Source: Spirochaetota bacterium (GTDB lineage Bacteria > Spirochaetota > UBA4802 > JAFGJZ01). From it: DNA of 64,000 nucleotides. Positions 1-64,000 of the stretch are shown piece by piece (the first letter of the stretch is position 1; the number at the start of each line of letters is the position of its first letter). The translations under genes and the position numbers were made by a program. The notes beneath the pieces were generated by a model. The model worked only from the letters and a program-made list of their open reading frames with translations, searched no databases and had not been told where the DNA came from. The stretch is taken from positions 1 to 64,000 of the forward strand of contig JAFGRW010000079.1 of the NCBI GenBank assembly GCA_016934935.1. Reading direction: 5' to 3'.

Positions 1-1
1 C

Positions 2-313
2 ATACCGGCGCGTCCGGGTACTGTCTCTATTGTATATGCAAGCGACACCGCGCCGTAATTATTTATCTGCGGCGGACGCACAAAGGCGGCTCCGGCGAAA
101 GGATCGGGGCTGGCCGATGTCTCGCCGTCTTTTGACGACCGGTTTGTCGATGCCGAAAAGGCGTCTGTTCCTGACGGAGCGCCCACCGCGTCTGCCGACG
201 AACCCGGCGACGGATATGTCCCCTCTTCTGCCGCCCTGGAAGACCCCCCTCCTCCACCGCTGCATGACGTAATCAGCATTGCTGAAAGTATCAGTGATGC
301 GGTAATCCGGTAA
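2..313 (+). other. G+C-rich broken reading frame at window edge (possible pseudogene or 3' end of a gene)
   Basis: One forward frame is open from base 2 to a TAA at 56-58. The same frame then stays open to a TAA at 311-313. The predicted residues are rich in Ala, Asp, Pro and Gly, include a run of five prolines near the end, and use natural-looking codons. The other five frames give Arg-rich shadow proteins. G+C is clearly higher than in the rest of the window. It may be the end of a gene followed by a remnant, or one gene interrupted by a stop. I recognise no family, and the upstream part lies outside the window. Confidence 0.25.
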
Positions 314-578
314 AACATAGCCCCACCTCCCGTCTTTGTAACGACGCAGGTGATTGCCGTGTGTTATTATCTTTACCGTGTGTTTTATTTTTTCACAGCA
401 TCGCTTGCTTTCTAATACTGTTTTTTTTAGATTTTGTTAAAAATTTTTTTTTATTTTATTCTAAATTTTCCTGATAGATATCGGGTAAATTCTGGAAAAT
501 CAGATTTCAAAAAAAAATTCGCCCTTTTTTCTCTAGAATCAGTTGTATATATCAAGTACCTTTGCACTGGAGAAAAAT
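314..578. other. A+T-rich intergenic region
   Basis: Poly-A and poly-T tracts lie between the G+C-rich frame and the first clear gene. The only structured item I see is the repeat copy at 471-488. No credible coding frame is visible. Confidence 0.5.
471..488 (-). repeat. 18-bp inverted repeat copy, left (contains the dispersed 12-mer)
   Basis: Reads ctgatagatatcgggtaa, the exact reverse complement of 4097-4114. It contains the 12-mer CGATATCTATCA on the minus strand at 472-483. It is intergenic. Confidence 0.7.
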
Positions 579-1073
579 ATGATTGAAACAACAATCACCA
601 TGAAAACGGAAAAATTTGATAAACTTGATAAATATTGTAAAGATCTCAAAATCTCAAAATCAAAATTTCTTATTCTTTGTATGAACAAATACATCCCAAA
701 GTTAAAAAAAACTTTATATAGGCATGCTACATTAAAATATCAATCCAGATCTTCTAACTGGAAAATTGTACATGTTTTTATTCATGAAGCCACACATGCA
801 AAATATACAAATGTAGACCGTCTTCACAATATTACCCTTTCCCATATGATTGCTAAAGCCTTTGATGTGTATTGCGAGATAATTTACGATGAATTATTAC
901 ACGAATGCGATGTTAAACCTTTGAATAAAATATATTATGACTATTTTTCTGCATTTAATGGATATCTTGACGGACACAAAACTTTTACTTACATATGGGG
1001 GAAATCTAATTGCCCGGATACAACTACAATATGTCAGATATCAAATGATAAAAGATTGATTCTCAGGTGTTAG
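579..1073 (+). CDS. Hypothetical protein with ribbon-helix-helix-like N-terminus
   Basis: A protein of 164 residues from ATG 579, chosen because GGAG lies 7 bases upstream; an in-frame ATG at 543 has no such site. Residues 1-40 look like a ribbon-helix-helix DNA-binding unit: a short strand (ETTITMKT), helix (FDKLDKYCKDL), turn, second helix (SKSKFLILCMNKYI). The rest is a basic, helical extension I do not recognise. The layout recalls the DUF1564-type proteins of leptospires, but this is only an impression. Coding sequence is very A+T-rich. It stands alone ahead of a TraB family gene and could be a small transcription regulator. The function is inferred from fold pattern only. Confidence 0.55.
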   Translation: MIETTITMKTEKFDKLDKYCKDLKISKSKFLILCMNKYIPKLKKTLYRHATLKYQSRSSNWKIVHVFIHEATHAKYTNVDRLHNITLSHMIAKAFDVYCEIIYDELLHECDVKPLNKIYYDYFSAFNGYLDGHKTFTYIWGKSNCPDTTTICQISNDKRLILRC

Positions 1074-1156
1074 AATAAAAATTTGAATTTTTATACTTGT
1101 CAAAACTACCATTACCTAACCAATTGATACTCATAAACATTATTTGCGAGAAAATC

Positions 1157-2347
1157 ATGAATTCCCCAAAAATTGAAGAAATTGAACAAAACGTTCATCA
1201 TATATTATTTGATGAAAACAAAGAATTATATCTTATAGGCACTGCTCACGTATCCCAAAACTCTGTTGATCTTGTTGAAAGAATTATTACCGTTAAAGAT
1301 CCTGACACAGTTGCTATAGAACTGGATAAAAAACGTTATTCTGCTATAACTGAAAAAAGTCGTTACGAAAACATAGATTTAATCCAAATGATAAAAAATC
1401 GAGAGCTTTTTTTCTTCATTGGTCAATTTATTCTTTCCATGTATCAAAAAAAAATATCCGAAAAAACAGGAACAAAACCAGGACAGGAATTTCTTAAAGC
1501 GATTGAATTGTCCGACAAACTTGACAAAAAGCTTGTTCTTGCTGATAGAGAACTCGGAACAACTCTAAAGCGAGCTTGGAGATTAACGCCATTTAAACAC
1601 AAAATGAAACTATTTGGATCTTTACTTTTTTCTTCTGATGACAAAATTGAAGAGAACGATATTGAAGAACTTAAGAAGTCTAATGCTCTGGATGAGATGA
1701 TCAGTATGTTTGCGAATCATCTTCCAGACGCCAAACGAGTCTTAATAGACGAACGTGACGCTTTTTTATCTTTTGAAATACTAAACAACCTTGGTAAAAC
1801 AACTGTTGCAGTTGTTGGAGCGGGCCATGTTCCTGGAATATTAAAAACTTTGACTGCACCAGTATCAAAAAAACAGAGAACCGAAATAGATATTATCCCA
1901 GCTGGAGGAATAATATCGAAAATAACACCATGGATAATTCCTGCTATAATTTTAACTGTTTTTACCTTGGGATTTATCTTTGGCAAAAGAGACATTGCTT
2001 ATGAGTTTGCCCTTTTCTGGGTTTTAGCCAACGGCGTTTTAACTGCTATAGGTTGTCTTCTTGCTTTAGCTCATCCATTAACGATAATTGCCGGCTTTAT
2101 TGCCGCACCGATTACCAGCCTTAATCCAACTATTGGAGCAGGATTCGTTACCGCCTTTGTTCAAACCCTGCTTGTAAAGCCAAGGGTAAAAGACTTCGAA
2201 CAAATTCAAAACGGTTCATTAAAAATAGCTAATTGGTGGAAAAACCGGTTAACCAAAATATTTCTGGTTTTTATATTATCATCAATTGGATCTTCAATTG
2301 GAACATTTGTAGCAGCGCCCTACCTAGTAAAATTCTTCAATGGATAA
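1157..2347 (+). CDS. TraB/PrgY family membrane protein
   Basis: About 396 residues from ATG 1157; the frame stays open to a TTG at 1097, but the conserved region begins after the ATG. Family hallmarks are visible: GTAHVS near the N-terminus, ADRELGTTLKRAW in the middle, a DERD motif, and VVGAGHVPGI before the membrane part. The C-terminal third has several hydrophobic segments. In the wider TraB/Tiki superfamily the conserved His and Glu/Asp residues form a putative metal-binding proteolytic site. PrgY limits pheromone activity in enterococci, but most bacterial members have no assigned role. The stop overlaps the start of tcdA by 8 bases, suggesting co-translation. Confidence 0.85.
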   Translation: MNSPKIEEIEQNVHHILFDENKELYLIGTAHVSQNSVDLVERIITVKDPDTVAIELDKKRYSAITEKSRYENIDLIQMIKNRELFFFIGQFILSMYQKKISEKTGTKPGQEFLKAIELSDKLDKKLVLADRELGTTLKRAWRLTPFKHKMKLFGSLLFSSDDKIEENDIEELKKSNALDEMISMFANHLPDAKRVLIDERDAFLSFEILNNLGKTTVAVVGAGHVPGILKTLTAPVSKKQRTEIDIIPAGGIISKITPWIIPAIILTVFTLGFIFGKRDIAYEFALFWVLANGVLTAIGCLLALAHPLTIIAGFIAAPITSLNPTIGAGFVTAFVQTLLVKPRVKDFEQIQNGSLKIANWWKNRLTKIFLVFILSSIGSSIGTFVAAPYLVKFFNG

Positions 2348-3056
2348 TCTAGTTTTTTCAGATCGAAGTGAGCGTCTTCTTGGTAAAGATGCCATAGAAG
2401 TACTAAGCAATTCCACAATAGCTATTTTTGGTTTAGGTGGAGTTGGTTCATTTGCTACTGAAGCAGTTGTGCGTCTTGGCGTAGGTACTATTATTATAAC
2501 CGATTTTGATGTTGTTGATATAACCAACGTAAACAGGCAGCTTTATGCCCTTCACTCCACGATTGGCAAAAAAAAAACAGATATAGCTTACGATCGAGTT
2601 CGTGATATTAACCCGAAGTGCAATATTCATAAACATACCGTTTTTGTATCAGACCAAAATATTAATCTATACGATATCTATCAAATAGATTGCGTGATTG
2701 ACTGTATTGATTCAATCGAATCTAAAATTTCGTTAATTGAGTACATGAACAAAAGAGGTATTCCCGTTATTACATCAATGGGTGCAGCGAATAAAACAGA
2801 TCCATCCGCTATAAAAACTGCGGATATACACAAAACTCACCAATGCCCATTGGCAAAAAAAGTTAGAAAGGGGTTACGAGAAAGAAATGTAATGAATAAT
2901 GTTACGGCTATTTACAGCACGGAAGCCCCGATTAAACCGTCAACTCCTGGACCACTTGGTTCAATTGCAACTATTCCATCAATTTTCGGATTATACTGCG
3001 CATCTTCTGCTTTAAAGATATTGACTTCCCATATACTACCCGATATCTATCATTAA
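2340..3056 (+). CDS. tcdA: tRNA threonylcarbamoyladenosine dehydratase (ThiF/E1-like)
   Basis: A 238-residue E1-like protein. TcdA (CsdL) uses ATP to cyclise t6A37 of ANN-decoding tRNAs to ct6A. Visible features are the N-terminal RSERLLG segment, the nucleotide-binding GLGGVGSFATEA, the DFDVVDITNVNRQ segment with the Asn-Arg pair of E1 enzymes, a VIDCID segment, and the PLAKKVRKGLR segment typical of TcdA rather than ThiF or MoeB. No zinc-binding CxxC pairs are seen, also as in TcdA. It overlaps the TraB gene by 8 bases. Its stop codon overlaps that of the convergent epimerase gene, and the last codons lie within one copy of the dispersed 16-mer. Confidence 0.88.
   Translation: MDNLVFSDRSERLLGKDAIEVLSNSTIAIFGLGGVGSFATEAVVRLGVGTIIITDFDVVDITNVNRQLYALHSTIGKKKTDIAYDRVRDINPKCNIHKHTVFVSDQNINLYDIYQIDCVIDCIDSIESKISLIEYMNKRGIPVITSMGAANKTDPSAIKTADIHKTHQCPLAKKVRKGLRERNVMNNVTAIYSTEAPIKPSTPGPLGSIATIPSIFGLYCASSALKILTSHILPDIYH
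2672..2683 (+). repeat. Dispersed 12-mer CGATATCTATCA
   Basis: An exact copy inside tcdA, read there as Asp-Ile-Tyr-Gln. One of seven exact copies in the window. Confidence 0.6.
3037..3052 (+). repeat. Dispersed repeat, 16-bp version
   Basis: TACCCGATATCTATCA, identical over 16 bp to the intergenic copies at 471-488 and 4097-4114. Here it encodes the last residues of TcdA (Leu-Pro-Asp-Ile-Tyr-His). Confidence 0.65.
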
Positions 3057-4060
3057 TAATAATAGTTCTTGTACCAATTAACGAATTTTTTAATACCATC
3101 ATTCAGTGAAGTAGAAGGTGCAAAACCTGTAGCCGATTGAAGATCAGAAATATCCGCATAAGTACGAGGTACATCACCTTTTTGCATAGGCAAGAAATTT
3201 TTTACTGCTTTTTTACCAACATGAATTTCTATAGTTTCAATAAATTCATTTAAAGAAATCGGACTGTTATTACCAATATTATATATTCGATAAGGTGCCC
3301 TAGTTTCCACCGGATCCGGTGAAGTATTATCCCAATTATCATTTGAAACAGGTACAACATCAATTAAACGGCAAATTCCCTCAATTATATCATCGATATA
3401 TGTAAAATCACGATACATATCCCCATTATTATATACATCAATCGGAGTACCTTCAATAATTGCCTTGGTAAATTTATAATAAGCCATATCAGGTCGCCCC
3501 ATCGGTCCATAAACAGTAAAGAAACGAAGCCCACTTACAGGTATATCATAAAGGTCAGAATAAGAATGAGCCAAAAGTTCATTGCTTTTCTTTGTTGCCG
3601 CATAAAGCGACACAGGATGATCGACATTGTCATGTTCAGAGAATGGAACCTTTCCATTGATTCCATATACCGACGATGATGACGCAAAAATTAGATGTTT
3701 AATATTATAATGCCTGCACATCTCAAGTATAACTGTAAATCCTTCAAGATTACTTTTTATATAAGTCATAGGGTTTTCAATAGAATAACGCACTCCTGCC
3801 TGAGCCGCACAGTTAATTACAATTTCTGGCTTTTCTGAAGAAAAAATAGAATTCATGATCTTGTAATCAGAAATATCTGCCTGATAAAAATTATAATGAA
3901 TATTCTGCATTAAAATGGAATTTCGAAATTCTTTTAAATTAACATCATAATAATCATTCATATTATCTATGCCAACAATCTCATGGCCATACTCAATAAG
4001 TTGTTTTACAAGATAATATCCAATAAATCCCGCAGAACCAGTAACAACAATTTTCATCAT
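3053..4060 (-). CDS. NAD-dependent epimerase, UDP-glucuronate 4-epimerase-like
   Basis: A 335-residue extended short-chain dehydrogenase. The N-terminal GSAGFIGYYLV is the NAD-binding glycine motif. SSSSVYG and YAATKKSNE supply the catalytic Ser, Tyr and Lys. The segments AQAGVRYSIENP, FFTVYGPMGRPDMA and GDMYRDFTYIDD are characteristic of UDP-glucuronate 4-epimerases of the LspL/CapI type, which make UDP-galacturonate for surface polysaccharide. UDP-glucose 4-epimerase activity cannot be excluded. No other polysaccharide genes are adjacent, so the pathway is not shown. It converges on tcdA with overlapping stops. Confidence 0.8.
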   Translation of the reverse strand: MMKIVVTGSAGFIGYYLVKQLIEYGHEIVGIDNMNDYYDVNLKEFRNSILMQNIHYNFYQADISDYKIMNSIFSSEKPEIVINCAAQAGVRYSIENPMTYIKSNLEGFTVILEMCRHYNIKHLIFASSSSVYGINGKVPFSEHDNVDHPVSLYAATKKSNELLAHSYSDLYDIPVSGLRFFTVYGPMGRPDMAYYKFTKAIIEGTPIDVYNNGDMYRDFTYIDDIIEGICRLIDVVPVSNDNWDNTSPDPVETRAPYRIYNIGNNSPISLNEFIETIEIHVGKKAVKNFLPMQKGDVPRTYADISDLQSATGFAPSTSLNDGIKKFVNWYKNYYY

Positions 4061-4096
4061 TAAACCGCCAGAACAAAGGTATTCAAAATCAGCATC

Positions 4097-4114
4097 TTAC
4101 CCGATATCTATCAG
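4097..4114 (+). repeat. 18-bp inverted repeat copy, right (contains the dispersed 12-mer)
   Basis: Reads ttacccgatatctatcag, a perfect inverted partner of 471-488. It lies upstream of the epimerase gene start. The 12-mer is at 4102-4113. Confidence 0.7.
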
Positions 4115-4216
4115 AAAATAAACATCCGATAATGCATTCAACTGTATTTTAAACGATAAAAATTACCGGTTATTGTAAAGAAAAAAATAAACCGAAGGAA
4201 AGAACAATAAGAAGAA

Positions 4217-4248
4217 GAAAAAAGCGGCAGAATCCACTCATGCCGCTT
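4217..4248 (-). terminator. Rho-independent terminator of the minus-strand gene at 4264-4974
   Basis: The stem AAGCGGCA (4222-4229) pairs with TGCCGCTT (4241-4248). The A tract at 4217-4223 becomes a U tract in the minus-strand transcript. Confidence 0.75.
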
Positions 4249-4263
4249 GGAAGGAGACAAATT

Positions 4264-4974
4264 TTATATATCGACACCATCTTTAAGAAAATCTGTCATA
4301 ATTGAATCCGTATCTTTGCGCCCTTTAACATAAGTCTCAGCTATCGAAAGAATAGAATAGTAAAAATATGTCAAATTCGGCACGTAAAATTCCCGTTTTA
4401 TGGTATTTGCAACCGGATGTGCAGCAGTATTGTTAATATCGCCCAACTTTCGATCTTTAACAATCTCTTCACCATTAACAATATGAGTCATAACTATATC
4501 GTCTGCGCCTTCAGATGTTGGAGACGAATCAACAATGATTATTTTTTCAGAACTGTTTTTAGAAAAATTTCTTTCTGAAACCTCTGTTTCAATCTTCGAA
4601 ACTCCACCACCACCAGTATATATCTTCATGCTCTTGATCTTTATACCAATAACATCACCATAACGTTCACTTTTTATAAGCGAATGTTTTTGCATATATA
4701 TAAACTCTTTTGTCATATCATATTCCATTCGAAATGGAAGAAGCTGCACGCCTTCGGCCTCTGTGAGTTTATATTTTTTTATTACTTCTGAAATCTTATT
4801 GGAAAAGAGGGCTATCTCCTTATCCAGAGACTGCGAATCTTTTTTAATATTTTCATTTAGCGCAGCTTCTTCTTCAGCTTTTGTTTTTGTTTGAGCATTA
4901 ATAACTGTAAACACCGCAAAAAGAGCTGCTGACAATATAATCGCCATAATCACGGATCTTTTGAAAACCTTCAT
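4264..4974 (-). CDS. Secreted hypothetical protein
   Basis: 236 residues from ATG 4974, which is preceded by GGAGGAAATA on the minus strand; the in-frame ATG 24 bases upstream lacks a site. The N-terminus is a signal peptide (basic MKVFKRS, hydrophobic core, cleavage around VINAQ). A charged helical stretch follows at about residues 30-75, then mixed strand and helix without known motifs. A glycine run (TGGGGV) lies near the middle. It stands alone between a terminator and a divergent intergenic region of about 220 bases. A periplasmic or outer-surface role is likely; function unknown. Confidence 0.6.
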   Translation of the reverse strand: MKVFKRSVIMAIILSAALFAVFTVINAQTKTKAEEEAALNENIKKDSQSLDKEIALFSNKISEVIKKYKLTEAEGVQLLPFRMEYDMTKEFIYMQKHSLIKSERYGDVIGIKIKSMKIYTGGGGVSKIETEVSERNFSKNSSEKIIIVDSSPTSEGADDIVMTHIVNGEEIVKDRKLGDINNTAAHPVANTIKREFYVPNLTYFYYSILSIAETYVKGRKDTDSIMTDFLKDGVDI

Positions 4975-5196
4975 TATTTCCTCCAAAATACTGTACATAT
5001 TCTTATAATACCTGTATCAGTTTTTTATTATTCACAATTTACAAAATAAATCATAAAACAATCATTTTAACTATTTTAATAACATATTTTATTGCATAAT
5101 TAAAGCTAATATTTCATAATAGACATAAAATTGTCCGGATACAACATACTTTAATTATGTATCGGAATATAAAAGCAGAATAATTAACCGATTTTT

Positions 5197-6132
5197 ATGA
5201 AGAAAATACTAATTGTTGACCCAACTGACTATGTAAATGATCTTCAGGCAATGATCCATGACACCGAGATCGATTGCTGCTCAACTGCATTCGATGCAAT
5301 AAGCAATCTGAATATGAAAGCTTATGACCTGGTAATATCCGAAGTTGATCTTCCTGGCGATAATTCCTTTGAATTTTACTATTATCTTGATAAAAATCTT
5401 CCATACATGCCAGTTATAATGACAACAAACCGGGATATCGATAGCTACTTTGACGAAATTTTTAAAAACGGTATAGGAAATGTTCTTTATAAGCCCATAA
5501 ATAGGCAAGAACTAACGGGTCTAATATCAAAACTTCTTCGGGAAGCCCCCATTTTTGGACTAAAGAACTATCTTCCCGACATTGTTGAGCACAAAAGAAT
5601 TCGTATCGTCTCCTCTACACAGATCAACGCCGCTATATCCAAAATTACATCTTACATACAAAAGTGGAACTTTGAAATTGAAAATATGATGATGATGAAT
5701 CTCATTTTGAATGAAATTATAATTAATGCGGTTTACCATGCTCACGACTTTACCAAAGAAAAACTGGCACGAAAAAAAATCACCCTACCCGAAGACAAAT
5801 ACGTAGATATATTTTTTGCGCATAATGGTCGTGAATATGCTATTTGTGTTCGTGATTATATGGGAACTCTCTCTTCAAAAAGAATTCTTGAAAGCATAAA
5901 TTCCGTTATTGAACAGCGAAAAACAATTGAACGCGCAATGCAGGAAGGAAACCTTGATAACTTTGACCTTGCTGAATCAGGTCGCGGAATTGAACTAGTA
6001 CGTAAACTGGCGAAAGAGTACTACTTTATTATTCAAAAAGGCTTAAGAACAGAGACTATTCTGAAATTTGACAGCATTCACACCTTTGAATCCAATCCAA
6101 TAACTTCACTAAAAATAATCGAGCGCCAATAA
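5197..6132 (+). CDS. Atypical response-regulator receiver fused to a GHKL (RsbW-like) ATPase
   Basis: 311 residues. Residues 1-110 are a CheY-like receiver: the acidic D8 and the conserved lysine K99 (LYKP) are present, but the aspartate that normally accepts phosphate is Glu49 in the segment SEVDLPG. Residues about 140-290 are a histidine-kinase-like ATPase with an N box (NEIIINA, 172-178), a G1 box (RDYMG, D220) and a G2 box (SGRGI, 261-265). The layout matches anti-sigma-factor kinases. No sigma factor is adjacent; a STAS protein (51558-51911) and two PP2C phosphatases lie elsewhere in the window. A Glu at the acceptor site may lock the receiver in one state. A partner-switching role is inferred. 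Confidence 0.75.
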   Translation: MKKILIVDPTDYVNDLQAMIHDTEIDCCSTAFDAISNLNMKAYDLVISEVDLPGDNSFEFYYYLDKNLPYMPVIMTTNRDIDSYFDEIFKNGIGNVLYKPINRQELTGLISKLLREAPIFGLKNYLPDIVEHKRIRIVSSTQINAAISKITSYIQKWNFEIENMMMMNLILNEIIINAVYHAHDFTKEKLARKKITLPEDKYVDIFFAHNGREYAICVRDYMGTLSSKRILESINSVIEQRKTIERAMQEGNLDNFDLAESGRGIELVRKLAKEYYFIIQKGLRTETILKFDSIHTFESNPITSLKIIERQ

Positions 6133-6133
6133 T

Positions 6134-6158
6134 AAAAGAGACCAAAATGGTCTCTTTT
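6134..6158. terminator. Bidirectional terminator between the receiver/ATPase gene and ftsZ
   Basis: AAAAGAGACC (6134-6143) and GGTCTCTTTT (6149-6158) form a 10-bp stem with a 5-base loop. A and T ends serve the two convergent transcripts. Confidence 0.75.
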
Positions 6159-6190
6159 ATGCGTCCAAGCAGGAGGTGCAGGAAAAATAA

Positions 6191-7363
6191 TCAGGAATTT
6201 CTTCCCCTTCTTAAAAAAGCGGGTACGTTTATATCTTCAACAGGCATTTCGTATATACGTTTTGTATTATTGTTATATACCTTGTTGAGATATTCATAAT
6301 TAACCGCACGATCAGCGCCCGAAACCTTGCGCTCTTCAAGCTCAGTACCAAAAGCTCCCTGAACAAGATTCATGCTCTTTTCACTCTCAAACATTCCCTT
6401 TTGATGCTCATTCTTCTGTTTTAATGCATTCTTTTTCTTATCAAAACCTGTTGCAATTACCGTAACCCTGACTCTCTCATCAAGAGCAGGATCAATTGTT
6501 GTTCCAAATATAATATTAGCGTTTGCATCTACTTGGCTTGTAATAAGTTCCGTTACCTCGGTAGCCTCATGCAATGATAAATCCGTACCACCGGCAATAT
6601 TAATCAATACTGCTTTTGCACCTTCTATGCTGGTCTCTTCAAGAAGAGGACTATTGATAGCCATTCTGGTAGCATCAATGGATTTATTCTCACCATGACC
6701 AATTCCAACACCCATCAAAGCATCACCGGTCTCCCTCATAACCGTACGGACATCAGCAAAATCCACATTAACCAAACCGGTAACCTGAATAATATCCGCA
6801 AGCCCCTGAACTCCCTGGCGAAGTATATCATCAGCTAATTTAAAAGCTTCATCAATTGGTGTTTTTTTATCGATTATTTTCAAAAGCAGGTCGTTAGGTA
6901 TTGTTATCGTTGTGTCAACTTTATCACGCAAATTGCGCATACCCTCTTCTGCCCGCTCCATGCGACGACGGCCTTCAACTTTAAACGGTTTTGTCACTAC
7001 CGCTACTACCAGAGCGCCCAACTCTTTGGCAATTTCGGCAATAATCGGAGCAGCTCCCGTTCCTGTTCCGCCCCCCATCCCAGCGGTTACAAAAACCATA
7101 TCTGCGCCTTTTAAAAGTTTCTGAATCTTGTCCCGATCCTCATTTGCAGCCTCGCGACCTTTCTCGGGATCAGCTCCAGCCCCAAGTCCGCGAGTTAGCT
7201 TATTTCCAATCTGAACCTGGTTTATCGCCAGAGACGCGGATAGTTGCTGCGCATCCGTATTAACAACAATAAACTCCACACCTTCCATGCCCGTAGAAAT
7301 CATTCTGTTTACTGCGTTAGTTCCGGCTCCCCCGACTCCAACAACCTTGATGACTGTGTTCAT
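6191..7363 (-). CDS. ftsZ: Cell division protein FtsZ
   Basis: Tubulin-like GTPase that forms the division ring. It has 390 residues from ATG 7363, preceded by AGGA and followed directly by conserved sequence ([17 protein letters not shown]); a longer frame begins at 7390. The tubulin signature GGGTGTG is present, and so is the T7-loop-like [11 protein letters not shown] with catalytic acidic residues. The C-terminus ends in the conserved membrane-anchor-binding peptide (VPAFLRR). It is the last gene of the dcw operon, separated from ftsA by about 150 bases that contain a likely own promoter, and is followed by a terminator. Confidence 0.97.
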
Positions 7364-7415
7364 CGTCCTGTCTTCCTGCATCTTTAACATACGCCCCCCA
7401 TTAATGTAACTATTC

Positions 7416-7444
7416 TATATATTATGTCTCATTATGTCATCCAA
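7416..7444 (-). promoter_or_regulatory. Possible sigma-70-type promoter for ftsZ
   Basis: On the minus strand TTGGAT (7439-7444) is followed after exactly 17 bases by TATATA (7416-7421), within the ftsA-ftsZ gap. It would give ftsZ expression independent of the rest of the operon. Sequence match only. Confidence 0.4.
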
Positions 7445-7514
7445 AAAACGTATTTGTATTAATAAAATTGTAACTTTTTTTTAGAATAACATGCTATTTT
7501 AATTAATCCCATAC

Positions 7515-8741
7515 TTAAAGATAGTCCTGAAACCATTTTTTCATCTTCATTTTTAATCCACCACTCTGCTTTTTGGTTCCCCCCTTTGCCTCTCTATATT
7601 GACGAGTCTTTATACCATATTTTACAAGTCCAACTGCATTAGCATACTGCGGTGAAGACACAATATCTTTCATTCCGGTAATATTTTTTGCTCGTCCAAT
7701 GCGAACAGGCAATCTAAAAACACGTTCAGCACACTCAACAGTACCCTCCAGCATGGCACCACCACCCGTCAAGACTACACCAGCAGCCAAAAAATCTTTC
7801 TTGCCGCTAACAAGAAGTTCCCGTTCAATCATCTCCATGATTTCGAACATGCGTGGCTCAATTATCCGAGCAAGCTCCATTCTCATAATTCTACGAGGAG
7901 CACGATCTCCAACAGACGGAACTTCCACCGTCTCGGATGCATCAACAAACGATACCAAAGAAAGACCATGTTTTTTTTTGATCATCTCTGCAGATTCAGC
8001 CGGTGTTGACAATCCAATCGATATATCATTTGTCACATGACGCCCCCCTACAGGTAATACCGAAGTATATGCGACACCACCATCACTAAATACAGCAATA
8101 TCGGTTGTTCCGCCACCTATATCTACAACTGCAACACCAAGCTCCATCTCCTCTGCCGATAATACCGCCTCAGCAGCGGCCAAAGGAGAAAACACAATAT
8201 CCTGGCAATGTATGCCGGATGCATTTACACTCTTAGTAAGATTTATTATTGCCGAACGCGATCCTGTAACTATATGAACCTCCGCCTCAAGTCGAACTCC
8301 AGTCATGCCTATCGGATCTTTAATTCCACGCTGATCATCTACTGCAAATTCACGTGAAAGAACATGCATTATTTCCCTATCCGCGGGTATTACTATAGCC
8401 TGAGCCGCTTGTATTACGCGACGTATCTCCCCTGCCGAAATTGATCGATTACGTCCGGATACAGCAACAACACCCGGAGAATTTTCGCCTTTTATGTGAC
8501 TGCCGGTTATAGCGACATAGCAAGCTGCTATTTCACAACCAGCCATCAACTCCGCATCCTCAATAGCCTTCGCAATAGCGGCCTGTGTGTTATCAATATT
8601 AATAATAACACCATTTTTCAATCCCCGAGAGGGAGCAACTCCCACTCCGGCTATTTCAACAAGACCGTTTTCATTTAAGAAACCTATTACCGCGCATGTC
8701 TTTGTTGAACCGATATCAAGACCGACTACTACATCTTCCAT
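7515..8741 (-). CDS. ftsA: Cell division protein FtsA
   Basis: Actin-like ATPase that tethers FtsZ filaments to the membrane. 408 residues, normal length. Visible features are the phosphate-1 motif (GLDIGSTKTCAVIG) at the N-terminus, the phosphate-2 motif (VDIGGGTTDIAVF), and an adenosine motif (LTGGGAML). The C-terminal tail (MKMKKWFQDYL) looks like the amphipathic membrane-binding helix. The start lies 15 bases after the ftsQ stop. Confidence 0.96.
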   Translation of the reverse strand: MEDVVVGLDIGSTKTCAVIGFLNENGLVEIAGVGVAPSRGLKNGVIINIDNTQAAIAKAIEDAELMAGCEIAACYVAITGSHIKGENSPGVVAVSGRNRSISAGEIRRVIQAAQAIVIPADREIMHVLSREFAVDDQRGIKDPIGMTGVRLEAEVHIVTGSRSAIINLTKSVNASGIHCQDIVFSPLAAAEAVLSAEEMELGVAVVDIGGGTTDIAVFSDGGVAYTSVLPVGGRHVTNDISIGLSTPAESAEMIKKKHGLSLVSFVDASETVEVPSVGDRAPRRIMRMELARIIEPRMFEIMEMIERELLVSGKKDFLAAGVVLTGGGAMLEGTVECAERVFRLPVRIGRAKNITGMKDIVSSPQYANAVGLVKYGIKTRQYREAKGGTKKQSGGLKMKMKKWFQDYL

Positions 8742-8756
8742 ATAAACCCCGATAAT

Positions 8757-9428
8757 CTATTCAAAAACAAATATCTTTTCCCTTAAATTAACCTGCGAGG
8801 GATAACGTGCTACTGTATCTAAATATCCCAGGCAAGCAACAAGACGTTCAAATCCATAACTGTCCTCAAAAATTTCGAACACGCTTTCACGTCCTTTCAA
8901 AGTAATTCTTAAAAAATTAGACTCAGTAAAATCCATAGAATCGATCTGATTCCATATCGGATAACTTTTTGCCAAGTTTATGGCATTCTCTACTCTCTTA
9001 ACTGTTTTCTCTTCCAACCTCTTTTCTTCAAAACTTTCAACCGGTAATATTATCAGAGGAGTCGATGAAGATCGTATTTCCCCAATAGTAACTATATTAT
9101 AATTGCTGTCAATCTCGCAAAACCTGCTACTACCCGATCCAACTACATATACAGCAATCTCCGGCTGATTCTCTTCTACAACAATTGTTAGAATTCCCTT
9201 ATTATCAATTATCTTGTAATCTGCTATTGCCGAATTTCCTTTAAGCGCTGCATCAAGTTGTTCTTTATTAACAATTATCCGGCCATCTTTTGAATAAACC
9301 CCTGCTGTTCTTATTATATCATGCTTGGAAACATATTCAAGTCCAGTAAAACGTATACGCTGATAACTGCTCTCAGTTTCAGCATTCAGTGGTAATACAA
9401 AAAATATTAGCAAAATTAGACGTTTCAC
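8757..9428 (-). CDS. ftsQ: FtsQ/DivIB-like division protein with POTRA domain
   Basis: 223 residues, GTG start immediately after the murC stop (TAG GTG). A hydrophobic N-terminal segment is followed by a POTRA-like region (YQRIRFTGLEYVSKHDIIRTAGV) and a C-terminal domain. The position between murC and ftsA is that of ftsQ, which scaffolds the divisome outside the membrane. The cytoplasmic tail is only a few residues long and the hydrophobic segment ends in an Ala-x-Ala-like site (LPLNAE), so the N-terminus resembles a cleavable signal peptide more than the usual anchor. Similarity is weak, as is typical for the family. Confidence 0.75.
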   Translation of the reverse strand: MKRLILLIFFVLPLNAETESSYQRIRFTGLEYVSKHDIIRTAGVYSKDGRIIVNKEQLDAALKGNSAIADYKIIDNKGILTIVVEENQPEIAVYVVGSGSSRFCEIDSNYNIVTIGEIRSSSTPLIILPVESFEEKRLEEKTVKRVENAINLAKSYPIWNQIDSMDFTESNFLRITLKGRESVFEIFEDSYGFERLVACLGYLDTVARYPSQVNLREKIFVFE

Positions 9429-10802
9429 CTATCTTTGCTCCAGCAATTTGAGTATTTCTACACCACATCTGTAAATATCACCAGCTCCAAGAGTTAAAAC
9501 TATATCACCCTCTCTAACTGTATCGGTAATTATCCCGGAAATTTTCTCAAAACTTTCAACTATTTGTGCCTCTTTACCATGATGTTTCATATATGAATCC
9601 GCAATTAACGCGGAAGTAACGCCCTCTATTGGAGTTTCACTTGCAGGGTATATGTCAGCCAAAAACAGTATATCCGTATCGGTAAAGGATTTTCCGAACT
9701 CATCCCACAAAAGTTGTGTCCGTGAATAGCGATGTGGCTGAAAAATAGTAACAACTCGTCTCCCTAAAGATTTAACAGCCGATAGTGTAGCGGATATCTC
9801 TGTCGGGTGATGCCCATAATCATCGATTACCGTCACTCCGGCAGCCTCACCCAGAATTTCCAGTCTTCGCCCTACACCCTCAAACTTGGCCAAACCATTT
9901 TGTATGCAATCGAATTGTATCTCAAGTTCTCGAGCAACGGTTACAACCGCAAGTGAATTAACAACATTATGGCGACCCAGAAGTTTCAGAGCTACCTCGC
10001 CAAGATACTCATCACGAAAAAAACAGTTATACCTTGTCATTCCGTCTTCGAAACGAATATCCGAAGCTCTAAAATCAGCATCTTCGGAAATACCGTAAGT
10101 AAAATAAGGACGTTCAATTTTTGGTAAAATTGAAACAACCGCCGGATCATCAATGCATACAACCGCATACCCATAAAATGGCACATGATTTATATACTGA
10201 AGAAATGCGTCTTTCAGCCCTTCAAAATATTTATAATAATCAAGATGATCAGCATCAATATTTGTAACAACACCAATCGTTGGGAGCAATTTCAGAAAAG
10301 AGCCATCCGACTCATCCGCCTCAAAGACGATATAGTCTCCCTCACCTTTGCGGGCATTGGATCCAAAATTCAACACTTTACCACCAATTATTGATGTCGG
10401 ATTAACACCACAGCTCCATAAAACTGATGAAAGCATAGAAGATGTAGTAGTCTTTCCATGAGTCCCGGCTACTCCGATACCATGTTTAAGGCGAACTAAT
10501 TCCGCAAGCATTTCTGATCTATGTATTATGGGAATAGATCTTTTGCGAGCCTCAATAATTTCTGGATTTAATGGATCAATCGCAGTTGATGTTATTACAA
10601 CATTTTGATCGGTAACGTTAGAAGCGTAGTGTCCTACAAAGACTTCCGCACCAGCCTTTTTTAAATGTGATGTTATCTCTGACTCACGCAAATCAGATCC
10701 TGTAACTGTATATCCAAGATTTATCAATATTTCCGCGATACCGCTCATTCCAACACCGCCAATACCGATAAAATGCATCTTGTTTCTGTTTCTGAAAATC
10801 AT
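9429..10802 (-). CDS. murC: UDP-N-acetylmuramate--L-alanine ligase MurC
   Basis: Cytoplasmic ligase adding L-alanine to UDP-MurNAc. 457 residues from ATG 10802, which lies one base after the murG stop and has GGAG 6 bases upstream; a GTG at 10817 overlapping murG is less likely. The N-terminal FIGIGGVGMSGIAEIL is the UDP-binding motif. AGTHGKTTTSSML is the ATP-binding P-loop of Mur ligases. FEADESDGSF, DDYGHHPTE and FQPHRYSRT are typical MurC blocks. murC passes directly to ftsQ, with no murB or ddl in between. Confidence 0.95.
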   Translation of the reverse strand: MIFRNRNKMHFIGIGGVGMSGIAEILINLGYTVTGSDLRESEITSHLKKAGAEVFVGHYASNVTDQNVVITSTAIDPLNPEIIEARKRSIPIIHRSEMLAELVRLKHGIGVAGTHGKTTTSSMLSSVLWSCGVNPTSIIGGKVLNFGSNARKGEGDYIVFEADESDGSFLKLLPTIGVVTNIDADHLDYYKYFEGLKDAFLQYINHVPFYGYAVVCIDDPAVVSILPKIERPYFTYGISEDADFRASDIRFEDGMTRYNCFFRDEYLGEVALKLLGRHNVVNSLAVVTVARELEIQFDCIQNGLAKFEGVGRRLEILGEAAGVTVIDDYGHHPTEISATLSAVKSLGRRVVTIFQPHRYSRTQLLWDEFGKSFTDTDILFLADIYPASETPIEGVTSALIADSYMKHHGKEAQIVESFEKISGIITDTVREGDIVLTLGAGDIYRCGVEILKLLEQR

Positions 10803-10803
10803 A

Positions 10804-11913
10804 TCAAACTCCGCCACAAATATTAGCTATAATATCTTCCGCAGCGTGAATCCTGGACTCCTGCGCGCACTTTCTTCTCATCTGACGAAGTCGAGTTTCG
10901 CTACCAAGAATATCAAATATAACAGATGCGACCTCCTCGATGTTTACTTTTTTACCCTCAATCTTAACAGCAGCACCGGAACGGTCAAATACATCAGCAT
11001 TTTTACTCTGATGATTCATTGCGGCATAAGGATACGGAATCAATATAGCAGGCAGTTTCATAGCCGCAAGTTCCATCATAACACCGGAACCAGACCGGCT
11101 GATCGCTATATCAGCAGCATGATATGCTATGCCGACGTCTTCAATGAAAGGAGAAAGGTAAACTGCACCCAATTCATTATCCTCATGTATTATCTTACGA
11201 TAATGCTCATATGATTCTATACCTGTAGACCAGATAATACCTATATTGCGGAATTCAGATTGATAAGTAAGCTTCATGTTAAGTATCAATTCACTAATCT
11301 GCACAGCCCCCTGGCTTCCACCAATCACAAGTATCACTCTATCGCAGTGTTGCATATTGTAATGCTTGCGGGCATCCTCCCTGCTAATATCGCCAAGGAC
11401 CACAGAACGTATAGGATTACCTACACACTCAATTTTATCACGGTATTCAAGTTTGATGAAGTCTTCCGTATCATCAAAGGTTGTAAAAATTGTCTTCGCA
11501 AATTTTGCAAACATTGTGGTTACCCGGCCGGGAACAGTATTTTGCTCACATAAATAGAGATTTATTTTAGATTTTCTTAACGCAAACAGCGCCGGTCCCG
11601 AGACATATCCACCCATGCCAATCACATCAGTTATACCGTTTCGCTTAACAAGAATCTTTACCCGGATCACTGCAATAATAAATCTGAGAACAAAAAACGG
11701 AAGTTTAAGTATATTCTTAGTCAATGCAGGAGCGTCATAGAATAACAAATCTTCTCTGTCAATATCGGTTATGTACTTAAATCTTTTATCTCTACGACCT
11801 GTTAAAAATTTGACTGCAATCTTACGCCTATTGCACTCCTCATACAAGGCAATTCCGGGGCTAATATGTCCACCTGTCCCGCCACCGACTATCATTATTA
11901 CCTTATCAACCAT
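10804..11913 (-). CDS. murG: UDP-GlcNAc:lipid I transferase MurG
   Basis: Peripheral membrane glycosyltransferase converting lipid I to lipid II. 369 residues. The N-terminal GGGTGGHISPGIALYEE is the glycine-rich loop that defines MurG, GMGGYVSGP is the second, and the C-terminal domain has GGSQGA and SRSGSGVMMELAAMKLPAILIPYP, which bind UDP-GlcNAc. The start has GGGGAG 8 bases upstream. It sits 13 bases after ftsW. Confidence 0.95.
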   Translation of the reverse strand: MVDKVIMIVGGGTGGHISPGIALYEECNRRKIAVKFLTGRRDKRFKYITDIDREDLLFYDAPALTKNILKLPFFVLRFIIAVIRVKILVKRNGITDVIGMGGYVSGPALFALRKSKINLYLCEQNTVPGRVTTMFAKFAKTIFTTFDDTEDFIKLEYRDKIECVGNPIRSVVLGDISREDARKHYNMQHCDRVILVIGGSQGAVQISELILNMKLTYQSEFRNIGIIWSTGIESYEHYRKIIHEDNELGAVYLSPFIEDVGIAYHAADIAISRSGSGVMMELAAMKLPAILIPYPYAAMNHQSKNADVFDRSGAAVKIEGKKVNIEEVASVIFDILGSETRLRQMRRKCAQESRIHAAEDIIANICGGV

Positions 11914-11926
11914 TTTATACTCCCCT

Positions 11927-13087
11927 CTAAAAATAATCGTTATTTTCTACAAAATCAGGATCTTCCAACATCATTTCCGACACCGCAGCTTCCCGGTAAC
12001 GGGATATATTTAATAATATTCCGGAACATATCATGCACGCTACTAGAGAAGATCCCCCATAGCTTATAAATGGCAATGGTATACCAGTTGTAGGAAGTGC
12101 CCCGGTTACAACTCCGATATTTATATATGCCTGAATAACTATATTCAGAGTCAATCCAATTGCCAATAATCTTCCAAAATCATCCGAAGCGCTTACGGCA
12201 ATCTTTATACCTCTATAAAAGAAAAATGTAAAGAGCAAAATTACGACAACTGAGCCGACTAACCCTGTTTCTTCCGCAATAACAGCAAAAATAAAGTCGT
12301 TATGCGGTTCCGGCAGTCTGCTGATCTTTTGTGTTCCGTATCCAAGGCCGACTCCAAGCAGCCCACCTGTTTTAAAAGCAATAAAAGACTGAATAAGGTG
12401 GTATCCGCTACCGTATCTGTCTTGCCAGGGGTCAAAATAAGCCATTATTCTGGACCTTCTATAATCAACCTGATATATAAGAAGATAAAACGCCGGAATA
12501 CTTAAAACAAACAGTGTTACTATATATATCATCGAAAATCCCGATAAAAACAGTATTGTAACACAAACAATCAAAAGATCTACCGCAGTTCCAAAGTCAG
12601 GCTGCATCAAAATAAGTATAAAAACAGACCCTAAAAGCATCATTGGTATAAGTAGCTGCATCAGTGGATTAGCAGATTCACTGACATCCTGCGAAAAAAC
12701 CTTCGCCATATAAATAACCATAAAAATCTTCACAAATTCCGAAGGTTGAAAACCGATTCCGCCAACCCTTATCCATCTTGCGGATCCTTTTACAACATGT
12801 GCAACTCCAGGCACTAACAACATAACAAGCAAAACAAATGAAACAAGCAGAAAAACCTTGCTGAACTTTTTGTAATGTCTATAGTCAATCTCCTGAAAGA
12901 AAACCAAACATACAAAACCAACAACAAACCAGAGCAGCTGTTTCTTGAGAATAAAAAAAGAATCTCCATGAGTTTTTAGTGAAAAAACCGCGGACGCTGA
13001 ATAACTCATAGCAATCCCTACCCCGGCCAGCACAAAAACTGTCAGGAAAAAAACCGCGTCAGGAACACCTTTTCGCCGCGTATCCAC
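11927..13087 (-). CDS. ftsW: Peptidoglycan polymerase FtsW (SEDS family)
   Basis: SEDS-family glycosyltransferase that polymerises lipid II at the septum. 386 residues, about ten membrane segments, GTG start at 13087 with CAGGA upstream. Conserved blocks: SYSASAVF near the N-terminus, GFQPSEFVKIFMVIYMAK, MQPDFGTAVDLL, EPHNDFIFAVIAEETG, and TGIPLPFISYGGSSL. Its usual partner transpeptidase gene ftsI is not in this operon. The 340 bases upstream hold repeats rather than a gene, so it could be partly uncoupled from murD. Confidence 0.95.
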   Translation of the reverse strand: MDTRRKGVPDAVFFLTVFVLAGVGIAMSYSASAVFSLKTHGDSFFILKKQLLWFVVGFVCLVFFQEIDYRHYKKFSKVFLLVSFVLLVMLLVPGVAHVVKGSARWIRVGGIGFQPSEFVKIFMVIYMAKVFSQDVSESANPLMQLLIPMMLLGSVFILILMQPDFGTAVDLLIVCVTILFLSGFSMIYIVTLFVLSIPAFYLLIYQVDYRRSRIMAYFDPWQDRYGSGYHLIQSFIAFKTGGLLGVGLGYGTQKISRLPEPHNDFIFAVIAEETGLVGSVVVILLFTFFFYRGIKIAVSASDDFGRLLAIGLTLNIVIQAYINIGVVTGALPTTGIPLPFISYGGSSLVACMICSGILLNISRYREAAVSEMMLEDPDFVENNDYF

Positions 13088-13128
13088 TAAAGTCCTGAGA
13101 TCCAGATTACTCCTCCATTCTCTAAAAG

Positions 13129-13202
13129 GGAACTTCGAAAAATTACCATTTCTGGAACGGCTATGCCGTTTAAATCATAATAAGGAAATTTTCACAAGTT
13201 CC
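13129..13202 (+). repeat. Dispersed palindromic element, copy A
   Basis: Starts GGAACTTCGAAAAATTACCAT and ends AAATTTTCACAAGTTCC, so the ends are imperfect inverted repeats. The centre holds a perfect hairpin, AACGGC-TAT-GCCGTT. A related full copy lies at 28097-28174 and a partial copy at 24055-24104. Confidence 0.7.
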
Positions 13203-13346
13203 TCTGCTGGTCGTCCATCACCATTTTTTATAAATGGTGCTGCACTGCTCGCAGATGCATCCTCTGCTGGTCGCAAGATGACTCTTGCTGCTCGCAGATG
13301 CATCCTCTGCTGGTCGCAAGATGACTCTTGCTGCTCGCAGATGCAT
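13201..13346 (+). repeat. Tandem repeat array, 43-bp units
   Basis: Two identical 43-bp units (13261-13303 and 13304-13346), preceded by a related 60-bp unit (13201-13260) that begins with the same 13 bases (CCTCTGCTGGTCG) and ends the same way. Each unit can fold: GCAAGA-TGAC-TCTTGC in the 43-bp units and CACCATTT...AAATGGTG (13219-13239) in the long unit. It directly adjoins palindromic element A. Confidence 0.8.
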
Positions 13347-13427
13347 CCTTATTAAAAAGTTGATCATTAGAGATTACCAACAGTTAAAACTGTTTATGCG
13401 CAAATTTCATCTACAACAATTCTGTTA

Positions 13428-14795
13428 TTACAGTTCAGCTACGCATCTTTTGAAATCTCTTCCGCGTTCTTCAAAATCCCTGTACATATCAAAAGAGGCA
13501 CATCCCGGTGATAATACAACGGAATCACCACTTCGCGCGAAATCTTTCGCTTTTTTAACAGCTTCCTCCATTGAGGCAGCACGTTCATGACTAATATGAG
13601 AAAATAATATTTCAAACTCGTCTGCAGTTTCCCCAATTAGAACTGAATGTCTCACACCCGTACGCAATGCTTCTGCCAAAAGACCGTAATTTTCACCTTT
13701 TGCACGGCCACCCACAATAAATACTGTGTCTTTGCCGCATGCAGCAATAGCGGTTTTAACCGAATTAACAGTGGTTGCCTTTGAATCATTAATATAGGTA
13801 ACACCGTCAATTGTCGCAACATACTCAAGCCGGTGCTCTAGACCGGGGTAGTCACACGCAGCCTTCAAAATTGTGTTATAATCAGGATCATCACCGACCA
13901 GCCTAATATAAGATTGAATCATAAGCAATGATGCCATGAAATTTTTGATATTGTGAATACCTCTTATCAAAAGATTTGAAGGATCAATTTTTACTTTACT
14001 GTTTTCATCTTTTAAAAAAATTGTCTGCCCGTCATAGAAACAGTCAGCGTTACAGTCATTTATTGAAAAAGATAAACCTTTCGCGTTTATCTGTTGAGCA
14101 CTATATGCTATTACCTCATCATCAAGATTATAAACCAGATAATCCGATGATCCCATATTCATACCAATTCTTAGTTTAGCTTGTAAATAATGATCCATAG
14201 AGTCATATCTGTCAAGATGATCAGGCGCAAGATTAAGCAAGGTCGCAATACCCGGGTGAAAATCAAATACAGTCTCAAGCTGAAAAGACGAGAGCTCAGC
14301 TACAGTAACACTATCGTCTTTAGACTTTTCAACAAGTGAAATCAGAGGCACACCAATATTACCCCCCTCCCTTGAATCATAACCAATAGTTCTTAGAATA
14401 TGATTTGTTAAAGAGGTCGTTGTCGATTTACCGTCGGTACCGGTAATGGCTATCCATTTTCCGCTCATAAAATAGTAAGCTAGTTCAACTTCCGAAATTA
14501 CCGGTAATGCTCTCTTGTTGGCTTCAACAATTAAAGGAATCGATGCCGGAACACCAGGGCTTAAAACCAAAAAATCAAAATTTTCATCCAGAATTTCCGG
14601 AGACTGTTTACCAACAACAACATCCACATTTTTATCAAGTTTCTTTATAATCTCTGTAAGTTCCGCGACACTCTTGTTATCCGATACAGTAACTTTATAA
14701 CCGCGTTGTGAAAGAAAGTTGGCACTGGTAAGACCTGTTCGAAACCCAAGACCTACAACAAGCACTTTGCCTTTTTTATCAATATCAATCTTCAC
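13428..14795 (-). CDS. murD: UDP-MurNAc-L-alanine--D-glutamate ligase MurD
   Basis: Cytoplasmic ligase adding D-glutamate to UDP-MurNAc-L-Ala. 455 residues from GTG 14795, 8 bases after the mraY stop; the frame is open further upstream but that would overlap mraY. VLVVGLGFRTGLTSANFL is the N-terminal nucleotide-like fold, ITGTDGKSTTTSL the P-loop, LNLAPDHLDRYDSMDHY and INDSKATTVNSVKTAI are Mur ligase blocks, and LSPGCASFDMYRDFEERG is specific to MurD. The 340-base gap to ftsW follows. Confidence 0.94.
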   Translation of the reverse strand: MKIDIDKKGKVLVVGLGFRTGLTSANFLSQRGYKVTVSDNKSVAELTEIIKKLDKNVDVVVGKQSPEILDENFDFLVLSPGVPASIPLIVEANKRALPVISEVELAYYFMSGKWIAITGTDGKSTTTSLTNHILRTIGYDSREGGNIGVPLISLVEKSKDDSVTVAELSSFQLETVFDFHPGIATLLNLAPDHLDRYDSMDHYLQAKLRIGMNMGSSDYLVYNLDDEVIAYSAQQINAKGLSFSINDCNADCFYDGQTIFLKDENSKVKIDPSNLLIRGIHNIKNFMASLLMIQSYIRLVGDDPDYNTILKAACDYPGLEHRLEYVATIDGVTYINDSKATTVNSVKTAIAACGKDTVFIVGGRAKGENYGLLAEALRTGVRHSVLIGETADEFEILFSHISHERAASMEEAVKKAKDFARSGDSVVLSPGCASFDMYRDFEERGRDFKRCVAEL

Positions 14796-14803
14796 TATTA
14801 TAC

Positions 14804-15901
14804 CTATAGAATTTTTAATGTCGAGATCCCAATAAGCGCAAGGATAATCCCGATAATCCATAATCGCACTACTACCTTCTGTTCACTCCATCCTGATAGT
14901 TCAAAATGGTGATGAATGGGTGCCATCTTGAAGATACGTTTTTTTCTTAATTTATAATATCCCACCTGTATAATCACTGAAACTGTTTCTATCACGAATA
15001 CGCCTCCAACGATGAAAAGCAGAAGCTCCTTTTTAATCATTACAGCTATCAATCCGATTATACCACCAAGAGCAAGTGATCCCGTATCGCCCATAAAAAC
15101 AGAAGCCGGATTAGAGTTAAACCAGAGAAATCCAAGCGACGCCCCGGCAAGCGCTGCGATAAACACTGATATCTCACCGGCATCAGGTATATGTGGTATA
15201 TTCAAATATGCTGCTACCGGAGCTAGCCCGGTTAGGTACGATATTATTCCAAGAGTAACGCTGACAATAAGTACAGAACCAATAGCCAACCCGTCAAGTC
15301 CATCAGTAAGATTAACCGCGTTAGAAGAGCCAACTATTGTTACAGCGCCAAATACTATCCAGAATATTCCAAGATCAATCAATGAATTGCTGTCAACTTT
15401 TGATATAAAGGGTATAAATACCTTTGTTGTAAACTCTCCGTTTGAAGGGTTAAAATAAATTATCAGAACAGCTGCTAAAGCGATAAGTATCTGAAAAAAA
15501 AGCTTCATTCGCCCCGGCATACCATCTTTCCGCTTTAAAATTGCCTTGATATAGTCATCAGCAAAACCAACAGCTCCAAGAAGCAACGTTGCCGACATTA
15601 AGACTATATTGTAAAGATTGAGCAAGTTTGACCACAACATGGATGAAAATAGAATCGCTCCAAGTATTATAACCCCTCCCATCGTAGGAGTCCCCGCCTT
15701 GGCCTTATGTGAATCAGGACCCAGAGCGCGAATCTCTTCCTTGAATTTAAGGTTGCGGAGCCACCCGATTATCAGGTTGCCAAAAACAAGTACAAAAAGC
15801 AATGCTGTAACAGCCGCGTAAAGCGATCTGAATGTGATATATTGAAAAAGTCTTAAAAAAGAGACGTATTTCTGCAACGGAACCAATAAATGATAAAACA
15901 T
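14804..15901 (-). CDS. mraY: Phospho-MurNAc-pentapeptide transferase MraY
   Basis: Integral membrane enzyme that makes lipid I from UDP-MurNAc-pentapeptide and undecaprenyl phosphate. 365 residues, about ten membrane segments. Key blocks: KAGTPTMGGVII, FADDYIKAILKRKDGMPGRMK (catalytic Asp pair), NAVNLTDGLDGLAIG, FMGDTGSLALGG, and the cytoplasmic HHHFELSGWSEQKVVVR near the C-terminus. It lies 7 bases after murF. Confidence 0.97.
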   Translation of the reverse strand: MFYHLLVPLQKYVSFLRLFQYITFRSLYAAVTALLFVLVFGNLIIGWLRNLKFKEEIRALGPDSHKAKAGTPTMGGVIILGAILFSSMLWSNLLNLYNIVLMSATLLLGAVGFADDYIKAILKRKDGMPGRMKLFFQILIALAAVLIIYFNPSNGEFTTKVFIPFISKVDSNSLIDLGIFWIVFGAVTIVGSSNAVNLTDGLDGLAIGSVLIVSVTLGIISYLTGLAPVAAYLNIPHIPDAGEISVFIAALAGASLGFLWFNSNPASVFMGDTGSLALGGIIGLIAVMIKKELLLFIVGGVFVIETVSVIIQVGYYKLRKKRIFKMAPIHHHFELSGWSEQKVVVRLWIIGIILALIGISTLKIL

Positions 15902-15908
15902 AATCGTT

Positions 15909-17279
15909 TCAGCGGATAAGCTGCTCCGCTACCTCCTCCATCTTCATAGACCTGGAGCCCTTCACGAGCACCACATCATCTTTCTTGATATCTTTTAGCA
16001 AAGCCTCTACCAGCTTTTCCCTGTTCTCAAAGCTAAAAATAGTTGCTCCATCCATCCCATTTTCTTTTGCTCCTTCAGCAATTTGTGATGCAAGCTTACC
16101 TAAAGTATAGAGTCGTTTAAAACCATATCTTGCAACTGCCGCACCACATTCGAAATGAAGATCGGTCGCCTTAGGGCCCAACTCTTTCATATCACCAAGA
16201 ACAGCAATTGTTCGTGATGATGAATAAATAGTCCCCACCGACCGCAATGCGTTTTCAAGTGAAAGTGGATTAGAGTTATACGCGTCATTAATAACTCGAC
16301 ACCTGCCTTCCGTAATATGTCCACGCATAGATTCGTTCTTGAACCCTTTTAAACGCTCGGCACAAAGATCAAGAGTAACTCCCATATACTCACCAACAGC
16401 AATAGCTGCCAGGATATTCATTACATTATGTACTCCGTACAGTGGAGCTGTGATTTGCACTCCTTTATAATTCAAAACAATTGAATCTTCTTTAAGAAGA
16501 TAAGAATCAGGAGTAATATCCGACTCTTTATGCAGTCCATAGCTTTTGACTACCAATTTTTTATCAAGTGCAGCTTCACTCACAATGTCATAATGAATTG
16601 TGTCACGATTAATAAAAACTGTACTGCCGGTATTCATTGAACTGAAAATCTCTGACTTTGCACGCGCAACATTTTGAGTTGTACCTAAAAACTCCAGATG
16701 TCCTGCTCCAATATTTGTAATAACAGCTACATCCGGACGAACAATCGCACTTAACCTGAATATTTCTCCAACATGATTCATACCCATTTCAATTACGGCA
16801 GCGTTATGACTTTTATCAAACTGCAAAAGGGTAAACGGCACACCTATTTCGTTATTATAATTTTTTATATTTCTATGAACACTATACGATCCTTTTAAGA
16901 CAGTAAAGATAAGTTCCTTGGTAGTTGTCTTGCCGTTTGTTCCTGTTATACCCACAACAGGAAGGTCAAAAGTATTCCGATAACTGCCTGCAATTTTTGC
17001 AAGCGCGTACAAGGTGTTGTCGCAAAGCACGCAGGGTGTTTTGTATTCTTGCACATTGCTTTCAGTTAGGTAACAAGCAATCTCTTTTTGCTCGCAAAGA
17101 GAATCGATAAACTCATGCCCGTCAAACTTTTCACCACGAATAGGGATAAAGAGCGAACCATTATCGCATAATCGCGAATCAGTACAAATAGAACTGATTT
17201 GTACCGATCCATCACCGATCAATTCGCCACCGGTAATTTTGGCTATTTCGTATAAACTGTTACAGTAATCAACCTTCAC
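15909..17279 (-). CDS. murF: UDP-MurNAc-tripeptide--D-alanyl-D-alanine ligase MurF
   Basis: Adds D-Ala-D-Ala to the tripeptide precursor. 456 residues from GTG 17279, which overlaps the murE end by 11 bases and has GAGGAG about 10 bases upstream; a longer frame would run deep into murE. GITGTNGKTTTKELIF is the P-loop, NYNNEIGVPFTLL, EMGMNHVGEI and INDAYNSNPLSLENAL are typical MurF blocks, and the C-terminus has VLGDMKELG and VLVKGSRSMKMEEV. Confidence 0.95.
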   Translation of the reverse strand: MKVDYCNSLYEIAKITGGELIGDGSVQISSICTDSRLCDNGSLFIPIRGEKFDGHEFIDSLCEQKEIACYLTESNVQEYKTPCVLCDNTLYALAKIAGSYRNTFDLPVVGITGTNGKTTTKELIFTVLKGSYSVHRNIKNYNNEIGVPFTLLQFDKSHNAAVIEMGMNHVGEIFRLSAIVRPDVAVITNIGAGHLEFLGTTQNVARAKSEIFSSMNTGSTVFINRDTIHYDIVSEAALDKKLVVKSYGLHKESDITPDSYLLKEDSIVLNYKGVQITAPLYGVHNVMNILAAIAVGEYMGVTLDLCAERLKGFKNESMRGHITEGRCRVINDAYNSNPLSLENALRSVGTIYSSSRTIAVLGDMKELGPKATDLHFECGAAVARYGFKRLYTLGKLASQIAEGAKENGMDGATIFSFENREKLVEALLKDIKKDDVVLVKGSRSMKMEEVAEQLIR

Positions 17280-18804
17280 TAATAACACGCTCCTCAATAA
17301 ACTTGGCAGCGACCTCTTTATCATCAAAATGGCTCTTTTGCGTACCAATAATCTGGTAGTCCTCATGACCTTTACCGGCAATCACCAGAAGATCGCCTTT
17401 GTTCGCGTAATAAACCGCTCGCTTTATGGCTTCACTCCTGTCCACTATTACCTCATAATTACCATCATCAGCTTTAATACCCAAAAGAATATCATCGACT
17501 ATGGCCTGCGGATCTTCCGTACGCGGATTATCCGATGTAACAAAGGCTATATCCGAAAGTGAAACAGCTGCATGCCCCATCAAAGGCCGTTTGGTTTTAT
17601 CACGGTCACCACCGCAACCAAATACTGTAATCAACCGCCTGGGATTTATTTCTCGTGCGGCTTTTAAAAGTTTTACTAGAGCGTCATCAGTATGCGCATA
17701 ATCAACAACTACATAAAAGCCTAATGGAGAAGCTATTCTGTCAAAACGCCCTGGAACAGATTCGATAGAACATAGACCTTTAACTATTTTATCATGATCA
17801 ATGCCAAGCCCGTCAAGAGCGCCGAAAGCTATTAATGAATTGCTAATATTAAATCGTGCTGTCAAATGAAGGTCAAGATCGTAACTTGCCCCGGGAGTAT
17901 TCAAGTGATAACTGATACCCGACAATTCTGCCCTGACCGATTCGGGATCAAGACTGTAATATCCACGACCGGTACCTGCATCTCTCAATTCAAACGCTGC
18001 CCCCTTAAGTTCCTGAACCAGTCGCTCGCCATACTTATCATCACAGTTAATAACCGCATACCTGTTTGTAACTGGAGCCTCCGATTTCTGAAGCAAATCG
18101 AAAAGCTTTTTCTTCGCCTGATAATAATCTTCAAAATCTTTATGAAAATCCAGATGATCCTGTGTGAGATTTGTAAATAGAGCGATCGCGAAATGCACGT
18201 CGTCTACCCGCCCAAGCGATAAGCCGTGCGATGACACCTCCATGATTATTACATCCACCCCGTCCCGCATCATTCGGGCCATTATATTATGAATATCCCG
18301 CGACTCCGGAGTGGTATTAGGCGCCGGTTCAACAGTTTTTAGCCACCGGTAATTCACAGTCCCAATAACTCCCGGTTTCATACCCGCCTGTTTACAAACA
18401 GACTCAATCATATATGTTACAGTCGTTTTACCGTTTGTACCGGTAACTCCTATAACCGGTATTTTTTTACTCACCTCTCCATAAAAAAGAGCCGAAACCC
18501 GCGATAATGCGACCCGGCTCTCTGATGCAGTAATGAAGCAGGCATCCGGATAATCTGATATAATGGAAGATTTATGTGATGATATTAAAAACGCCCGGCA
18601 GCCACTCTTATACGCAAGCATAATATAATCGTGTCCATCACTTTTGAAACCTTCAACAGCCGAGAACAGTGATTTTTCGGAAACCCTTCGTGAATCATAA
18701 CAGATATCGTTAACAGGAAAATTATCATCTCCCTGCACAAGCGTGAACAATCCGTCACTACCCTCGACAAGATCCTTCAGTGATTTTGATTTAAATTCTT
18801 TCAT
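17269..18804 (-). CDS. murE: UDP-MurNAc-tripeptide synthetase MurE (meso-DAP type)
   Basis: Adds the third stem-peptide residue. 511 residues. GVTGTNGKTTVTYMIESV is the P-loop, TTPESRDI and MEVSSHGLSLGRV are substrate-binding blocks, and TSDNPRTEDP carries the DNPR motif typical of enzymes that add meso-diaminopimelate rather than lysine. This agrees with a leptospire-like wall more than with treponemes or borreliae, which use ornithine. The start follows ftsL by 65 bases, where ftsI would be expected in many bacteria but is absent. Confidence 0.95.
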   Translation of the reverse strand: MKEFKSKSLKDLVEGSDGLFTLVQGDDNFPVNDICYDSRRVSEKSLFSAVEGFKSDGHDYIMLAYKSGCRAFLISSHKSSIISDYPDACFITASESRVALSRVSALFYGEVSKKIPVIGVTGTNGKTTVTYMIESVCKQAGMKPGVIGTVNYRWLKTVEPAPNTTPESRDIHNIMARMMRDGVDVIIMEVSSHGLSLGRVDDVHFAIALFTNLTQDHLDFHKDFEDYYQAKKKLFDLLQKSEAPVTNRYAVINCDDKYGERLVQELKGAAFELRDAGTGRGYYSLDPESVRAELSGISYHLNTPGASYDLDLHLTARFNISNSLIAFGALDGLGIDHDKIVKGLCSIESVPGRFDRIASPLGFYVVVDYAHTDDALVKLLKAAREINPRRLITVFGCGGDRDKTKRPLMGHAAVSLSDIAFVTSDNPRTEDPQAIVDDILLGIKADDGNYEVIVDRSEAIKRAVYYANKGDLLVIAGKGHEDYQIIGTQKSHFDDKEVAAKFIEERVISEG

Positions 18805-18869
18805 TTAATCCGGCTTTCCCTCTAATTATCAGATATACAACACTAAATACATCTGGAAAGTAATCTTAT

Positions 18870-19169
18870 TTATTCAATATTAATAAGTACTACATCATCG
18901 CGTGTAGCTTTACGCAGACCGTTTTTCTCGGCATAATCATCAATAAGTTCAGGTCGCTTATATCTTTCTATTTCGTATAAAAGACGGTCTCTCTGCTTAA
19001 CCAGCTCCTTTTTATACTCTACGGATTTACGATGATACATCTTCAAATTCATTACTTCGATATTTTGCCAGACATAAAGTATCACCACGAAAATCATCGC
19101 CAGCACGATAATTGTATATTTAACAAAATCCGCCTTAGGACGGTTATTATACTCCGGTTCAGGTAACAT
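18870..19169 (-). CDS. ftsL: FtsL-like division protein
   Basis: 99 residues: a short basic cytoplasmic tail, one membrane segment (about residues 18-36), then a coiled coil (residues 45-75) and a short tail. This is the bitopic layout of FtsL, which pairs with FtsQ (DivIB) and FtsB in the divisome. Sequence similarity is weak in this family, so the call rests on layout and on position directly after rsmH (rsmH stop followed at once by ATG) and ahead of murE. Confidence 0.7.
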   Translation of the reverse strand: MLPEPEYNNRPKADFVKYTIIVLAMIFVVILYVWQNIEVMNLKMYHRKSVEYKKELVKQRDRLLYEIERYKRPELIDDYAEKNGLRKATRDDVVLINIE

Positions 19170-20123
19170 CTACTCCATTATCCTTTCACAAACTCTCAGT
19201 TTGGCGCTACGTGACCGGTTATTCTCACTCATCTCCTGTTCAGATGGCACAAGTGGTTTCCTGGTAATCAGTTTAACACGCGAGATACGGTCACATTGAC
19301 AATAACGATGATCATCACAATAACAGCCTGTTGCCAAAGAGCGAAAGCTGTTTTTTACAATACGGTCTTCAAGAGAATGAAAAGATATAGCAGCTATCCG
19401 CCCGCCTGCTTTACAGTATTTCCATGATTCACTCAGTGATTCTCTTATACTCTCAAGCTCATTGTTAACATAGATTCGTAAAGCCTGAAAAGTTTTTGTC
19501 GCTGGATGCACACTGCCTTTTTTTTTGTTGCCAACCGGTTTTGCTCTTAGCACTACCCTGGAAAGATCATCAGTTGTACGTATTGGCTCCTTTTCTCTGG
19601 CGAAGCAGATATACCTGGCAATCTTTCTCGAATGCCTCTCTTCTCCGAACCTGTATATTATATCTGCTATATCCTTCTCGGCAAAATTGTTTACAATATC
19701 ATAAGCCGAAACTTTACACCCCGGATCCAGTCTCATATCAAGAGGAGAATTTTCCTTAATTGCAAATCCCCTATCATCATCATCGAGATGCCAGGACGAA
19801 ATTCCGAAATCATATATTACAGCCGCAAGACGATTTTCCAGACCGGCCATATAAAATGCAAAACGAGAAAAATTATCATTAATCAGCGAAAATCTGTCCG
19901 CGAAAGGTAACAGGTTTTTTTTTGCCTTCTCTGCCATTCCCGGATCTCGTTCAAAACCGATCACTTTTATATTAGTAAATGTTTCAAGCAAAAGCTGTGA
20001 GTGACCACCGCTTCCAACCGTACAATCCACCACAACCGAATTATCATCCTCAACTGAAGGACGAACCATCTCAACTATCTCTCTATAAAAAACCGGATAA
20101 TGCGCCAAATCTCTTGGATCCAC
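19170..20123 (-). CDS. rsmH: 16S rRNA (cytosine-1402-N4)-methyltransferase RsmH
   Basis: SAM-dependent methyltransferase of 16S rRNA C1402, also called MraW. 317 residues from GTG 20123, one base after the mraZ stop, with GGGGGT 5 bases upstream; an ATG at 20153 and longer frames overlap mraZ. HYPVFYREIVEMV starts the conserved region, VDCTVGSGGHSQLLLE is the SAM-binding motif I, DFGISSWHLDDDDRGF is a family block, and AAISFHSLEDRIVK lies near the C-terminus. Confidence 0.94.
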   Translation of the reverse strand: MDPRDLAHYPVFYREIVEMVRPSVEDDNSVVVDCTVGSGGHSQLLLETFTNIKVIGFERDPGMAEKAKKNLLPFADRFSLINDNFSRFAFYMAGLENRLAAVIYDFGISSWHLDDDDRGFAIKENSPLDMRLDPGCKVSAYDIVNNFAEKDIADIIYRFGEERHSRKIARYICFAREKEPIRTTDDLSRVVLRAKPVGNKKKGSVHPATKTFQALRIYVNNELESIRESLSESWKYCKAGGRIAAISFHSLEDRIVKNSFRSLATGCYCDDHRYCQCDRISRVKLITRKPLVPSEQEMSENNRSRSAKLRVCERIME

Positions 20124-20124
20124 G

Positions 20125-20559
20125 TCATACCCCCAGATCTGACGCGAATTCATCGAATCGATCCATTGAAGGCCTATAACCATCATAGCGCTCGGCACTC
20201 CAGATCTCGATACGGTCATAAACACCGATAATTACAGTATCCTTAACCAGACCCGCGAAATCGGCTAAAGCAGGAGGAATCAGTATTCGCCCCTGTTTGT
20301 CAAGATCACAATCACTAGCTCCTCCCAGTAAGAATCTTATTCGTTTACGGTTTTCTGGATCGTTCTGAGGCAAGGACAAGAGCTTTTCTTTAACAAAGTT
20401 CTCCCAATCTTGAGGTCTGAAAGCCATTACACAACGGTCAAATCCGGGCGCCATAACAAGCCGGTCAATCATATCGGGACCATAGGCTTTACGTATCTTG
20501 ACAGGGACAGCAACACGCCCCCGGTCATCAAGAAGAGGTCTGTATTCTCCAATAAACAC
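20125..20559 (-). CDS. mraZ: Transcriptional regulator MraZ
   Basis: 144 residues, GTG start. Two SpoVT/AbrB-like domains: the first begins FIGEYRPLLDDRGRVAVPVKIRK, the second holds DCDLDKQGRILIPPALADFAG, each with the DxxGR signature. MraZ forms rings and binds repeated TGGGN motifs ahead of its own gene to repress the dcw operon. Such repeats are seen at 20580-20614. It is the first gene of the operon. Confidence 0.94.
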   Translation of the reverse strand: MFIGEYRPLLDDRGRVAVPVKIRKAYGPDMIDRLVMAPGFDRCVMAFRPQDWENFVKEKLLSLPQNDPENRKRIRFLLGGASDCDLDKQGRILIPPALADFAGLVKDTVIIGVYDRIEIWSAERYDGYRPSMDRFDEFASDLGV

Positions 20560-20579
20560 CTAAAGCCGCCCCCGCGAAA

Positions 20580-20614
20580 CCCATTTAACAGAACATAATC
20601 CCCATTTGTCCCCA
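20580..20614 (-). promoter_or_regulatory. MraZ box operator
   Basis: On the minus strand, TGGGG at 20610-20614 and TGGGG at 20600-20604 are spaced exactly 10 bases apart, with a further TGGG at 20580-20583. Repeated TGGGN with 5-base spacers is the known MraZ operator. The site lies 20 to 55 bases ahead of mraZ, and a TTGACA hexamer is found further upstream. Confidence 0.7.
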
Positions 20615-20724
20615 TCAGCCTTTCAAATGAGACATAATTTGTCAAACACAATTTTCTTGTTGAATAATTAGTATAACAGGTTTACAAAAGACCAAATTCT
20701 GCATTTAAAAAGGATTACCATAAG

Positions 20725-20737
20725 CCAGATAATCTGG
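20725..20737. promoter_or_regulatory. 13-bp palindrome upstream of the adenylate cyclase gene
   Basis: CCAGAT-A-ATCTGG, about 28 bases before the start codon. It could be an operator or a small hairpin. It does not match the CRP consensus. Confidence 0.3.
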
Positions 20738-20764
20738 ACTATCATATCGAGTATTGGAGAACCG

Positions 20765-22876
20765 ATGATTGCTTCCGCCCGGCGTTCAATCATATTTATT
20801 GTAATATTATCCTCTCTTTTATCCTGCACCTGGAAAGAAAAGGGGGAAGCTGATAAAGGAATTCTCAATCTTTCGACCCCCGATTTTGTATCAGGAGCCC
20901 TCTACAGCCTTGAGGGAGAATGGGAATTCTACTGGATGACTCTGACTGAACCGGGAAAGAGTGTCTCAGACTATACACATAATATGCGTTACTGCGATAT
21001 CCCCGGAACCTGGAACTCGGATATAAGCATATACCCCCCTCATGGCTACGCTACTTTGAGACTTACAGTACTCTTGCCCGATCACGACCAGGTATACGCC
21101 CTGTATATTCCGCCAATGCTTACTGCATATTCTCTCTGGATCGATGGTAAAATAATCTCCTTTAATGGAAAAATTGGGACCAGTGGCCGCGACTCTTCTC
21201 CACAGTACATGACCAAAATAGCCCCTTTTAAACCTGAATCAGATAAAATAGAAATAGTATGTCAAATATCCAACTACCATTACCGCAAAGGAGGCATGTG
21301 GAGCCCGATATTGATAGGCCATGCCAACGAAATTAACCGTTTGCGGGATTTAAATGTAGCTATCGCCCTTTTTCTTTGCGGAGCTTTTATAATTATGGCA
21401 CTCTACCATATTGGAATATATATTTTCAGACCCCAGGAGCTCTCCTCACTCTTTTTCGCACTATTTTGTCTAACTTTTACTATTCGTATCATAACCACCG
21501 GCGAAGTACTCTTATCCGAATTTATCACCGATATTAATTGGGGACTTCTAATAAAACTCGAGCTTATGCCACTCTTTTTCGGCGGTCCGGTATTTCTTCA
21601 GTTTTTCAAAACACTTTTCCCGAAGGACGTAGGAAATATTATTAGAAAAACTATTATCTATTCGGCCTTGGCAATAGGCGCATTCATAATAATACTGCCC
21701 GTCTCGTATGCAAGCTATCTGGTTCCCCCCCTTGAAGTAATTATTGTGCTTGGCATGCTATATATCACAATTTGCCTGATAAAAGCACTACGGCTAAATC
21801 GTCCTGGAGCCAAATACATGTTTTTCGCCTTTATCATTTTTTTCGCTACAGCAGTAAACGATATTCTTTTCGCTCTGGAGTTCATTCAAACATCTTATAT
21901 GCTTCCATTTGGTCTTTTTATTTTCATACTTGCAGAATCTTTTCTTCTTGCAAAGAACATCGCCAGATCTTACACAAATGTCGAACTGCTATCCGGAGAG
22001 CTGCACAAGACAAACAGGGCGATGAGCAGGTTTGTTCCGAATGAATTTCTGGCGTTTCTTAACAAAAAAAGCATTATGGATATCCGTCTGGGAGATCAGC
22101 ATCTTCAATTCATGACCATACTTTTTTGTGATATACGCTCCTTTACCACCCTATCAGAAAAAATGAGTCCCCAGCAAAACTTCAACTTTTTGAACTCTTA
22201 TCTTAAAAAAATCGGCCCCGTTATCCGTAAAAACAACGGTTTTATTGATAAATATATTGGCGACGAGATAATGGCTCTATTCCCCAATTCAGCCTCCGAT
22301 GCGGTTAAAACAGCTGTCGAAATCTTTACAGAGATTAAATCCTTTAACATTACATCCGTTTCCAAGGGTTACCCTCCTATCAACGTAGGCGTGGGCATCC
22401 ATACAGGTAATATTATGTTAGGTATAATCGGTGAAGACCAACGCATCGAGAGCACTGTAATTTCTGATACGGTAAACCTTGCTTCGCGAATAGAAAAGCT
22501 GACAAGGCTGTACAAAACAGATATACTGGTTACAGGTAAAACATTAACCAAACTTGATAACCTGGGCAGGCTCCATGTACGAATGATAGATATCGTACAG
22601 GTGAGAGGCAAAACAGAAGAATCCGCTATTTTTGAAATTTACGACAGCAATGATTATGACACTATTGCCATCAAAGACAAGACAAAAGAGGAGTTAGAAT
22701 ACGCGATTAATCTCTACTTCAAAGCTGACTTTATTAAGTCACTAGAGCTTCTTGAAAAAATCCTGATTCAAAACCCTCATGACGGAGTTGTTAACCTTTA
22801 TATCAAAAGGTGCAAAAAATATATCGAATTGGGAACACCTGCCAACTGGACTGGTGTAAGCCGATTTGAAGGTTGA
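20765..22876 (+). CDS. Membrane-bound class III adenylate cyclase with 7TM-DISM receptor region
   Basis: 703 residues with GGAG ahead of the ATG. Residues 1-21 form a lipoprotein signal (SSLLSC, C21). Residues about 35-190 are a periplasmic beta-rich sensor of the 7TMR-DISM extracellular type, and residues 195-400 hold seven membrane segments. Residues 445-640 are a class III cyclase: metal aspartates D456 (FCDIRSF) and D500 (YIGDE), adenine-selecting K496 and D568, transition-state N571 and R575. These residues favour ATP over GTP. The C-terminus is helical, perhaps one TPR-like unit. It likely turns an external signal into cAMP; a cyclic-nucleotide-binding-like protein is encoded 3 kb away on the other strand. 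Confidence 0.88.
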   Translation: MIASARRSIIFIVILSSLLSCTWKEKGEADKGILNLSTPDFVSGALYSLEGEWEFYWMTLTEPGKSVSDYTHNMRYCDIPGTWNSDISIYPPHGYATLRLTVLLPDHDQVYALYIPPMLTAYSLWIDGKIISFNGKIGTSGRDSSPQYMTKIAPFKPESDKIEIVCQISNYHYRKGGMWSPILIGHANEINRLRDLNVAIALFLCGAFIIMALYHIGIYIFRPQELSSLFFALFCLTFTIRIITTGEVLLSEFITDINWGLLIKLELMPLFFGGPVFLQFFKTLFPKDVGNIIRKTIIYSALAIGAFIIILPVSYASYLVPPLEVIIVLGMLYITICLIKALRLNRPGAKYMFFAFIIFFATAVNDILFALEFIQTSYMLPFGLFIFILAESFLLAKNIARSYTNVELLSGELHKTNRAMSRFVPNEFLAFLNKKSIMDIRLGDQHLQFMTILFCDIRSFTTLSEKMSPQQNFNFLNSYLKKIGPVIRKNNGFIDKYIGDEIMALFPNSASDAVKTAVEIFTEIKSFNITSVSKGYPPINVGVGIHTGNIMLGIIGEDQRIESTVISDTVNLASRIEKLTRLYKTDILVTGKTLTKLDNLGRLHVRMIDIVQVRGKTEESAIFEIYDSNDYDTIAIKDKTKEELEYAINLYFKADFIKSLELLEKILIQNPHDGVVNLYIKRCKKYIELGTPANWTGVSRFEG
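22584..22595 (-). repeat. Dispersed 12-mer CGATATCTATCA
   Basis: An exact copy on the minus strand inside the adenylate cyclase gene, in a frame unrelated to the tcdA copies. Confidence 0.6.
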
Positions 22877-22980
22877 GTCTGGTATTTTATTAAAAAGATC
22901 GTTTTTAGATGTTTTATTCCATTTTATAGTTAAATTATCTACAGAATAATTTTATACGCAGGTAATCTAGGTACTGTTAA

Positions 22981-24048
22981 ATGACAAATAAAAACGAACA
23001 GCTGCAAAAGTTAAAAGATGAAAACAACTACCTGAAAGAATACACCCTCAAACTTTCTACTCTGATTGATGTAAATTCACTCGTTGTATCATCACTGGAC
23101 AAAGAGACCGTATTAAAGACGATACTGGAACAGACCAAAATTCTTATGAGCTGCAGCGAAGCAAGTGTTCTGCTGGTAGATCATAATAAACGATCTCTAT
23201 ACTTTGCCCTGTTCTCTGAGACAAATAACGCTGAACCCCTTGCTGCTATTCGAATCAAACGTGGAGAGGGAATAGCCGGTAAAGTCTGGCAAACTGGCGA
23301 ACCGGTGATAACTTCCGAAAAAGGTTATGACAACCGTGTTTCACGCAAGGTCGATCAAAAGCTGGACAGCAAAACACACTCTCTGATTGCAGTTCCTCTT
23401 ACCGTTAAAGGTGAAATTATCGGAGTAATGGAAGCTATCAACAAAAATGATACCGGAGCTTTCACCAGGGACGATCTCGAGATCTTTCAAATTCTTTCAA
23501 ATCAGGCAGCAATAGCAATATATAATGCCGACCTTTACGAAATGGCCACACGTGACGGCATGACAAAACTCTATATTCGACGCTATTTTGATACCAGATT
23601 AGCCGAAGAGTTCGCCAGATCATCAAGGTATAACCGTGACATAGCACTAATAATGTTTGATATTGATCATTTTAAAAGTTTCAACGACAACTACGGTCAC
23701 CAGTTAGGGGATAAGGTACTTATTAAAACAGCTGAGATAATACAAAACTTTTGTCGCGCTTGTGATATCCCGTCACGCTTCGGTGGTGAAGAATTTTCTG
23801 TCATTCTTCCCGAAACGGGAATACAGGGAGCCGAGAATCTGGCTGAACGAATCAGGGCAGGTGTCGAATCAGAAACAATTTATGATAATAATCAAAAGAT
23901 AAAACTAACAATTTCGGCCGGTATCGCCACCAGACAGACAAGCGGCTCTGTTAGTGCAAAAAAACTTGTCTCCAATGCCGACAAAGCCCTTTACATGTCA
24001 AAACAGAATGGACGCAACATGGTAACCCTATTCCACAAGAAGGAATAG
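22981..24048 (+). CDS. GAF-GGDEF diguanylate cyclase
   Basis: 355 soluble residues: a short coiled coil (5-30), a GAF domain (about 35-185) and a GGDEF domain (190-350). The active site reads GGEEF at 268-272, with the metal residue D227 (MFDIDHFK). An intact inhibitory site, R259-A-C-D262, lies exactly five residues before the GGEEF, so c-di-GMP feedback is expected. The GAF domain could sense a small molecule. It follows the adenylate cyclase gene by 104 bases on the same strand, so one transcript could make both second messengers. Confidence 0.92.
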   Translation: MTNKNEQLQKLKDENNYLKEYTLKLSTLIDVNSLVVSSLDKETVLKTILEQTKILMSCSEASVLLVDHNKRSLYFALFSETNNAEPLAAIRIKRGEGIAGKVWQTGEPVITSEKGYDNRVSRKVDQKLDSKTHSLIAVPLTVKGEIIGVMEAINKNDTGAFTRDDLEIFQILSNQAAIAIYNADLYEMATRDGMTKLYIRRYFDTRLAEEFARSSRYNRDIALIMFDIDHFKSFNDNYGHQLGDKVLIKTAEIIQNFCRACDIPSRFGGEEFSVILPETGIQGAENLAERIRAGVESETIYDNNQKIKLTISAGIATRQTSGSVSAKKLVSNADKALYMSKQNGRNMVTLFHKKE

Positions 24049-24054
24049 CAGGTA

Positions 24055-24104
24055 GCTTCGAAAAATTACCATTTCCGAAACGACTATATTTAGTCACAAA
24101 GCAA
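24055..24104 (+). repeat. Dispersed palindromic element, partial copy C
   Basis: GCTTCGAAAAATTACCATTT followed by CCGAAACGACTATATTTAGTC aligns with the left half of copy A. The central hairpin is kept as GACTA-TATT-TAGTC although the bases differ. The right arm is missing or diverged. It lies between the convergent diguanylate cyclase and lipoprotein genes and reaches into the 3' end of the latter. Confidence 0.5.
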
Positions 24105-24777
24105 GACGTATTTTTTTTCCATCCGAGTCGGTAACTGTAGATTTTATAAGTAGCTGTCTGAATGTCAGGTGATCATCATAAAATTCACGGATATTCTGTT
24201 TTAAAAGCCAGACCGTCATAAGTTCCCGACGCCCGCGCCTGAACCAGAAAAGTCCCACAACAACACCTTCCACACTCGTTTCCGAAAGAATATCATCATA
24301 CCGCCTTGTTACCTCAAGAGCATTTGGAAGATACTTGTCGATCATGGCGGCACCATTAATAAAATAATTCTTGTCTTCATCAACAAAATTTTGACTACAG
24401 CTAACGTCAAACCCAAGATACAAAAGATCAGTCTCTTTACCAAGACGGTCATAATAGAAACCGATTGATCTTTCTTTAATATTATATCTATGCTTTTCTG
24501 TTAAAACTTCAGCAAGTCCCAAAAGACAACGTTCATGTTTCTTATGATAGTATTCACCATCAGTAGTATAATCCTCCGGTTTCACCAGAAACCGAGCATA
24601 TTCATCGGGTTTTTCGGCTACATAATTAGACACCGAATATTTATCCTCTGGTGGTTCAGGATCCGAGATAATAATGGATTTCGTGTTGCCACCGGTTGTA
24701 GCAGTACCACAAGAAAAAACACTAACAACAGAAATGAATATAAATAATTTTACATAATGACTCAAAATAATTTTCAC
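24094..24777 (-). CDS. Hypothetical lipoprotein
   Basis: 227 residues, GTG start with AAGGA upstream. The signal peptide ends in a lipobox-like VFSCG (Cys at about residue 23). The mature part is charged, with alternating strand and helix, and ends about 15 residues after a basic patch (FRRGRRE). No known domain is recognised. It is the last gene of a three-gene operon with the ATPase-like and cyclic-nucleotide-binding-like proteins, four bases after the ATPase-like stop, so a shared pathway at the cell envelope is plausible. Confidence 0.6.
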   Translation of the reverse strand: MKIILSHYVKLFIFISVVSVFSCGTATTGGNTKSIIISDPEPPEDKYSVSNYVAEKPDEYARFLVKPEDYTTDGEYYHKKHERCLLGLAEVLTEKHRYNIKERSIGFYYDRLGKETDLLYLGFDVSCSQNFVDEDKNYFINGAAMIDKYLPNALEVTRRYDDILSETSVEGVVVGLFWFRRGRRELMTVWLLKQNIREFYDDHLTFRQLLIKSTVTDSDGKKIRLAL

Positions 24778-24780
24778 CTA

Positions 24781-25599
24781 TTAATCCTTTTGCAATTGTT
24801 TTAATTCGGCTATCGGAAAAGAGAGTATAACAGTCGTATCGGAAGCCGCCAATATCTGAATGGTTTGGTAAGGATCCAGACCTATTCCTATCAACATACT
24901 ATCAATAGTGGCATATCCCAGACCAAATCCGGAATCAGTTGTGTCAAGGTGATTAACAAAAAATTCATATTCACGACCAACCTTGTGATACTGCAAAAAC
25001 TCATCCCGTTTTTCATGAATTCTTTTAAGGTCAATATCCGTTATGGGAGCAGTGTTGGTAACCTCAATGAAAATAAATTGTCCATCACTTTCAATTTTCA
25101 AAAGTGTTCTTACATCATTTTTTTTCAAAAGGTTTTTAATATGCGCCAATCGTTTTAATGATCGAAGCTGCTCAATTTCGGATGCGTTGCACTCCCGGTT
25201 TGAAATATATGCTTTGTCTTTCAGTTTTATTTGAGTAGCCTCTTCGTTAAGAACCCTGCGAACCTGATCAACAAGATTATGCTCCCTGTAAATTTCCGGT
25301 GCTATAATATCAAAAGAGGATTTGTCTTTAATCAGGTTATTTATCTGCTCATTTAATGTTTTTTCATCAGCGTCAGGTTGATCCAGCATGTGCTTGTCAT
25401 AGAGTTTGCTTAAAACCATAATAAACTTGTAATTGGCTTTTATTGAGTTTTTTATCAGTTCATCAACACACTGGAAAACATCTCCTACCAGATATTCCAA
25501 CCCCTCTCTGCCAAAAAAGTTTCTGCATAACTCAACAATCTGATCTTTTACTTTTTTGCTGTAAATATTTATTACTGTAGATACTTTTCGTCTTGCCAT
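24781..25599 (-). CDS. GHKL ATPase-like protein (histidine-kinase-type ATP-binding fold)
   Basis: 272 residues, ATG 10 bases after the preceding gene. An N-box-like motif lies near residues 46-55 (DELIKNSIKA), and a G2-like motif (DSGFGLGYATI) near residue 220, as in histidine kinases and anti-sigma kinases. The G1 box, normally DxGxG, reads EVTNTAPIT, so the usual Asp appears to be replaced. No His-phosphorylation domain is seen. It may be an ATPase regulator or a binding-only relative. The operon places it between the cyclic-nucleotide-binding-like protein and a lipoprotein. Confidence 0.6.
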   Translation of the reverse strand: MARRKVSTVINIYSKKVKDQIVELCRNFFGREGLEYLVGDVFQCVDELIKNSIKANYKFIMVLSKLYDKHMLDQPDADEKTLNEQINNLIKDKSSFDIIAPEIYREHNLVDQVRRVLNEEATQIKLKDKAYISNRECNASEIEQLRSLKRLAHIKNLLKKNDVRTLLKIESDGQFIFIEVTNTAPITDIDLKRIHEKRDEFLQYHKVGREYEFFVNHLDTTDSGFGLGYATIDSMLIGIGLDPYQTIQILAASDTTVILSFPIAELKQLQKD

Positions 25600-25609
25600 T
25601 TACTCACCG

Positions 25610-28042
25610 TTACATTTGCAGATATTTTAGATATTTTTCAATAGCTGGCGGATAATTTTCGTTTTCATCCTTGTATTTTCTAAATTTTCGCTCAAAAGCC
25701 GCAAAAGTTCTATTTCTTATATTCTTAAACCTTATCGCGCTATCCTGAAAAGCAGGCATACGCTCGAGTTTTTCCCGTATTTCATTTTTAAACGGAATAT
25801 ATCTGTAAAACATGTCCCTGACTACAGGATTAAGCTTCATCACACCATCTTTTTCATACGTGAGCCACATAATATAATCTTCGGCAAATATTTCCCGGGT
25901 ATTACCTCTGACCGAACGAATTTTCTCGGCAATTTTTTTACGTGCTTCATCAGACAGCTTCTTGTTCTTTTTATAAAACTGTATGTAATCAGAGTACGCT
26001 CCGGTTATTCCACCTTCAACAGGATCAGCCCAAAGCCCGCCCTTAAGTGTGCGGTTTAACTCCCATCTATATATAGCGAACGCATGAGCAAGTTCTGTTT
26101 TTAAGTCTCCTATAAAATGAACTGGAACAACTATGCGCGCTCGGCTGCGTTTATTGATATCCACAATTTCCTGCCACATCATGGTCTTTGTACCAAATGT
26201 CGGAACAAGAATAATATAGGGATAAACCTCTTCTTCAATAACATCCCTTGTGTCCGCACCCTTATAGACTGTCTCTCGGTAAAAGCAGGAGTAGTCGTAG
26301 TCTACCAATTCCTTGAAAATAGCATCAAGCTTTGATTTAGTTACAACAAAAGACTGCGGATCACCCCGCAAAAGCTTTTCAGTAAAAATCGGAAAAGCCG
26401 TTGATCGTGAGCCAGAGCAGACACTGGTTGTTGACTGGAGCATGTTGTCAATTTCGTACTGTGTCTTATAGATAGGGTCATCCAGATATTCCATTGGATT
26501 TTTACCTTTTCGGGTGCCCTTTGCCATCTCCCGCAACTGTTTTTCAAAAGTCAGCCCCATCTCGGAAACAGACGGAGTCTCTTTCCCCGCGTAAATTCGG
26601 GAAAGAAACTCATACTCATACATTATTGGTGCTGTTGGCTTATATCTATCAAGCGCTAGTCTGTGCAAAACCGGTATCTGCTGGGGCTCCGCAAGATTCT
26701 CATCTATAAAGCCGTAAAGAAGCATTAGTTTTGCAGGGGCCGGAACTGATTTGGATCGTTTGCTACGTATATAGACCTTATTATACAATTGCCAATACAT
26801 ACGCGTAAGGTGACGCCGCACTTTTCGAGCGTCAGAATCAGGCGAAAAAGGATTTTCTATTTTCTTAAAATGGTTAAGATGGTGTAGAAACTCCTTCTTA
26901 AATTCTGCCTCGGCAACAGCAAATTCAAAAATCTGCTGCAAAGAATTATTATAAAGAGATAAGACCTGCGAAGAACCCTCGGAAAAGGAAACAGCGGAAT
27001 CACCACTTCCCTGTGCAGGCGTTGCTCCCGGCTGCCTATTTGTAGCAACAAAACCGGATATTTCAGCCAATCCTGGAAAAAGCGCTGAAGCGTCCCTGCC
27101 TGAAACATCTTTATACATGGAATAGATCTTTTGCACAAGCGATACAAAATCTGTCAGAAAGGTACGTCCCAGTCTTCCGCTTGCTATAAAATCATTTATT
27201 GCCCCTTCATGGATTAGGGTCGAAGATATGCTTGAATCAGAAGCAAAAAGCAGTTTCATATGTTTTTCTATTTCAAGCTGCATGGACATTAGACGGGAAC
27301 CAAGCTTACAATAGATATCAAAAACCTTAGCGAACATGAATCCTGGTATAGCGGGATCTCCCTTTACAAGATGAGCCAGTACATTTGTGTTTAGTTTAAG
27401 AAATCTTTTATAAAAATCGTAATGACTCTTATCACAAAAGGAACCGAACTCCAGAGAACCCTCTTGATAGTTCTTTTGAAGAAAGCGGCTGTTATCGTTC
27501 ATTAAAACCGAAGAGGTAATTTCGGCCGGTAATTGAGCCTCGGACTGGGACATTTTAGTATAAAGATTATCAATATGAGACTGCAACTCTCCTGATACAT
27601 CTCTGGGTGATAACTCACGAAAAAGAATCATTACATTATCTGATATCTGCTCAAGATTTTTTTTAACCTTTGAAACACGAACCATCTCTTTGTAGGTCGA
27701 TTCGGTATTTGCAAACTGGTAAGAGAGTGCAGTAATAGCAGTTCCAGGATCAGAAGCAGCCACCGCAGAAAAACTTTGAGGTGTCATATTACTCTTTTGA
27801 ATAACACAATCGGTCACAGCTCTATAGGTCGATCCAGGCAAGATAAAAAAATGATTTTTTGATTCAAATATACCAACGCGCACACTATGTTTAAGAACCA
27901 AAGACTGATCCAGCCCCGAATAATCACTCGGAGCAGAAAGCATCTCTACCCGGCCAGACATCAGAGAACAGAAACAACCCTGATTTTTTCCTTGAAGAGA
28001 GATAAGGCCCCCCGCAGAGAACTTTTCCTGCTTGCTAGCCAT
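25610..28042 (-). CDS. Large cytoplasmic protein with degenerate cyclic-nucleotide-binding-like N-terminus
   Basis: 810 residues, AAGGAG ahead of the ATG. Residues about 7-110 follow the cyclic-nucleotide-binding pattern (FSAGGLISLQG, LMSGRVEML, YRAVTDCVIQ), but the phosphate-binding cassette is poorly kept: no clear FGE segment, only an Arg in YRAVTD. The remaining 700 residues are mostly helical with a low-complexity linker near residues 345-365 (Gly, Ser, Ala), then a conserved-looking block near 620-760 (YIILVPTFGTKTMMWQEI, IVVPVHFIGDLKTELAHAF). I recognise no enzyme family. It heads an operon with an ATPase-like protein and a lipoprotein, convergent with adenylate and diguanylate cyclase genes. 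Confidence 0.6.
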   Translation of the reverse strand: MASKQEKFSAGGLISLQGKNQGCFCSLMSGRVEMLSAPSDYSGLDQSLVLKHSVRVGIFESKNHFFILPGSTYRAVTDCVIQKSNMTPQSFSAVAASDPGTAITALSYQFANTESTYKEMVRVSKVKKNLEQISDNVMILFRELSPRDVSGELQSHIDNLYTKMSQSEAQLPAEITSSVLMNDNSRFLQKNYQEGSLEFGSFCDKSHYDFYKRFLKLNTNVLAHLVKGDPAIPGFMFAKVFDIYCKLGSRLMSMQLEIEKHMKLLFASDSSISSTLIHEGAINDFIASGRLGRTFLTDFVSLVQKIYSMYKDVSGRDASALFPGLAEISGFVATNRQPGATPAQGSGDSAVSFSEGSSQVLSLYNNSLQQIFEFAVAEAEFKKEFLHHLNHFKKIENPFSPDSDARKVRRHLTRMYWQLYNKVYIRSKRSKSVPAPAKLMLLYGFIDENLAEPQQIPVLHRLALDRYKPTAPIMYEYEFLSRIYAGKETPSVSEMGLTFEKQLREMAKGTRKGKNPMEYLDDPIYKTQYEIDNMLQSTTSVCSGSRSTAFPIFTEKLLRGDPQSFVVTKSKLDAIFKELVDYDYSCFYRETVYKGADTRDVIEEEVYPYIILVPTFGTKTMMWQEIVDINKRSRARIVVPVHFIGDLKTELAHAFAIYRWELNRTLKGGLWADPVEGGITGAYSDYIQFYKKNKKLSDEARKKIAEKIRSVRGNTREIFAEDYIMWLTYEKDGVMKLNPVVRDMFYRYIPFKNEIREKLERMPAFQDSAIRFKNIRNRTFAAFERKFRKYKDENENYPPAIEKYLKYLQM

Positions 28043-28096
28043 AAAAGAAACTCCTTAAACAATAATGGAAACCTCTAAAAATTAACTTTTCAACAA

Positions 28097-28174
28097 GGAA
28101 CTTGCGAAAAATTCCTTTAGAATAGACACTTAAACCATGTTGCCCTCTGGAACATGGTAATTTTTCGAAGTTCC
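28097..28174 (-). repeat. Dispersed palindromic element, copy B
   Basis: Starts GGAACTTGCGAAAAATTCC and ends GGTAATTTTTCGAAGTTCC. Read on the minus strand it matches copy A at both ends (GGAACTTCGAAAAATTACCAT and AAGTTCC). The central hairpin here is CCATGTT...AACATGG, different bases but the same design. It lies between the CNB-like gene and the HNH gene. Confidence 0.7.
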
Positions 28175-28228
28175 CTAATAACAGGACACATAAAATCACG
28201 CCAATATAAAAGAATTTCACCCTGCAAT

Positions 28229-28585
28229 TTAACTCTTTATTTCAGATAACTGCTTTAAATAATCATCCCATTCGAAGGGCATCATATACTTTTTTTTATT
28301 ATTACACTCTTTACAACAGGGAACAAGATTGATTTTCTCAGATCTGCCCCCACGCGCCAAGGGAATCAGATGATCCATTGTCAACTCTGAGGGCTTAAAG
28401 TGCTCACGACAATAATGACAGACACCATCAGATATTTTACGCTTCCACCACGGACTGTTGCGCAGTTTTCTGGCTTTCTGCTTCTCTTCTTCGATATTTA
28501 CTGGCAGCATCTCGGAGAAGTGCAAAGGTTCATCAGATCGAAAACCATTTGAATATCTGTTTTTTTTATTATCACGTCTTCCCAT
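28229..28585 (-). CDS. HNH endonuclease-family protein
   Basis: 118 residues. The C-terminal half has CHYC and CKECNN, two zinc-binding Cys pairs, around LTMDHLIPLARGG, the HNH core with the catalytic His after Asp. The N-terminal half is basic and unstructured (RKLRNSPWWKRK). Such stand-alone HNH proteins nick or cut DNA, but the cellular role is usually unknown. It has a strong promoter of its own (28601-28628) and is not next to a restriction or phage gene. Confidence 0.8.
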   Translation of the reverse strand: MGRRDNKKNRYSNGFRSDEPLHFSEMLPVNIEEEKQKARKLRNSPWWKRKISDGVCHYCREHFKPSELTMDHLIPLARGGRSEKINLVPCCKECNNKKKYMMPFEWDDYLKQLSEIKS

Positions 28586-28600
28586 ATCGTTCCATTAAAT

Positions 28601-28628
28601 ATTATAATCAAGGTCTATTTTCTGTCAA
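28601..28628 (-). promoter_or_regulatory. Sigma-70-type promoter for the HNH gene
   Basis: On the minus strand TTGACA (28623-28628), a 16-base spacer, and TATAAT (28601-28606). Both hexamers match the consensus exactly, and the start codon follows about 15 bases later. Confidence 0.65.
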
Positions 28629-28878
28629 TACATATTAGTCTGCGCAGATTGTAAATAACTCATGCTATAATTTGGAAATATTTCTGTTTATATAAAGAAT
28701 ATCGAAAATTACATTATTTTAAAAGATGTCACAGGTCAAGTGATGTTAAAGATAATTTTTTTATTGCCTAAGCTCTACCCTCTCACTACATTAGGCAAAA
28801 CAGCGGCGGTTCATTTAGAGCCATATCACTCGAAAATACCTAGTGATACCAGTTAGGTAAATGGTTTCCAAAAATGTA
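28629..28878. other. Intergenic region with two hairpins upstream of guaB
   Basis: The gap between the HNH gene and guaB is 360 bases, between divergent promoters. TTGCCTAA (28764-28771) pairs with TTAGGCAA (28791-28798), and TATCACT (28824-28830) pairs with AGTGATA (28842-28848). Both lie upstream of the likely guaB promoter, so they are not part of its leader. They could be an operator, a small RNA, or chance. No coding frame is seen. Confidence 0.35.
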
Positions 28879-28907
28879 TTGATAGAAATTGTCCGTTTTT
28901 TGATACT
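28879..28907 (+). promoter_or_regulatory. Likely sigma-70-type promoter for guaBA
   Basis: TTGATA (28879-28884), a 17-base spacer, and GATACT (28902-28907). The guaB start codon is at 28946, giving a leader of about 30 bases. Confidence 0.5.
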
Positions 28908-28933
28908 GTACTTTATCCTACACCCTTCCATGA

Positions 28934-31953
<3,020 letters not shown>

Positions 31954-31970
31954 CCATATAATAAATTACT

Positions 31971-32003
31971 AAAAAACCGGATAAGATGCTTATCCGGTTT
32001 TTT
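31971..32003. terminator. Bidirectional terminator after guaA
   Basis: AAAAAACCGGATAAG (31971-31985) pairs fully with CTTATCCGGTTTTTT (31989-32003) around a 3-base loop. It serves guaA and the convergent ACT-domain gene. Confidence 0.85.
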
Positions 32004-32057
32004 ATTGCAGGCATATTTATTCATACTTTGCGTATTAAATCAATACTTTTCAGCCTG

Positions 32058-32492
32058 TCAGGACTCACCAATAATATCAATTTTACTGACAATTCGGTAG
32101 CCCTGTTTGTTCAATGCGGACTTTGCAGCTTCAATATCTTCAAAACGGAAAATCATTACAGCCTTCCCTTCACGTTTTTCAGTAAACGCATACATATACT
32201 CAATATTAAGCCCATGCTGTGCAAAGATTGTCAATGCGCGGCTCAACTCTCCTGGTTTATCATCAATTTCTATTGCAAGCACATCAGTAGCAGAACATAT
32301 AACATGTTCTTTTTTCAAAACGGATATCGCCTCTTCAGGCTTATTACATATAATACGAAGAATTCCAAAATCTGAAGTCTCTGCAATCGTCAAAGTTATA
32401 ATATTTATTGAGGCATCACCCAGAATTTTTAGCACATTCTGAAGATGGCCGGGATGGTTTTCCACAAATACCGATAATTGTGTTACATTCAT
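32058..32492 (-). CDS. Tandem ACT-domain protein
   Basis: 144 residues from ATG 32492, preceded by GGAGG; an in-frame ATG 24 bases upstream is less likely. Two ACT domains: residues 1-65 (QLSVFVENHPGHLQNVL) and 72-140 (AIEIDDKPGELSRAL), each with the Gly-x-Leu ligand-binding turn. Such small proteins are often encoded beside phenylacetate-CoA ligase, as here (35 bases from the paaK-like gene), and are thought to bind amino acids or related acids as regulators. The ligand is not known. Confidence 0.85.
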   Translation of the reverse strand: MNVTQLSVFVENHPGHLQNVLKILGDASINIITLTIAETSDFGILRIICNKPEEAISVLKKEHVICSATDVLAIEIDDKPGELSRALTIFAQHGLNIEYMYAFTEKREGKAVMIFRFEDIEAAKSALNKQGYRIVSKIDIIGES

Positions 32493-32527
32493 TTTATAAG
32501 CCTCCGCTATTTCCATATTTCAAACAT

Positions 32528-33832
32528 TTACTTAAGTTTTCGTTTATCCACTACACGCACAGCCTTGCCTTCGCTGCGGGCAATACTCATCGGCTCGACA
32601 AGTGTAATTTTCGCAGAAATACCCAACACGTTTCTGAATCGTTCCACAATCTTCTGTCTTAGACTTTCAAGAACCTTCAATTCATCGGAAAATATTTTTT
32701 CTGCCACCTCGACCCGGACTTCAACATCATCAAGGGCACCTGAACGATCTACAATAATCTGATAATGAGGTTCAGTTCCCTCTACTTCCATAAGTACCGA
32801 TTCTATCTGGGATGGGAAAATATTCACGCCGCGAATAATAAGCATATCATCCGAACGTCCGGTAACCTTTTCCATTTTGACAAGGGTTCTTCCGCATGAG
32901 CAGCTGTCATGATAAAGTCGCGTAATGTCTCGCGACCGGTATCTGATTACGGGACAGGCATATTTGGTAAGTGAAGTATACACAATCTCACCTTTTTCAC
33001 CTTCTGGTAAAACCTCTCCTGTATCCGGGTCAATAATCTCTACATAAAAATGGTCCTCAAACACATGCATCCCGCTTTTAGCAGAACATTCTGCCGATAC
33101 TCCAGGTCCTATTACTTCACTTAAACCGTATATATCATAAGCCTCAATACCAAGACGAGTTTCAATCTCGTTACGCATTGCCTCGGTCCACGGTTCCGCA
33201 CCCAGAACCCCTATTCTAAGCGATGTTTTTTTAATATCATAATCAGGACGTTTTTTTTCAAGATAGTCCGCTATATTCAGGGCATAAGACGGTGTACAGG
33301 CCAAAACTGATGTTCCAAAATCCTTTATAAGCATTAATTGACGCTCGGTGTTTCCGCCAGAGATAGGTACAGTTAAACAACCAAGTTTTTCTCCACCATA
33401 ATGGAGACCCAGACCACCCGTAAAAAGACCGTAACCATAAGCAACTTGCAGTATATCATCACTGGTAGCACCATACGAGCTCAGTGACCGGGCAACAACC
33501 TCCGCAAATACATCAATATCCTTTGATGTATAACCCACAACAGTAGCGTTTCCAGTTGTTCCCGAAGAAGAATGAACACGCACAACATCCTTAAGTGGCA
33601 CAGCAAACAAACCGAAGGGATAGTTATCGCGCATGTCCTGTTTTGTTAAAAATGGAACCCTCTTCATATCGTCAAGACTCTTGAACGAAGATGGATCAAA
33701 ACCGGACGCGTCAAATTTCCGCGCGTAATAAGCATTGTTTTTATAAGCATGATTCAGTGACCATTTAAGCCTCTCAAGCTGAAGTTTTTTCATCTCAGCC
33801 AAAGGCATTGCCTCAAATTCCCTGTTAAACAT
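32528..33832 (-). CDS. paaK: Phenylacetate-CoA ligase family protein (PaaK-like)
   Basis: 434 residues from ATG 33832, with GGAGAG upstream; a TTG at 33844 would add four residues. An AMP-forming acyl-CoA ligase: SSGTTGNATVVGYT is the P-loop, YGLSEVIGPGVS is the acyl/AMP motif, and TGRSDDMLIIRGVNIFPSQIE is the hinge. Many anaerobes carry this gene with an ACT protein and use it for aryl or indole acid activation, so the true substrate is open. No other phenylacetate pathway genes are nearby. Confidence 0.88.
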   Translation of the reverse strand: MFNREFEAMPLAEMKKLQLERLKWSLNHAYKNNAYYARKFDASGFDPSSFKSLDDMKRVPFLTKQDMRDNYPFGLFAVPLKDVVRVHSSSGTTGNATVVGYTSKDIDVFAEVVARSLSSYGATSDDILQVAYGYGLFTGGLGLHYGGEKLGCLTVPISGGNTERQLMLIKDFGTSVLACTPSYALNIADYLEKKRPDYDIKKTSLRIGVLGAEPWTEAMRNEIETRLGIEAYDIYGLSEVIGPGVSAECSAKSGMHVFEDHFYVEIIDPDTGEVLPEGEKGEIVYTSLTKYACPVIRYRSRDITRLYHDSCSCGRTLVKMEKVTGRSDDMLIIRGVNIFPSQIESVLMEVEGTEPHYQIIVDRSGALDDVEVRVEVAEKIFSDELKVLESLRQKIVERFRNVLGISAKITLVEPMSIARSEGKAVRVVDKRKLK

Positions 33833-33876
33833 GGCTCTCTCCAAAACAAAATTTTAAACGGATAGTTAAAAACAAG

Positions 33877-33904
33877 TTCCGTCTAATTGGACGGAATTTT
33901 TTTT
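33877..33904. terminator. Terminator-like hairpin between flbD and paaK
   Basis: TTCCGTC (33877-33883) pairs with GACGGAA (33890-33896), followed by eight T on the plus strand. On the minus strand the hairpin is followed by a weaker T-rich run, so it may end the flbD transcript. Confidence 0.55.
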
Positions 33905-33934
33905 CAAGTGTCAATAGAATTTTTATGGGTGTTA

Positions 33935-34147
33935 CTATTCCAAAAAGGAGTTCTTTTTTATAATTGGCTTTACTATATTGTTTTTATACGCAATTATTCT
34001 GTCTATGATCTCCTCAGCTTTTTCAGTCACTACATAGGTTTTGTCGTTGGTTAGATGTATTACTGTATCGGGAGTCTCTTCCATGGTTTCAATATGATCA
34101 CAATTAATATAGAAAGCCGTACCATTAAGTCTGTGCACTTCGATCAT
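33935..34147 (-). CDS. flbD: FlbD family flagellar protein
   Basis: 70 residues, typical family length. The family pattern is clear: MIEVHRLNG at the start, INCDHIETMEETPDTVIHLTN in the middle, and a helical VTEKAEEIIDRI segment. In spirochaetes flbD usually lies in the motility operon ahead of motA and motB. Here it follows a DUF115 gene with a 4-base overlap instead. The exact role in flagellar assembly is not established. It signals a motile organism. Confidence 0.88.
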   Translation of the reverse strand: MIEVHRLNGTAFYINCDHIETMEETPDTVIHLTNDKTYVVTEKAEEIIDRIIAYKNNIVKPIIKKNSFLE

Positions 34148-35058
34148 TTTGTTCTCCTCTTTTTACGGTTTTCCCGATCACCGATAATCATTTTTTCAAG
34201 TTGCCTGGGTGTTAATTTGTTTATATACTTTCCTGATACACCAGGATCGCTTAAATCGTATACATTTTTTTTTGATACTTTAAGTAAATCTTCTATCCAG
34301 TATTTTGCTCCAAGAAATTGATTATTGGTAAAGTACACCCTGTTTTCACGTTTAATTTCATAATCACGGGCAAGACGTATTGTTTTACGGGCAGCATTTT
34401 CAGCAGGATTAAAACGATTAGTTGTACGCATAATATTGGCATACCAGGAAACACCCGTGCAATATGGATAATCGGTAAACCCCAAATCGTTACCGGCAAG
34501 AGTTATCGATAAAACTGGTAAGGCCATAACGATAGACAAGGCCTGGGTTGTTACAACACTTCCCGTGCTAACAAAACCAAGATCGTATCCCGCGCGTTTC
34601 CAGAGAGACTCATACGGCTCTTCTCGAATAAGCCAGTTATAAAACGAAATGGATCCCCGCCAATTGCGAATATTGCTACTGCAACTGCAAGAAAAAGCAA
34701 GCAAACGTGTATTCGAAGTGTCAAAGGGCAAAAAAAAATCACGAGGTGAGGTTTCGCATGTAATCGCAAAATCTGGAGTAATTCCGTTATTAACAAGCGC
34801 GCCATAGGCCATGTCCACAGCAATAAGCACAAAATCATCACGGGTATGCAATTTTTTAATTACAGGTATGCATTTAGAAAGTGACTCGCCAGCTCCAACT
34901 ATAAGTACGTGAACGCCAGTAAAACAGTTCAACACCCTGGCAAGCCCGCCATGTTTTGAAATTAGAGCGGCATTTTTTGTCAAATTACGACTAAAAGCAA
35001 AAAGCCGCTCGTTAAGAACACCCCGGTTTAAAGAGGCATACACTTCTGCCTTGTTCAA
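34144..35058 (-). CDS. DUF115 / MptE-like protein (motility accessory factor type)
   Basis: 304 residues. The core GVHVLIVGAGESLSKCIPVI is the glycine motif of DUF115, a Rossmann-like fold shared with archaeal 6-hydroxymethylpterin pyrophosphokinase (MptE) and with motility accessory factors linked to flagellin glycosylation. AVDMAYGALVNNGITPDFAITCE and LAGNDLGFTDYPYC are further family blocks. The 4-base overlap with flbD supports a flagellar role, probably nonulosonic acid transfer to a flagellar protein, but this is inference. Confidence 0.8.
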   Translation of the reverse strand: MNKAEVYASLNRGVLNERLFAFSRNLTKNAALISKHGGLARVLNCFTGVHVLIVGAGESLSKCIPVIKKLHTRDDFVLIAVDMAYGALVNNGITPDFAITCETSPRDFFLPFDTSNTRLLAFSCSCSSNIRNWRGSISFYNWLIREEPYESLWKRAGYDLGFVSTGSVVTTQALSIVMALPVLSITLAGNDLGFTDYPYCTGVSWYANIMRTTNRFNPAENAARKTIRLARDYEIKRENRVYFTNNQFLGAKYWIEDLLKVSKKNVYDLSDPGVSGKYINKLTPRQLEKMIIGDRENRKKRRTK

Positions 35059-35080
35059 TAGAGACCACCTTAATAACCAA

Positions 35081-35632
35081 TCAGGATACTAACTCGTTAT
35101 ACTCCCGTCTTAAACCGTTTTCATGCCGCCCCATATATTTCAAGATTATTTTTTTAGAAGGTTTTTTTTGCAAAACTTCTAAAAGTCGCAATACAAGCAG
35201 ATATTTTCTTCTCCAATGCTGTACCGACGGTATAGACAGCTTAAGCTCTTTGGCAATCTCCCAGTCTTTCATAAGGTAATTACCTTTTTTATCTTTTTTG
35301 TTAAGCGAACAAAATTTCTCAATTACCTCTGACTCAAAAGCTTCTATGCGGTTTTTCTTGACCTTTCTGTAATCATGCTCACTCCAGCGTTTTTGATTAC
35401 GCTCCTGCCAACCGGACATTTTTTTGTCTTTCCAGTACGGATGACGGTTACGGGCATACTGAATATCTTCGCTGGTAAAACCGGTCACCTCTTTCCATTG
35501 ACGGCAAAGAATTGTCTTTCGCCCTCTAGGCACATCACTGTAAAGAGATCTGTGAATGTATTCATCCGGTGTCTTTGAGTTAAGTATCTGTTTTTCAGAA
35601 AAATTGTTTTTTTTGTTTGATATTTGTTTCAT
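35081..35632 (-). CDS. Hypothetical basic protein with helix-turn-helix-like segment
   Basis: 183 residues, rich in Lys and Arg. Near residues 122-145 the segment DWEIAKELKLSIPSVQHWRRKY has the pattern of a helix-turn-helix. Upstream, YARNRHPYWKDKKMSGW is a tryptophan-rich basic region. The family is not recognised. It precedes the DUF115 and flbD genes by 22 bases and is probably in the same transcript, so a role in flagellar gene control or in nucleic-acid binding is conceivable. Confidence 0.5.
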   Translation of the reverse strand: MKQISNKKNNFSEKQILNSKTPDEYIHRSLYSDVPRGRKTILCRQWKEVTGFTSEDIQYARNRHPYWKDKKMSGWQERNQKRWSEHDYRKVKKNRIEAFESEVIEKFCSLNKKDKKGNYLMKDWEIAKELKLSIPSVQHWRRKYLLVLRLLEVLQKKPSKKIILKYMGRHENGLRREYNELVS

Positions 35633-36134
35633 AGCCCCTCTAAAAATATTTTTTTTAAAAAAATTTCATTACTCGCATAACGTCAAACATTAATTTTTAT
35701 TTGGTCTTATTTATTAAAAAAAAATTATATTTAAAGTCTAATTTTAATATTTTATAACTGACAATCTTTATGCAACCGTATCCATAAAATCCCATTGTGC
35801 GGTATATGGCAATAAAAACATGTCTTTACTCATATTTTTATAGTATCATCTATTTTTTATATCATTTATTCCACTAGTGTTCAGTAGAGGTTGCAGGAAT
35901 TAAGCAATATATTCCACACGTTACAAAACACACGTTATCTTCGTTCCTGCAAAACGCAGAAAGAAATATAATCTGTTACGAAATATTGCAAAAATTCACT
36001 TAAATGCTTTGGTAAAACCAAGTTTCAGGCATAAATATGCTACCAATAAAGTGAGGAACAAAAAAAGGAAACTTCGAAATGTTTGATAGAAATATTCTAC
36101 TCAGAGGACAAATGAAACGGATAAATATGAAGTG
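35633..36134. other. 502-base intergenic region with direct and inverted repeats
   Basis: A+T-rich, no credible coding frame. CACACGTTA occurs at 35915-35923 and again at 35929-35937, 14 bases apart, inside a larger inverted pair GCAGGAA (35893-35899) and TTCCTGC (about 35943-35949). Near 36067 the string GGAAACTTCGAAA resembles the end of the dispersed palindromic element. An operator array or a small RNA is possible. Confidence 0.4.
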
Positions 36135-36941
36135 TCACTCAAAGGAGTTTTCATCCATAGGAAAGGTTCCTTGCTTAACTTCTTGAGAATAGTTATCAAG
36201 AGCTGTTATAACCTTAGCCGCAAGACCCGCATAATCTTTAACCATTTTGGGACGAAATGTATCATCTAATCCCAAGACATCATTAACAACAAGAACCTGA
36301 CCATCACAATCCGGCCCGGCCCCGATTCCTATAACAGGTATTCTCAATGATTCACAGATGCGTTTAGCCAAACTGCGAGGCACAAGCTCAAGAACAAGTG
36401 CAAAAGCGCCGGCATCTTCAATTTTTTTTGCGTCATCAATCATTTTTTGAGCCTTGTCAGTTTCACGCCCCTGAACCCTGAATCCGCCAAAATTATGAAT
36501 GGATTGCGGTGTCATTCCCAGATGTCCGCAAACCGGTATAGAACAGGCTGTTAAGTGTGAAATAAGCTCTGCAAAATAGGAGCCTCCTTCCAGTTTCACG
36601 CTATTGGCCTTGCCTTCCTGAATCAGCCTTCCGGCATTCTCTATGGTCTTCTCTTTCGAAACGTGATACGACAGAAAAGGAAGATCCGCAACGATAAACA
36701 TATCCGGAGCACCTCGTCTTACAGAAACTGTATGATAAACCATCTCATCGACTGTAACAGGAAGTGTATTCTCATAACCGGCTTGCACCATACCACCACT
36801 ATCACCTACCAGAATAACATCAATACCTGAACGTGACACAAGTTTTGCCATCGTATAATCGTAGCAGGTTATCATCGAGATTTTTTCACCCTGCTTTTTC
36901 ATATCAAGCATGGTATTAACAGTAATGTTTTTTCTTTTCAT
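36135..36941 (-). CDS. panB: 3-methyl-2-oxobutanoate hydroxymethyltransferase PanB
   Basis: First committed step of pantothenate synthesis: 2-ketoisovalerate to ketopantoate using methylene-THF. 268 residues from ATG 36941, which has GAGGTG upstream and gives the normal length; the frame runs further into folK. MITCYDYTMAKLV, the metal-binding LVGDSGGMVQAGYENTLPVTVDEM, and MTPQSIHNFGGFRVQG are family blocks; VIGIGAGPDCDGQVLVVND closes the barrel. It overlaps folK by 26 bases. Confidence 0.95.
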   Translation of the reverse strand: MKRKNITVNTMLDMKKQGEKISMITCYDYTMAKLVSRSGIDVILVGDSGGMVQAGYENTLPVTVDEMVYHTVSVRRGAPDMFIVADLPFLSYHVSKEKTIENAGRLIQEGKANSVKLEGGSYFAELISHLTACSIPVCGHLGMTPQSIHNFGGFRVQGRETDKAQKMIDDAKKIEDAGAFALVLELVPRSLAKRICESLRIPVIGIGAGPDCDGQVLVVNDVLGLDDTFRPKMVKDYAGLAAKVITALDNYSQEVKQGTFPMDENSFE

Positions 36942-37386
36942 TATACACCTCAATGTAAGCCACACCATCGCGTGGATCAGATAAATCAGGGTTAAGCTCA
37001 AGCAAATGTTTAAGTACAAAAATACGTTCGCGAATGCCCGGATGCGGCACAACAAGATCCGGGCTTTCAACAACAGCATTGTTATAAAGTAGAATATCAA
37101 GATCAATTAACCGCGGTCCTTTATCAACAGAAGGCACACGACCCAATATAACTTCTATCTCTTTCAATTTTACTAAAAGTTCATCAGCAGAGTATTCGGC
37201 AGATACATAAACAACAGTATTTAAAAAATCGGGTTGGTTCTCATACAAGACCGGTTTTGTGTTTTCAATACTGCTTTGGCGCAAAACAGTGATACCACAA
37301 CGGTTCATCTCCTCACAAGCTCGAATTATGTTAAGTTCTCGATTGCCCAGATTCGTACCAATGCCAATATATGCTTTATTCATCAT
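36916..37386 (-). CDS. folK: 6-hydroxymethyl-7,8-dihydropterin pyrophosphokinase FolK
   Basis: Transfers pyrophosphate from ATP to the pterin on the way to folate. 156 residues. AYIGIGTNLGNRELNI at the N-terminus, NQPDFLNTVV, and GPRLIDLDILLYN with the metal-binding Asp pair, followed by VPHPGIRERIFVL. It sits between the DnaC-like gene (4-base overlap) and panB. Grouping with panB joins folate and pantothenate, as PanB uses a folate cofactor. Confidence 0.95.
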   Translation of the reverse strand: MMNKAYIGIGTNLGNRELNIIRACEEMNRCGITVLRQSSIENTKPVLYENQPDFLNTVVYVSAEYSADELLVKLKEIEVILGRVPSVDKGPRLIDLDILLYNNAVVESPDLVVPHPGIRERIFVLKHLLELNPDLSDPRDGVAYIEVYNEKKKHYC

Positions 37387-38198
37387 TTCTCTTCACGGTG
37401 ATCTGAACCTGAAAGTTCCATTATATAACACATTTCTTTTATCCGGGAAAGCACTCGTCCTCCCCCTAACTCTTTCATGGACTCGGCCGGATTGTTATTG
37501 GAAGTGAAAATGGTAAATTTTTCGGCCTCATAGCGTGAATCCACAAGATTATAGAGCGTCTCCTGTTCCCAAGGTGAATCACGTTGAACACCAAAATCAT
37601 CGACTACCAGCACATCGATTTCGGCAAGATCACGCTCAATCTGCGAGGACTGACCGTACATTTGACTTCCTTCAACGAAAGTCGAGCGTAAGCGACCAAA
37701 AAAATTCCGGGAAATTTTAAGATACTTTCCAGACACCGCGTATCTGCTAATAAGTTCTGTAAGAATGATAGCCGATATCATTGTCTTACCTGTTCCAGGG
37801 TTGCCCCACAAAAAAAGCCCCTTCGAAACATCGGGAAAGCTGTGAATTATTTTATATGCTGCCGATTTTACTTTGTTATCCGCCTGTGTTTTTACATTAA
37901 AGTCACTCAAAAATAGCCATCTGTACTTTTTATCAATTTCAGATTTCGAGAACAGTGCATTAATACGGTTAATTCGACGTCTAACCGGATTACAGGGGCA
38001 CTCACTGATTTTTCCATTCTCGGCATAAAGATAGGGGCTCTCTCCACCGCACCGGCAATGTGGCAAAACACATTTAGGGCAAGGAGTTATCGGATTTTCA
38101 CCCGTAATATAGGCATCAGGATTCTTGATAATTCCTGTGCCTTCACAAAACTGACAAAACTGTACAACTTTTGTTTTCTCTACTGGATCCTGACCCAT
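37383..38198 (-). CDS. DnaC/IstB-like AAA+ ATPase with cysteine-rich N-terminus
   Basis: 271 residues. Residues 14-75 hold CxxC-type pairs (CQFCEGTG, CPKC, CRCGG, ECPC), suggesting one or two zinc-binding knuckles. Residues 110-260 are an AAA+ domain: Walker A GNPGTGKT, Walker B VLVVDDFG, sensor 1 FTSNN, and an arginine region at SRIKEMC. This resembles the helicase loaders DnaC/DnaI or IstB-type ATPases. DnaB is also encoded in this window (54948), so a loader role is reasonable but not shown. It overlaps folK by 4 bases. Confidence 0.82.
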   Translation of the reverse strand: MGQDPVEKTKVVQFCQFCEGTGIIKNPDAYITGENPITPCPKCVLPHCRCGGESPYLYAENGKISECPCNPVRRRINRINALFSKSEIDKKYRWLFLSDFNVKTQADNKVKSAAYKIIHSFPDVSKGLFLWGNPGTGKTMISAIILTELISRYAVSGKYLKISRNFFGRLRSTFVEGSQMYGQSSQIERDLAEIDVLVVDDFGVQRDSPWEQETLYNLVDSRYEAEKFTIFTSNNNPAESMKELGGGRVLSRIKEMCYIMELSGSDHREEK

Positions 38199-38325
38199 AA
38201 TACCGCCGGTTATATAGATATTTATTATGACAATTACTTCTCGCAGGTTTTTTCACATAAATTATCTGTCAATTATTAAATGCTAAACATTTTGATGTAA
38301 AAATCCGAAATTTGTAGTAGCTTTA

Positions 38326-38355
38326 TTGCGGGCGCGTGTTAACTTTAGATATAAA
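38326..38355 (+). promoter_or_regulatory. Possible promoter for the secreted helical protein gene
   Basis: TTGCGG (38326-38331), an 18-base spacer, and TATAAA (38350-38355), ahead of the start at 38413. Confidence 0.35.
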
Positions 38356-38412
38356 TAATTACGTCGGCAACAGCAGATAATAATGAGCAAATATAATAGA
38401 AGAGGAATCCCT

Positions 38413-39258
38413 ATGAAACGTAAACTGTGTATGACTATATGCGCACTTTCTGTCCTGACCGTTTTAATCTTTGCATTCAGCATTTACGCGCAAGATACTG
38501 CAGCGCCCGCGGTTGATGGCGACAAAGTGCCTTCTGAAATGGGTGGACAGTGGCGAGTTGAGGATTTTCACCCTTACGTAAAAGCACTTGATGACCTGAG
38601 AAAACTTTCGAAAGAGTATGCTGAAAAAATAATGATAAAATCTATCGATGAATACTCTATCGGAATGGATATACTACGAGATATGGACGCAAACCTCTCT
38701 AATCTTCAAAAACAGTATGACCGGCAAAACAATCTTAATGAAAGATGGTATTGGCAGGAAATAGACCGAGAGAACCAGCTTAAACGCCGCAAGGGTATGC
38801 TCAAATACTCAGCTAAACTTCGTGCCATTACATATTTCACACGCAGTATAAACAGCCTTGACCAGATACAATCCGAAGAAGTCAGGAAAGATCCGAAGTT
38901 TGTGGAGTTTCAAATTCGCCTGTTTAAAGCATACGTTTCTGCTCAATACGACATTCATAACCTTAAGCCATGTATCCCTATCCTTGAACGTTATATTGCA
39001 ATAAATGACAATACGAAACAGGACGTACAAGCTTATAAATACCTGGCGAGCTGTTACGGATATATGGAAAAATCTTTAGCCAAATATAACACAACTATAA
39101 GTGAAGAGCGCGTAATAGAATACAAACAGAAGAAAAATCAGGCTCTGCTTATGGCAACCGAAATAGAGTACGGTATCGAATCCATCGAATACAGAAAGCT
39201 TAAAGATATCGTAGAAATAGACGAAATACAATCAGAGAGAATCAACAATTTCAGATAA
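38413..39258 (+). CDS. Secreted helical protein (possible relative of the FcpA flagellar sheath family)
   Basis: 281 residues from ATG 38413, with AGAGGA upstream. A signal peptide (about 1-26, cleaved after IYAQ) is followed by an almost wholly helical protein with paired helices like TPR or SEL units (LKAITYFTRSI-type and CIPILERYIAI), many Arg, Lys and Glu residues, and no enzymatic motif. Size, export and helical layout fit the leptospire flagellar coiling protein FcpA, but I cannot confirm it from sequence alone. It is monocistronic with its own terminator, as expected for an abundant structural protein. Confidence 0.5.
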   Translation: MKRKLCMTICALSVLTVLIFAFSIYAQDTAAPAVDGDKVPSEMGGQWRVEDFHPYVKALDDLRKLSKEYAEKIMIKSIDEYSIGMDILRDMDANLSNLQKQYDRQNNLNERWYWQEIDRENQLKRRKGMLKYSAKLRAITYFTRSINSLDQIQSEEVRKDPKFVEFQIRLFKAYVSAQYDIHNLKPCIPILERYIAINDNTKQDVQAYKYLASCYGYMEKSLAKYNTTISEERVIEYKQKKNQALLMATEIEYGIESIEYRKLKDIVEIDEIQSERINNFR

Positions 39259-39294
39259 TTACCATTTATTGAATATTACAGATACTGAACCTGC

Positions 39295-39323
39295 AATGAC
39301 CGCTGTTACAGCGGTCATTTTTT
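39295..39323 (+). terminator. Rho-independent terminator after the secreted helical protein gene
   Basis: AATGACCGCTG (39295-39305) pairs with CAGCGGTCATT (39309-39319), loop of three, followed by a T run. Confidence 0.85.
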
Positions 39324-39387
39324 ATATATAAATAATAAAAATGCTGTATAACGCATAACAACTCTGTCCTGAAAATACTGCTTCCTG

Positions 39388-40497
39388 TTACTCAAACAGA
39401 GCTTCAAGCCTTCTTTTATTAATCATGTAATCATCAGTATCTGCTCCACCAACGAAAAAAAGCAGGCGCCTTGATCTGTATAACGTATTTTCATAAAAGA
39501 ATCTTAAAGGGGTCAAAAGTCTTACGCTGCTGTTATCAAACATTTCTGTTACTTTTTGGTAAAGTCCGGGTGAATAGCTTTTTTGCTGAATACTTACAAT
39601 ACCAGGGCAGTTGACACCGAACCGTTTTCCGTAAAGTATTGCCAAATCGGCTATAGAACGGCGGGCATTAATCTCGCAACAGATCTCTTTCTGAATTCCA
39701 CTCCTGCCTTCATAAAAAAATCCGTCACAGTTGACCTGACCAAAGTAACCAGACTTGAACAAAATTCCAGAAAGCTTATTAGCAGATTTTTTGATTAAAC
39801 CGTATAACGGGCTGTCACGGAAGCTGGCTGGGCAAAAAACCGAACTGAAAATTCCACGGGGACTGTTATCAAGAGAGCGCAAAGTTAACAAAGACATATC
39901 TCCTTCTTTCGATGTACAAAAACCGTAAGAAAAATCACTGACTCTTTTAACCCACTGCTCACAGACAGCCCTATTATCGATTATAATCTTCTCCAGACAT
40001 CTTTCCGTCTGAACAATATTAAATCCATACGCAGAACTTCCACATAGAGGTTTTACCACAAGGGGATAATCGTTATTTTCAGCAAAACCACAAACGTCTT
40101 TAATGGAGCTCACAATTTCACGCCTTATTAGTGAACCCATTTTTTTAGACACTTCAAGAGAAAAACTGCGACAGTTAGCTTTAGCTACATTTATAATGTC
40201 AGGATAACTTTCAGGGTCACATACCAGCGAAAGGCTGTCGCTGTTTATTCCCCATAAATACAATTCGGAAGATAAATACTGTTTGCACTTTTCACGTATC
40301 ACGAGGGATCCGCAGTTACCTGAAATTTGCGCAAGATACTTGTAATAATTCTCCTCAGGTCTTACATGCGATACAATTACATCATCATCCTCTGCCAAAG
40401 CAAGCGGAAGCAGGTTCAAAAGATAAACTTGAGCAAGAAACCCTTCCGGCACACGGACATTGGCTATATCAAAATCAGTATTTAAATAATATATCAT
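39388..40497 (-). CDS. ATP-grasp family protein of unknown substrate
   Basis: 369 residues. The central part is an ATP-grasp domain: lysine K149 in YPLVVKP, the glycine-rich SSAYGFNIV, E180 in the hinge (CEQWV), D258 in QVNCDGFFYE, and the metal site E275-x-N277-x-R279 (EINARRS). ATP-grasp ligases join a carboxylate to an amine or thiol through an acyl phosphate. The N-terminal 130 residues and C-terminal 70 match nothing I recognise. It is the last gene of a group with a PP2C phosphatase and a membrane-TPR protein, 126 bases after the phosphatase gene. Confidence 0.75.
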   Translation of the reverse strand: MIYYLNTDFDIANVRVPEGFLAQVYLLNLLPLALAEDDDVIVSHVRPEENYYKYLAQISGNCGSLVIREKCKQYLSSELYLWGINSDSLSLVCDPESYPDIINVAKANCRSFSLEVSKKMGSLIRREIVSSIKDVCGFAENNDYPLVVKPLCGSSAYGFNIVQTERCLEKIIIDNRAVCEQWVKRVSDFSYGFCTSKEGDMSLLTLRSLDNSPRGIFSSVFCPASFRDSPLYGLIKKSANKLSGILFKSGYFGQVNCDGFFYEGRSGIQKEICCEINARRSIADLAILYGKRFGVNCPGIVSIQQKSYSPGLYQKVTEMFDNSSVRLLTPLRFFYENTLYRSRRLLFFVGGADTDDYMINKRRLEALFE

Positions 40498-40623
40498 GGT
40501 ATTTTGTTTTGATAACCTTTAGGAATATTAAATAATTTAAAGGTTAATAAAAATAATTTTTATAGCTTTCAACCGGCAAACAGGAAAGTTGCAAATTATT
40601 TCCCACCAGGCAATGTTAATAAT

Positions 40624-42741
40624 CTAAAGCTTTCTTACTACTATAATTGTAATGTCATCGTCCAAAGACGCGCCGTCTCTGTGATTATTCAGATTTTTTA
40701 CAAAATAATCCAATACATCCGCGATGTCCCTACCCTCTGGTATGCTCTCAAAGGTTTCGATTATTCCCGGCAAGCCATACTTCGCACCACTTCTGTTTTG
40801 GCACCTTTCAAAACCATCTGTGAAAAGCAAAAAGATGTCTCCTTTTTTAACTGAAAAAGAAAGCATATTAAAATCCTGAACATTACTTTTGCCACCCATT
40901 TTTTGAGACTTAAAGCTTCGTCCGGCGGGAGCAACAACGCGCACAACACCGTTAGAGGCACTACGGAAAAGTATATCCGTATGACCGGCATTAACATATT
41001 CCACCCGTCCCTGATCAAATTTAAGAATTTTTCCCGACAAAAAGATATTCATTCCTCCAAGTTCTGTGTTCAAATCTTTTTGCACCTTCTCAAAAATCAA
41101 AGACAGTTTTTCATTCCATAGCTGAATAAACCGCTTGTATATTATCGAGCGCATAAGAATTGTTACAAGACCCGGCGCCAATCCATGAGATGTTGTTTCA
41201 AAAAGCGATACTCCCTTTAATGTGCGTTCATGGGTATAAAAATCGTACATGTCACCGCTTACATCACTCTGTTTTAATGTAATAAATGCCGCCTCGTAAT
41301 TATCGGTTTCAGGAACTCTTCGTGGAAAGATATAACTCTGAACAACCCCCATTACCTGTGAATCTGTCCGATTACTCTCTTCCATGATATCAATCTTGGA
41401 TTGAAGAGTTACATTGTCATCCGTAACAGATTCACATATCTTTTTAACCGAAACAAGTTCCATATCTATCTCTTTTATCTCTTTAAAAAGTGAATCGGTT
41501 CGTCCATGATCGCGTTTGCTCACTATTATTTTACGGCGTACTGTCTGAATCGAAGAAGCAATTGTAATAATTACGCTTCCAAGCCCGATAAAAACAACCG
41601 GTCTTAAAAGATGCTCGGAAACGACAAACCATATTAGCCCGACAAAGAGCAATAAAACAAGAAGCAGGGTCTGCATCTGATAGTTAAAAAAAATGCAAAA
41701 TGGGAATATTCGTTCAAAAAAAGTTTCAGCAAGCGGACTAGAAAAAAAGTTCTTAATAACATTATAGTTAAAAAGAAGAGAAACCAAAGCTATAAGCAGT
41801 AGAGAAACAGAAAAAATTAAACGGTTAAAACCAAAAAAATAGAGTAGAATAGCAACAGCAATAAACCCTAGTAACAAATAGCAGGCAATCCAAAGCGAAT
41901 AACGATTGCCTCCACGAAAAGAGATCAATAAAATAGAGCAAAGAGAAATAAAGGAGAGAGCACCGTACAAAAAAGGCAAATCAAATCGGCTACTGTTAAA
42001 AATAAGATATAAATAGTGGGAATCGGCCAGCAAAAGAGCCAAATAAGCCATCATAATGCCTATAGAAAGTGCTATGCATCTTCTATCAGAAGGCGCAATA
42101 AGTAAAAACAAGAAAAGAAGACTTGTCGCAAAGATAATAACGGCAGCTAAGATTGCTATTTTAAGATGAAAATCATACTCATACTGCTGCAGTTTCGCAA
42201 AAAAATCTATCGAAAAGGGGAAGCCCCCGGTAATAATTCCTGAAACCGGATCGTCATCTCCGGCCTTGACCCTGATACAGAGTACATTAAAACCGTCATT
42301 TAAAAGATAGAAAGGTATTTCTATAACCTTATTACGGCAGATCAATGTTGTATCAATATCAAAATGATTGTACAGTGATTTTCCATTTAAATACAGTTCA
42401 AAACCAGAGCCAATCAGAGGTATAGAAATTCCGAGAGATCTTCTAATCGACGTATGACGATCTATATGAAAACTGGTAAGTAATGTAAACTGTCTATCAT
42501 CAATTTCTGCTTCATCCTTGAAAAGCTCCGGATAAGTTAACGCTCTATCATAACCTGCAGTTACTATTTTTTTCCAATCAACTGAAGGCGGGAAAGTTGA
42601 TATCTGTTCGGGATAGAAGCCCTGGCGAACATAAAAATCTCTATTGGTAAGATCAATAGGAAGGTTTTGACCCTGCAAAGGTACACTGAGCAGAACCAGA
42701 CACAAGGGAACAAGAGCTTTCAAAACAGCTCTATATATCAT
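40624..42741 (-). CDS. 7TM-DISM receptor fused to a PP2C (SpoIIE-type) phosphatase domain
   Basis: 705 residues. Signal peptide, periplasmic sensor of the 7TMR-DISM extracellular type (about 26-190), seven or more membrane segments (192-400), a coiled coil (415-465) and a SpoIIE-type phosphatase (466-705). Metal residue D497 (SGDMYDF), the NAGH motif, LFTDGFE and DDDITI are kept. In the motif usually read VDVSGHG the sequence is FETTSHG, so E515 replaces the metal-binding Asp and S518 replaces Gly. It may have altered activity. It would dephosphorylate anti-anti-sigma proteins. Forty bases separate it from the membrane-TPR gene. Confidence 0.82.
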   Translation of the reverse strand: MIYRAVLKALVPLCLVLLSVPLQGQNLPIDLTNRDFYVRQGFYPEQISTFPPSVDWKKIVTAGYDRALTYPELFKDEAEIDDRQFTLLTSFHIDRHTSIRRSLGISIPLIGSGFELYLNGKSLYNHFDIDTTLICRNKVIEIPFYLLNDGFNVLCIRVKAGDDDPVSGIITGGFPFSIDFFAKLQQYEYDFHLKIAILAAVIIFATSLLFLFLLIAPSDRRCIALSIGIMMAYLALLLADSHYLYLIFNSSRFDLPFLYGALSFISLCSILLISFRGGNRYSLWIACYLLLGFIAVAILLYFFGFNRLIFSVSLLLIALVSLLFNYNVIKNFFSSPLAETFFERIFPFCIFFNYQMQTLLLVLLLFVGLIWFVVSEHLLRPVVFIGLGSVIITIASSIQTVRRKIIVSKRDHGRTDSLFKEIKEIDMELVSVKKICESVTDDNVTLQSKIDIMEESNRTDSQVMGVVQSYIFPRRVPETDNYEAAFITLKQSDVSGDMYDFYTHERTLKGVSLFETTSHGLAPGLVTILMRSIIYKRFIQLWNEKLSLIFEKVQKDLNTELGGMNIFLSGKILKFDQGRVEYVNAGHTDILFRSASNGVVRVVAPAGRSFKSQKMGGKSNVQDFNMLSFSVKKGDIFLLFTDGFERCQNRSGAKYGLPGIIETFESIPEGRDIADVLDYFVKNLNNHRDGASLDDDITIIVVRKL

Positions 42742-42781
42742 GGTTAACCTGACCCAAAATTATAAATCCGATAATCATGGA

Positions 42782-45700
42782 TTATCCTCCAAAAAGATCA
42801 AAAAAACTACTACCCGGCTCCGGTGCTTCAGTTTTTTCTGCTCCTGGAGGTTCCGCATACTTATCACCGTATTTACTGCCTTCTGACTTGTCTCTTGGGG
42901 TGAAGAATCGCAACTCGTCTTCTGACAGTCTTTTGTCGATTGCATTCTTATTAATAGGTAAAGGTATGTATTCGCCCTCTTCAACTTCATTTTGATTACG
43001 TCTTTCGGGTAATGAATAGTCGATAACACTACTCTCTATCCTGTTTTCAATACGACTCAAAGAAGCCTTAATATCAGGATTATTGGGATCAGCAAGCAGA
43101 GCTTTTTCATAGTCCTGCCGGGCATCTCGATATTTGCCAAGACTTTCGTTAGCCAAACCGCTATAAAGGAAAACCATTGCGTGTTGCAAATTATAGTTTA
43201 TGGCGCGTCTTAGATATTCAAGAGCATACCGGTACTCGCCAACCATATACATCAGAACACCAACCTGATACAGCACCTGAGGATTATTAGGCTCAAGCCT
43301 TAACGCCCGATCAAAATGTACAAATGCCTTATCAAGCTGCTGCAGGGTTATATATATCAAACCCAGGCGATAATGAGCCTCAAAATTGCTGTCATTTAAA
43401 ATCAGTATGCTCTCATAAATATCCTTGGCTTCTGTCCAATTACGCCCTTCCTCAAGTTCAGTCGCGGCTCGCACGAAGGTAAGTTCTTTTACAGTCAACA
43501 ATCCTTCAACATAATGCCGGATATCATAATCATATTCACCTGCTTTTCTCAGGCTAGACAAAAATTCGGCTTCTTCTTTAAAATCACCTTTCAAAGCCGC
43601 GTTCTCTGACTTTTTCAGCAATGTAAGAATGTCACGATTATCCTCAAGAATTACAGCAAGTGTTTTCTTTAAATCCATACTGTCATCATCAAATTTTAGA
43701 GAAAGAAACTTATCATGAATCGAGTCGAAATAACGCAACATGCCACTCTCAGAGAAAACATCGTTACAATCACCCATAAACGGTGACGACAGATAGTCAA
43801 TTTTTTGAGGAACTTTTTTTGTTTCCGGCAAAGAAGAGTCCAGTATATAGGAGAGACAGTGAACATCTCTATAAAAAAGTGACCGGTTTTTTTTAGAGCT
43901 GGATATCTGGTAATTGATTCTCTCCAACCCTTCCCTGTTTATAGCAAAATCACTTTCATTACTACCGGCAATAACCAGATTTTCCCCAAAATAAAAAACG
44001 ATATGATGTTTAAAAGATTTTTTAAACCCGGAAACAGCACTATTAACTAGACAGGAACTAGCACTTTCGGGTTGTATCAACTGAAAAAAGAGACTTTTAC
44101 CTTCCAGGTAACGTTTTACTACCTCGTAATATGTTTCAGAAAAACGAATACTATTGTGGGTCTGGTCATAGATATTGGGAATATCAACTATCGCGTCGTA
44201 CCTTCTATCCCGGTTTTTAAAAAAAGTAAAAATATCTGATTTGAAAGTGACCATGCTTTTACGTCCCGAAACAGGTGTTGAATTATAATCAACCTGTGAA
44301 TCAAGCATATAATCAAGACATTCACCGTTATCAAAAATCTCATATACGTTATTATCAAAAAATTTACGGTTACCATCAATAAACAAAACTCCATCCCGGT
44401 TGTTATCGGTAAAGAGAGTCAAGGAAAGAACTGAGCGGCGCAAATCTCGTATAAACTGATCAGATATCTTCATCACACGCTTATCATTAAACAATATGTC
44501 AGAATTAACGTCAAAGTAATCCGAATTCGAATTAAAACTGTAAACCGCATCGTAATTACGTGTATAGGTGACATAAAGAGCCGAATCAAGACTTATTTTA
44601 AAATAGAGATGTGTCATAATAAAAGCCGGAACAACTATAATAAACAATAAAAGGTAAAGCCCTTTTCGATATTCATTATCGCTCCTCTGTGCCAAGTGAA
44701 GCCCGGGAAGCACTATATTCAATGCCGCAACAAAATAAAAAAATACAAAGAACAGCCTGTTTGAAAACACTACAAAAGAGAGTGCTATAATCACTGGTAT
44801 AGGGATAAGAAAAATACCGAAACGTAATATTCTATAGGCATGTATCTGATCGTATCGTCCAATAATAAACTGGGTAGTATGGTATAGAGTCATTCCGAAA
44901 CAGAAAGCCAAAGGAATTATAAAAAGAGCACCGTAATAAAACGGCAGCTGACCGGAAAATCGATTTAGCATGATGAAAAAGAACAGAAAAAAGAACGGGT
45001 AATACATTTCCGAGTAAATATGCCAATACCTGCTCTTAAGAATAAAAGAAAGCATGAAACCTAAAGCCAGGAAAATGAATATTACCGATAAAAAAAACAG
45101 TTTTATATACAATAGATCGTTATAGAAACGTATAAAAGTAAAAAATCCAAGTATTGTGTATATTACTATATACAGAAAATTCAGATAATTGAAGACCAGA
45201 TCCTCTTTCTTTTCTACAGCTGTGTCTGTTTTTTTTATTTCACTGCTGTACTTGACCTCGCGGGCAAAGAATGGATCAGGACTGTACTCCAGTTTAAAAA
45301 TAAAAGCTAAAGCTACCAACGGCAGAAAAGGCATAAACAGCAAAAATCCGGGCAAAAAATCCAGTTGTACAGCAGAAAACCATACTCCTCCTGCAATAAG
45401 GCCCAGAAGCATATGCATTACAAAAAAATGTCCGCTCTTTTTTTCATCAAAGAACTTGCCACACACCACTTTCAAAATATAGTTATTTATTACTCCACCC
45501 GCAAAAGGAACGGCTGAAACAACCAGCACAAGAAAGGGGGTGTGTTCGATATACGCAATAATAAGATGTCGGTAATAATCATTAAGGAAATATTTAACCG
45601 AAAACAAGGTAATAAATACCAGCGTAAACAGAAGAAGCGCACCGCAAAAAAACCAACGGCTCTGTTTTAAACGCTTAAAAATCTGTGAACCTGCAATAAT

Positions 45701-45892
45701 TCCCAAAAAATGGAAAAAAAGCATGTATATTACTACATTATTAAAGACAGAACGATAAAAAAATACTGTTTTGGCGTCAATAAACACCATAGTAATTGCC
45801 ATACCTACAGCAAAATTGACCAAAAAAGCAACGGATAAAGCTATTATTCTCTGAGAACGGCTTTTATAATGATATTGTTTGAGTTCACTCAT
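42782..45892 (-). CDS. Large membrane protein with spermidine-synthase-like region and TPR repeats
   Basis: 1036 residues. The first 430 hold about a dozen membrane segments with charged loops. Residues about 440-720 resemble a polyamine aminopropyltransferase fold (DAIVDIPNIYD followed by FSETYYEVVKRYLEG), but the catalytic acidic residues are not clearly kept, so it may be a degenerate or substrate-changed member. Residues 790-960 have four to five TPR units (NFEAHYRLGLIYI, NPQVLYQVGVLMYM, YRDARQDYEKALL). The C-terminal 70 residues are charged and end FFDLFGG. Membrane spermidine-synthase-like proteins are seen in several bacteria with unknown roles. Confidence 0.65.
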   Translation of the reverse strand: MSELKQYHYKSRSQRIIALSVAFLVNFAVGMAITMVFIDAKTVFFYRSVFNNVVIYMLFFHFLGIIAGSQIFKRLKQSRWFFCGALLLFTLVFITLFSVKYFLNDYYRHLIIAYIEHTPFLVLVVSAVPFAGGVINNYILKVVCGKFFDEKKSGHFFVMHMLLGLIAGGVWFSAVQLDFLPGFLLFMPFLPLVALAFIFKLEYSPDPFFAREVKYSSEIKKTDTAVEKKEDLVFNYLNFLYIVIYTILGFFTFIRFYNDLLYIKLFFLSVIFIFLALGFMLSFILKSRYWHIYSEMYYPFFFLFFFIMLNRFSGQLPFYYGALFIIPLAFCFGMTLYHTTQFIIGRYDQIHAYRILRFGIFLIPIPVIIALSFVVFSNRLFFVFFYFVAALNIVLPGLHLAQRSDNEYRKGLYLLLFIIVVPAFIMTHLYFKISLDSALYVTYTRNYDAVYSFNSNSDYFDVNSDILFNDKRVMKISDQFIRDLRRSVLSLTLFTDNNRDGVLFIDGNRKFFDNNVYEIFDNGECLDYMLDSQVDYNSTPVSGRKSMVTFKSDIFTFFKNRDRRYDAIVDIPNIYDQTHNSIRFSETYYEVVKRYLEGKSLFFQLIQPESASSCLVNSAVSGFKKSFKHHIVFYFGENLVIAGSNESDFAINREGLERINYQISSSKKNRSLFYRDVHCLSYILDSSLPETKKVPQKIDYLSSPFMGDCNDVFSESGMLRYFDSIHDKFLSLKFDDDSMDLKKTLAVILEDNRDILTLLKKSENAALKGDFKEEAEFLSSLRKAGEYDYDIRHYVEGLLTVKELTFVRAATELEEGRNWTEAKDIYESILILNDSNFEAHYRLGLIYITLQQLDKAFVHFDRALRLEPNNPQVLYQVGVLMYMVGEYRYALEYLRRAINYNLQHAMVFLYSGLANESLGKYRDARQDYEKALLADPNNPDIKASLSRIENRIESSVIDYSLPERRNQNEVEEGEYIPLPINKNAIDKRLSEDELRFFTPRDKSEGSKYGDKYAEPPGAEKTEAPEPGSSFFDLFGG

Positions 45893-46202
45893 AGATTATT
45901 CCCGGAAACAGTACTTAACAGGTTATATATGTTTTTCTTAAGCACTGTAATGTTATTCTTTTCCTGTATATTATTGACGCTTTTATGACAACAATTTTTT
46001 ATGGAGAATATTTTCTTATGCAATATGCTATTTTTAAGCTATTAGAAACAGATAATTATATTTATTATTTAACCAAATTAAAAAATTCACCGATACTATA
46101 GACGAGTAGCTTTTTTATAGTTCCAGGTATATTTATTACAACTGTTTTATTTGTACTTAAACTATATGAATACTACTGCAATAAAGCCCTTTTGGAGCTC
46201 AT
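45893..46202. other. 310-base intergenic region
   Basis: Divergent control region between the 1036-residue membrane protein and the small membrane protein. ACAGTACTTAA (45908-45918) and TTAAGCACTGT (45938-45948) form an 11-bp inverted repeat with one mismatch. Otherwise A+T-rich and without a coding frame. Confidence 0.4.
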
Positions 46203-46511
46203 ATGAACGCACAATACAAACCAATACCCGAAGATAATACTTTTATTCTTATGTTACTAATTATTTTCAGTGGAGGTTTATATTATTTATGGTGGTTATC
46301 AAGAGTAAGCAGGCTCTTTAATGATAACCCGGTAACCAATATTCTTCTGGTTTTCGCTACACTGGGGTTGTGGGCTTTGTATCTTAATATCAGATATTTA
46401 CAAAAATCAGAAGAAATAAACGGCCGATCAATACAATGGTATATTATTTTCTTTTTACCCTTTGCTGTGTTGATCATTCAGAATAATATTAATGAGCATT
46501 ATCTTAAGTAA
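46203..46511 (+). CDS. Small membrane protein, DUF4234-like
   Basis: 102 residues, GGAG ahead of the ATG. Three hydrophobic segments: FILMLLIIFSGGLYYLWWLS, NILLVFATLGLWALYLNI and WYIIFFLPFAVLII. The pattern of an aromatic first helix followed by a short loop and a second helix recalls DUF4234 family proteins. Function unknown. It precedes the acidic-repeat protein gene by 59 bases on the same strand. Confidence 0.6.
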   Translation: MNAQYKPIPEDNTFILMLLIIFSGGLYYLWWLSRVSRLFNDNPVTNILLVFATLGLWALYLNIRYLQKSEEINGRSIQWYIIFFLPFAVLIIQNNINEHYLK

Positions 46512-46536
46512 ACTGGTGTTTACAAACAGCCAATGA

Positions 46537-46548
46537 CGATATCTATCA
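46537..46548 (+). repeat. Dispersed 12-mer CGATATCTATCA
   Basis: An intergenic copy, 22 bases ahead of the start of the acidic-repeat gene. Confidence 0.6.
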
Positions 46549-46570
46549 ACTATCCATGCGGGAGTACAAT

Positions 46571-49159
46571 ATGATTGTTAAATGCAGTAATTGTGAATCA
46601 GCCTTTACTGTCAGCGATGAAAAAGTAAGCGGCAAAAAATTTGCCTTCAGCTGTCCAAACTGTTCACATAACAATATTATAGACAATACCGGTTCTGAAG
46701 CTGGCTCCGCTACATCATCGGCGTCCGCCGAATCAATTTCTGCGCCAGCAACTCCCTCTGGTGCACCTGTATCTGATAAGCAGGCCCCTGTTTCTCAGAA
46801 CTCTTCTGAAGCATCGGACTTTCAAGACAGTGAATTTTCCTTTGATGATAATTTTGATTCTGATGATTCATCAGATTTCGATGATAAAGACGGACTTCCC
46901 GATTTTGATACTACGGAAAACAGCGAAGATGAACTTCCCGGTTTTGATGATGAAGATGACGAGAACAATTTTCCGGACTTTGATCTGGAAGATGATTCAC
47001 CAACTGTTTCCACGAATATCGATTATGACGAAATGGATTACGATATCGAACCGGAAATCGATCTTTCTGTCTTGTCCCCTGACAATATCCCGGCCGAAAA
47101 CAAATCAGCACCAGAAATCTCAGATGATGACGATGAAATTACAGTAGACCTGGACTCGATTGATATCGATTTAGATGATGAAATAGACACAGATGCACGA
47201 GAGACCTCTTTACCGCTTGAAGACGATGAGAACGAAGAACTCTCAGTTGACCTGGACAGTCTTGATATTGACCTTGATGACGACACGGTTAAATCCGACG
47301 ATTTTGAAAATGAAGAGTTAAACTTAACGAGTGACGACTCTTCTTTTGAAATGGATAGTTCAATCGTTGAAGACGATGGAGATATTCCGGTTGACCTTGA
47401 CAGCCTGGACATTGATCTTGAAGAAGATGATGATCTTGTCACATCAGGTCCTGCTTTTACTTTAACCGAAGATGATTCTGAAGATATTTCTCTATCATCC
47501 GACACAAACGACTCTTTCGATCTGGATGATATTGATCTTGAATCTGACGAATTTGACAATGACATGACATTGAATATATCCGATAATAGTTCCATGGACG
47601 ATGACCTCTCAATTGATTTGGAAAATCTGGATATTGACCTGGATACTCCAGATGCGAAGCAGACTGCTGATAAAGAAGAAAAAGATTATGAACCAGAAGA
47701 AGAGTATAACAGTGACGATGATGATGACGAGATCAATATCGATCTGGATTCACTTGATATAGAACTTGACGAATCTGATATGGAACCTGTTGACAATGAT
47801 CTGATGCAACTTGACGATAGTCTGGACGACGATCTTTTTGACGATATAGCTGGAGATGATGAAGATCAACTTTCCGCTACACCAATAGCTCTGCCTGCCG
47901 ATGATGACGACAACGATATAACAATAGACCTGGACAAACTAAATGTCGATCTTGAAGATGACGCAGCGCAACTTGACACAGACAGTCTTGAAACTGAAAG
48001 AAAAACAGACTCTGATGAGACGATAGATCTGGATAGTCTTGATGCTGACTTTGAAGAGAGTGACGCTTTTAATACAGGCGAAGACCTTTTTGATGAAGAC
48101 GAAAGCATTTCCATTGATCTGGACACCCTTGACCTTGGTTCTGAAACCGAATCTGTCGAATCTGACGGAGAGGACGAATCTCGACTATCATTATCCGATG
48201 CAGGTCTAACACTGGATGAAATCGAAACCGAAAGTGTCAAAGAATCTTTTAGCAGTAATGATCCCTCTTTAACAGATATTGATGACGATGAAGACGAACT
48301 TCATCTAACAGCAGACGAGGTAAACATCAACCTTGATGATGTCACTGAGGAAGATGAAAGCAGTTCAATTTTTGATCCTGAACCAGATAACTTTGACGAA
48401 TTTGATTCACTTGAAGACATACCAGCTGATGAGCTGCCGGAGCTTGACCTTGATCGCTTTGACGAGATAGTCCCCGAAAAACCGTCAGCCGGTTCGGAAA
48501 CAGACATTTTTGATATTGGCACCTACGAATCAGGTACAAACAACAATGATGGTGTAGTAGGCCCCGGATATATACAGTTTTCCGTTGATTACTCTCTACG
48601 CTATTCAAGAATTAAAGCTCTTCTAAAGTTCTTTGGTATATATTATATTTTATATATCCCCCACTTTATAGTACTTATGCTCTATATGACTGTATCGTCG
48701 ATACTGACATTTATAAACACTGTTATCGTACTTTTCACTTCGCATACAGAAAAAGATTTTACTGCTTTTCAAGAAAAGACTCTCCGTTACGGAATTGGTC
48801 TTTATCTGTCGATTTTCAACATTACGGAAGAACTCCCCCACTTCGCGGGAGCAACGGATATTGATCACCAGTTACAGCTTCACGCTTACCCTCCGGTAAA
48901 ATTTTCAAGGGTATTAGCGTTTATGAGGTTATCTTTTATTGGTATATTTATTATAACACTGCCGCACATATTAATACTATCGATACTTTCATTTGCAGTT
49001 CTTTTTTTCCATCTTCTGGGTCTGGTTTCTGTAATTGTTACGGGCAAATGGCCGGCCTTTGTTTTTGACTTCATGGTGCGCTATTTCCGATATCTATCAA
49101 ACATCTGCGCTTATATTACCGGTATTGTAGACAGCTATCCGAGTTTCAGGTTTGATTGA
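46571..49159 (+). CDS. Zinc-ribbon, acidic-repeat, DUF4389 membrane protein
   Basis: 862 residues from ATG 46571 with GGGAG upstream. Residues 1-40 are an MJ0042-type zinc ribbon with Cys pairs CSNC and CPNC. Residues about 45-660 are extremely acidic and contain eight to nine copies of a motif like VDLDSLDIDLDD separated by irregular Asp/Glu/Ser stretches. The last 190 residues are DUF4389, with membrane helices and the signatures HAYPPVKFSR and TGKWPAFVFDF. The ribbon and DUF4389 are seen together in gliding and delta-proteobacterial-type proteins, but the long acidic array is unusual. It could be a cation-binding or protein-binding scaffold on the inner membrane. Confidence 0.75.
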   Translation: MIVKCSNCESAFTVSDEKVSGKKFAFSCPNCSHNNIIDNTGSEAGSATSSASAESISAPATPSGAPVSDKQAPVSQNSSEASDFQDSEFSFDDNFDSDDSSDFDDKDGLPDFDTTENSEDELPGFDDEDDENNFPDFDLEDDSPTVSTNIDYDEMDYDIEPEIDLSVLSPDNIPAENKSAPEISDDDDEITVDLDSIDIDLDDEIDTDARETSLPLEDDENEELSVDLDSLDIDLDDDTVKSDDFENEELNLTSDDSSFEMDSSIVEDDGDIPVDLDSLDIDLEEDDDLVTSGPAFTLTEDDSEDISLSSDTNDSFDLDDIDLESDEFDNDMTLNISDNSSMDDDLSIDLENLDIDLDTPDAKQTADKEEKDYEPEEEYNSDDDDDEINIDLDSLDIELDESDMEPVDNDLMQLDDSLDDDLFDDIAGDDEDQLSATPIALPADDDDNDITIDLDKLNVDLEDDAAQLDTDSLETERKTDSDETIDLDSLDADFEESDAFNTGEDLFDEDESISIDLDTLDLGSETESVESDGEDESRLSLSDAGLTLDEIETESVKESFSSNDPSLTDIDDDEDELHLTADEVNINLDDVTEEDESSSIFDPEPDNFDEFDSLEDIPADELPELDLDRFDEIVPEKPSAGSETDIFDIGTYESGTNNNDGVVGPGYIQFSVDYSLRYSRIKALLKFFGIYYILYIPHFIVLMLYMTVSSILTFINTVIVLFTSHTEKDFTAFQEKTLRYGIGLYLSIFNITEELPHFAGATDIDHQLQLHAYPPVKFSRVLAFMRLSFIGIFIITLPHILILSILSFAVLFFHLLGLVSVIVTGKWPAFVFDFMVRYFRYLSNICAYITGIVDSYPSFRFD
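49088..49099 (+). repeat. Dispersed 12-mer CGATATCTATCA
   Basis: An exact copy inside the DUF4389 region of the acidic-repeat gene, read as Arg-Tyr-Leu-Ser, a different frame from the tcdA copies. Confidence 0.6.
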
Positions 49160-51134
49160 CGAATACAAAAGTATAATCACCGGGATCTTTGATGATAACG
49201 GTGATTTGGCATCCAGCCTTAAAGGTTACCGTTCAAGGCCGTCCCAGATAAAGATGGCGCTTCAAACTGCAGATGCTCTTTTTAAAGAAAAACATGTAGC
49301 AATCGAAGCGGGTACAGGTATCGGGAAATCGCTGGCCTATCTGGTTCCTTCAATTTTATACGCGGTATCCGAAGGCAAACGGGGAGCTGTTTCAACAGAA
49401 ACCCGCACACTTCAAAACCAGCTTGTTTCAAAAGAGATTCCGCTTCTTCAAGAAATAATGCTTCCCTACACTACACGCAAAATCAAGATAGAAATCTGTC
49501 TTGGCAGCGGTAATTACCTGTGTTTAAGAAAATATGATCATGCCAGAGCTTCCGGAGTTTTTAACAAACACGAACTTAAAAGAATCCACCTCATTGACGA
49601 AGCGGTTGAAAACAATAATATTATAACCCGAATTGACGGCACTCTGCCTGAATCAATATGGAAACATATTCACAGAGACAAAGACTTCTGCCTTCGATCA
49701 AAATGCCCTCATTTCGGGTACTGCATGCTGCAACAGGCACGGCTCCGCTGGAACAGCGCAGATCTGCTTATCATGAATCATTACCTTTACTTCACACATA
49801 TAAACACGGGCAAAACATACCTTCCCTATTTTGATTTTGCAGTTTTTGATGAAGCTCATGCTGTTCCGGAAATATGCTGTAAACAACTTGGATTCTCAAT
49901 AGATTCAGACTACTTTAGACATGATACCAGCCCCGAAGAAATACATAAAACAATACAGTCGATAAAAGACCCCCGAAAAAGGGACCGCTTACTTGATTTA
50001 TTCACCTATATACGTGATGAGTATCGATACTTTTTTGATCTTTTAACTTCAATCGCTAAAGATAACAACTCATTCAGAATCACGAAACCAATTGCAAGTG
50101 CTTCTTTTCTTTCTGATGCCCTTAAGCGATTCATTGATATAAGCGGAAAGATCGAAGAGGATGACTGTGATGAATATACCCTGTTTATGATAGACGGTAT
50201 CCGGGCCCGCCTGCTTCCTTTACACTCAGCTATAGATATGATAACACGGAAACCCGCGGATGACTGGGTGTTCTGGATAGAAAACAACAGCAGAACACTT
50301 TTTAACGGCCAGCCAATCGAATCATCCAAAATTTTTGACAACGATATCTTTTCATTTTACTCATCTCTTATTTTTTCATCCGCGACCTTGACTGTTAACA
50401 ACAGTTTTGATTTTTTCTTATCCAGAATAACAGAAACAAACCGGGATAAAATGGAATTTTTAAAACTTGACTCCGAGTTTGACTACAAGAAAAATCTGGT
50501 TGTTCATCTGAATAGGGATAAAATTAATCCAGGTGACAAGTCTTACGCCAAACATATCACAGAGATCATTACAAAATGTGCTAAAATTACAAACGGTAAT
50601 GTCTTAATACTTTTTAATTCGTACAGGCTGCTTAATCTATGTGAAGATATACTGTGCAAGCAAGAGCAATACCCTGTAATATCACAAAGCGAATTTTCAG
50701 CTATTGAAGCAGTTACACTTTACCGCAAAGAAAATAATGCTTTACTCCTGGGCACTCACTCTTTCTGGCAGGGAATAGATCTTCAGGGAGATCTTCTTAA
50801 AGCTGTAATAATCACTCAGCTTCCTTTTACTCCACCCGACCGTCCAGATATTGAAGCTAGAACAAAAATAATTGAAAAACGTGGGGAAAACCCGTTCGAG
50901 CTATTGCATGTACCATCCGCAGTCATCAAGTTTAGACAGGGTGTAGGAAGATTATTACGCAGTGAAAATGACTATGGAATACTGGTAATTCTGGACGGAC
51001 GTATAACCCAGAAGTCATACGGGAAACTCTTTTACGAGTCCCTACCCGATCACCAAACCGCAGAAACCCTGAAAGAACTCAAAATGTTCTACAACGCAAG
51101 AAAAAAAGAAACAGAAACTGATACTCTGCCTTAA
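49152..51134 (+). CDS. dinG: DinG-family superfamily 2 DNA helicase
   Basis: 660 residues, probably from a TTG that overlaps the preceding gene by 8 bases. Walker A is AGTGIGKS (53-60), the DEAH box is at 233-236, and four cysteines (C124, C180, C185, C191) match the iron-sulphur cluster of the XPD/DinG group. SSATLT and the C-terminal FRQGVGRLLRS are motifs of domain 2. DinG unwinds R-loops and DNA structures on the 5'-3' strand. No exonuclease domain is present. The overlap ties it to the acidic-repeat gene. Confidence 0.85.
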   Translation: MIDEYKSIITGIFDDNGDLASSLKGYRSRPSQIKMALQTADALFKEKHVAIEAGTGIGKSLAYLVPSILYAVSEGKRGAVSTETRTLQNQLVSKEIPLLQEIMLPYTTRKIKIEICLGSGNYLCLRKYDHARASGVFNKHELKRIHLIDEAVENNNIITRIDGTLPESIWKHIHRDKDFCLRSKCPHFGYCMLQQARLRWNSADLLIMNHYLYFTHINTGKTYLPYFDFAVFDEAHAVPEICCKQLGFSIDSDYFRHDTSPEEIHKTIQSIKDPRKRDRLLDLFTYIRDEYRYFFDLLTSIAKDNNSFRITKPIASASFLSDALKRFIDISGKIEEDDCDEYTLFMIDGIRARLLPLHSAIDMITRKPADDWVFWIENNSRTLFNGQPIESSKIFDNDIFSFYSSLIFSSATLTVNNSFDFFLSRITETNRDKMEFLKLDSEFDYKKNLVVHLNRDKINPGDKSYAKHITEIITKCAKITNGNVLILFNSYRLLNLCEDILCKQEQYPVISQSEFSAIEAVTLYRKENNALLLGTHSFWQGIDLQGDLLKAVIITQLPFTPPDRPDIEARTKIIEKRGENPFELLHVPSAVIKFRQGVGRLLRSENDYGILVILDGRITQKSYGKLFYESLPDHQTAETLKELKMFYNARKKETETDTLP

Positions 51135-51268
51135 TAGCTCCATTCTGCTACTAAAATGAATTGAGTCATTCCCTTTTACAATAATCACCAATATTTTCAA
51201 CGCTTAGCAAAAACATCGAATAACCGGCTAAAGGGCAAAATTTCAAAAATATTCAGCATAATATCTAT

Positions 51269-51440
51269 ATGCAAAGCGTTACAGATCCAAATGTTTTTGC
51301 CTGTGGAGACTGCGCCGAAAAACCTTCGTTTTTCACTGGACGCCCTGTTCCGGTACTTCTCGCGTCGATTGCTACATCTGAAGCCCGTATTGCCGGATCA
51401 AACCTTTATTCACCTGTACATCAAAATTGTGGCGCAAGTT
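51269..51440 (+). pseudogene. Remnant of a pyridine-nucleotide disulfide oxidoreductase (NADH oxidase / CoA-disulfide reductase type)
   Basis: The stretch DPNVFACGDCAEKPSFFTGR and the following VLLASIATSEARIAGSNLY are hallmarks of the FAD-binding C-terminal part of these enzymes. The N-terminal half (FAD site, active Cys, NAD site) is absent upstream, where all frames are broken, and the sequence after about 51440 no longer fits the family although the frame stays open to 51574. It is a decayed gene fragment downstream of dinG. A new small protein is unlikely. Confidence 0.7.
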
Positions 51441-51557
51441 TGATAATAAAATTTTGTGCCAGACGGACTGAAAAATGTTTCGAAACCATACTGAAGAATA
51501 GAACAATCATTAATAACAGAATAGACAAATTAATAATAACAGTAACAAAACAAGAAA

Positions 51558-51911
51558 TCAATCTTCAAGCATAGCTACAGCACCCTCGTTAGTATCAGAA
51601 ATCTTCACGAATTCAGTTATTCCGACTATATCCATAACTTTTTGAAAGTGGGTGGTTAATCCCGCAAACACAACCCGACCCTCCACCTTTTCCATCTCCT
51701 GAATTACATTGATCAGAGTAGCAAGACCGGCCGAATTTATATAATTGGTTTCTGAAAAATTGAAGATCACCTTTGCAACACCGGCTTTTGCCTTTATCTC
51801 GCGGAAAATCTTCACAACGGCACTATCAGCATCCGAAGTCATATCCCCCGAGATATAAATAACCGGCACATCACCTATCATTTCGAAACGAACATCATAG
51901 TTTCCACTCAT
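51558..51911 (-). CDS. STAS-domain anti-anti-sigma factor
   Basis: 117 residues, the size of a stand-alone STAS protein. The central block YINSAGL carries the phosphorylatable serine S60 of the SpoIIAA/RsbV type, preceded by VIFNFSETN and followed by a helix. Such a protein, when unphosphorylated, binds an anti-sigma kinase and frees its sigma factor. In the window the likely partners are the receiver/ATPase at 5197 and the PP2C phosphatases at 40624 and 58803, but no direct linkage is visible. It is monocistronic. Confidence 0.88.
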   Translation of the reverse strand: MSGNYDVRFEMIGDVPVIYISGDMTSDADSAVVKIFREIKAKAGVAKVIFNFSETNYINSAGLATLINVIQEMEKVEGRVVFAGLTTHFQKVMDIVGITEFVKISDTNEGAVAMLED

Positions 51912-52223
51912 TATATTCTTCCTAAAGTACTGGTCTTCGACATTATAAGAATAGTCACAGACAGCTTAGAATTTGAAACGCAAAAAAAACGCTGTACTCA
52001 TCGACCTGATAATACTTTTTTTATATCGTCAAGCGAAATAATAGGCAAAATATATTATTCTGATAATTAAAACTTCAACAAAAACAAAAAAAATTAAAAC
52101 TGCTTTATTTTATGAAAATTATTGTTGCTCATTTTACCTCATAATTCAACTATTGTTTTGAAATATGCCTTTCTGCTAAAAACATACTGTATTTTAGCAA
52201 ATATTCCACAGGAAGGAGGAACG
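51912..52223. other. 312-base region upstream of rpsF
   Basis: A+T-rich, no credible coding frame. Near its end, TGCTAAAA (52174-52181) and TTTTAGCA (52192-52199) form an 8-bp hairpin shortly before the rpsF ribosome-binding site. rpsF leaders in many bacteria bind the S6:S18 complex, but I see no clear copy of that motif here, so an autoregulatory role is only a possibility. Confidence 0.35.
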
Positions 52224-52511
52224 ATGAGAACTTACGAACTTACCACAATAGTACGCTCAAACCGGCTTGAAGAGGGTAAAGAAGCTTTTACCGCTATACT
52301 TGCCAAACACGGCGTAACTATCAAATCTGATGAAGACTGGGGTCAAAAAAAACTGGCCTACGCGATTGACGATCAAAAAGAAGCCTACTACATCTTCAAG
52401 ATTGTTCAGACCGAGCCCGAAACAGTCGAAAAAGTAACAAACGAAATCAGATTGAACGATGTTTTTCTAAGATCCATGTTTGTTGTAGTCGACGAAAAAC
52501 AGGCTTCATAA
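52224..52511 (+). CDS. rpsF: 30S ribosomal protein S6
   Basis: 95 residues from ATG 52224, with GGAAGGAGG close upstream; an open frame further upstream is not conserved. The start RTYELTTIVRSN, the segment GQKKLAYAIDDQKEAYYIFKI, and RLNDVFLRSMFV are typical of S6. It opens the operon rpsF-ssb-rpsR-DUF2232-rplI-dnaB, the classic arrangement that links translation and replication proteins. Confidence 0.97.
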   Translation: MRTYELTTIVRSNRLEEGKEAFTAILAKHGVTIKSDEDWGQKKLAYAIDDQKEAYYIFKIVQTEPETVEKVTNEIRLNDVFLRSMFVVVDEKQAS

Positions 52512-52540
52512 AATAATCATAATCATTACAACCTCTGATT

Positions 52541-52569
52541 ATCAGGTTTTTACATAATAAAAACCTGAT
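52541..52569 (+). terminator. Hairpin between rpsF and ssb
   Basis: ATCAGGTTTTTA (52541-52552) pairs with TAAAAACCTGAT (52558-52569), 12 bp. There is no T run after it, so it more likely acts as an mRNA processing or stability element than as a full terminator. Confidence 0.45.
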
Positions 52570-52611
52570 ATCATGCTGGTTGTCAAACAAATATGCAAAT
52601 GAGGGGTTTCT

Positions 52612-53064
52612 ATGGCATCATCTGATATTAATAGGGTTAATCTAATCGGAAGACTTACCCGTGATCCGGAAATTCGCCAGATACCAAGCGGCACATCAAT
52701 TACAACATTTTCCATAGCAAATAACCGGATTTATGTTGTTAACAACGAACGCAGAGAGGAAGTTTCATATTTCAATTGCTTGATCTGGGGAAAAGCGGCC
52801 GAAGCCCTGGCTAAATATGCCAAAAAAGGTCAAAGAATAGCAGTAGATGGAAGAATCCAACAACGAAGATGGCAGGACAACGAAGGCAACAACCGTTCTG
52901 TTGTTGAAGTAGTTGCGGAAAACTTCCAGTTTTTATCCTCCAGTCAGGATAATCAAGGCTCTGACAGCTATTCGGGACCAGAGGCAAATCAGGGAGCCGG
53001 TCAATACCCTCAAAACGATGGAGCATCCGAAACATTTTTAAGTGATGACGATATTCCGTTTTAA
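52612..53064 (+). CDS. ssb: Single-stranded DNA-binding protein
   Basis: 150 residues. OB fold with NRVNLIGRLTRDPEIRQIPSG, FNCLIWGKAAEALAKYAKKGQRIAVDG and RWQDNEGNNRS, followed by a glutamine- and glycine-rich linker and the acidic tip DDDIPF that recruits partner proteins. Start has GAGGGG upstream. Confidence 0.97.
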   Translation: MASSDINRVNLIGRLTRDPEIRQIPSGTSITTFSIANNRIYVVNNERREEVSYFNCLIWGKAAEALAKYAKKGQRIAVDGRIQQRRWQDNEGNNRSVVEVVAENFQFLSSSQDNQGSDSYSGPEANQGAGQYPQNDGASETFLSDDDIPF

Positions 53065-53134
53065 ACAACTTACAGCGGCGTATTCGCCTATTATTGCGGG
53101 TCTGACCCGTGTTTAGCAGAACAAGGAGAAAAAA

Positions 53135-53527
53135 ATGTCCGAAGAGATAAAAAATCACGAAGAGACTTCAAGCGAGACCGAGGCAGCAGCCACTGCAGCA
53201 CCCGCTACTGCCAATACTGAAGACAGCGACAGCAATGAATCAAGACCATCGGCTGCAAGAAATGATCAGCGTGGAGACAGGTCGGCACAGGGAGATCGCA
53301 AACAACGCCGGGTTCCCCGATTCAGAAAAAAAGTGTGCAAATTTTGTCACAACAAAGAGATCGCCATCGACTACAAGAAGCCTGAAGTTCTTGAGCGCTT
53401 CCTTACAGAACGCGGAAAAATTCTGCCAAGACGAATCACGGGAACCTGTGCAAAACATCAGCGCCGTATCGCAACCGAAGTAAAGCGTGCGCGAATGATA
53501 GCACTTTTACCTTTCGTCGAGCTATAA
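53135..53527 (+). CDS. rpsR: 30S ribosomal protein S18 with N-terminal extension
   Basis: 130 residues, while S18 is usually 70 to 90. The core starts near residue 60 ([20 protein letters not shown]) and continues through [20 protein letters not shown]. The CxxC pair and later Cys suggest a zinc-binding S18. The first 55 residues are a low-complexity region rich in Ala, Glu, Ser, Thr and Asp. The ATG has AAGGAG upstream and no internal start looks better. The extension is probably disordered at the ribosome surface. Confidence 0.93.
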
Positions 53528-53536
53528 GTCGGTATA

Positions 53537-54415
53537 ATGTTAAGCGGATTTGTAATAATTATAGGAACCATGCTGATTGCAGGTCTCTCGTTTCCTGTTT
53601 ACAAATGGGGATACAAGACTCTGTTTGTCATTGCTGCTCTTTGTATTGCCTCGGTAATTGCGTTTGCCGACTCGTTTGTCAACTTGTCGACTGCGCTTAC
53701 ACTTTTAACCATTGCTGCAGCGGCGGGAATTACGTTTAGATACAGATTTTCTGTGCAATTTTACATTATAACAGCCTCTGTTTCGCTTGCTGTTATGCTT
53801 AGCATTCACTACTACTTTTTAAGGTTTTACAGCGGAAGAGATGTTTTTACCGAGCTTATCAAACAGATAACAATAAGCATGTCCCAGGTTGAGGATGAAA
53901 TTTTACAGGCCAACATCAAAGCGGCAACAACTGTTTTCACAAGTATTAAGGATTATCATATCGAACCTTACTATTTCTTTGTTAACAGTTTTATAATGAC
54001 TCTTTTGTCCTATTTTTTCTTACGGATTATATATACCTTTTATATTATCCGAAATATAATAATAATAAAAGGGGTCGAGTTTTTCAGGCTGGACGAGCGA
54101 ATTGTTTTGCCGCTGATTGCGTTTTTTGCCGGTTTTTTATTTGTTAAACCTGGAACATCAGAAACGGTTTACACCATTTCCGTAAACGGTCTGTTAATAC
54201 TGGCTACTCTCTATTTTATTCAGTCTATAGGGATAATCAGGCATTTCTTGATAAGAAAGAAGTTGCCGCTGATCATTCTTCCTTTAGGACTAGGATTAAC
54301 CATTATGTTCAATCCTCTCTATTTTCCGGTTGTAGCACTTATACTGGCAGGGCTTGGATTACTTGACGTATGGACCGATTTCAGAGGATTTAACCGACAA
54401 ACTGAAGATAAATAG
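53537..54415 (+). CDS. DUF2232 (YybS-like) membrane protein
   Basis: 292 residues with about eight membrane segments and a conserved-looking FRLDERIVLPLIAFFAGFLF block. The family is often placed in the rpsF-rpsR-rplI-dnaB operon, as here, 9 bases after rpsR. YybS-type proteins are of unknown function and are possibly transport-related. Confidence 0.75.
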   Translation: MLSGFVIIIGTMLIAGLSFPVYKWGYKTLFVIAALCIASVIAFADSFVNLSTALTLLTIAAAAGITFRYRFSVQFYIITASVSLAVMLSIHYYFLRFYSGRDVFTELIKQITISMSQVEDEILQANIKAATTVFTSIKDYHIEPYYFFVNSFIMTLLSYFFLRIIYTFYIIRNIIIIKGVEFFRLDERIVLPLIAFFAGFLFVKPGTSETVYTISVNGLLILATLYFIQSIGIIRHFLIRKKLPLIILPLGLGLTIMFNPLYFPVVALILAGLGLLDVWTDFRGFNRQTEDK

Positions 54416-54439
54416 ATTATTGTTTTAAAAATGTTTTGT

Positions 54440-54464
54440 GGTGTATAAGCATTATACACCCTTT
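54440..54464 (+). terminator. Terminator-like hairpin before rplI
   Basis: GGTGTATAA (54440-54448) pairs with TTATACACC (54452-54460) with a 3-base loop, followed by CTTTT. It could weaken read-through into rplI. Confidence 0.5.
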
Positions 54465-54497
54465 TAAATACCTAATAATTTTAGGCAGGAGAAAAAA

Positions 54498-54941
54498 ATG
54501 AAAGTAATACTTCAAAAGGATGTTGCAAACCTTGGCGATGCCGGAGACGTTAAGATTGTCGCTGATGGATACGCCCGCAACTTTCTTATACCAAAAAAAA
54601 TGGTAATAAAGTTCAATGAATCCAGCAAAGCTGCTATTGAACAGCAAAAACACCTGATTAAAGTAAAAAAAGAAAAAAGAAAAAAAATAAGTGCCTCTGT
54701 TTCTGAAAAGCTTAAAGAGCTTTCTCTGGTATTTAAAGCCAAGGTTGGCGAAGAGGATAAACTTTTCGGAGCAGTAACATCTCTTGATATTGCCAAGAAA
54801 TTATCTGAAGCCGGTTTCGAAATAGATAAACGCAAAATCGAATTGGAACATCCGATTCGCAAAACCGGAGAACATACTGTATCCATCAAACTTGACGAGG
54901 GTATCACCTCTGAAGTTAAAGTTCTAGTGGAAAAAGAGTAA
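54498..54941 (+). CDS. rplI: 50S ribosomal protein L9
   Basis: 147 residues, usual length. The N-terminal MKVILQKDVANLGDAGDVKI and GYARNFLIPKKMV are the L9 signature, followed by a long helix rich in Lys and Glu and the C-terminal domain (LFGAVTSLDIAKKL, HTVSIKLDEGITSEV). It is 6 bases ahead of dnaB. Confidence 0.97.
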   Translation: MKVILQKDVANLGDAGDVKIVADGYARNFLIPKKMVIKFNESSKAAIEQQKHLIKVKKEKRKKISASVSEKLKELSLVFKAKVGEEDKLFGAVTSLDIAKKLSEAGFEIDKRKIELEHPIRKTGEHTVSIKLDEGITSEVKVLVEKE

Positions 54942-54947
54942 TTTTTT

Positions 54948-56276
54948 ATGCAGCAGGTACCTCCTCATGATCTGGAAGCCGAAGCGTCGTGTATCGCTGC
55001 GATAACAATCAGCAGGGATGCGTTGGTCAAGGTTCTTGACCTTCTCTCCCCTGATGATTTTTACCTGGAACGGCACAAGATAATTTTCGAAGCCGTTACC
55101 GACCTTGATCGTTCTAACAGCCCGGTCGATCTTCTTACCGTAAAACAGAGACTGCAAGATACATCACTTTTCGATCGCGCCGGTGGAGACGCCTATCTTG
55201 CAGAACTTTATCAGACAGTTTCGACTTCTGCCAATGCCGAATATTATGCCAAGCGCATCAAAGAACTGTCACTAAGAAGAATGCTGATAACAGTGTCCCG
55301 TGATGTCGCGGTTCGTTGCCACGACATGACAATAGACACTCCAACCATGCTTGACGAGGCGGAACGTGATATCTTCAGAGTAACCGAAAGACGCATCACC
55401 TCCGATATCGAAACCATAGACGAAATAGTCAGGCAAACTCTTGATCAGATTAACCTTCTGCATCAAAACAAACGAGCTGTAACAGGGATATCTTGCGGTT
55501 TTACCGATATTGACAAGATGCTTACCGGATTTCATGAATCAGAACTGATAATTCTTGCTGCGCGACCATCAATGGGGAAGACAGCGCTGGCACTGAATTT
55601 TATGAATCATATAGTACTCGAACAGAAAAAACCGGTTTTTTTCTTCTCTCTGGAGATGCCTTCTACCCATCTTTTGCAGCGTCTAATCTGTATCGAAGGT
55701 CTTATAGATGCACAACGTCTAAGAACCGGTCATCTTAATAATGATGAGATGAGAACCATAAACCAGGTTGCCGAAAAATACCGAAATGCACCAATTCTTA
55801 TTGATGATACTCCCGGTGTTACCATAGCCGATATACGCGCAAAAGCAAGAAGAGCAACTCAAAAGCAGCCCCTGGGAATGATAATCATTGACTATATTCA
55901 GCTTATCACCTCGACTTCACGCGTCGACAGACAACAGCAGGTTGCCGAAATATCCCGGGGATTGAAACTTCTAGCGCGGGAGTTGAACTGCCCTATTATA
56001 GCCTTGTCGCAGTTATCGCGCGCAGTTGAGTCTCGTACCGATCAAAAGCCGATACTTTCGGATCTTCGTGAATCGGGTTCAATAGAGCAGGACGCCGACG
56101 TTGTTATGTTTATATTCCGTGAAGACCGGGTAAAACGTGATTCTGAAAGAACCGGGCGTGCCGATATTATAGTTGCGAAACAGCGTAATGGTCCAATCGG
56201 CGATGTAGAACTGCTTTTCTGGGACAAATTTACCAAGTTTAACGATGTTGACATTGTTCATACATATCCGGATTAA
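54948..56276 (+). CDS. dnaB: Replicative DNA helicase DnaB
   Basis: 442 residues. The N-terminal domain (PPHDLEAEASCIAAI) and linker are followed by a RecA-like core: Walker A RPSMGKTALAL, Walker B IIIDYIQLI, and the segments LKLLARELNCPIIALSQLSRAVE and SDLRESGSIEQDADVV. No intein or other insertion is seen. It ends the ribosomal-replication operon. Confidence 0.97.
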   Translation: MQQVPPHDLEAEASCIAAITISRDALVKVLDLLSPDDFYLERHKIIFEAVTDLDRSNSPVDLLTVKQRLQDTSLFDRAGGDAYLAELYQTVSTSANAEYYAKRIKELSLRRMLITVSRDVAVRCHDMTIDTPTMLDEAERDIFRVTERRITSDIETIDEIVRQTLDQINLLHQNKRAVTGISCGFTDIDKMLTGFHESELIILAARPSMGKTALALNFMNHIVLEQKKPVFFFSLEMPSTHLLQRLICIEGLIDAQRLRTGHLNNDEMRTINQVAEKYRNAPILIDDTPGVTIADIRAKARRATQKQPLGMIIIDYIQLITSTSRVDRQQQVAEISRGLKLLARELNCPIIALSQLSRAVESRTDQKPILSDLRESGSIEQDADVVMFIFREDRVKRDSERTGRADIIVAKQRNGPIGDVELLFWDKFTKFNDVDIVHTYPD

Positions 56277-56516
56277 GAATCATCTTTTTATCTATCGCAA
56301 TACAACGATAAACAGGAGATTATTCTTTTGTCCATCATAGCCTGTCACAACTCATTTTTAGTCCCAGATCACAACCTTTTTTATTCTTGAAATATCTCGA
56401 TCATTATCAAGGAATAACCCTATTTAGTATCGAACGGTTTGCAGCTTTTGCGTTATCGGCTTGATCGCCGAACTCAAACCATCAGCTGCACCTAACATAA
56501 TATACGGGGTTTCTAC

Positions 56517-57293
56517 GTGATTTTATCTTTTTTAAAAAAAAGTAACCATTTTTTCGAAGGGTTCGGCAACTATGCCATATTCTTCAAAGAAACTGTAAGA
56601 TGGATATTTAAACCTCCGTTTGATTTAAAAAATCTTATGCAGAATCTTCTCGAAATAGGATACAAGTCCATTCCTGTTACATCCATAACGATTTTTTTTA
56701 CGGGGATGGTTATGGCTCTTCAAATTGGTAACGCTATGGAAGCCCAGATGCCGGGATCTTCAATCTATATCGGTTCAGCTGTAACAATTGCCATGTTTCG
56801 TGAACTTGCGCCTGTACTTACAGCTCTACTTCTGGCCGGTCGTGTAGGCTCAGCAATTGCCGCACAGATAGGCACAATGAAAGTGACAGAACAGATTGAC
56901 GCATTAATTACCTTATCCGCAAACCCCATACAATATCTTTCTGTACCCCGCTTTATTTCATGTGTCATCATGACTCCATCACTGACTGTTATATCCGGAT
57001 TTATCGGTGTTCTTGGTGGAGGAGTAATTGGTTATTTTGGACTGGGCATTTCTCCCGAGCAGTACTTCTCAAATGTTGTTAAATATACAACTGCAATGGA
57101 CTTTCTTTCAGGAATAATAAAATCTGTTTTTTTTGGTATCGAGATATCCATAATTTCAACTTATGAAGGCTTCAAAACAACTGGCGGCGCAGAAGGTGTC
57201 GGTCAATCCACAATAACTGCTGTGGTTAAGTCTTCAATGGTAATACTCATTTCCGACTATTTTTTAACCTATCTTTTACAGCTGGTCGGTTAA
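56517..57293 (+). CDS. mlaE: MlaE/YrbE-family ABC transporter permease
   Basis: 258 residues, probable GTG start. Five or six membrane segments with MALQIGNAMEAQMPGSSI, the REL/APVLTALLLAGRVGSAIAAQIGTMKVTEQIDALI block, and NPIQYLSVPRFISCVIM. This family moves phospholipids between the membranes (Mla pathway) as part of a diderm envelope. The usual ATPase and MCE-domain partner genes are not adjacent: a DUF4416 gene follows one base later instead. Confidence 0.9.
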   Translation: MILSFLKKSNHFFEGFGNYAIFFKETVRWIFKPPFDLKNLMQNLLEIGYKSIPVTSITIFFTGMVMALQIGNAMEAQMPGSSIYIGSAVTIAMFRELAPVLTALLLAGRVGSAIAAQIGTMKVTEQIDALITLSANPIQYLSVPRFISCVIMTPSLTVISGFIGVLGGGVIGYFGLGISPEQYFSNVVKYTTAMDFLSGIIKSVFFGIEISIISTYEGFKTTGGAEGVGQSTITAVVKSSMVILISDYFLTYLLQLVG

Positions 57294-57294
57294 A

Positions 57295-57816
57295 ATGGCA
57301 AAAGCTGTCATTCCCTCAAAAGCTCTTCTTTTTGCTGGTGTGTTAACATCTTCTGATCAGCTTGTTTTATCGGCACTTGAGGAGATGGGCGCCCGTTATG
57401 GAAAAATTGATACAATAACTCAAAAGATTCCCTTCGACCTTTCTTCATATTACAACAGTATAGGCAAAAACCTGTACAAAATATTCTTCTCGTTTACCGA
57501 TCCGGTTGATCGAAACATGATCGCCGAAATCAAGATATTCACCAACAACCTTGAAGAAAAACTTTCATCGTCTTATAATACACGGAAGATAAACATTGAT
57601 CCCGGATACTTAACCCTTTCGAATGTTTTTCTTGCAAGTTGCAAGGAGTATTATCACAGGATGTATGTAGACAAGGGAGTTTATCTGGAAAACGAGTACT
57701 ATTTCACCAAAGGCAAATTTGAATTTTTTGACTGGACCTATCCAGACTATAAAAAATCCGATTATCTTGACTATTTCATGATGCTTAGAAAGAAATACCG
57801 CCTTATGTTCTCATAA
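57295..57816 (+). CDS. DUF4416 protein
   Basis: 173 residues. Family blocks are clear: AVIPSKALLFAGVL at the start, a Tyr-Tyr pair (SSYYNSIGKNL), FTDPVDRNMIAEIKIFTN, NIDPGYLTLSNVFLASCKEYYHRMY, and the C-terminal DWTYPDYKKS. Function unknown; common in spirochaetes and other anaerobes. It starts one base after the MlaE gene, so they are likely co-expressed. A terminator follows. Confidence 0.85.
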   Translation: MAKAVIPSKALLFAGVLTSSDQLVLSALEEMGARYGKIDTITQKIPFDLSSYYNSIGKNLYKIFFSFTDPVDRNMIAEIKIFTNNLEEKLSSSYNTRKINIDPGYLTLSNVFLASCKEYYHRMYVDKGVYLENEYYFTKGKFEFFDWTYPDYKKSDYLDYFMMLRKKYRLMFS

Positions 57817-57830
57817 GGCGGTATTCTTTT
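57794..57830. terminator. Strong terminator between DUF4416 and the outer-membrane barrel gene
   Basis: AATACCGCCTTATG (57794-57807) pairs with CATAAGGCGGTATT (57812-57825), 14 bp, followed by CTTTTT. The stem includes the DUF4416 stop region and sits in a convergent gap of 13 bases. Confidence 0.85.
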
Positions 57831-58498
57831 TACCATACAATTCCGCTATCAGTAGTTGCCGGGCGAGGCTTGTCTCGCGTCAGTCCATATTGAACACCTG
57901 CATGAATAACAACACCACTCATGTCTATTTGGACGTTATCATCATTAGTAAGTTTCGAACCTCGATATCCAAACTCTGCAAAGAACCTGAAATTTGGTAT
58001 ATCAGGAACCCTGAACTGACATCCAACAGCTGCTGTCCAGGTAGCACCGCCAAACATCTCAGAATCGGCATCCGAATAGGTCAACGGCATAAAGGTATAT
58101 CCGCCTCCCCCTTTTAGATAGGGAGTCACAGTGTCACTAAGAGGAAACTGAACTTTAGCTACAATATGAAGCGGTATAAGGTATGCGTTTGCCTGTTCAA
58201 CAACCGGATACTCATCTACAACTCCACCAACCTCTTTTTCCTGATATATTTTGTCACCGTTATTATCAGTAACATACTTGTCCCACTGAAACCAGACAAA
58301 CTGAGGATTAAAGCCCAATGCAAACATATAGTTCAGCTCATTCCACCATGCCGCACTCACATTGAGCCCCCAATCATCTCCCACTGCGTCTGCCTGTGTC
58401 GCACCCATTGAAAGTTCTGTAACATTTCCCGCAAGGGCGTTCACCGAAAACCCGGAAAAAACTGACATCATAGCTATAAAATAGATAATTTTCTTCAT
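57830..58498 (-). CDS. Outer-membrane beta-barrel protein
   Basis: 222 residues from ATG 58498 with AAGGAG upstream. A signal peptide (about 1-23, cleaved after LAGN) is followed by alternating amphipathic strands, many aromatic residues, and a GGGGYTF turn; the C-terminus ends with a Trp (GIVW). The fold resembles the OmpW/OMP_b-brl class of small eight-stranded barrels. The ligand or role is not known. It supports a diderm envelope. Confidence 0.7.
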   Translation of the reverse strand: MKKIIYFIAMMSVFSGFSVNALAGNVTELSMGATQADAVGDDWGLNVSAAWWNELNYMFALGFNPQFVWFQWDKYVTDNNGDKIYQEKEVGGVVDEYPVVEQANAYLIPLHIVAKVQFPLSDTVTPYLKGGGGYTFMPLTYSDADSEMFGGATWTAAVGCQFRVPDIPNFRFFAEFGYRGSKLTNDDNVQIDMSGVVIHAGVQYGLTRDKPRPATTDSGIVW

Positions 58499-58802
58499 AA
58501 AATCTCCTTGGGATCCATTCAGGATCACGAAATCAAAAAACGATCAATATTCCAGTCATATAATCTTCTTTTGCCATATAACCGCTTTCCATAATGTTTT
58601 GCACAAAAAAGTGTACAATATTACCCCCTTTGTCAAACAGATTTACTTTTTAAGTTTTATCCACTCTATTTAACACCTTTAAGTTATTAATCGACCCAAA
58701 AAGATGCAATAATAAATCTTCTTAAAGCAAATAATAAACTTTACACGACTCCATTAATGAATTAGTTGCAATTTCCTGACGTGTTTATTATCTTATACCT
58801 GT

Positions 58803-60602
58803 TTGTTAAAATATCAATTATCGGCTATACGAGGTGTACCTCTGAAAACCAGACAAAACGCAGACGATCTTGTTTTTTTTGACGATAGTCAGGAAGAAAT
58901 TTACGAAAAAAAGCTCCGTGAAACATGGAAGATTCTTATTGTAGATGACGAGCAGGATGTTCACAAGGTTACAAAACTTGTTCTGTCAGATCTGGAATTT
59001 TCCGGACGATCGGTCGACTTTTTAAGCGCCTATTCGGATGCAGAGGCACGTCAGATTCTTAACGAAAGAGACGATATTGCGGTTATTCTGCTCGATGTTG
59101 TTATGGAACAGGAGAATTCCGGACTCCTTTTAACACAATATATCAGGGAAGAGCTTCAAAACAGCCTTATCAGAATAATTTTACGGACTGGTCAACCGGG
59201 TCAGGCACCGGAAAAACGTGTAATTGTTGAATACGATATAAACGACTACAAATCAAAAACCGAACTGACTACAGAACGACTTTTCAGCACTATAATTACC
59301 GCCCTAAGATCATACAGAGACATCATAACAATTGAAAAAAGCAAGCGTGCTCTTGAAAAGATAATTGATGCTACAGCACATATTTTTGAGGTTCAATCGT
59401 TAAAAAACTTCGTTTCTGGCATACTTGATCAGTTCACATCAATACTGCGATACAGCAATAACGCGTTTTATTGTCAGACCTCCGGTCTAACCGCTATAAA
59501 TGTGGACGGACACCCTGTTATTCTGGCCGCAACCGGAAAATACCAGAATAGCCGGCCAAATACAAGAGCCAGGGATGTTCTGCCGGCTGAAGAGTATCAA
59601 CTTCTGGAGACAGCTTTTAACGAAAAACGCAATGTCTTTGATGATTACCACTATATAGCCTATTTCAAAACCCAGAACAACAGCGAAAATATCATATATC
59701 TGGAACGGGATGAGGCTCTTCAGGAGTGGGAGCGCGATATGATCGACATATTCTGCTCCAATGTATCCATAGCCTTTGAAAACATCTATCTAAATCAAGA
59801 GCTCGAAAATCTGGTGGAAAACCGTACACAACAGCTTAAACACGCAAATTATGAGCTGAACATTAAAAACACCACATTCGAACGTGAACTTCAAATGGCT
59901 CGCTCTGTACAACAGATAATAATTCCAAAAAAGTTTCCCGAATCACAGTTTTTCCAAATTGGTGGGCGATACCACCCTATGCAAAATCTGGGCGGAGACT
60001 ATTACGATGTATTTCCTTTTACCGAAAACTCCATGGGTATCGCGATAGTAGATGTCAGCGGACACGGTATTTCTGCTGCCCTGATTACCACCATGGCTAA
60101 AATGTCCTTTGCCAGCCTTGCTAAACCGCATAATCCCCCTTTTTATGTTCTCGATGAGATAAACAGCTCTCTATTAAAAACTGTCGGCGGTGCTGGCATG
60201 TTTCTAACCGCTTTTTACGGAATAATCGACCTCTCCATCAATGAGTTGATCTATTCGAATGGTGGGCACAACGAAGTGCTGCTAATGCACAAAGACGGCT
60301 CCTTTGCCGAACTCGGTTCATTGAACCCTATAGTGGGCATGTTTCCCGAGGAGGAGTATGTATCAAGCTCCTGCCCGATTCATTCCGGTGATATTCTTGT
60401 TTTGTACACTGATGGAATAGTTGAATCAAAAAACAGTGAAGATGAATTTCTCGGAAAATCTCGTCTAATGGAAATACTGCGTCAAAACAGCGAACTCAAT
60501 CCTGATGAACTTTCAGAACTGGTTCTTCAAAAAGTATACCAGTTTACAGGGAGCAAAGAACCTGAAGACGATCTTTCGATTCTGATTACCCGCATAATTT
60601 AG
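58803..60602 (+). CDS. Response regulator with receiver, DUF3369 and PP2C (SpoIIE-type) phosphatase domains
   Basis: 599 residues. The start is uncertain: a TTG at 58803 has no clear ribosome-binding site, and a CTG at 58842 has GAGG upstream. Residues 42-170 are a receiver with acidic pair D48-D49 and phospho-acceptor D98 (LLDVVME). DUF3369 spans about 170-340, with the signature RIILRTGQPGQAPE just before it. A coiled coil follows (340-380), then a SpoIIE-type phosphatase with all metal motifs (GGDYYDVF, VDVSGHG, YSNGGHNE, LYTDGIVE, EDDLSI). It is a phosphorylation-controlled phosphatase, and STAS proteins are its expected substrates. Confidence 0.9.
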   Translation: MLKYQLSAIRGVPLKTRQNADDLVFFDDSQEEIYEKKLRETWKILIVDDEQDVHKVTKLVLSDLEFSGRSVDFLSAYSDAEARQILNERDDIAVILLDVVMEQENSGLLLTQYIREELQNSLIRIILRTGQPGQAPEKRVIVEYDINDYKSKTELTTERLFSTIITALRSYRDIITIEKSKRALEKIIDATAHIFEVQSLKNFVSGILDQFTSILRYSNNAFYCQTSGLTAINVDGHPVILAATGKYQNSRPNTRARDVLPAEEYQLLETAFNEKRNVFDDYHYIAYFKTQNNSENIIYLERDEALQEWERDMIDIFCSNVSIAFENIYLNQELENLVENRTQQLKHANYELNIKNTTFERELQMARSVQQIIIPKKFPESQFFQIGGRYHPMQNLGGDYYDVFPFTENSMGIAIVDVSGHGISAALITTMAKMSFASLAKPHNPPFYVLDEINSSLLKTVGGAGMFLTAFYGIIDLSINELIYSNGGHNEVLLMHKDGSFAELGSLNPIVGMFPEEEYVSSSCPIHSGDILVLYTDGIVESKNSEDEFLGKSRLMEILRQNSELNPDELSELVLQKVYQFTGSKEPEDDLSILITRII

Positions 60603-60605
60603 CAT

Positions 60606-61187
60606 TCACATATCTGATGTCTCGAACTGAACATCCGGATCCATATTTTTAAAAGCCTGAACCTTATCTTTTTTATCCGGTGACTTTGATGACTTTTCGG
60701 TAAAATCATCAAAAAGCTTGTGATACGATCTTACCCCTGCGAATCTTGCGCTCCATCTGGAATCTTTAACCAACCTTTCAATACGCACATACGCACCTTC
60801 TCCCGGCATATGCACAAACTTATCCTTGCCAAGGTATATACCCACATGATTAACTGATGAACCCGTAACCGGATCTTCCATAAAGAAAAGCAGATCCCCG
60901 GGCTTTGCGTCTTTTGTATCAACATAGTCACCAGCTCCAAACATTCCCTTTACTGTTCGAGGCAGGGTTATGCCGTTTTTCTGATAAACATATAGCACAA
61001 ATCCAGCATTATCAAATCCTTTCGGAGTTGTACCATTAAATTGATAACCAATTCCCACACATTTATTCGCAATCATTATCAAAGACATTCGCACAGTCTT
61101 CTCTTCCCTGGAAACAGGTTGAGCGAAGGCGACAATAAACGTAACAAGACATAATAAGAAAAAAATAGCGGAAAAAAATTTCCTCAT
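60606..61187 (-). CDS. NlpC/P60-family protein lacking the catalytic cysteine
   Basis: 193 residues with a signal peptide (about 1-23). The papain-like NlpC/P60 fold is clear: GIGYQFNGTTPKGFDNAGFV, the PGDLLFF block, SVNHVGIYLG with H114, and FVHMPGEG with H126. In the nucleophile motif normally FDCSG the sequence is FDNAG, so Asn60 stands in place of Cys and Ala61 of Ser. The codon for Asn differs from Cys at two bases, so this is not a simple read error. It is probably inactive as a hydrolase and may bind peptidoglycan instead. Confidence 0.85.
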   Translation of the reverse strand: MRKFFSAIFFLLCLVTFIVAFAQPVSREEKTVRMSLIMIANKCVGIGYQFNGTTPKGFDNAGFVLYVYQKNGITLPRTVKGMFGAGDYVDTKDAKPGDLLFFMEDPVTGSSVNHVGIYLGKDKFVHMPGEGAYVRIERLVKDSRWSARFAGVRSYHKLFDDFTEKSSKSPDKKDKVQAFKNMDPDVQFETSDM

Positions 61188-61338
61188 GCGAATCCTCCGG
61201 TTAACAGATGATACTGTTATTTTTCCTTGACTTTTTAGGTCAGTTATTGCTAAATTTAACAGTATTTATTTGAGTACACAGTAAAGTTATCGGACATTAT
61301 AATAAATAATAATAGTATTTCTTTAAGGAGCCCAGATT

Positions 61339-62064
61339 ATGAAGAAAGGATTCGTTATATCACTTTTTACGGCACTTACACTCTCTTTTTTAGCTTTTGC
61401 CCAGGCTGTAGACGGGCCGGATCATCTTGCTAAAGATGTTATTAAAAGATTAAGTTATGAGAATTTTAAAAATATCAAACTTCTAACTGCCGCGATTTTC
61501 AATTATGGTGGCGGTGAAGGTGAATTTGACAAGCTCGTTCAAAGCTATTCTGAAGCTTCTTCTCTCTATTTTTCACGTGAATACGAGCGATCGGCCAAAA
61601 AATTTCAGGAAAACGAACTTGAAATACGTGAAACGGCAATGAATATCGCAAAGATATACAGGGAAGATTCGGAAGCGATGCAAAAAGAGATAATCGAACG
61701 CGATGTCAGAACAAGAATAAGCAAATCTCTCGCCGGCAAGAAGGTAAATGAATCGAAAAAGAAGATGATGTCCCAGTCAACAGCGGCAATATCCCTTGGA
61801 AAAGATTACTACGATCGTACACGCCCTGTCAAGGCTATTGAAACGTATCGTATCGCTAAAGACCGTATGCTGACATATATGTATATAGAAGCAGACGACC
61901 TTCCTCAGGATATTATTAACGAATGCCGCAAGGACCGTTTCGAGCGAGACAAGTGTCTACGTGATGCCAAAGAGAAAAGACGTGCCGAGGTACGTGAAAG
62001 ATATGAAAAAATAATATCTGACAATGACAACAAGGTTTATATCTCCAAAGAGAAAGCCAAGTAA
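61339..62064 (+). CDS. Secreted helical protein
   Basis: 241 residues, AAGGAG before the ATG. A signal peptide (about 1-20, cleaved after AFAQA) is followed by charged helices, including a dense Arg/Lys/Glu region (about 185-230) and a tail ending in KEKAK. A short glycine run (GGGEG) lies near residue 60. Likely periplasmic and structural. It resembles the protein at 38413 in style, but I see no sequence match. It is convergent with the HEAT lipoprotein gene. Confidence 0.5.
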   Translation: MKKGFVISLFTALTLSFLAFAQAVDGPDHLAKDVIKRLSYENFKNIKLLTAAIFNYGGGEGEFDKLVQSYSEASSLYFSREYERSAKKFQENELEIRETAMNIAKIYREDSEAMQKEIIERDVRTRISKSLAGKKVNESKKKMMSQSTAAISLGKDYYDRTRPVKAIETYRIAKDRMLTYMYIEADDLPQDIINECRKDRFERDKCLRDAKEKRRAEVRERYEKIISDNDNKVYISKEKAK

Positions 62065-62070
62065 AGATTA

Positions 62071-62865
62071 TTATTTTTTGTTATTACGGTTAACATAATC
62101 GGGCTCTGATTTCAGGGCCCGTAGAGCCAAAACCCGAACTTCCTTGTTTTGATGTAAAATCAGTTGTTCAACTCTCTCACGAACCCTGATATCCATATTA
62201 TAGCCTTTTACTGCTTTCAGTGTTGCGCACAATAACGTAATTTTTTTTTCATAATCTTTAATAAAAAAATTTTTTCGAATGCTCTGATACAACTCATCAT
62301 TTTGCAACTTGATGCTTTTAAGAATCGTTATTTGAACAGTCTCCTGACTATCGCTCAATCCCCTTATTAAAAGGGCTGTTGATTTTTCATTCATCTGTTC
62401 ATCTGTTATACCCATAATTCCTCGATATGCGATCTCCCTGAAAAGCCAATCCGTATCATAAGTGTATTTTTCAAATAACCCGTACATTGAAATATCCGGA
62501 TTATTTGCAAGAGTTTTAAGAGAAGCATACCTCACGGGTATTTCCCTATCTTTCTGAGACATCAATATCAGTTTATCTTTCACATTATCATCTCTGATGA
62601 AGGGAGCCAAACCCATTACAGCCTGAACGCGAACCTTCGAATGGGTATCCTCTGTTGCTGCCATCTTGAGTTCAAGTGCTCTTTTGGTTTCAAATGGTTT
62701 AACAGATTTAATGGCCCTTTCACGATCCTGCCATTTTGAGGATGAATTATAAGTTTTTTGTGCGCTCAATACAGCTGAGTTAATCTGTTTAACCGACATT
62801 CCCCGGCTGCATGAAACAAGTGTTACACTTGCGATAACCAGAAGAATCAATCCCGAAATACTCAT
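62071..62865 (-). CDS. HEAT-repeat lipoprotein
   Basis: About 264 residues from ATG 62865, which gives a lipoprotein signal ending VTLVSCS; ATGs at 62895 and 62970 are also possible, and the last would overlap the transglycosylase gene. The mature part has helical HEAT-like repeats with a regular Val-Arg pattern (KVRVQAVMGLAPF, REIPVRYASLKTLA, KEVRVLALRALK). These usually bind other proteins. It follows the lytic transglycosylase gene closely and may be an envelope-associated partner. Confidence 0.6.
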   Translation of the reverse strand: MSISGLILLVIASVTLVSCSRGMSVKQINSAVLSAQKTYNSSSKWQDRERAIKSVKPFETKRALELKMAATEDTHSKVRVQAVMGLAPFIRDDNVKDKLILMSQKDREIPVRYASLKTLANNPDISMYGLFEKYTYDTDWLFREIAYRGIMGITDEQMNEKSTALLIRGLSDSQETVQITILKSIKLQNDELYQSIRKNFFIKDYEKKITLLCATLKAVKGYNMDIRVRERVEQLILHQNKEVRVLALRALKSEPDYVNRNNKK

Positions 62866-62950
62866 CAGTTTGAAACTGATTATTAGCAAATACATAAAAT
62901 TGCCCGAAGCTGCTCCAATCTGGCGATATTTCGCAAGATTTCTGACAAAT

Positions 62951-64000
62951 CTACTCACCCTTTTCACCATATACCGTATTATACTGTATCAAATATTTCT
63001 GATTTTTAAACATGTAAAATCTTGTTTCATCGAAGGGAACTTTTTCGGCAAAAAATATTTTGTCAGAAACATCGAAACTTTTTTTCCACTTATTCATGTT
63101 ACCCGGACCGGCATTGTAACCGCCCAACATCTGATCAAACTCACCTTCATAGATACGTCTTAACCAATCCATATAATAAAATCCGAATAATATTGAAACC
63201 TCAGGATCTTTTAAATCGTAGCTATTCATTTTTAAAGATTTTGCTATATCTCCTCCGGTGGCCGGCATCACCTGCATAAGCCCTGTTGCCCCCGCAAAAG
63301 AGACCGCGTCATGTCTAAAAGCAGACTCCGATTTCATTACCGAATAGATCATATTATGATCAAGCTTGGGATAATTTTTTCCTGTTTTTTTTACAATCTC
63401 ACTATAAGCTTTTGGGAAAAGTCTCTTAACAAGCCTGTCTTCCAATAAAGTTATCTCTTCGCCAATACCGAATTCACGCAACAGACGAATTGTACCCAAA
63501 AACGCGTAGTGATAATGCGATGTTTCATCTCCAAATCGCGAGAGAAGCAGATATTTAAGCTTTCTGTTGTCTTCGGATTCATCCATATAATGCAGAAGAC
63601 CCGTAATACCGTCCTCATATCCTGCGTCAAAATATAGTTCCATCTGTTTTGTCAAACCTTCATTTTTAACAGACAGTATAAAATCATCCAATACGGTATA
63701 TGGATAAATACCAGCCGTCTTAATAAGCTCAAGGCGCCTCTCTTTTTTCGCATTGTCTCTTTGAAGCACGTAAAGCATAAAATGAGCAAACAAGGCCGAT
63801 TCATAATCTGTTAATGATATTGCTTCAGAAAAACTTTTTTCCAACTTATCAACTGAGAAATCCTTCTTGAGTTTATCCGCGAGCATCCACATATACCAGG
63901 AATCAGGGCTGTAAACCACTCCTTTTCTGAAATAATCAAAAGCTATATCGCTATCTTTCTCACGGTGATGGTAATATAGCCAATACAGCGCGTTTCCGTA
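62951..64000 (-). CDS. Lytic transglycosylase (SLT-type), 5' end outside the window
   Basis: The frame stays open from its stop to the window edge, so the gene is truncated at 64000 and its start is not seen. Bases 63920-64000 translate as natural helical sequence leading into the part shown. The C-terminal domain has the SLT catalytic glutamate in MKSESAFRHDAVS, followed by AGATGLMQVMPATG and AGYNAGPGN-like GGYNAGPGN. The N-terminal part is helical, like the superhelical ring of Slt70-type enzymes. It cleaves peptidoglycan glycan strands. Confidence 0.9.
   Translation of the reverse strand, partial: YGNALYWLYYHHREKDSDIAFDYFRKGVVYSPDSWYMWMLADKLKKDFSVDKLEKSFSEAISLTDYESALFAHFMLYVLQRDNAKKERRLELIKTAGIYPYTVLDDFILSVKNEGLTKQMELYFDAGYEDGITGLLHYMDESEDNRKLKYLLLSRFGDETSHYHYAFLGTIRLLREFGIGEEITLLEDRLVKRLFPKAYSEIVKKTGKNYPKLDHNMIYSVMKSESAFRHDAVSFAGATGLMQVMPATGGDIAKSLKMNSYDLKDPEVSILFGFYYMDWLRRIYEGEFDQMLGGYNAGPGNMNKWKKSFDVSDKIFFAEKVPFDETRFYMFKNQKYLIQYNTVYGEKGE

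Follow-up and report, generated by a model that had tools for sequence, protein, structure and literature searches.

A probable composite MITE-type element with tandem hairpin modules at the murD-ftsW junction of a Spirochaetota bacterium

Dispersed intergenic palindromic repeats of the REP/BIME, ERIC and Correia kinds place structured RNA in operons, a likeness that they share with the element described here. In the account given in PMC3049150, BIME, ERIC, Correia and BOX elements alter the expression of co-transcribed genes, and the boxB part of BOX is described as a tandem array. For the BrickBuilt and MITE464/PgRS elements of Porphyromonas gingivalis, PMC4596501 gives internal repeats of 23 and 41 nt.

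We analyzed a window of 64,000 nt of a Spirochaetota genome (assembly GCA_016934935.1, contig JAFGRW010000079.1, positions 1 to 64,000), in which tandem hairpin units lie between murD and ftsW of a minus-strand cell-division operon. These 43-bp units form just the central part of a larger element, 251 bp long (13128-13378). This is very probably a composite, non-autonomous transposable element of the MITE type, one copy of a family restricted to the genus. A simpler story, element insertion, replaces the regulatory one of the original prediction: what lies here is most likely a genomic parasite and not a switch made for ftsW.

The murD-ftsW junction and its insert

Tandem Repeats Finder placed a period-43 array at 13245-13349 (2.4 copies, 100% matches). 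With a score of 210 it ranks first among the 37 rows for the window; outside the array the runner-up has 68. Three plus-strand units of one module, M1, share the build TCTGC-TGGTC-(inner hairpin)-TGCTC-GCAGA-TGCATCC: a 60-nt long-hairpin form with a 33-nt inner hairpin at 13203-13262, then two identical 43-nt short-hairpin forms at 13263-13305 and 13306-13348. The predicted tandem 43-bp units are thereby borne out, as two identical units and a longer one. The perfect small hairpins claimed for all of them hold for the 43-nt units, each with a perfect 6-bp hairpin (GCAAGA-TGAC-TCTTGC), but not for the 60-nt unit, where pairing is perfect only for the inner 8 bp. A 17-nt core, searched with up to 3 mismatches, has 3 matches in the window, all in the array, against 0.09 expected.

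The whole element (13128-13378, plus strand, its own orientation antisense to the operon) is supported by a left-half profile match of 62.4 bits and a right-end score of 19, against a maximum of 13 on shuffled sequence. Its left terminal inverted repeat (13128-13147, plus strand) reads GGGAACTTCGAAAAATTACC and is supported by the left-end consensus of 69 full copies, and its right terminal inverted repeat (13359-13378), read on the minus strand, is GGTAATCTCTAATGATCAAC, for which the right-end consensus is GGCAACCTCTAATAATTAAC. The plus-strand flanks, AAAA (13124-13127) and AACA (13379-13382), are a probable target duplication; they agree at 3 of 4 bases and are not exact, which is a point against the MITE reading. 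A second such point is that the gene separation exceeds the element by about 50 nt: of the 340-nt gap, the element takes up 251 nt and the duplication 4 nt, and some 50 nt next to murD are unexplained. This extra intergenic DNA, 49 nt on the minus strand from the murD stop to the element (13379-13427), lies outside the element, is of unexplained origin and begins with a 16-nt palindrome, AACAGTTAAAACTGTT; it had no significant repeat in 858 kb of the own genome, the best other match being 14 nt (E 0.12). The stretch with AACAGTTAAAACTGTT is foreign to the element and to the gene arrangement of relatives alike.

The window holds a second, bare copy of 109 bp (28067-28175, minus strand) with a perfect 4-bp duplication, ATTA/ATTA, located about 25 bp upstream of an ATG. 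A left-end fragment without a right end lies at 24051-24115. GC content is 33% in bare elements versus 38% in the sample, and 44% in the window copy because of its modules.

The operon had been described as tightly packed except for one 340-base gap. The gap is there (340 nt counted from the GTG start, 13088-13427), but a second one, of 124 nt, separates ftsA and ftsZ. The names murE, murF, mraY, murD, ftsW, murC, ftsA and ftsZ hold at NCBIfam cut-offs; murG, at 230.7, falls under its cut-off of 250.25, and a 223-aa ORF of the operon had no NCBIfam match. murD occupies 13428-14861 (minus strand; TIGR01087, 400.6 bits). For ftsW (11927-13105, minus strand), the ORF list begins at GTG 13087, and the resulting 11927-13087 product scores 404.8 bits against TIGR02614 (cut-off 337.5).

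To see the junction in relatives, 13 genomes were searched with MurD, and 12 of the loci also hold ftsW; the thirteenth, G003 (66% complete, a weak match of 27% identity), was dropped. In all 12 readable relatives the murD stop lies 7-17 nt ahead of the codon aligned to the listed FtsW start of the window, and, as judged by eye, an in-frame ftsW NTG overlaps the murD end (ATG, GTG or TTG in 11, CTG in G001, a genome of the same genus). None of these 12 sites carries the element. Because murD and ftsW overlap in 12 of 12 readable relatives, the insertion is lineage-specific and uncoupled two normally overlapping genes. The window MurD stops early (..CVAEL-stop) compared with that of G001 (..CVAGLGEELSGS-stop). 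A Shine-Dalgarno-like GGAGGAG (13110-13116, minus strand) is intact downstream of the element, and its purine-rich counterpart lies within murD in relatives. Since GGAGGAG (13116-13110) and a CTG (13103-13105, minus strand) remain, the latter homologous to the NTG codons that overlap the murD end in relatives, ftsW probably starts at CTG 13105 rather than GTG 13087. The locus offers a natural test of how an overlapping murD/ftsW pair fares once structured DNA comes between the two genes.

Copies of the element and their hairpin modules

The genome that holds the window is a draft of 3.75 Mb in 138 contigs, 89% complete. With the array region as query we obtained 21 DNA matches in it, and a side-by-side comparison of 20 of them showed that the likeness runs past the array, to GGGAACTTCGAAAAATTACC on one side and a GGTTGCC-type end on the other. 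An 18-base left-end pattern (the last 18 bases) matched the genome 146 times with 3 mismatches allowed, versus 3 times for the reversed control. A profile search detected 24 copies or fragments in a sample of 438,314 bp, mostly contiguous, which included contigs picked for holding matches, and a left-half profile detected 117 distinct left ends in 858,100 bp that had largely been selected around left-end matches. A right end was recognizable in 72 of these 117 rows (threshold 14; maximum on shuffled sequence 13); removal of 3 internal matches to the same element left 69 full copies. Lengths range from 67 to 312 bp over the 72 rows, and the 69 copies fall into classes of 104-110 bp (33 copies), 161-190 bp (13) and 230-265 bp (14), the remainder being longer than 265 bp (2), 111-160 bp (3) or shorter than 104 bp (4). 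Hence, the bare element is about 109 bp, and longer copies hold hairpin modules.

The terminal inverted repeats are imperfect (GGGAACTTCGAAAAATTA / GGCAACCTCTAATAATTA), their consensuses being alike at 15 of 20 positions. An exact 4-bp duplication flanks 41 of the 68 testable copies, and at least 3 of 4 bases agree in 58 of the 68. When flanks were shuffled among partners (2000 shuffles), exact 4-bp matches averaged 7.6 and never exceeded 17, and moving the boundary by 1-2 bases reduced exact duplications to 0-2; identity over 5 bp was found in 0 of 72 rows. Because of this excess over shuffles and the loss of signal on boundary shift, the 4-bp flank repeats are a target-site duplication. ORFs, assigned by a simple longest-ORF rule, cover 88% of the sample, yet only 3 of the 72 element rows fall within one. 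By gap count, 26 of 61 elements sit between co-directional genes versus 239 of 347 gaps, with 3 duplicate rows still in; this apparent depletion gave way to no clear bias among kinds of intergenic region once intergenic length was used as a weight (6, 4, 3 observed versus 6.9, 4.8, 1.3 expected, n = 13).

The defining features of a MITE that we tested, namely inverted ends, a duplication of constant length, short size without coding capacity and many copies, are all present. An insertion sequence (IS) partner with the same ends is often missing in accepted MITEs and was not counted as defining. The left halves of 33 bare own-genome elements average 85% identity; many copies are therefore old, a point against the MITE reading that makes present mobility only a possibility.

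Several contigs of this genome stop inside hairpin modules and share ends of 50-76 nt (L008, L009, L011, L174, L175; L006, L007, L182). Candidate larger elements with cargo at contig ends (C91, C26, C126, C129, C23; C85, C45, C131; C105, C106) were rejected, as the shared ends, where followed, lead into unrelated host genes. The shared ends are probably assembly effects of the repeat, a warning that such arrays fragment draft assemblies.

Where the bare element reads ..GCAAGTTCC-TTGTTGAAAAG.., longer copies carry their modules at or near that point. Module M1 comes in two forms, one whose inner hairpin is long and one with the short hairpin GCAAGATGACTCTTGC, the latter being the 43-bp unit; there are at least two further types, M2 around TCTCGTTGTCACTCGAAAAA and M3 around GTTACCCGTGGGGCTTTTATCTT. 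Short M1 units occur at five own-genome loci in numbers of 3, 2, 1, 1 and 1 (8 matches), so that an element copy in this genome holds 0 to 3 of them. In G001 the unit pattern has 51 matches at 36 loci, with one unit at 24, two at 10, three at 1 and four at 1. Spacing within loci is exactly 43 in 14 of 15 cases, and the remaining spacing, 85, has a variant unit between. Because of that variant, the locus concerned (L064, G001:C31, 20162-20367) is the largest array, with five tandem M1 units, one of which has another inner hairpin, GCAAGCTACGCTTGC. Elsewhere in G001 no element end could be recognized up to 600 bp away from a lone 43-bp-type module (L224, G001:C22, 2401-2435), a hint that modules may also occur outside the element.

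Identity among short M1 cores is 96% within species and 94% between the two species, values that come from 31 units, mostly at loci from the 3-mismatch pattern, and are biased upward. Set against the 85% of base elements within one genome, 94% between species could mean that the module is under selection and has not simply spread neutrally. Of 64 regex matches, 57 passed the filter for a comparison of modules. The sides of the internal loop read TGGTC in 41 of 57 modules and TGCTC in 56 of 57. Outer-stem pairs 1, 3, 4 and 5 are Watson-Crick in 54 to 57 of 57 and, being nearly invariant, are uninformative for covariation. Pair 2 is Watson-Crick in 28 of 57, with C-G only in the own genome and G-C only in G001; this pattern is suggestive at most of covariation and is confounded by descent. 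One further idea, which we consider unlikely, is that the modules are cassettes: a hairpin-recognizing mechanism separate from the transposase would exchange, stack and multiply three hairpin types at one fixed acceptor site, and the 43-bp module would be under selection, either for this mechanism or for a function as RNA. The three types and the near-invariant short unit, together with the natural splitting of a conserved overlap, are where the interest of the element lies.

Origin of the insert and its effect on ftsW

We suggest that copies of a bare element of about 109 bp inserted at many sites, most of them intergenic, and that each insertion duplicated 4 bp of target, as the statistics across copies show. 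Some copies gained hairpin modules at the one internal point (..GCAAGTTCC / TTGTTGAAAAG..), and the 43-bp unit, as its copy numbers show, multiplies head to tail, presumably by slippage or unequal crossover. A copy that has one long module and two short ones lies in the murD-ftsW junction, in this lineage only, and separated the genes; ftsW is now probably translated alone from the GGAGGAG and CTG downstream.

The original prediction of a strongly structured transcript before ftsW agrees with the predicted fold of the 251-nt element (-85.7 kcal/mol, z -5.2 on the sense strand). The other strand folds almost as well (-84.0 kcal/mol, z -4.9), and a strong fold on either strand is as expected of a palindromic element. 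The proposal of a partial terminator fared worse: between 13000 and 13500 there are 0 intrinsic terminators (GC-rich hairpin plus T run) on either strand, so transcription probably reads through the element. The single promoter-like site found was no better than shuffles, and Rfam at gathering score returned 0 matches in the window, the gap containing only two sub-threshold matches at chance level, far below threshold. The idea of a translational buffer survives in part, since the conserved murD/ftsW overlap is broken and ftsW translation may well have changed; an effect of the insertion on FtsW level is possible. Plausible side effects, by analogy, are lost coupling to murD, RNase cleavage and delay of ribosomes or polymerase, where the hairpins may draw RNases or slow ribosomes. 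Because the ftsW ribosome-binding site was spared, the likeliest state of affairs is that the element is tolerated in the operon.

Later regulation as a by-product, in which the transposable copy came to affect ftsW translation or mRNA half-life through the broken overlap and the hairpins, is compatible with insertion of a MITE-type element, and we regard it as a tentative possibility. FtsW is required in dividing cells, and large effects would be selected against; moreover, the Shine-Dalgarno-like site and start codon are intact downstream. In favor of such an effect, the overlap kept in 12 of 12 readable relatives is lost here, and ERIC, Correia and BOX elements, as PMC3049150 presents them, are a precedent on co-transcribed genes.

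It is very unlikely that the insert is instead a dedicated cis-regulatory RNA tuning FtsW as a partial terminator, processing site or buffer. Its strong sense-strand structure, its position exactly between murD and ftsW and the variation in unit number between loci in the own genome and G001 would suit that role, but the same sequence recurs at many unrelated loci, and neither a terminator nor an Rfam family at gathering score was found. In addition, none of the 12 readable relatives has the element at this junction, which shows that the murD-ftsW pair manages without it. The assumption that the element is particular to the cell-division operon fails, as it is one of many transposable copies.

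Insertion of a MITE-type element raises the question of its partner and range. Element matches were present in 2 of 98 genomes tabulated, the own genome and G001, and the 43-bp unit pattern occurred in 2 of 14 genomes searched, with no match in the remaining 12. Collections of phages, plasmids and viral contigs contained no match to the element, and a literature search showed no paper on this repeat family among those listed, a weak negative. Searches with PF01609, PF01797 and PF00665 did not find a transposase of the family. PF01609, searched in the own genome only, had 1 degenerate match there; PF01797 (Y1_Tnp) had 3 matches in the own genome and 2 in G001, and PF00665 had 5 match rows and 4, respectively. 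Both element ends together were found at none of these loci (own genome, and G001 for the latter two profiles). One G001 transposase-domain locus (L307) has a single element end at 3-4 mismatches. We also scanned the 45 left ends without a near right end for an autonomous copy, up to 2.5 kb or less at contig or stretch ends, and found no convincing right end; the best long-range score was 14, at 983 bp in one copy (shuffled maximum 13). A partner transposase is expected to have IS ends of the sequence GGGAACYTCKAAAAATTA with 4-bp duplications. In G007, a genome of the same order and another family, 14 contig ends carry GGGAACCTCTAAAAATTACT, which resembles both ends of the element (L309-L319). 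No transposase was seen with this repeat, all 14 matches of which are at contig ends with the inside unassembled; it is a possible lead to the type of the IS partner.

We judge it highly improbable that mobility is of the REP/RAYT kind, by single-stranded hairpins, with the 43-bp module recognized by a Y1 transposase. The conserved hairpin with its near-invariant loop sides (TGGTC 41/57, TGCTC 56/57), the Y1_Tnp matches in both genomes (3 and 2) and the lone G001 module without recognizable element ends within 600 bp all fit such a mechanism. However, nearly all modules are found at a single set position within an element whose targets are duplicated, and a search of the 5 Y1 loci for element ends found them at 0 of 5.

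An assembly artefact, with repeats mis-joined in the draft, is scarcely credible: the 138 contigs and the several contig ends inside modules with odd shared 50-76-nt ends would allow for one, but the window contig crosses the element with intact genes on either side, other fully assembled copies keep the same part order and the same units occur in the separate same-genus genome G001.

Comparison with described repeat families

REP/BIME, ERIC and Correia elements differ from the present one in ends, duplication and modular build, and here no Y1 transposase is linked to the ends. The G007 repeat is like it in that its end resembles both element ends, and differs in that its inside is unassembled.

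BrickBuilt and MITE464/PgRS, as PMC4596501 describes them, resemble the present element as MITEs with an internal tandem repeat between leader and tail, an intergenic position and a restricted range. The same source gives them IS5-type ends, known IS partners and only 19 BrickBuilt copies. In the present element, by contrast, no partner was found, copies are more numerous and the unit folds into a hairpin that contains an internal loop. We liken it to this pair more loosely than to BOX.

According to PMC3049150, BOX of Streptococcus pneumoniae and S. suis, with its boxA-boxB(n)-boxC build, has inverted-repeat end modules, target duplications and, between the ends, a variable number of tandem hairpin modules. 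Some species have additional types of module (boxD), the RNA is predicted to be strongly structured, and the position is mostly intergenic; these are likenesses to the element described here. The differences are the organism, the bare length of 109 bp, the 4-bp duplication and the element's own modules M1, M2 and M3. By architecture the element would work like BOX; we liken the two by build, not by sequence homology, and claim no membership. Besides BOX and BrickBuilt/PgRS, it would be a further case of a MITE with variable tandem modules.
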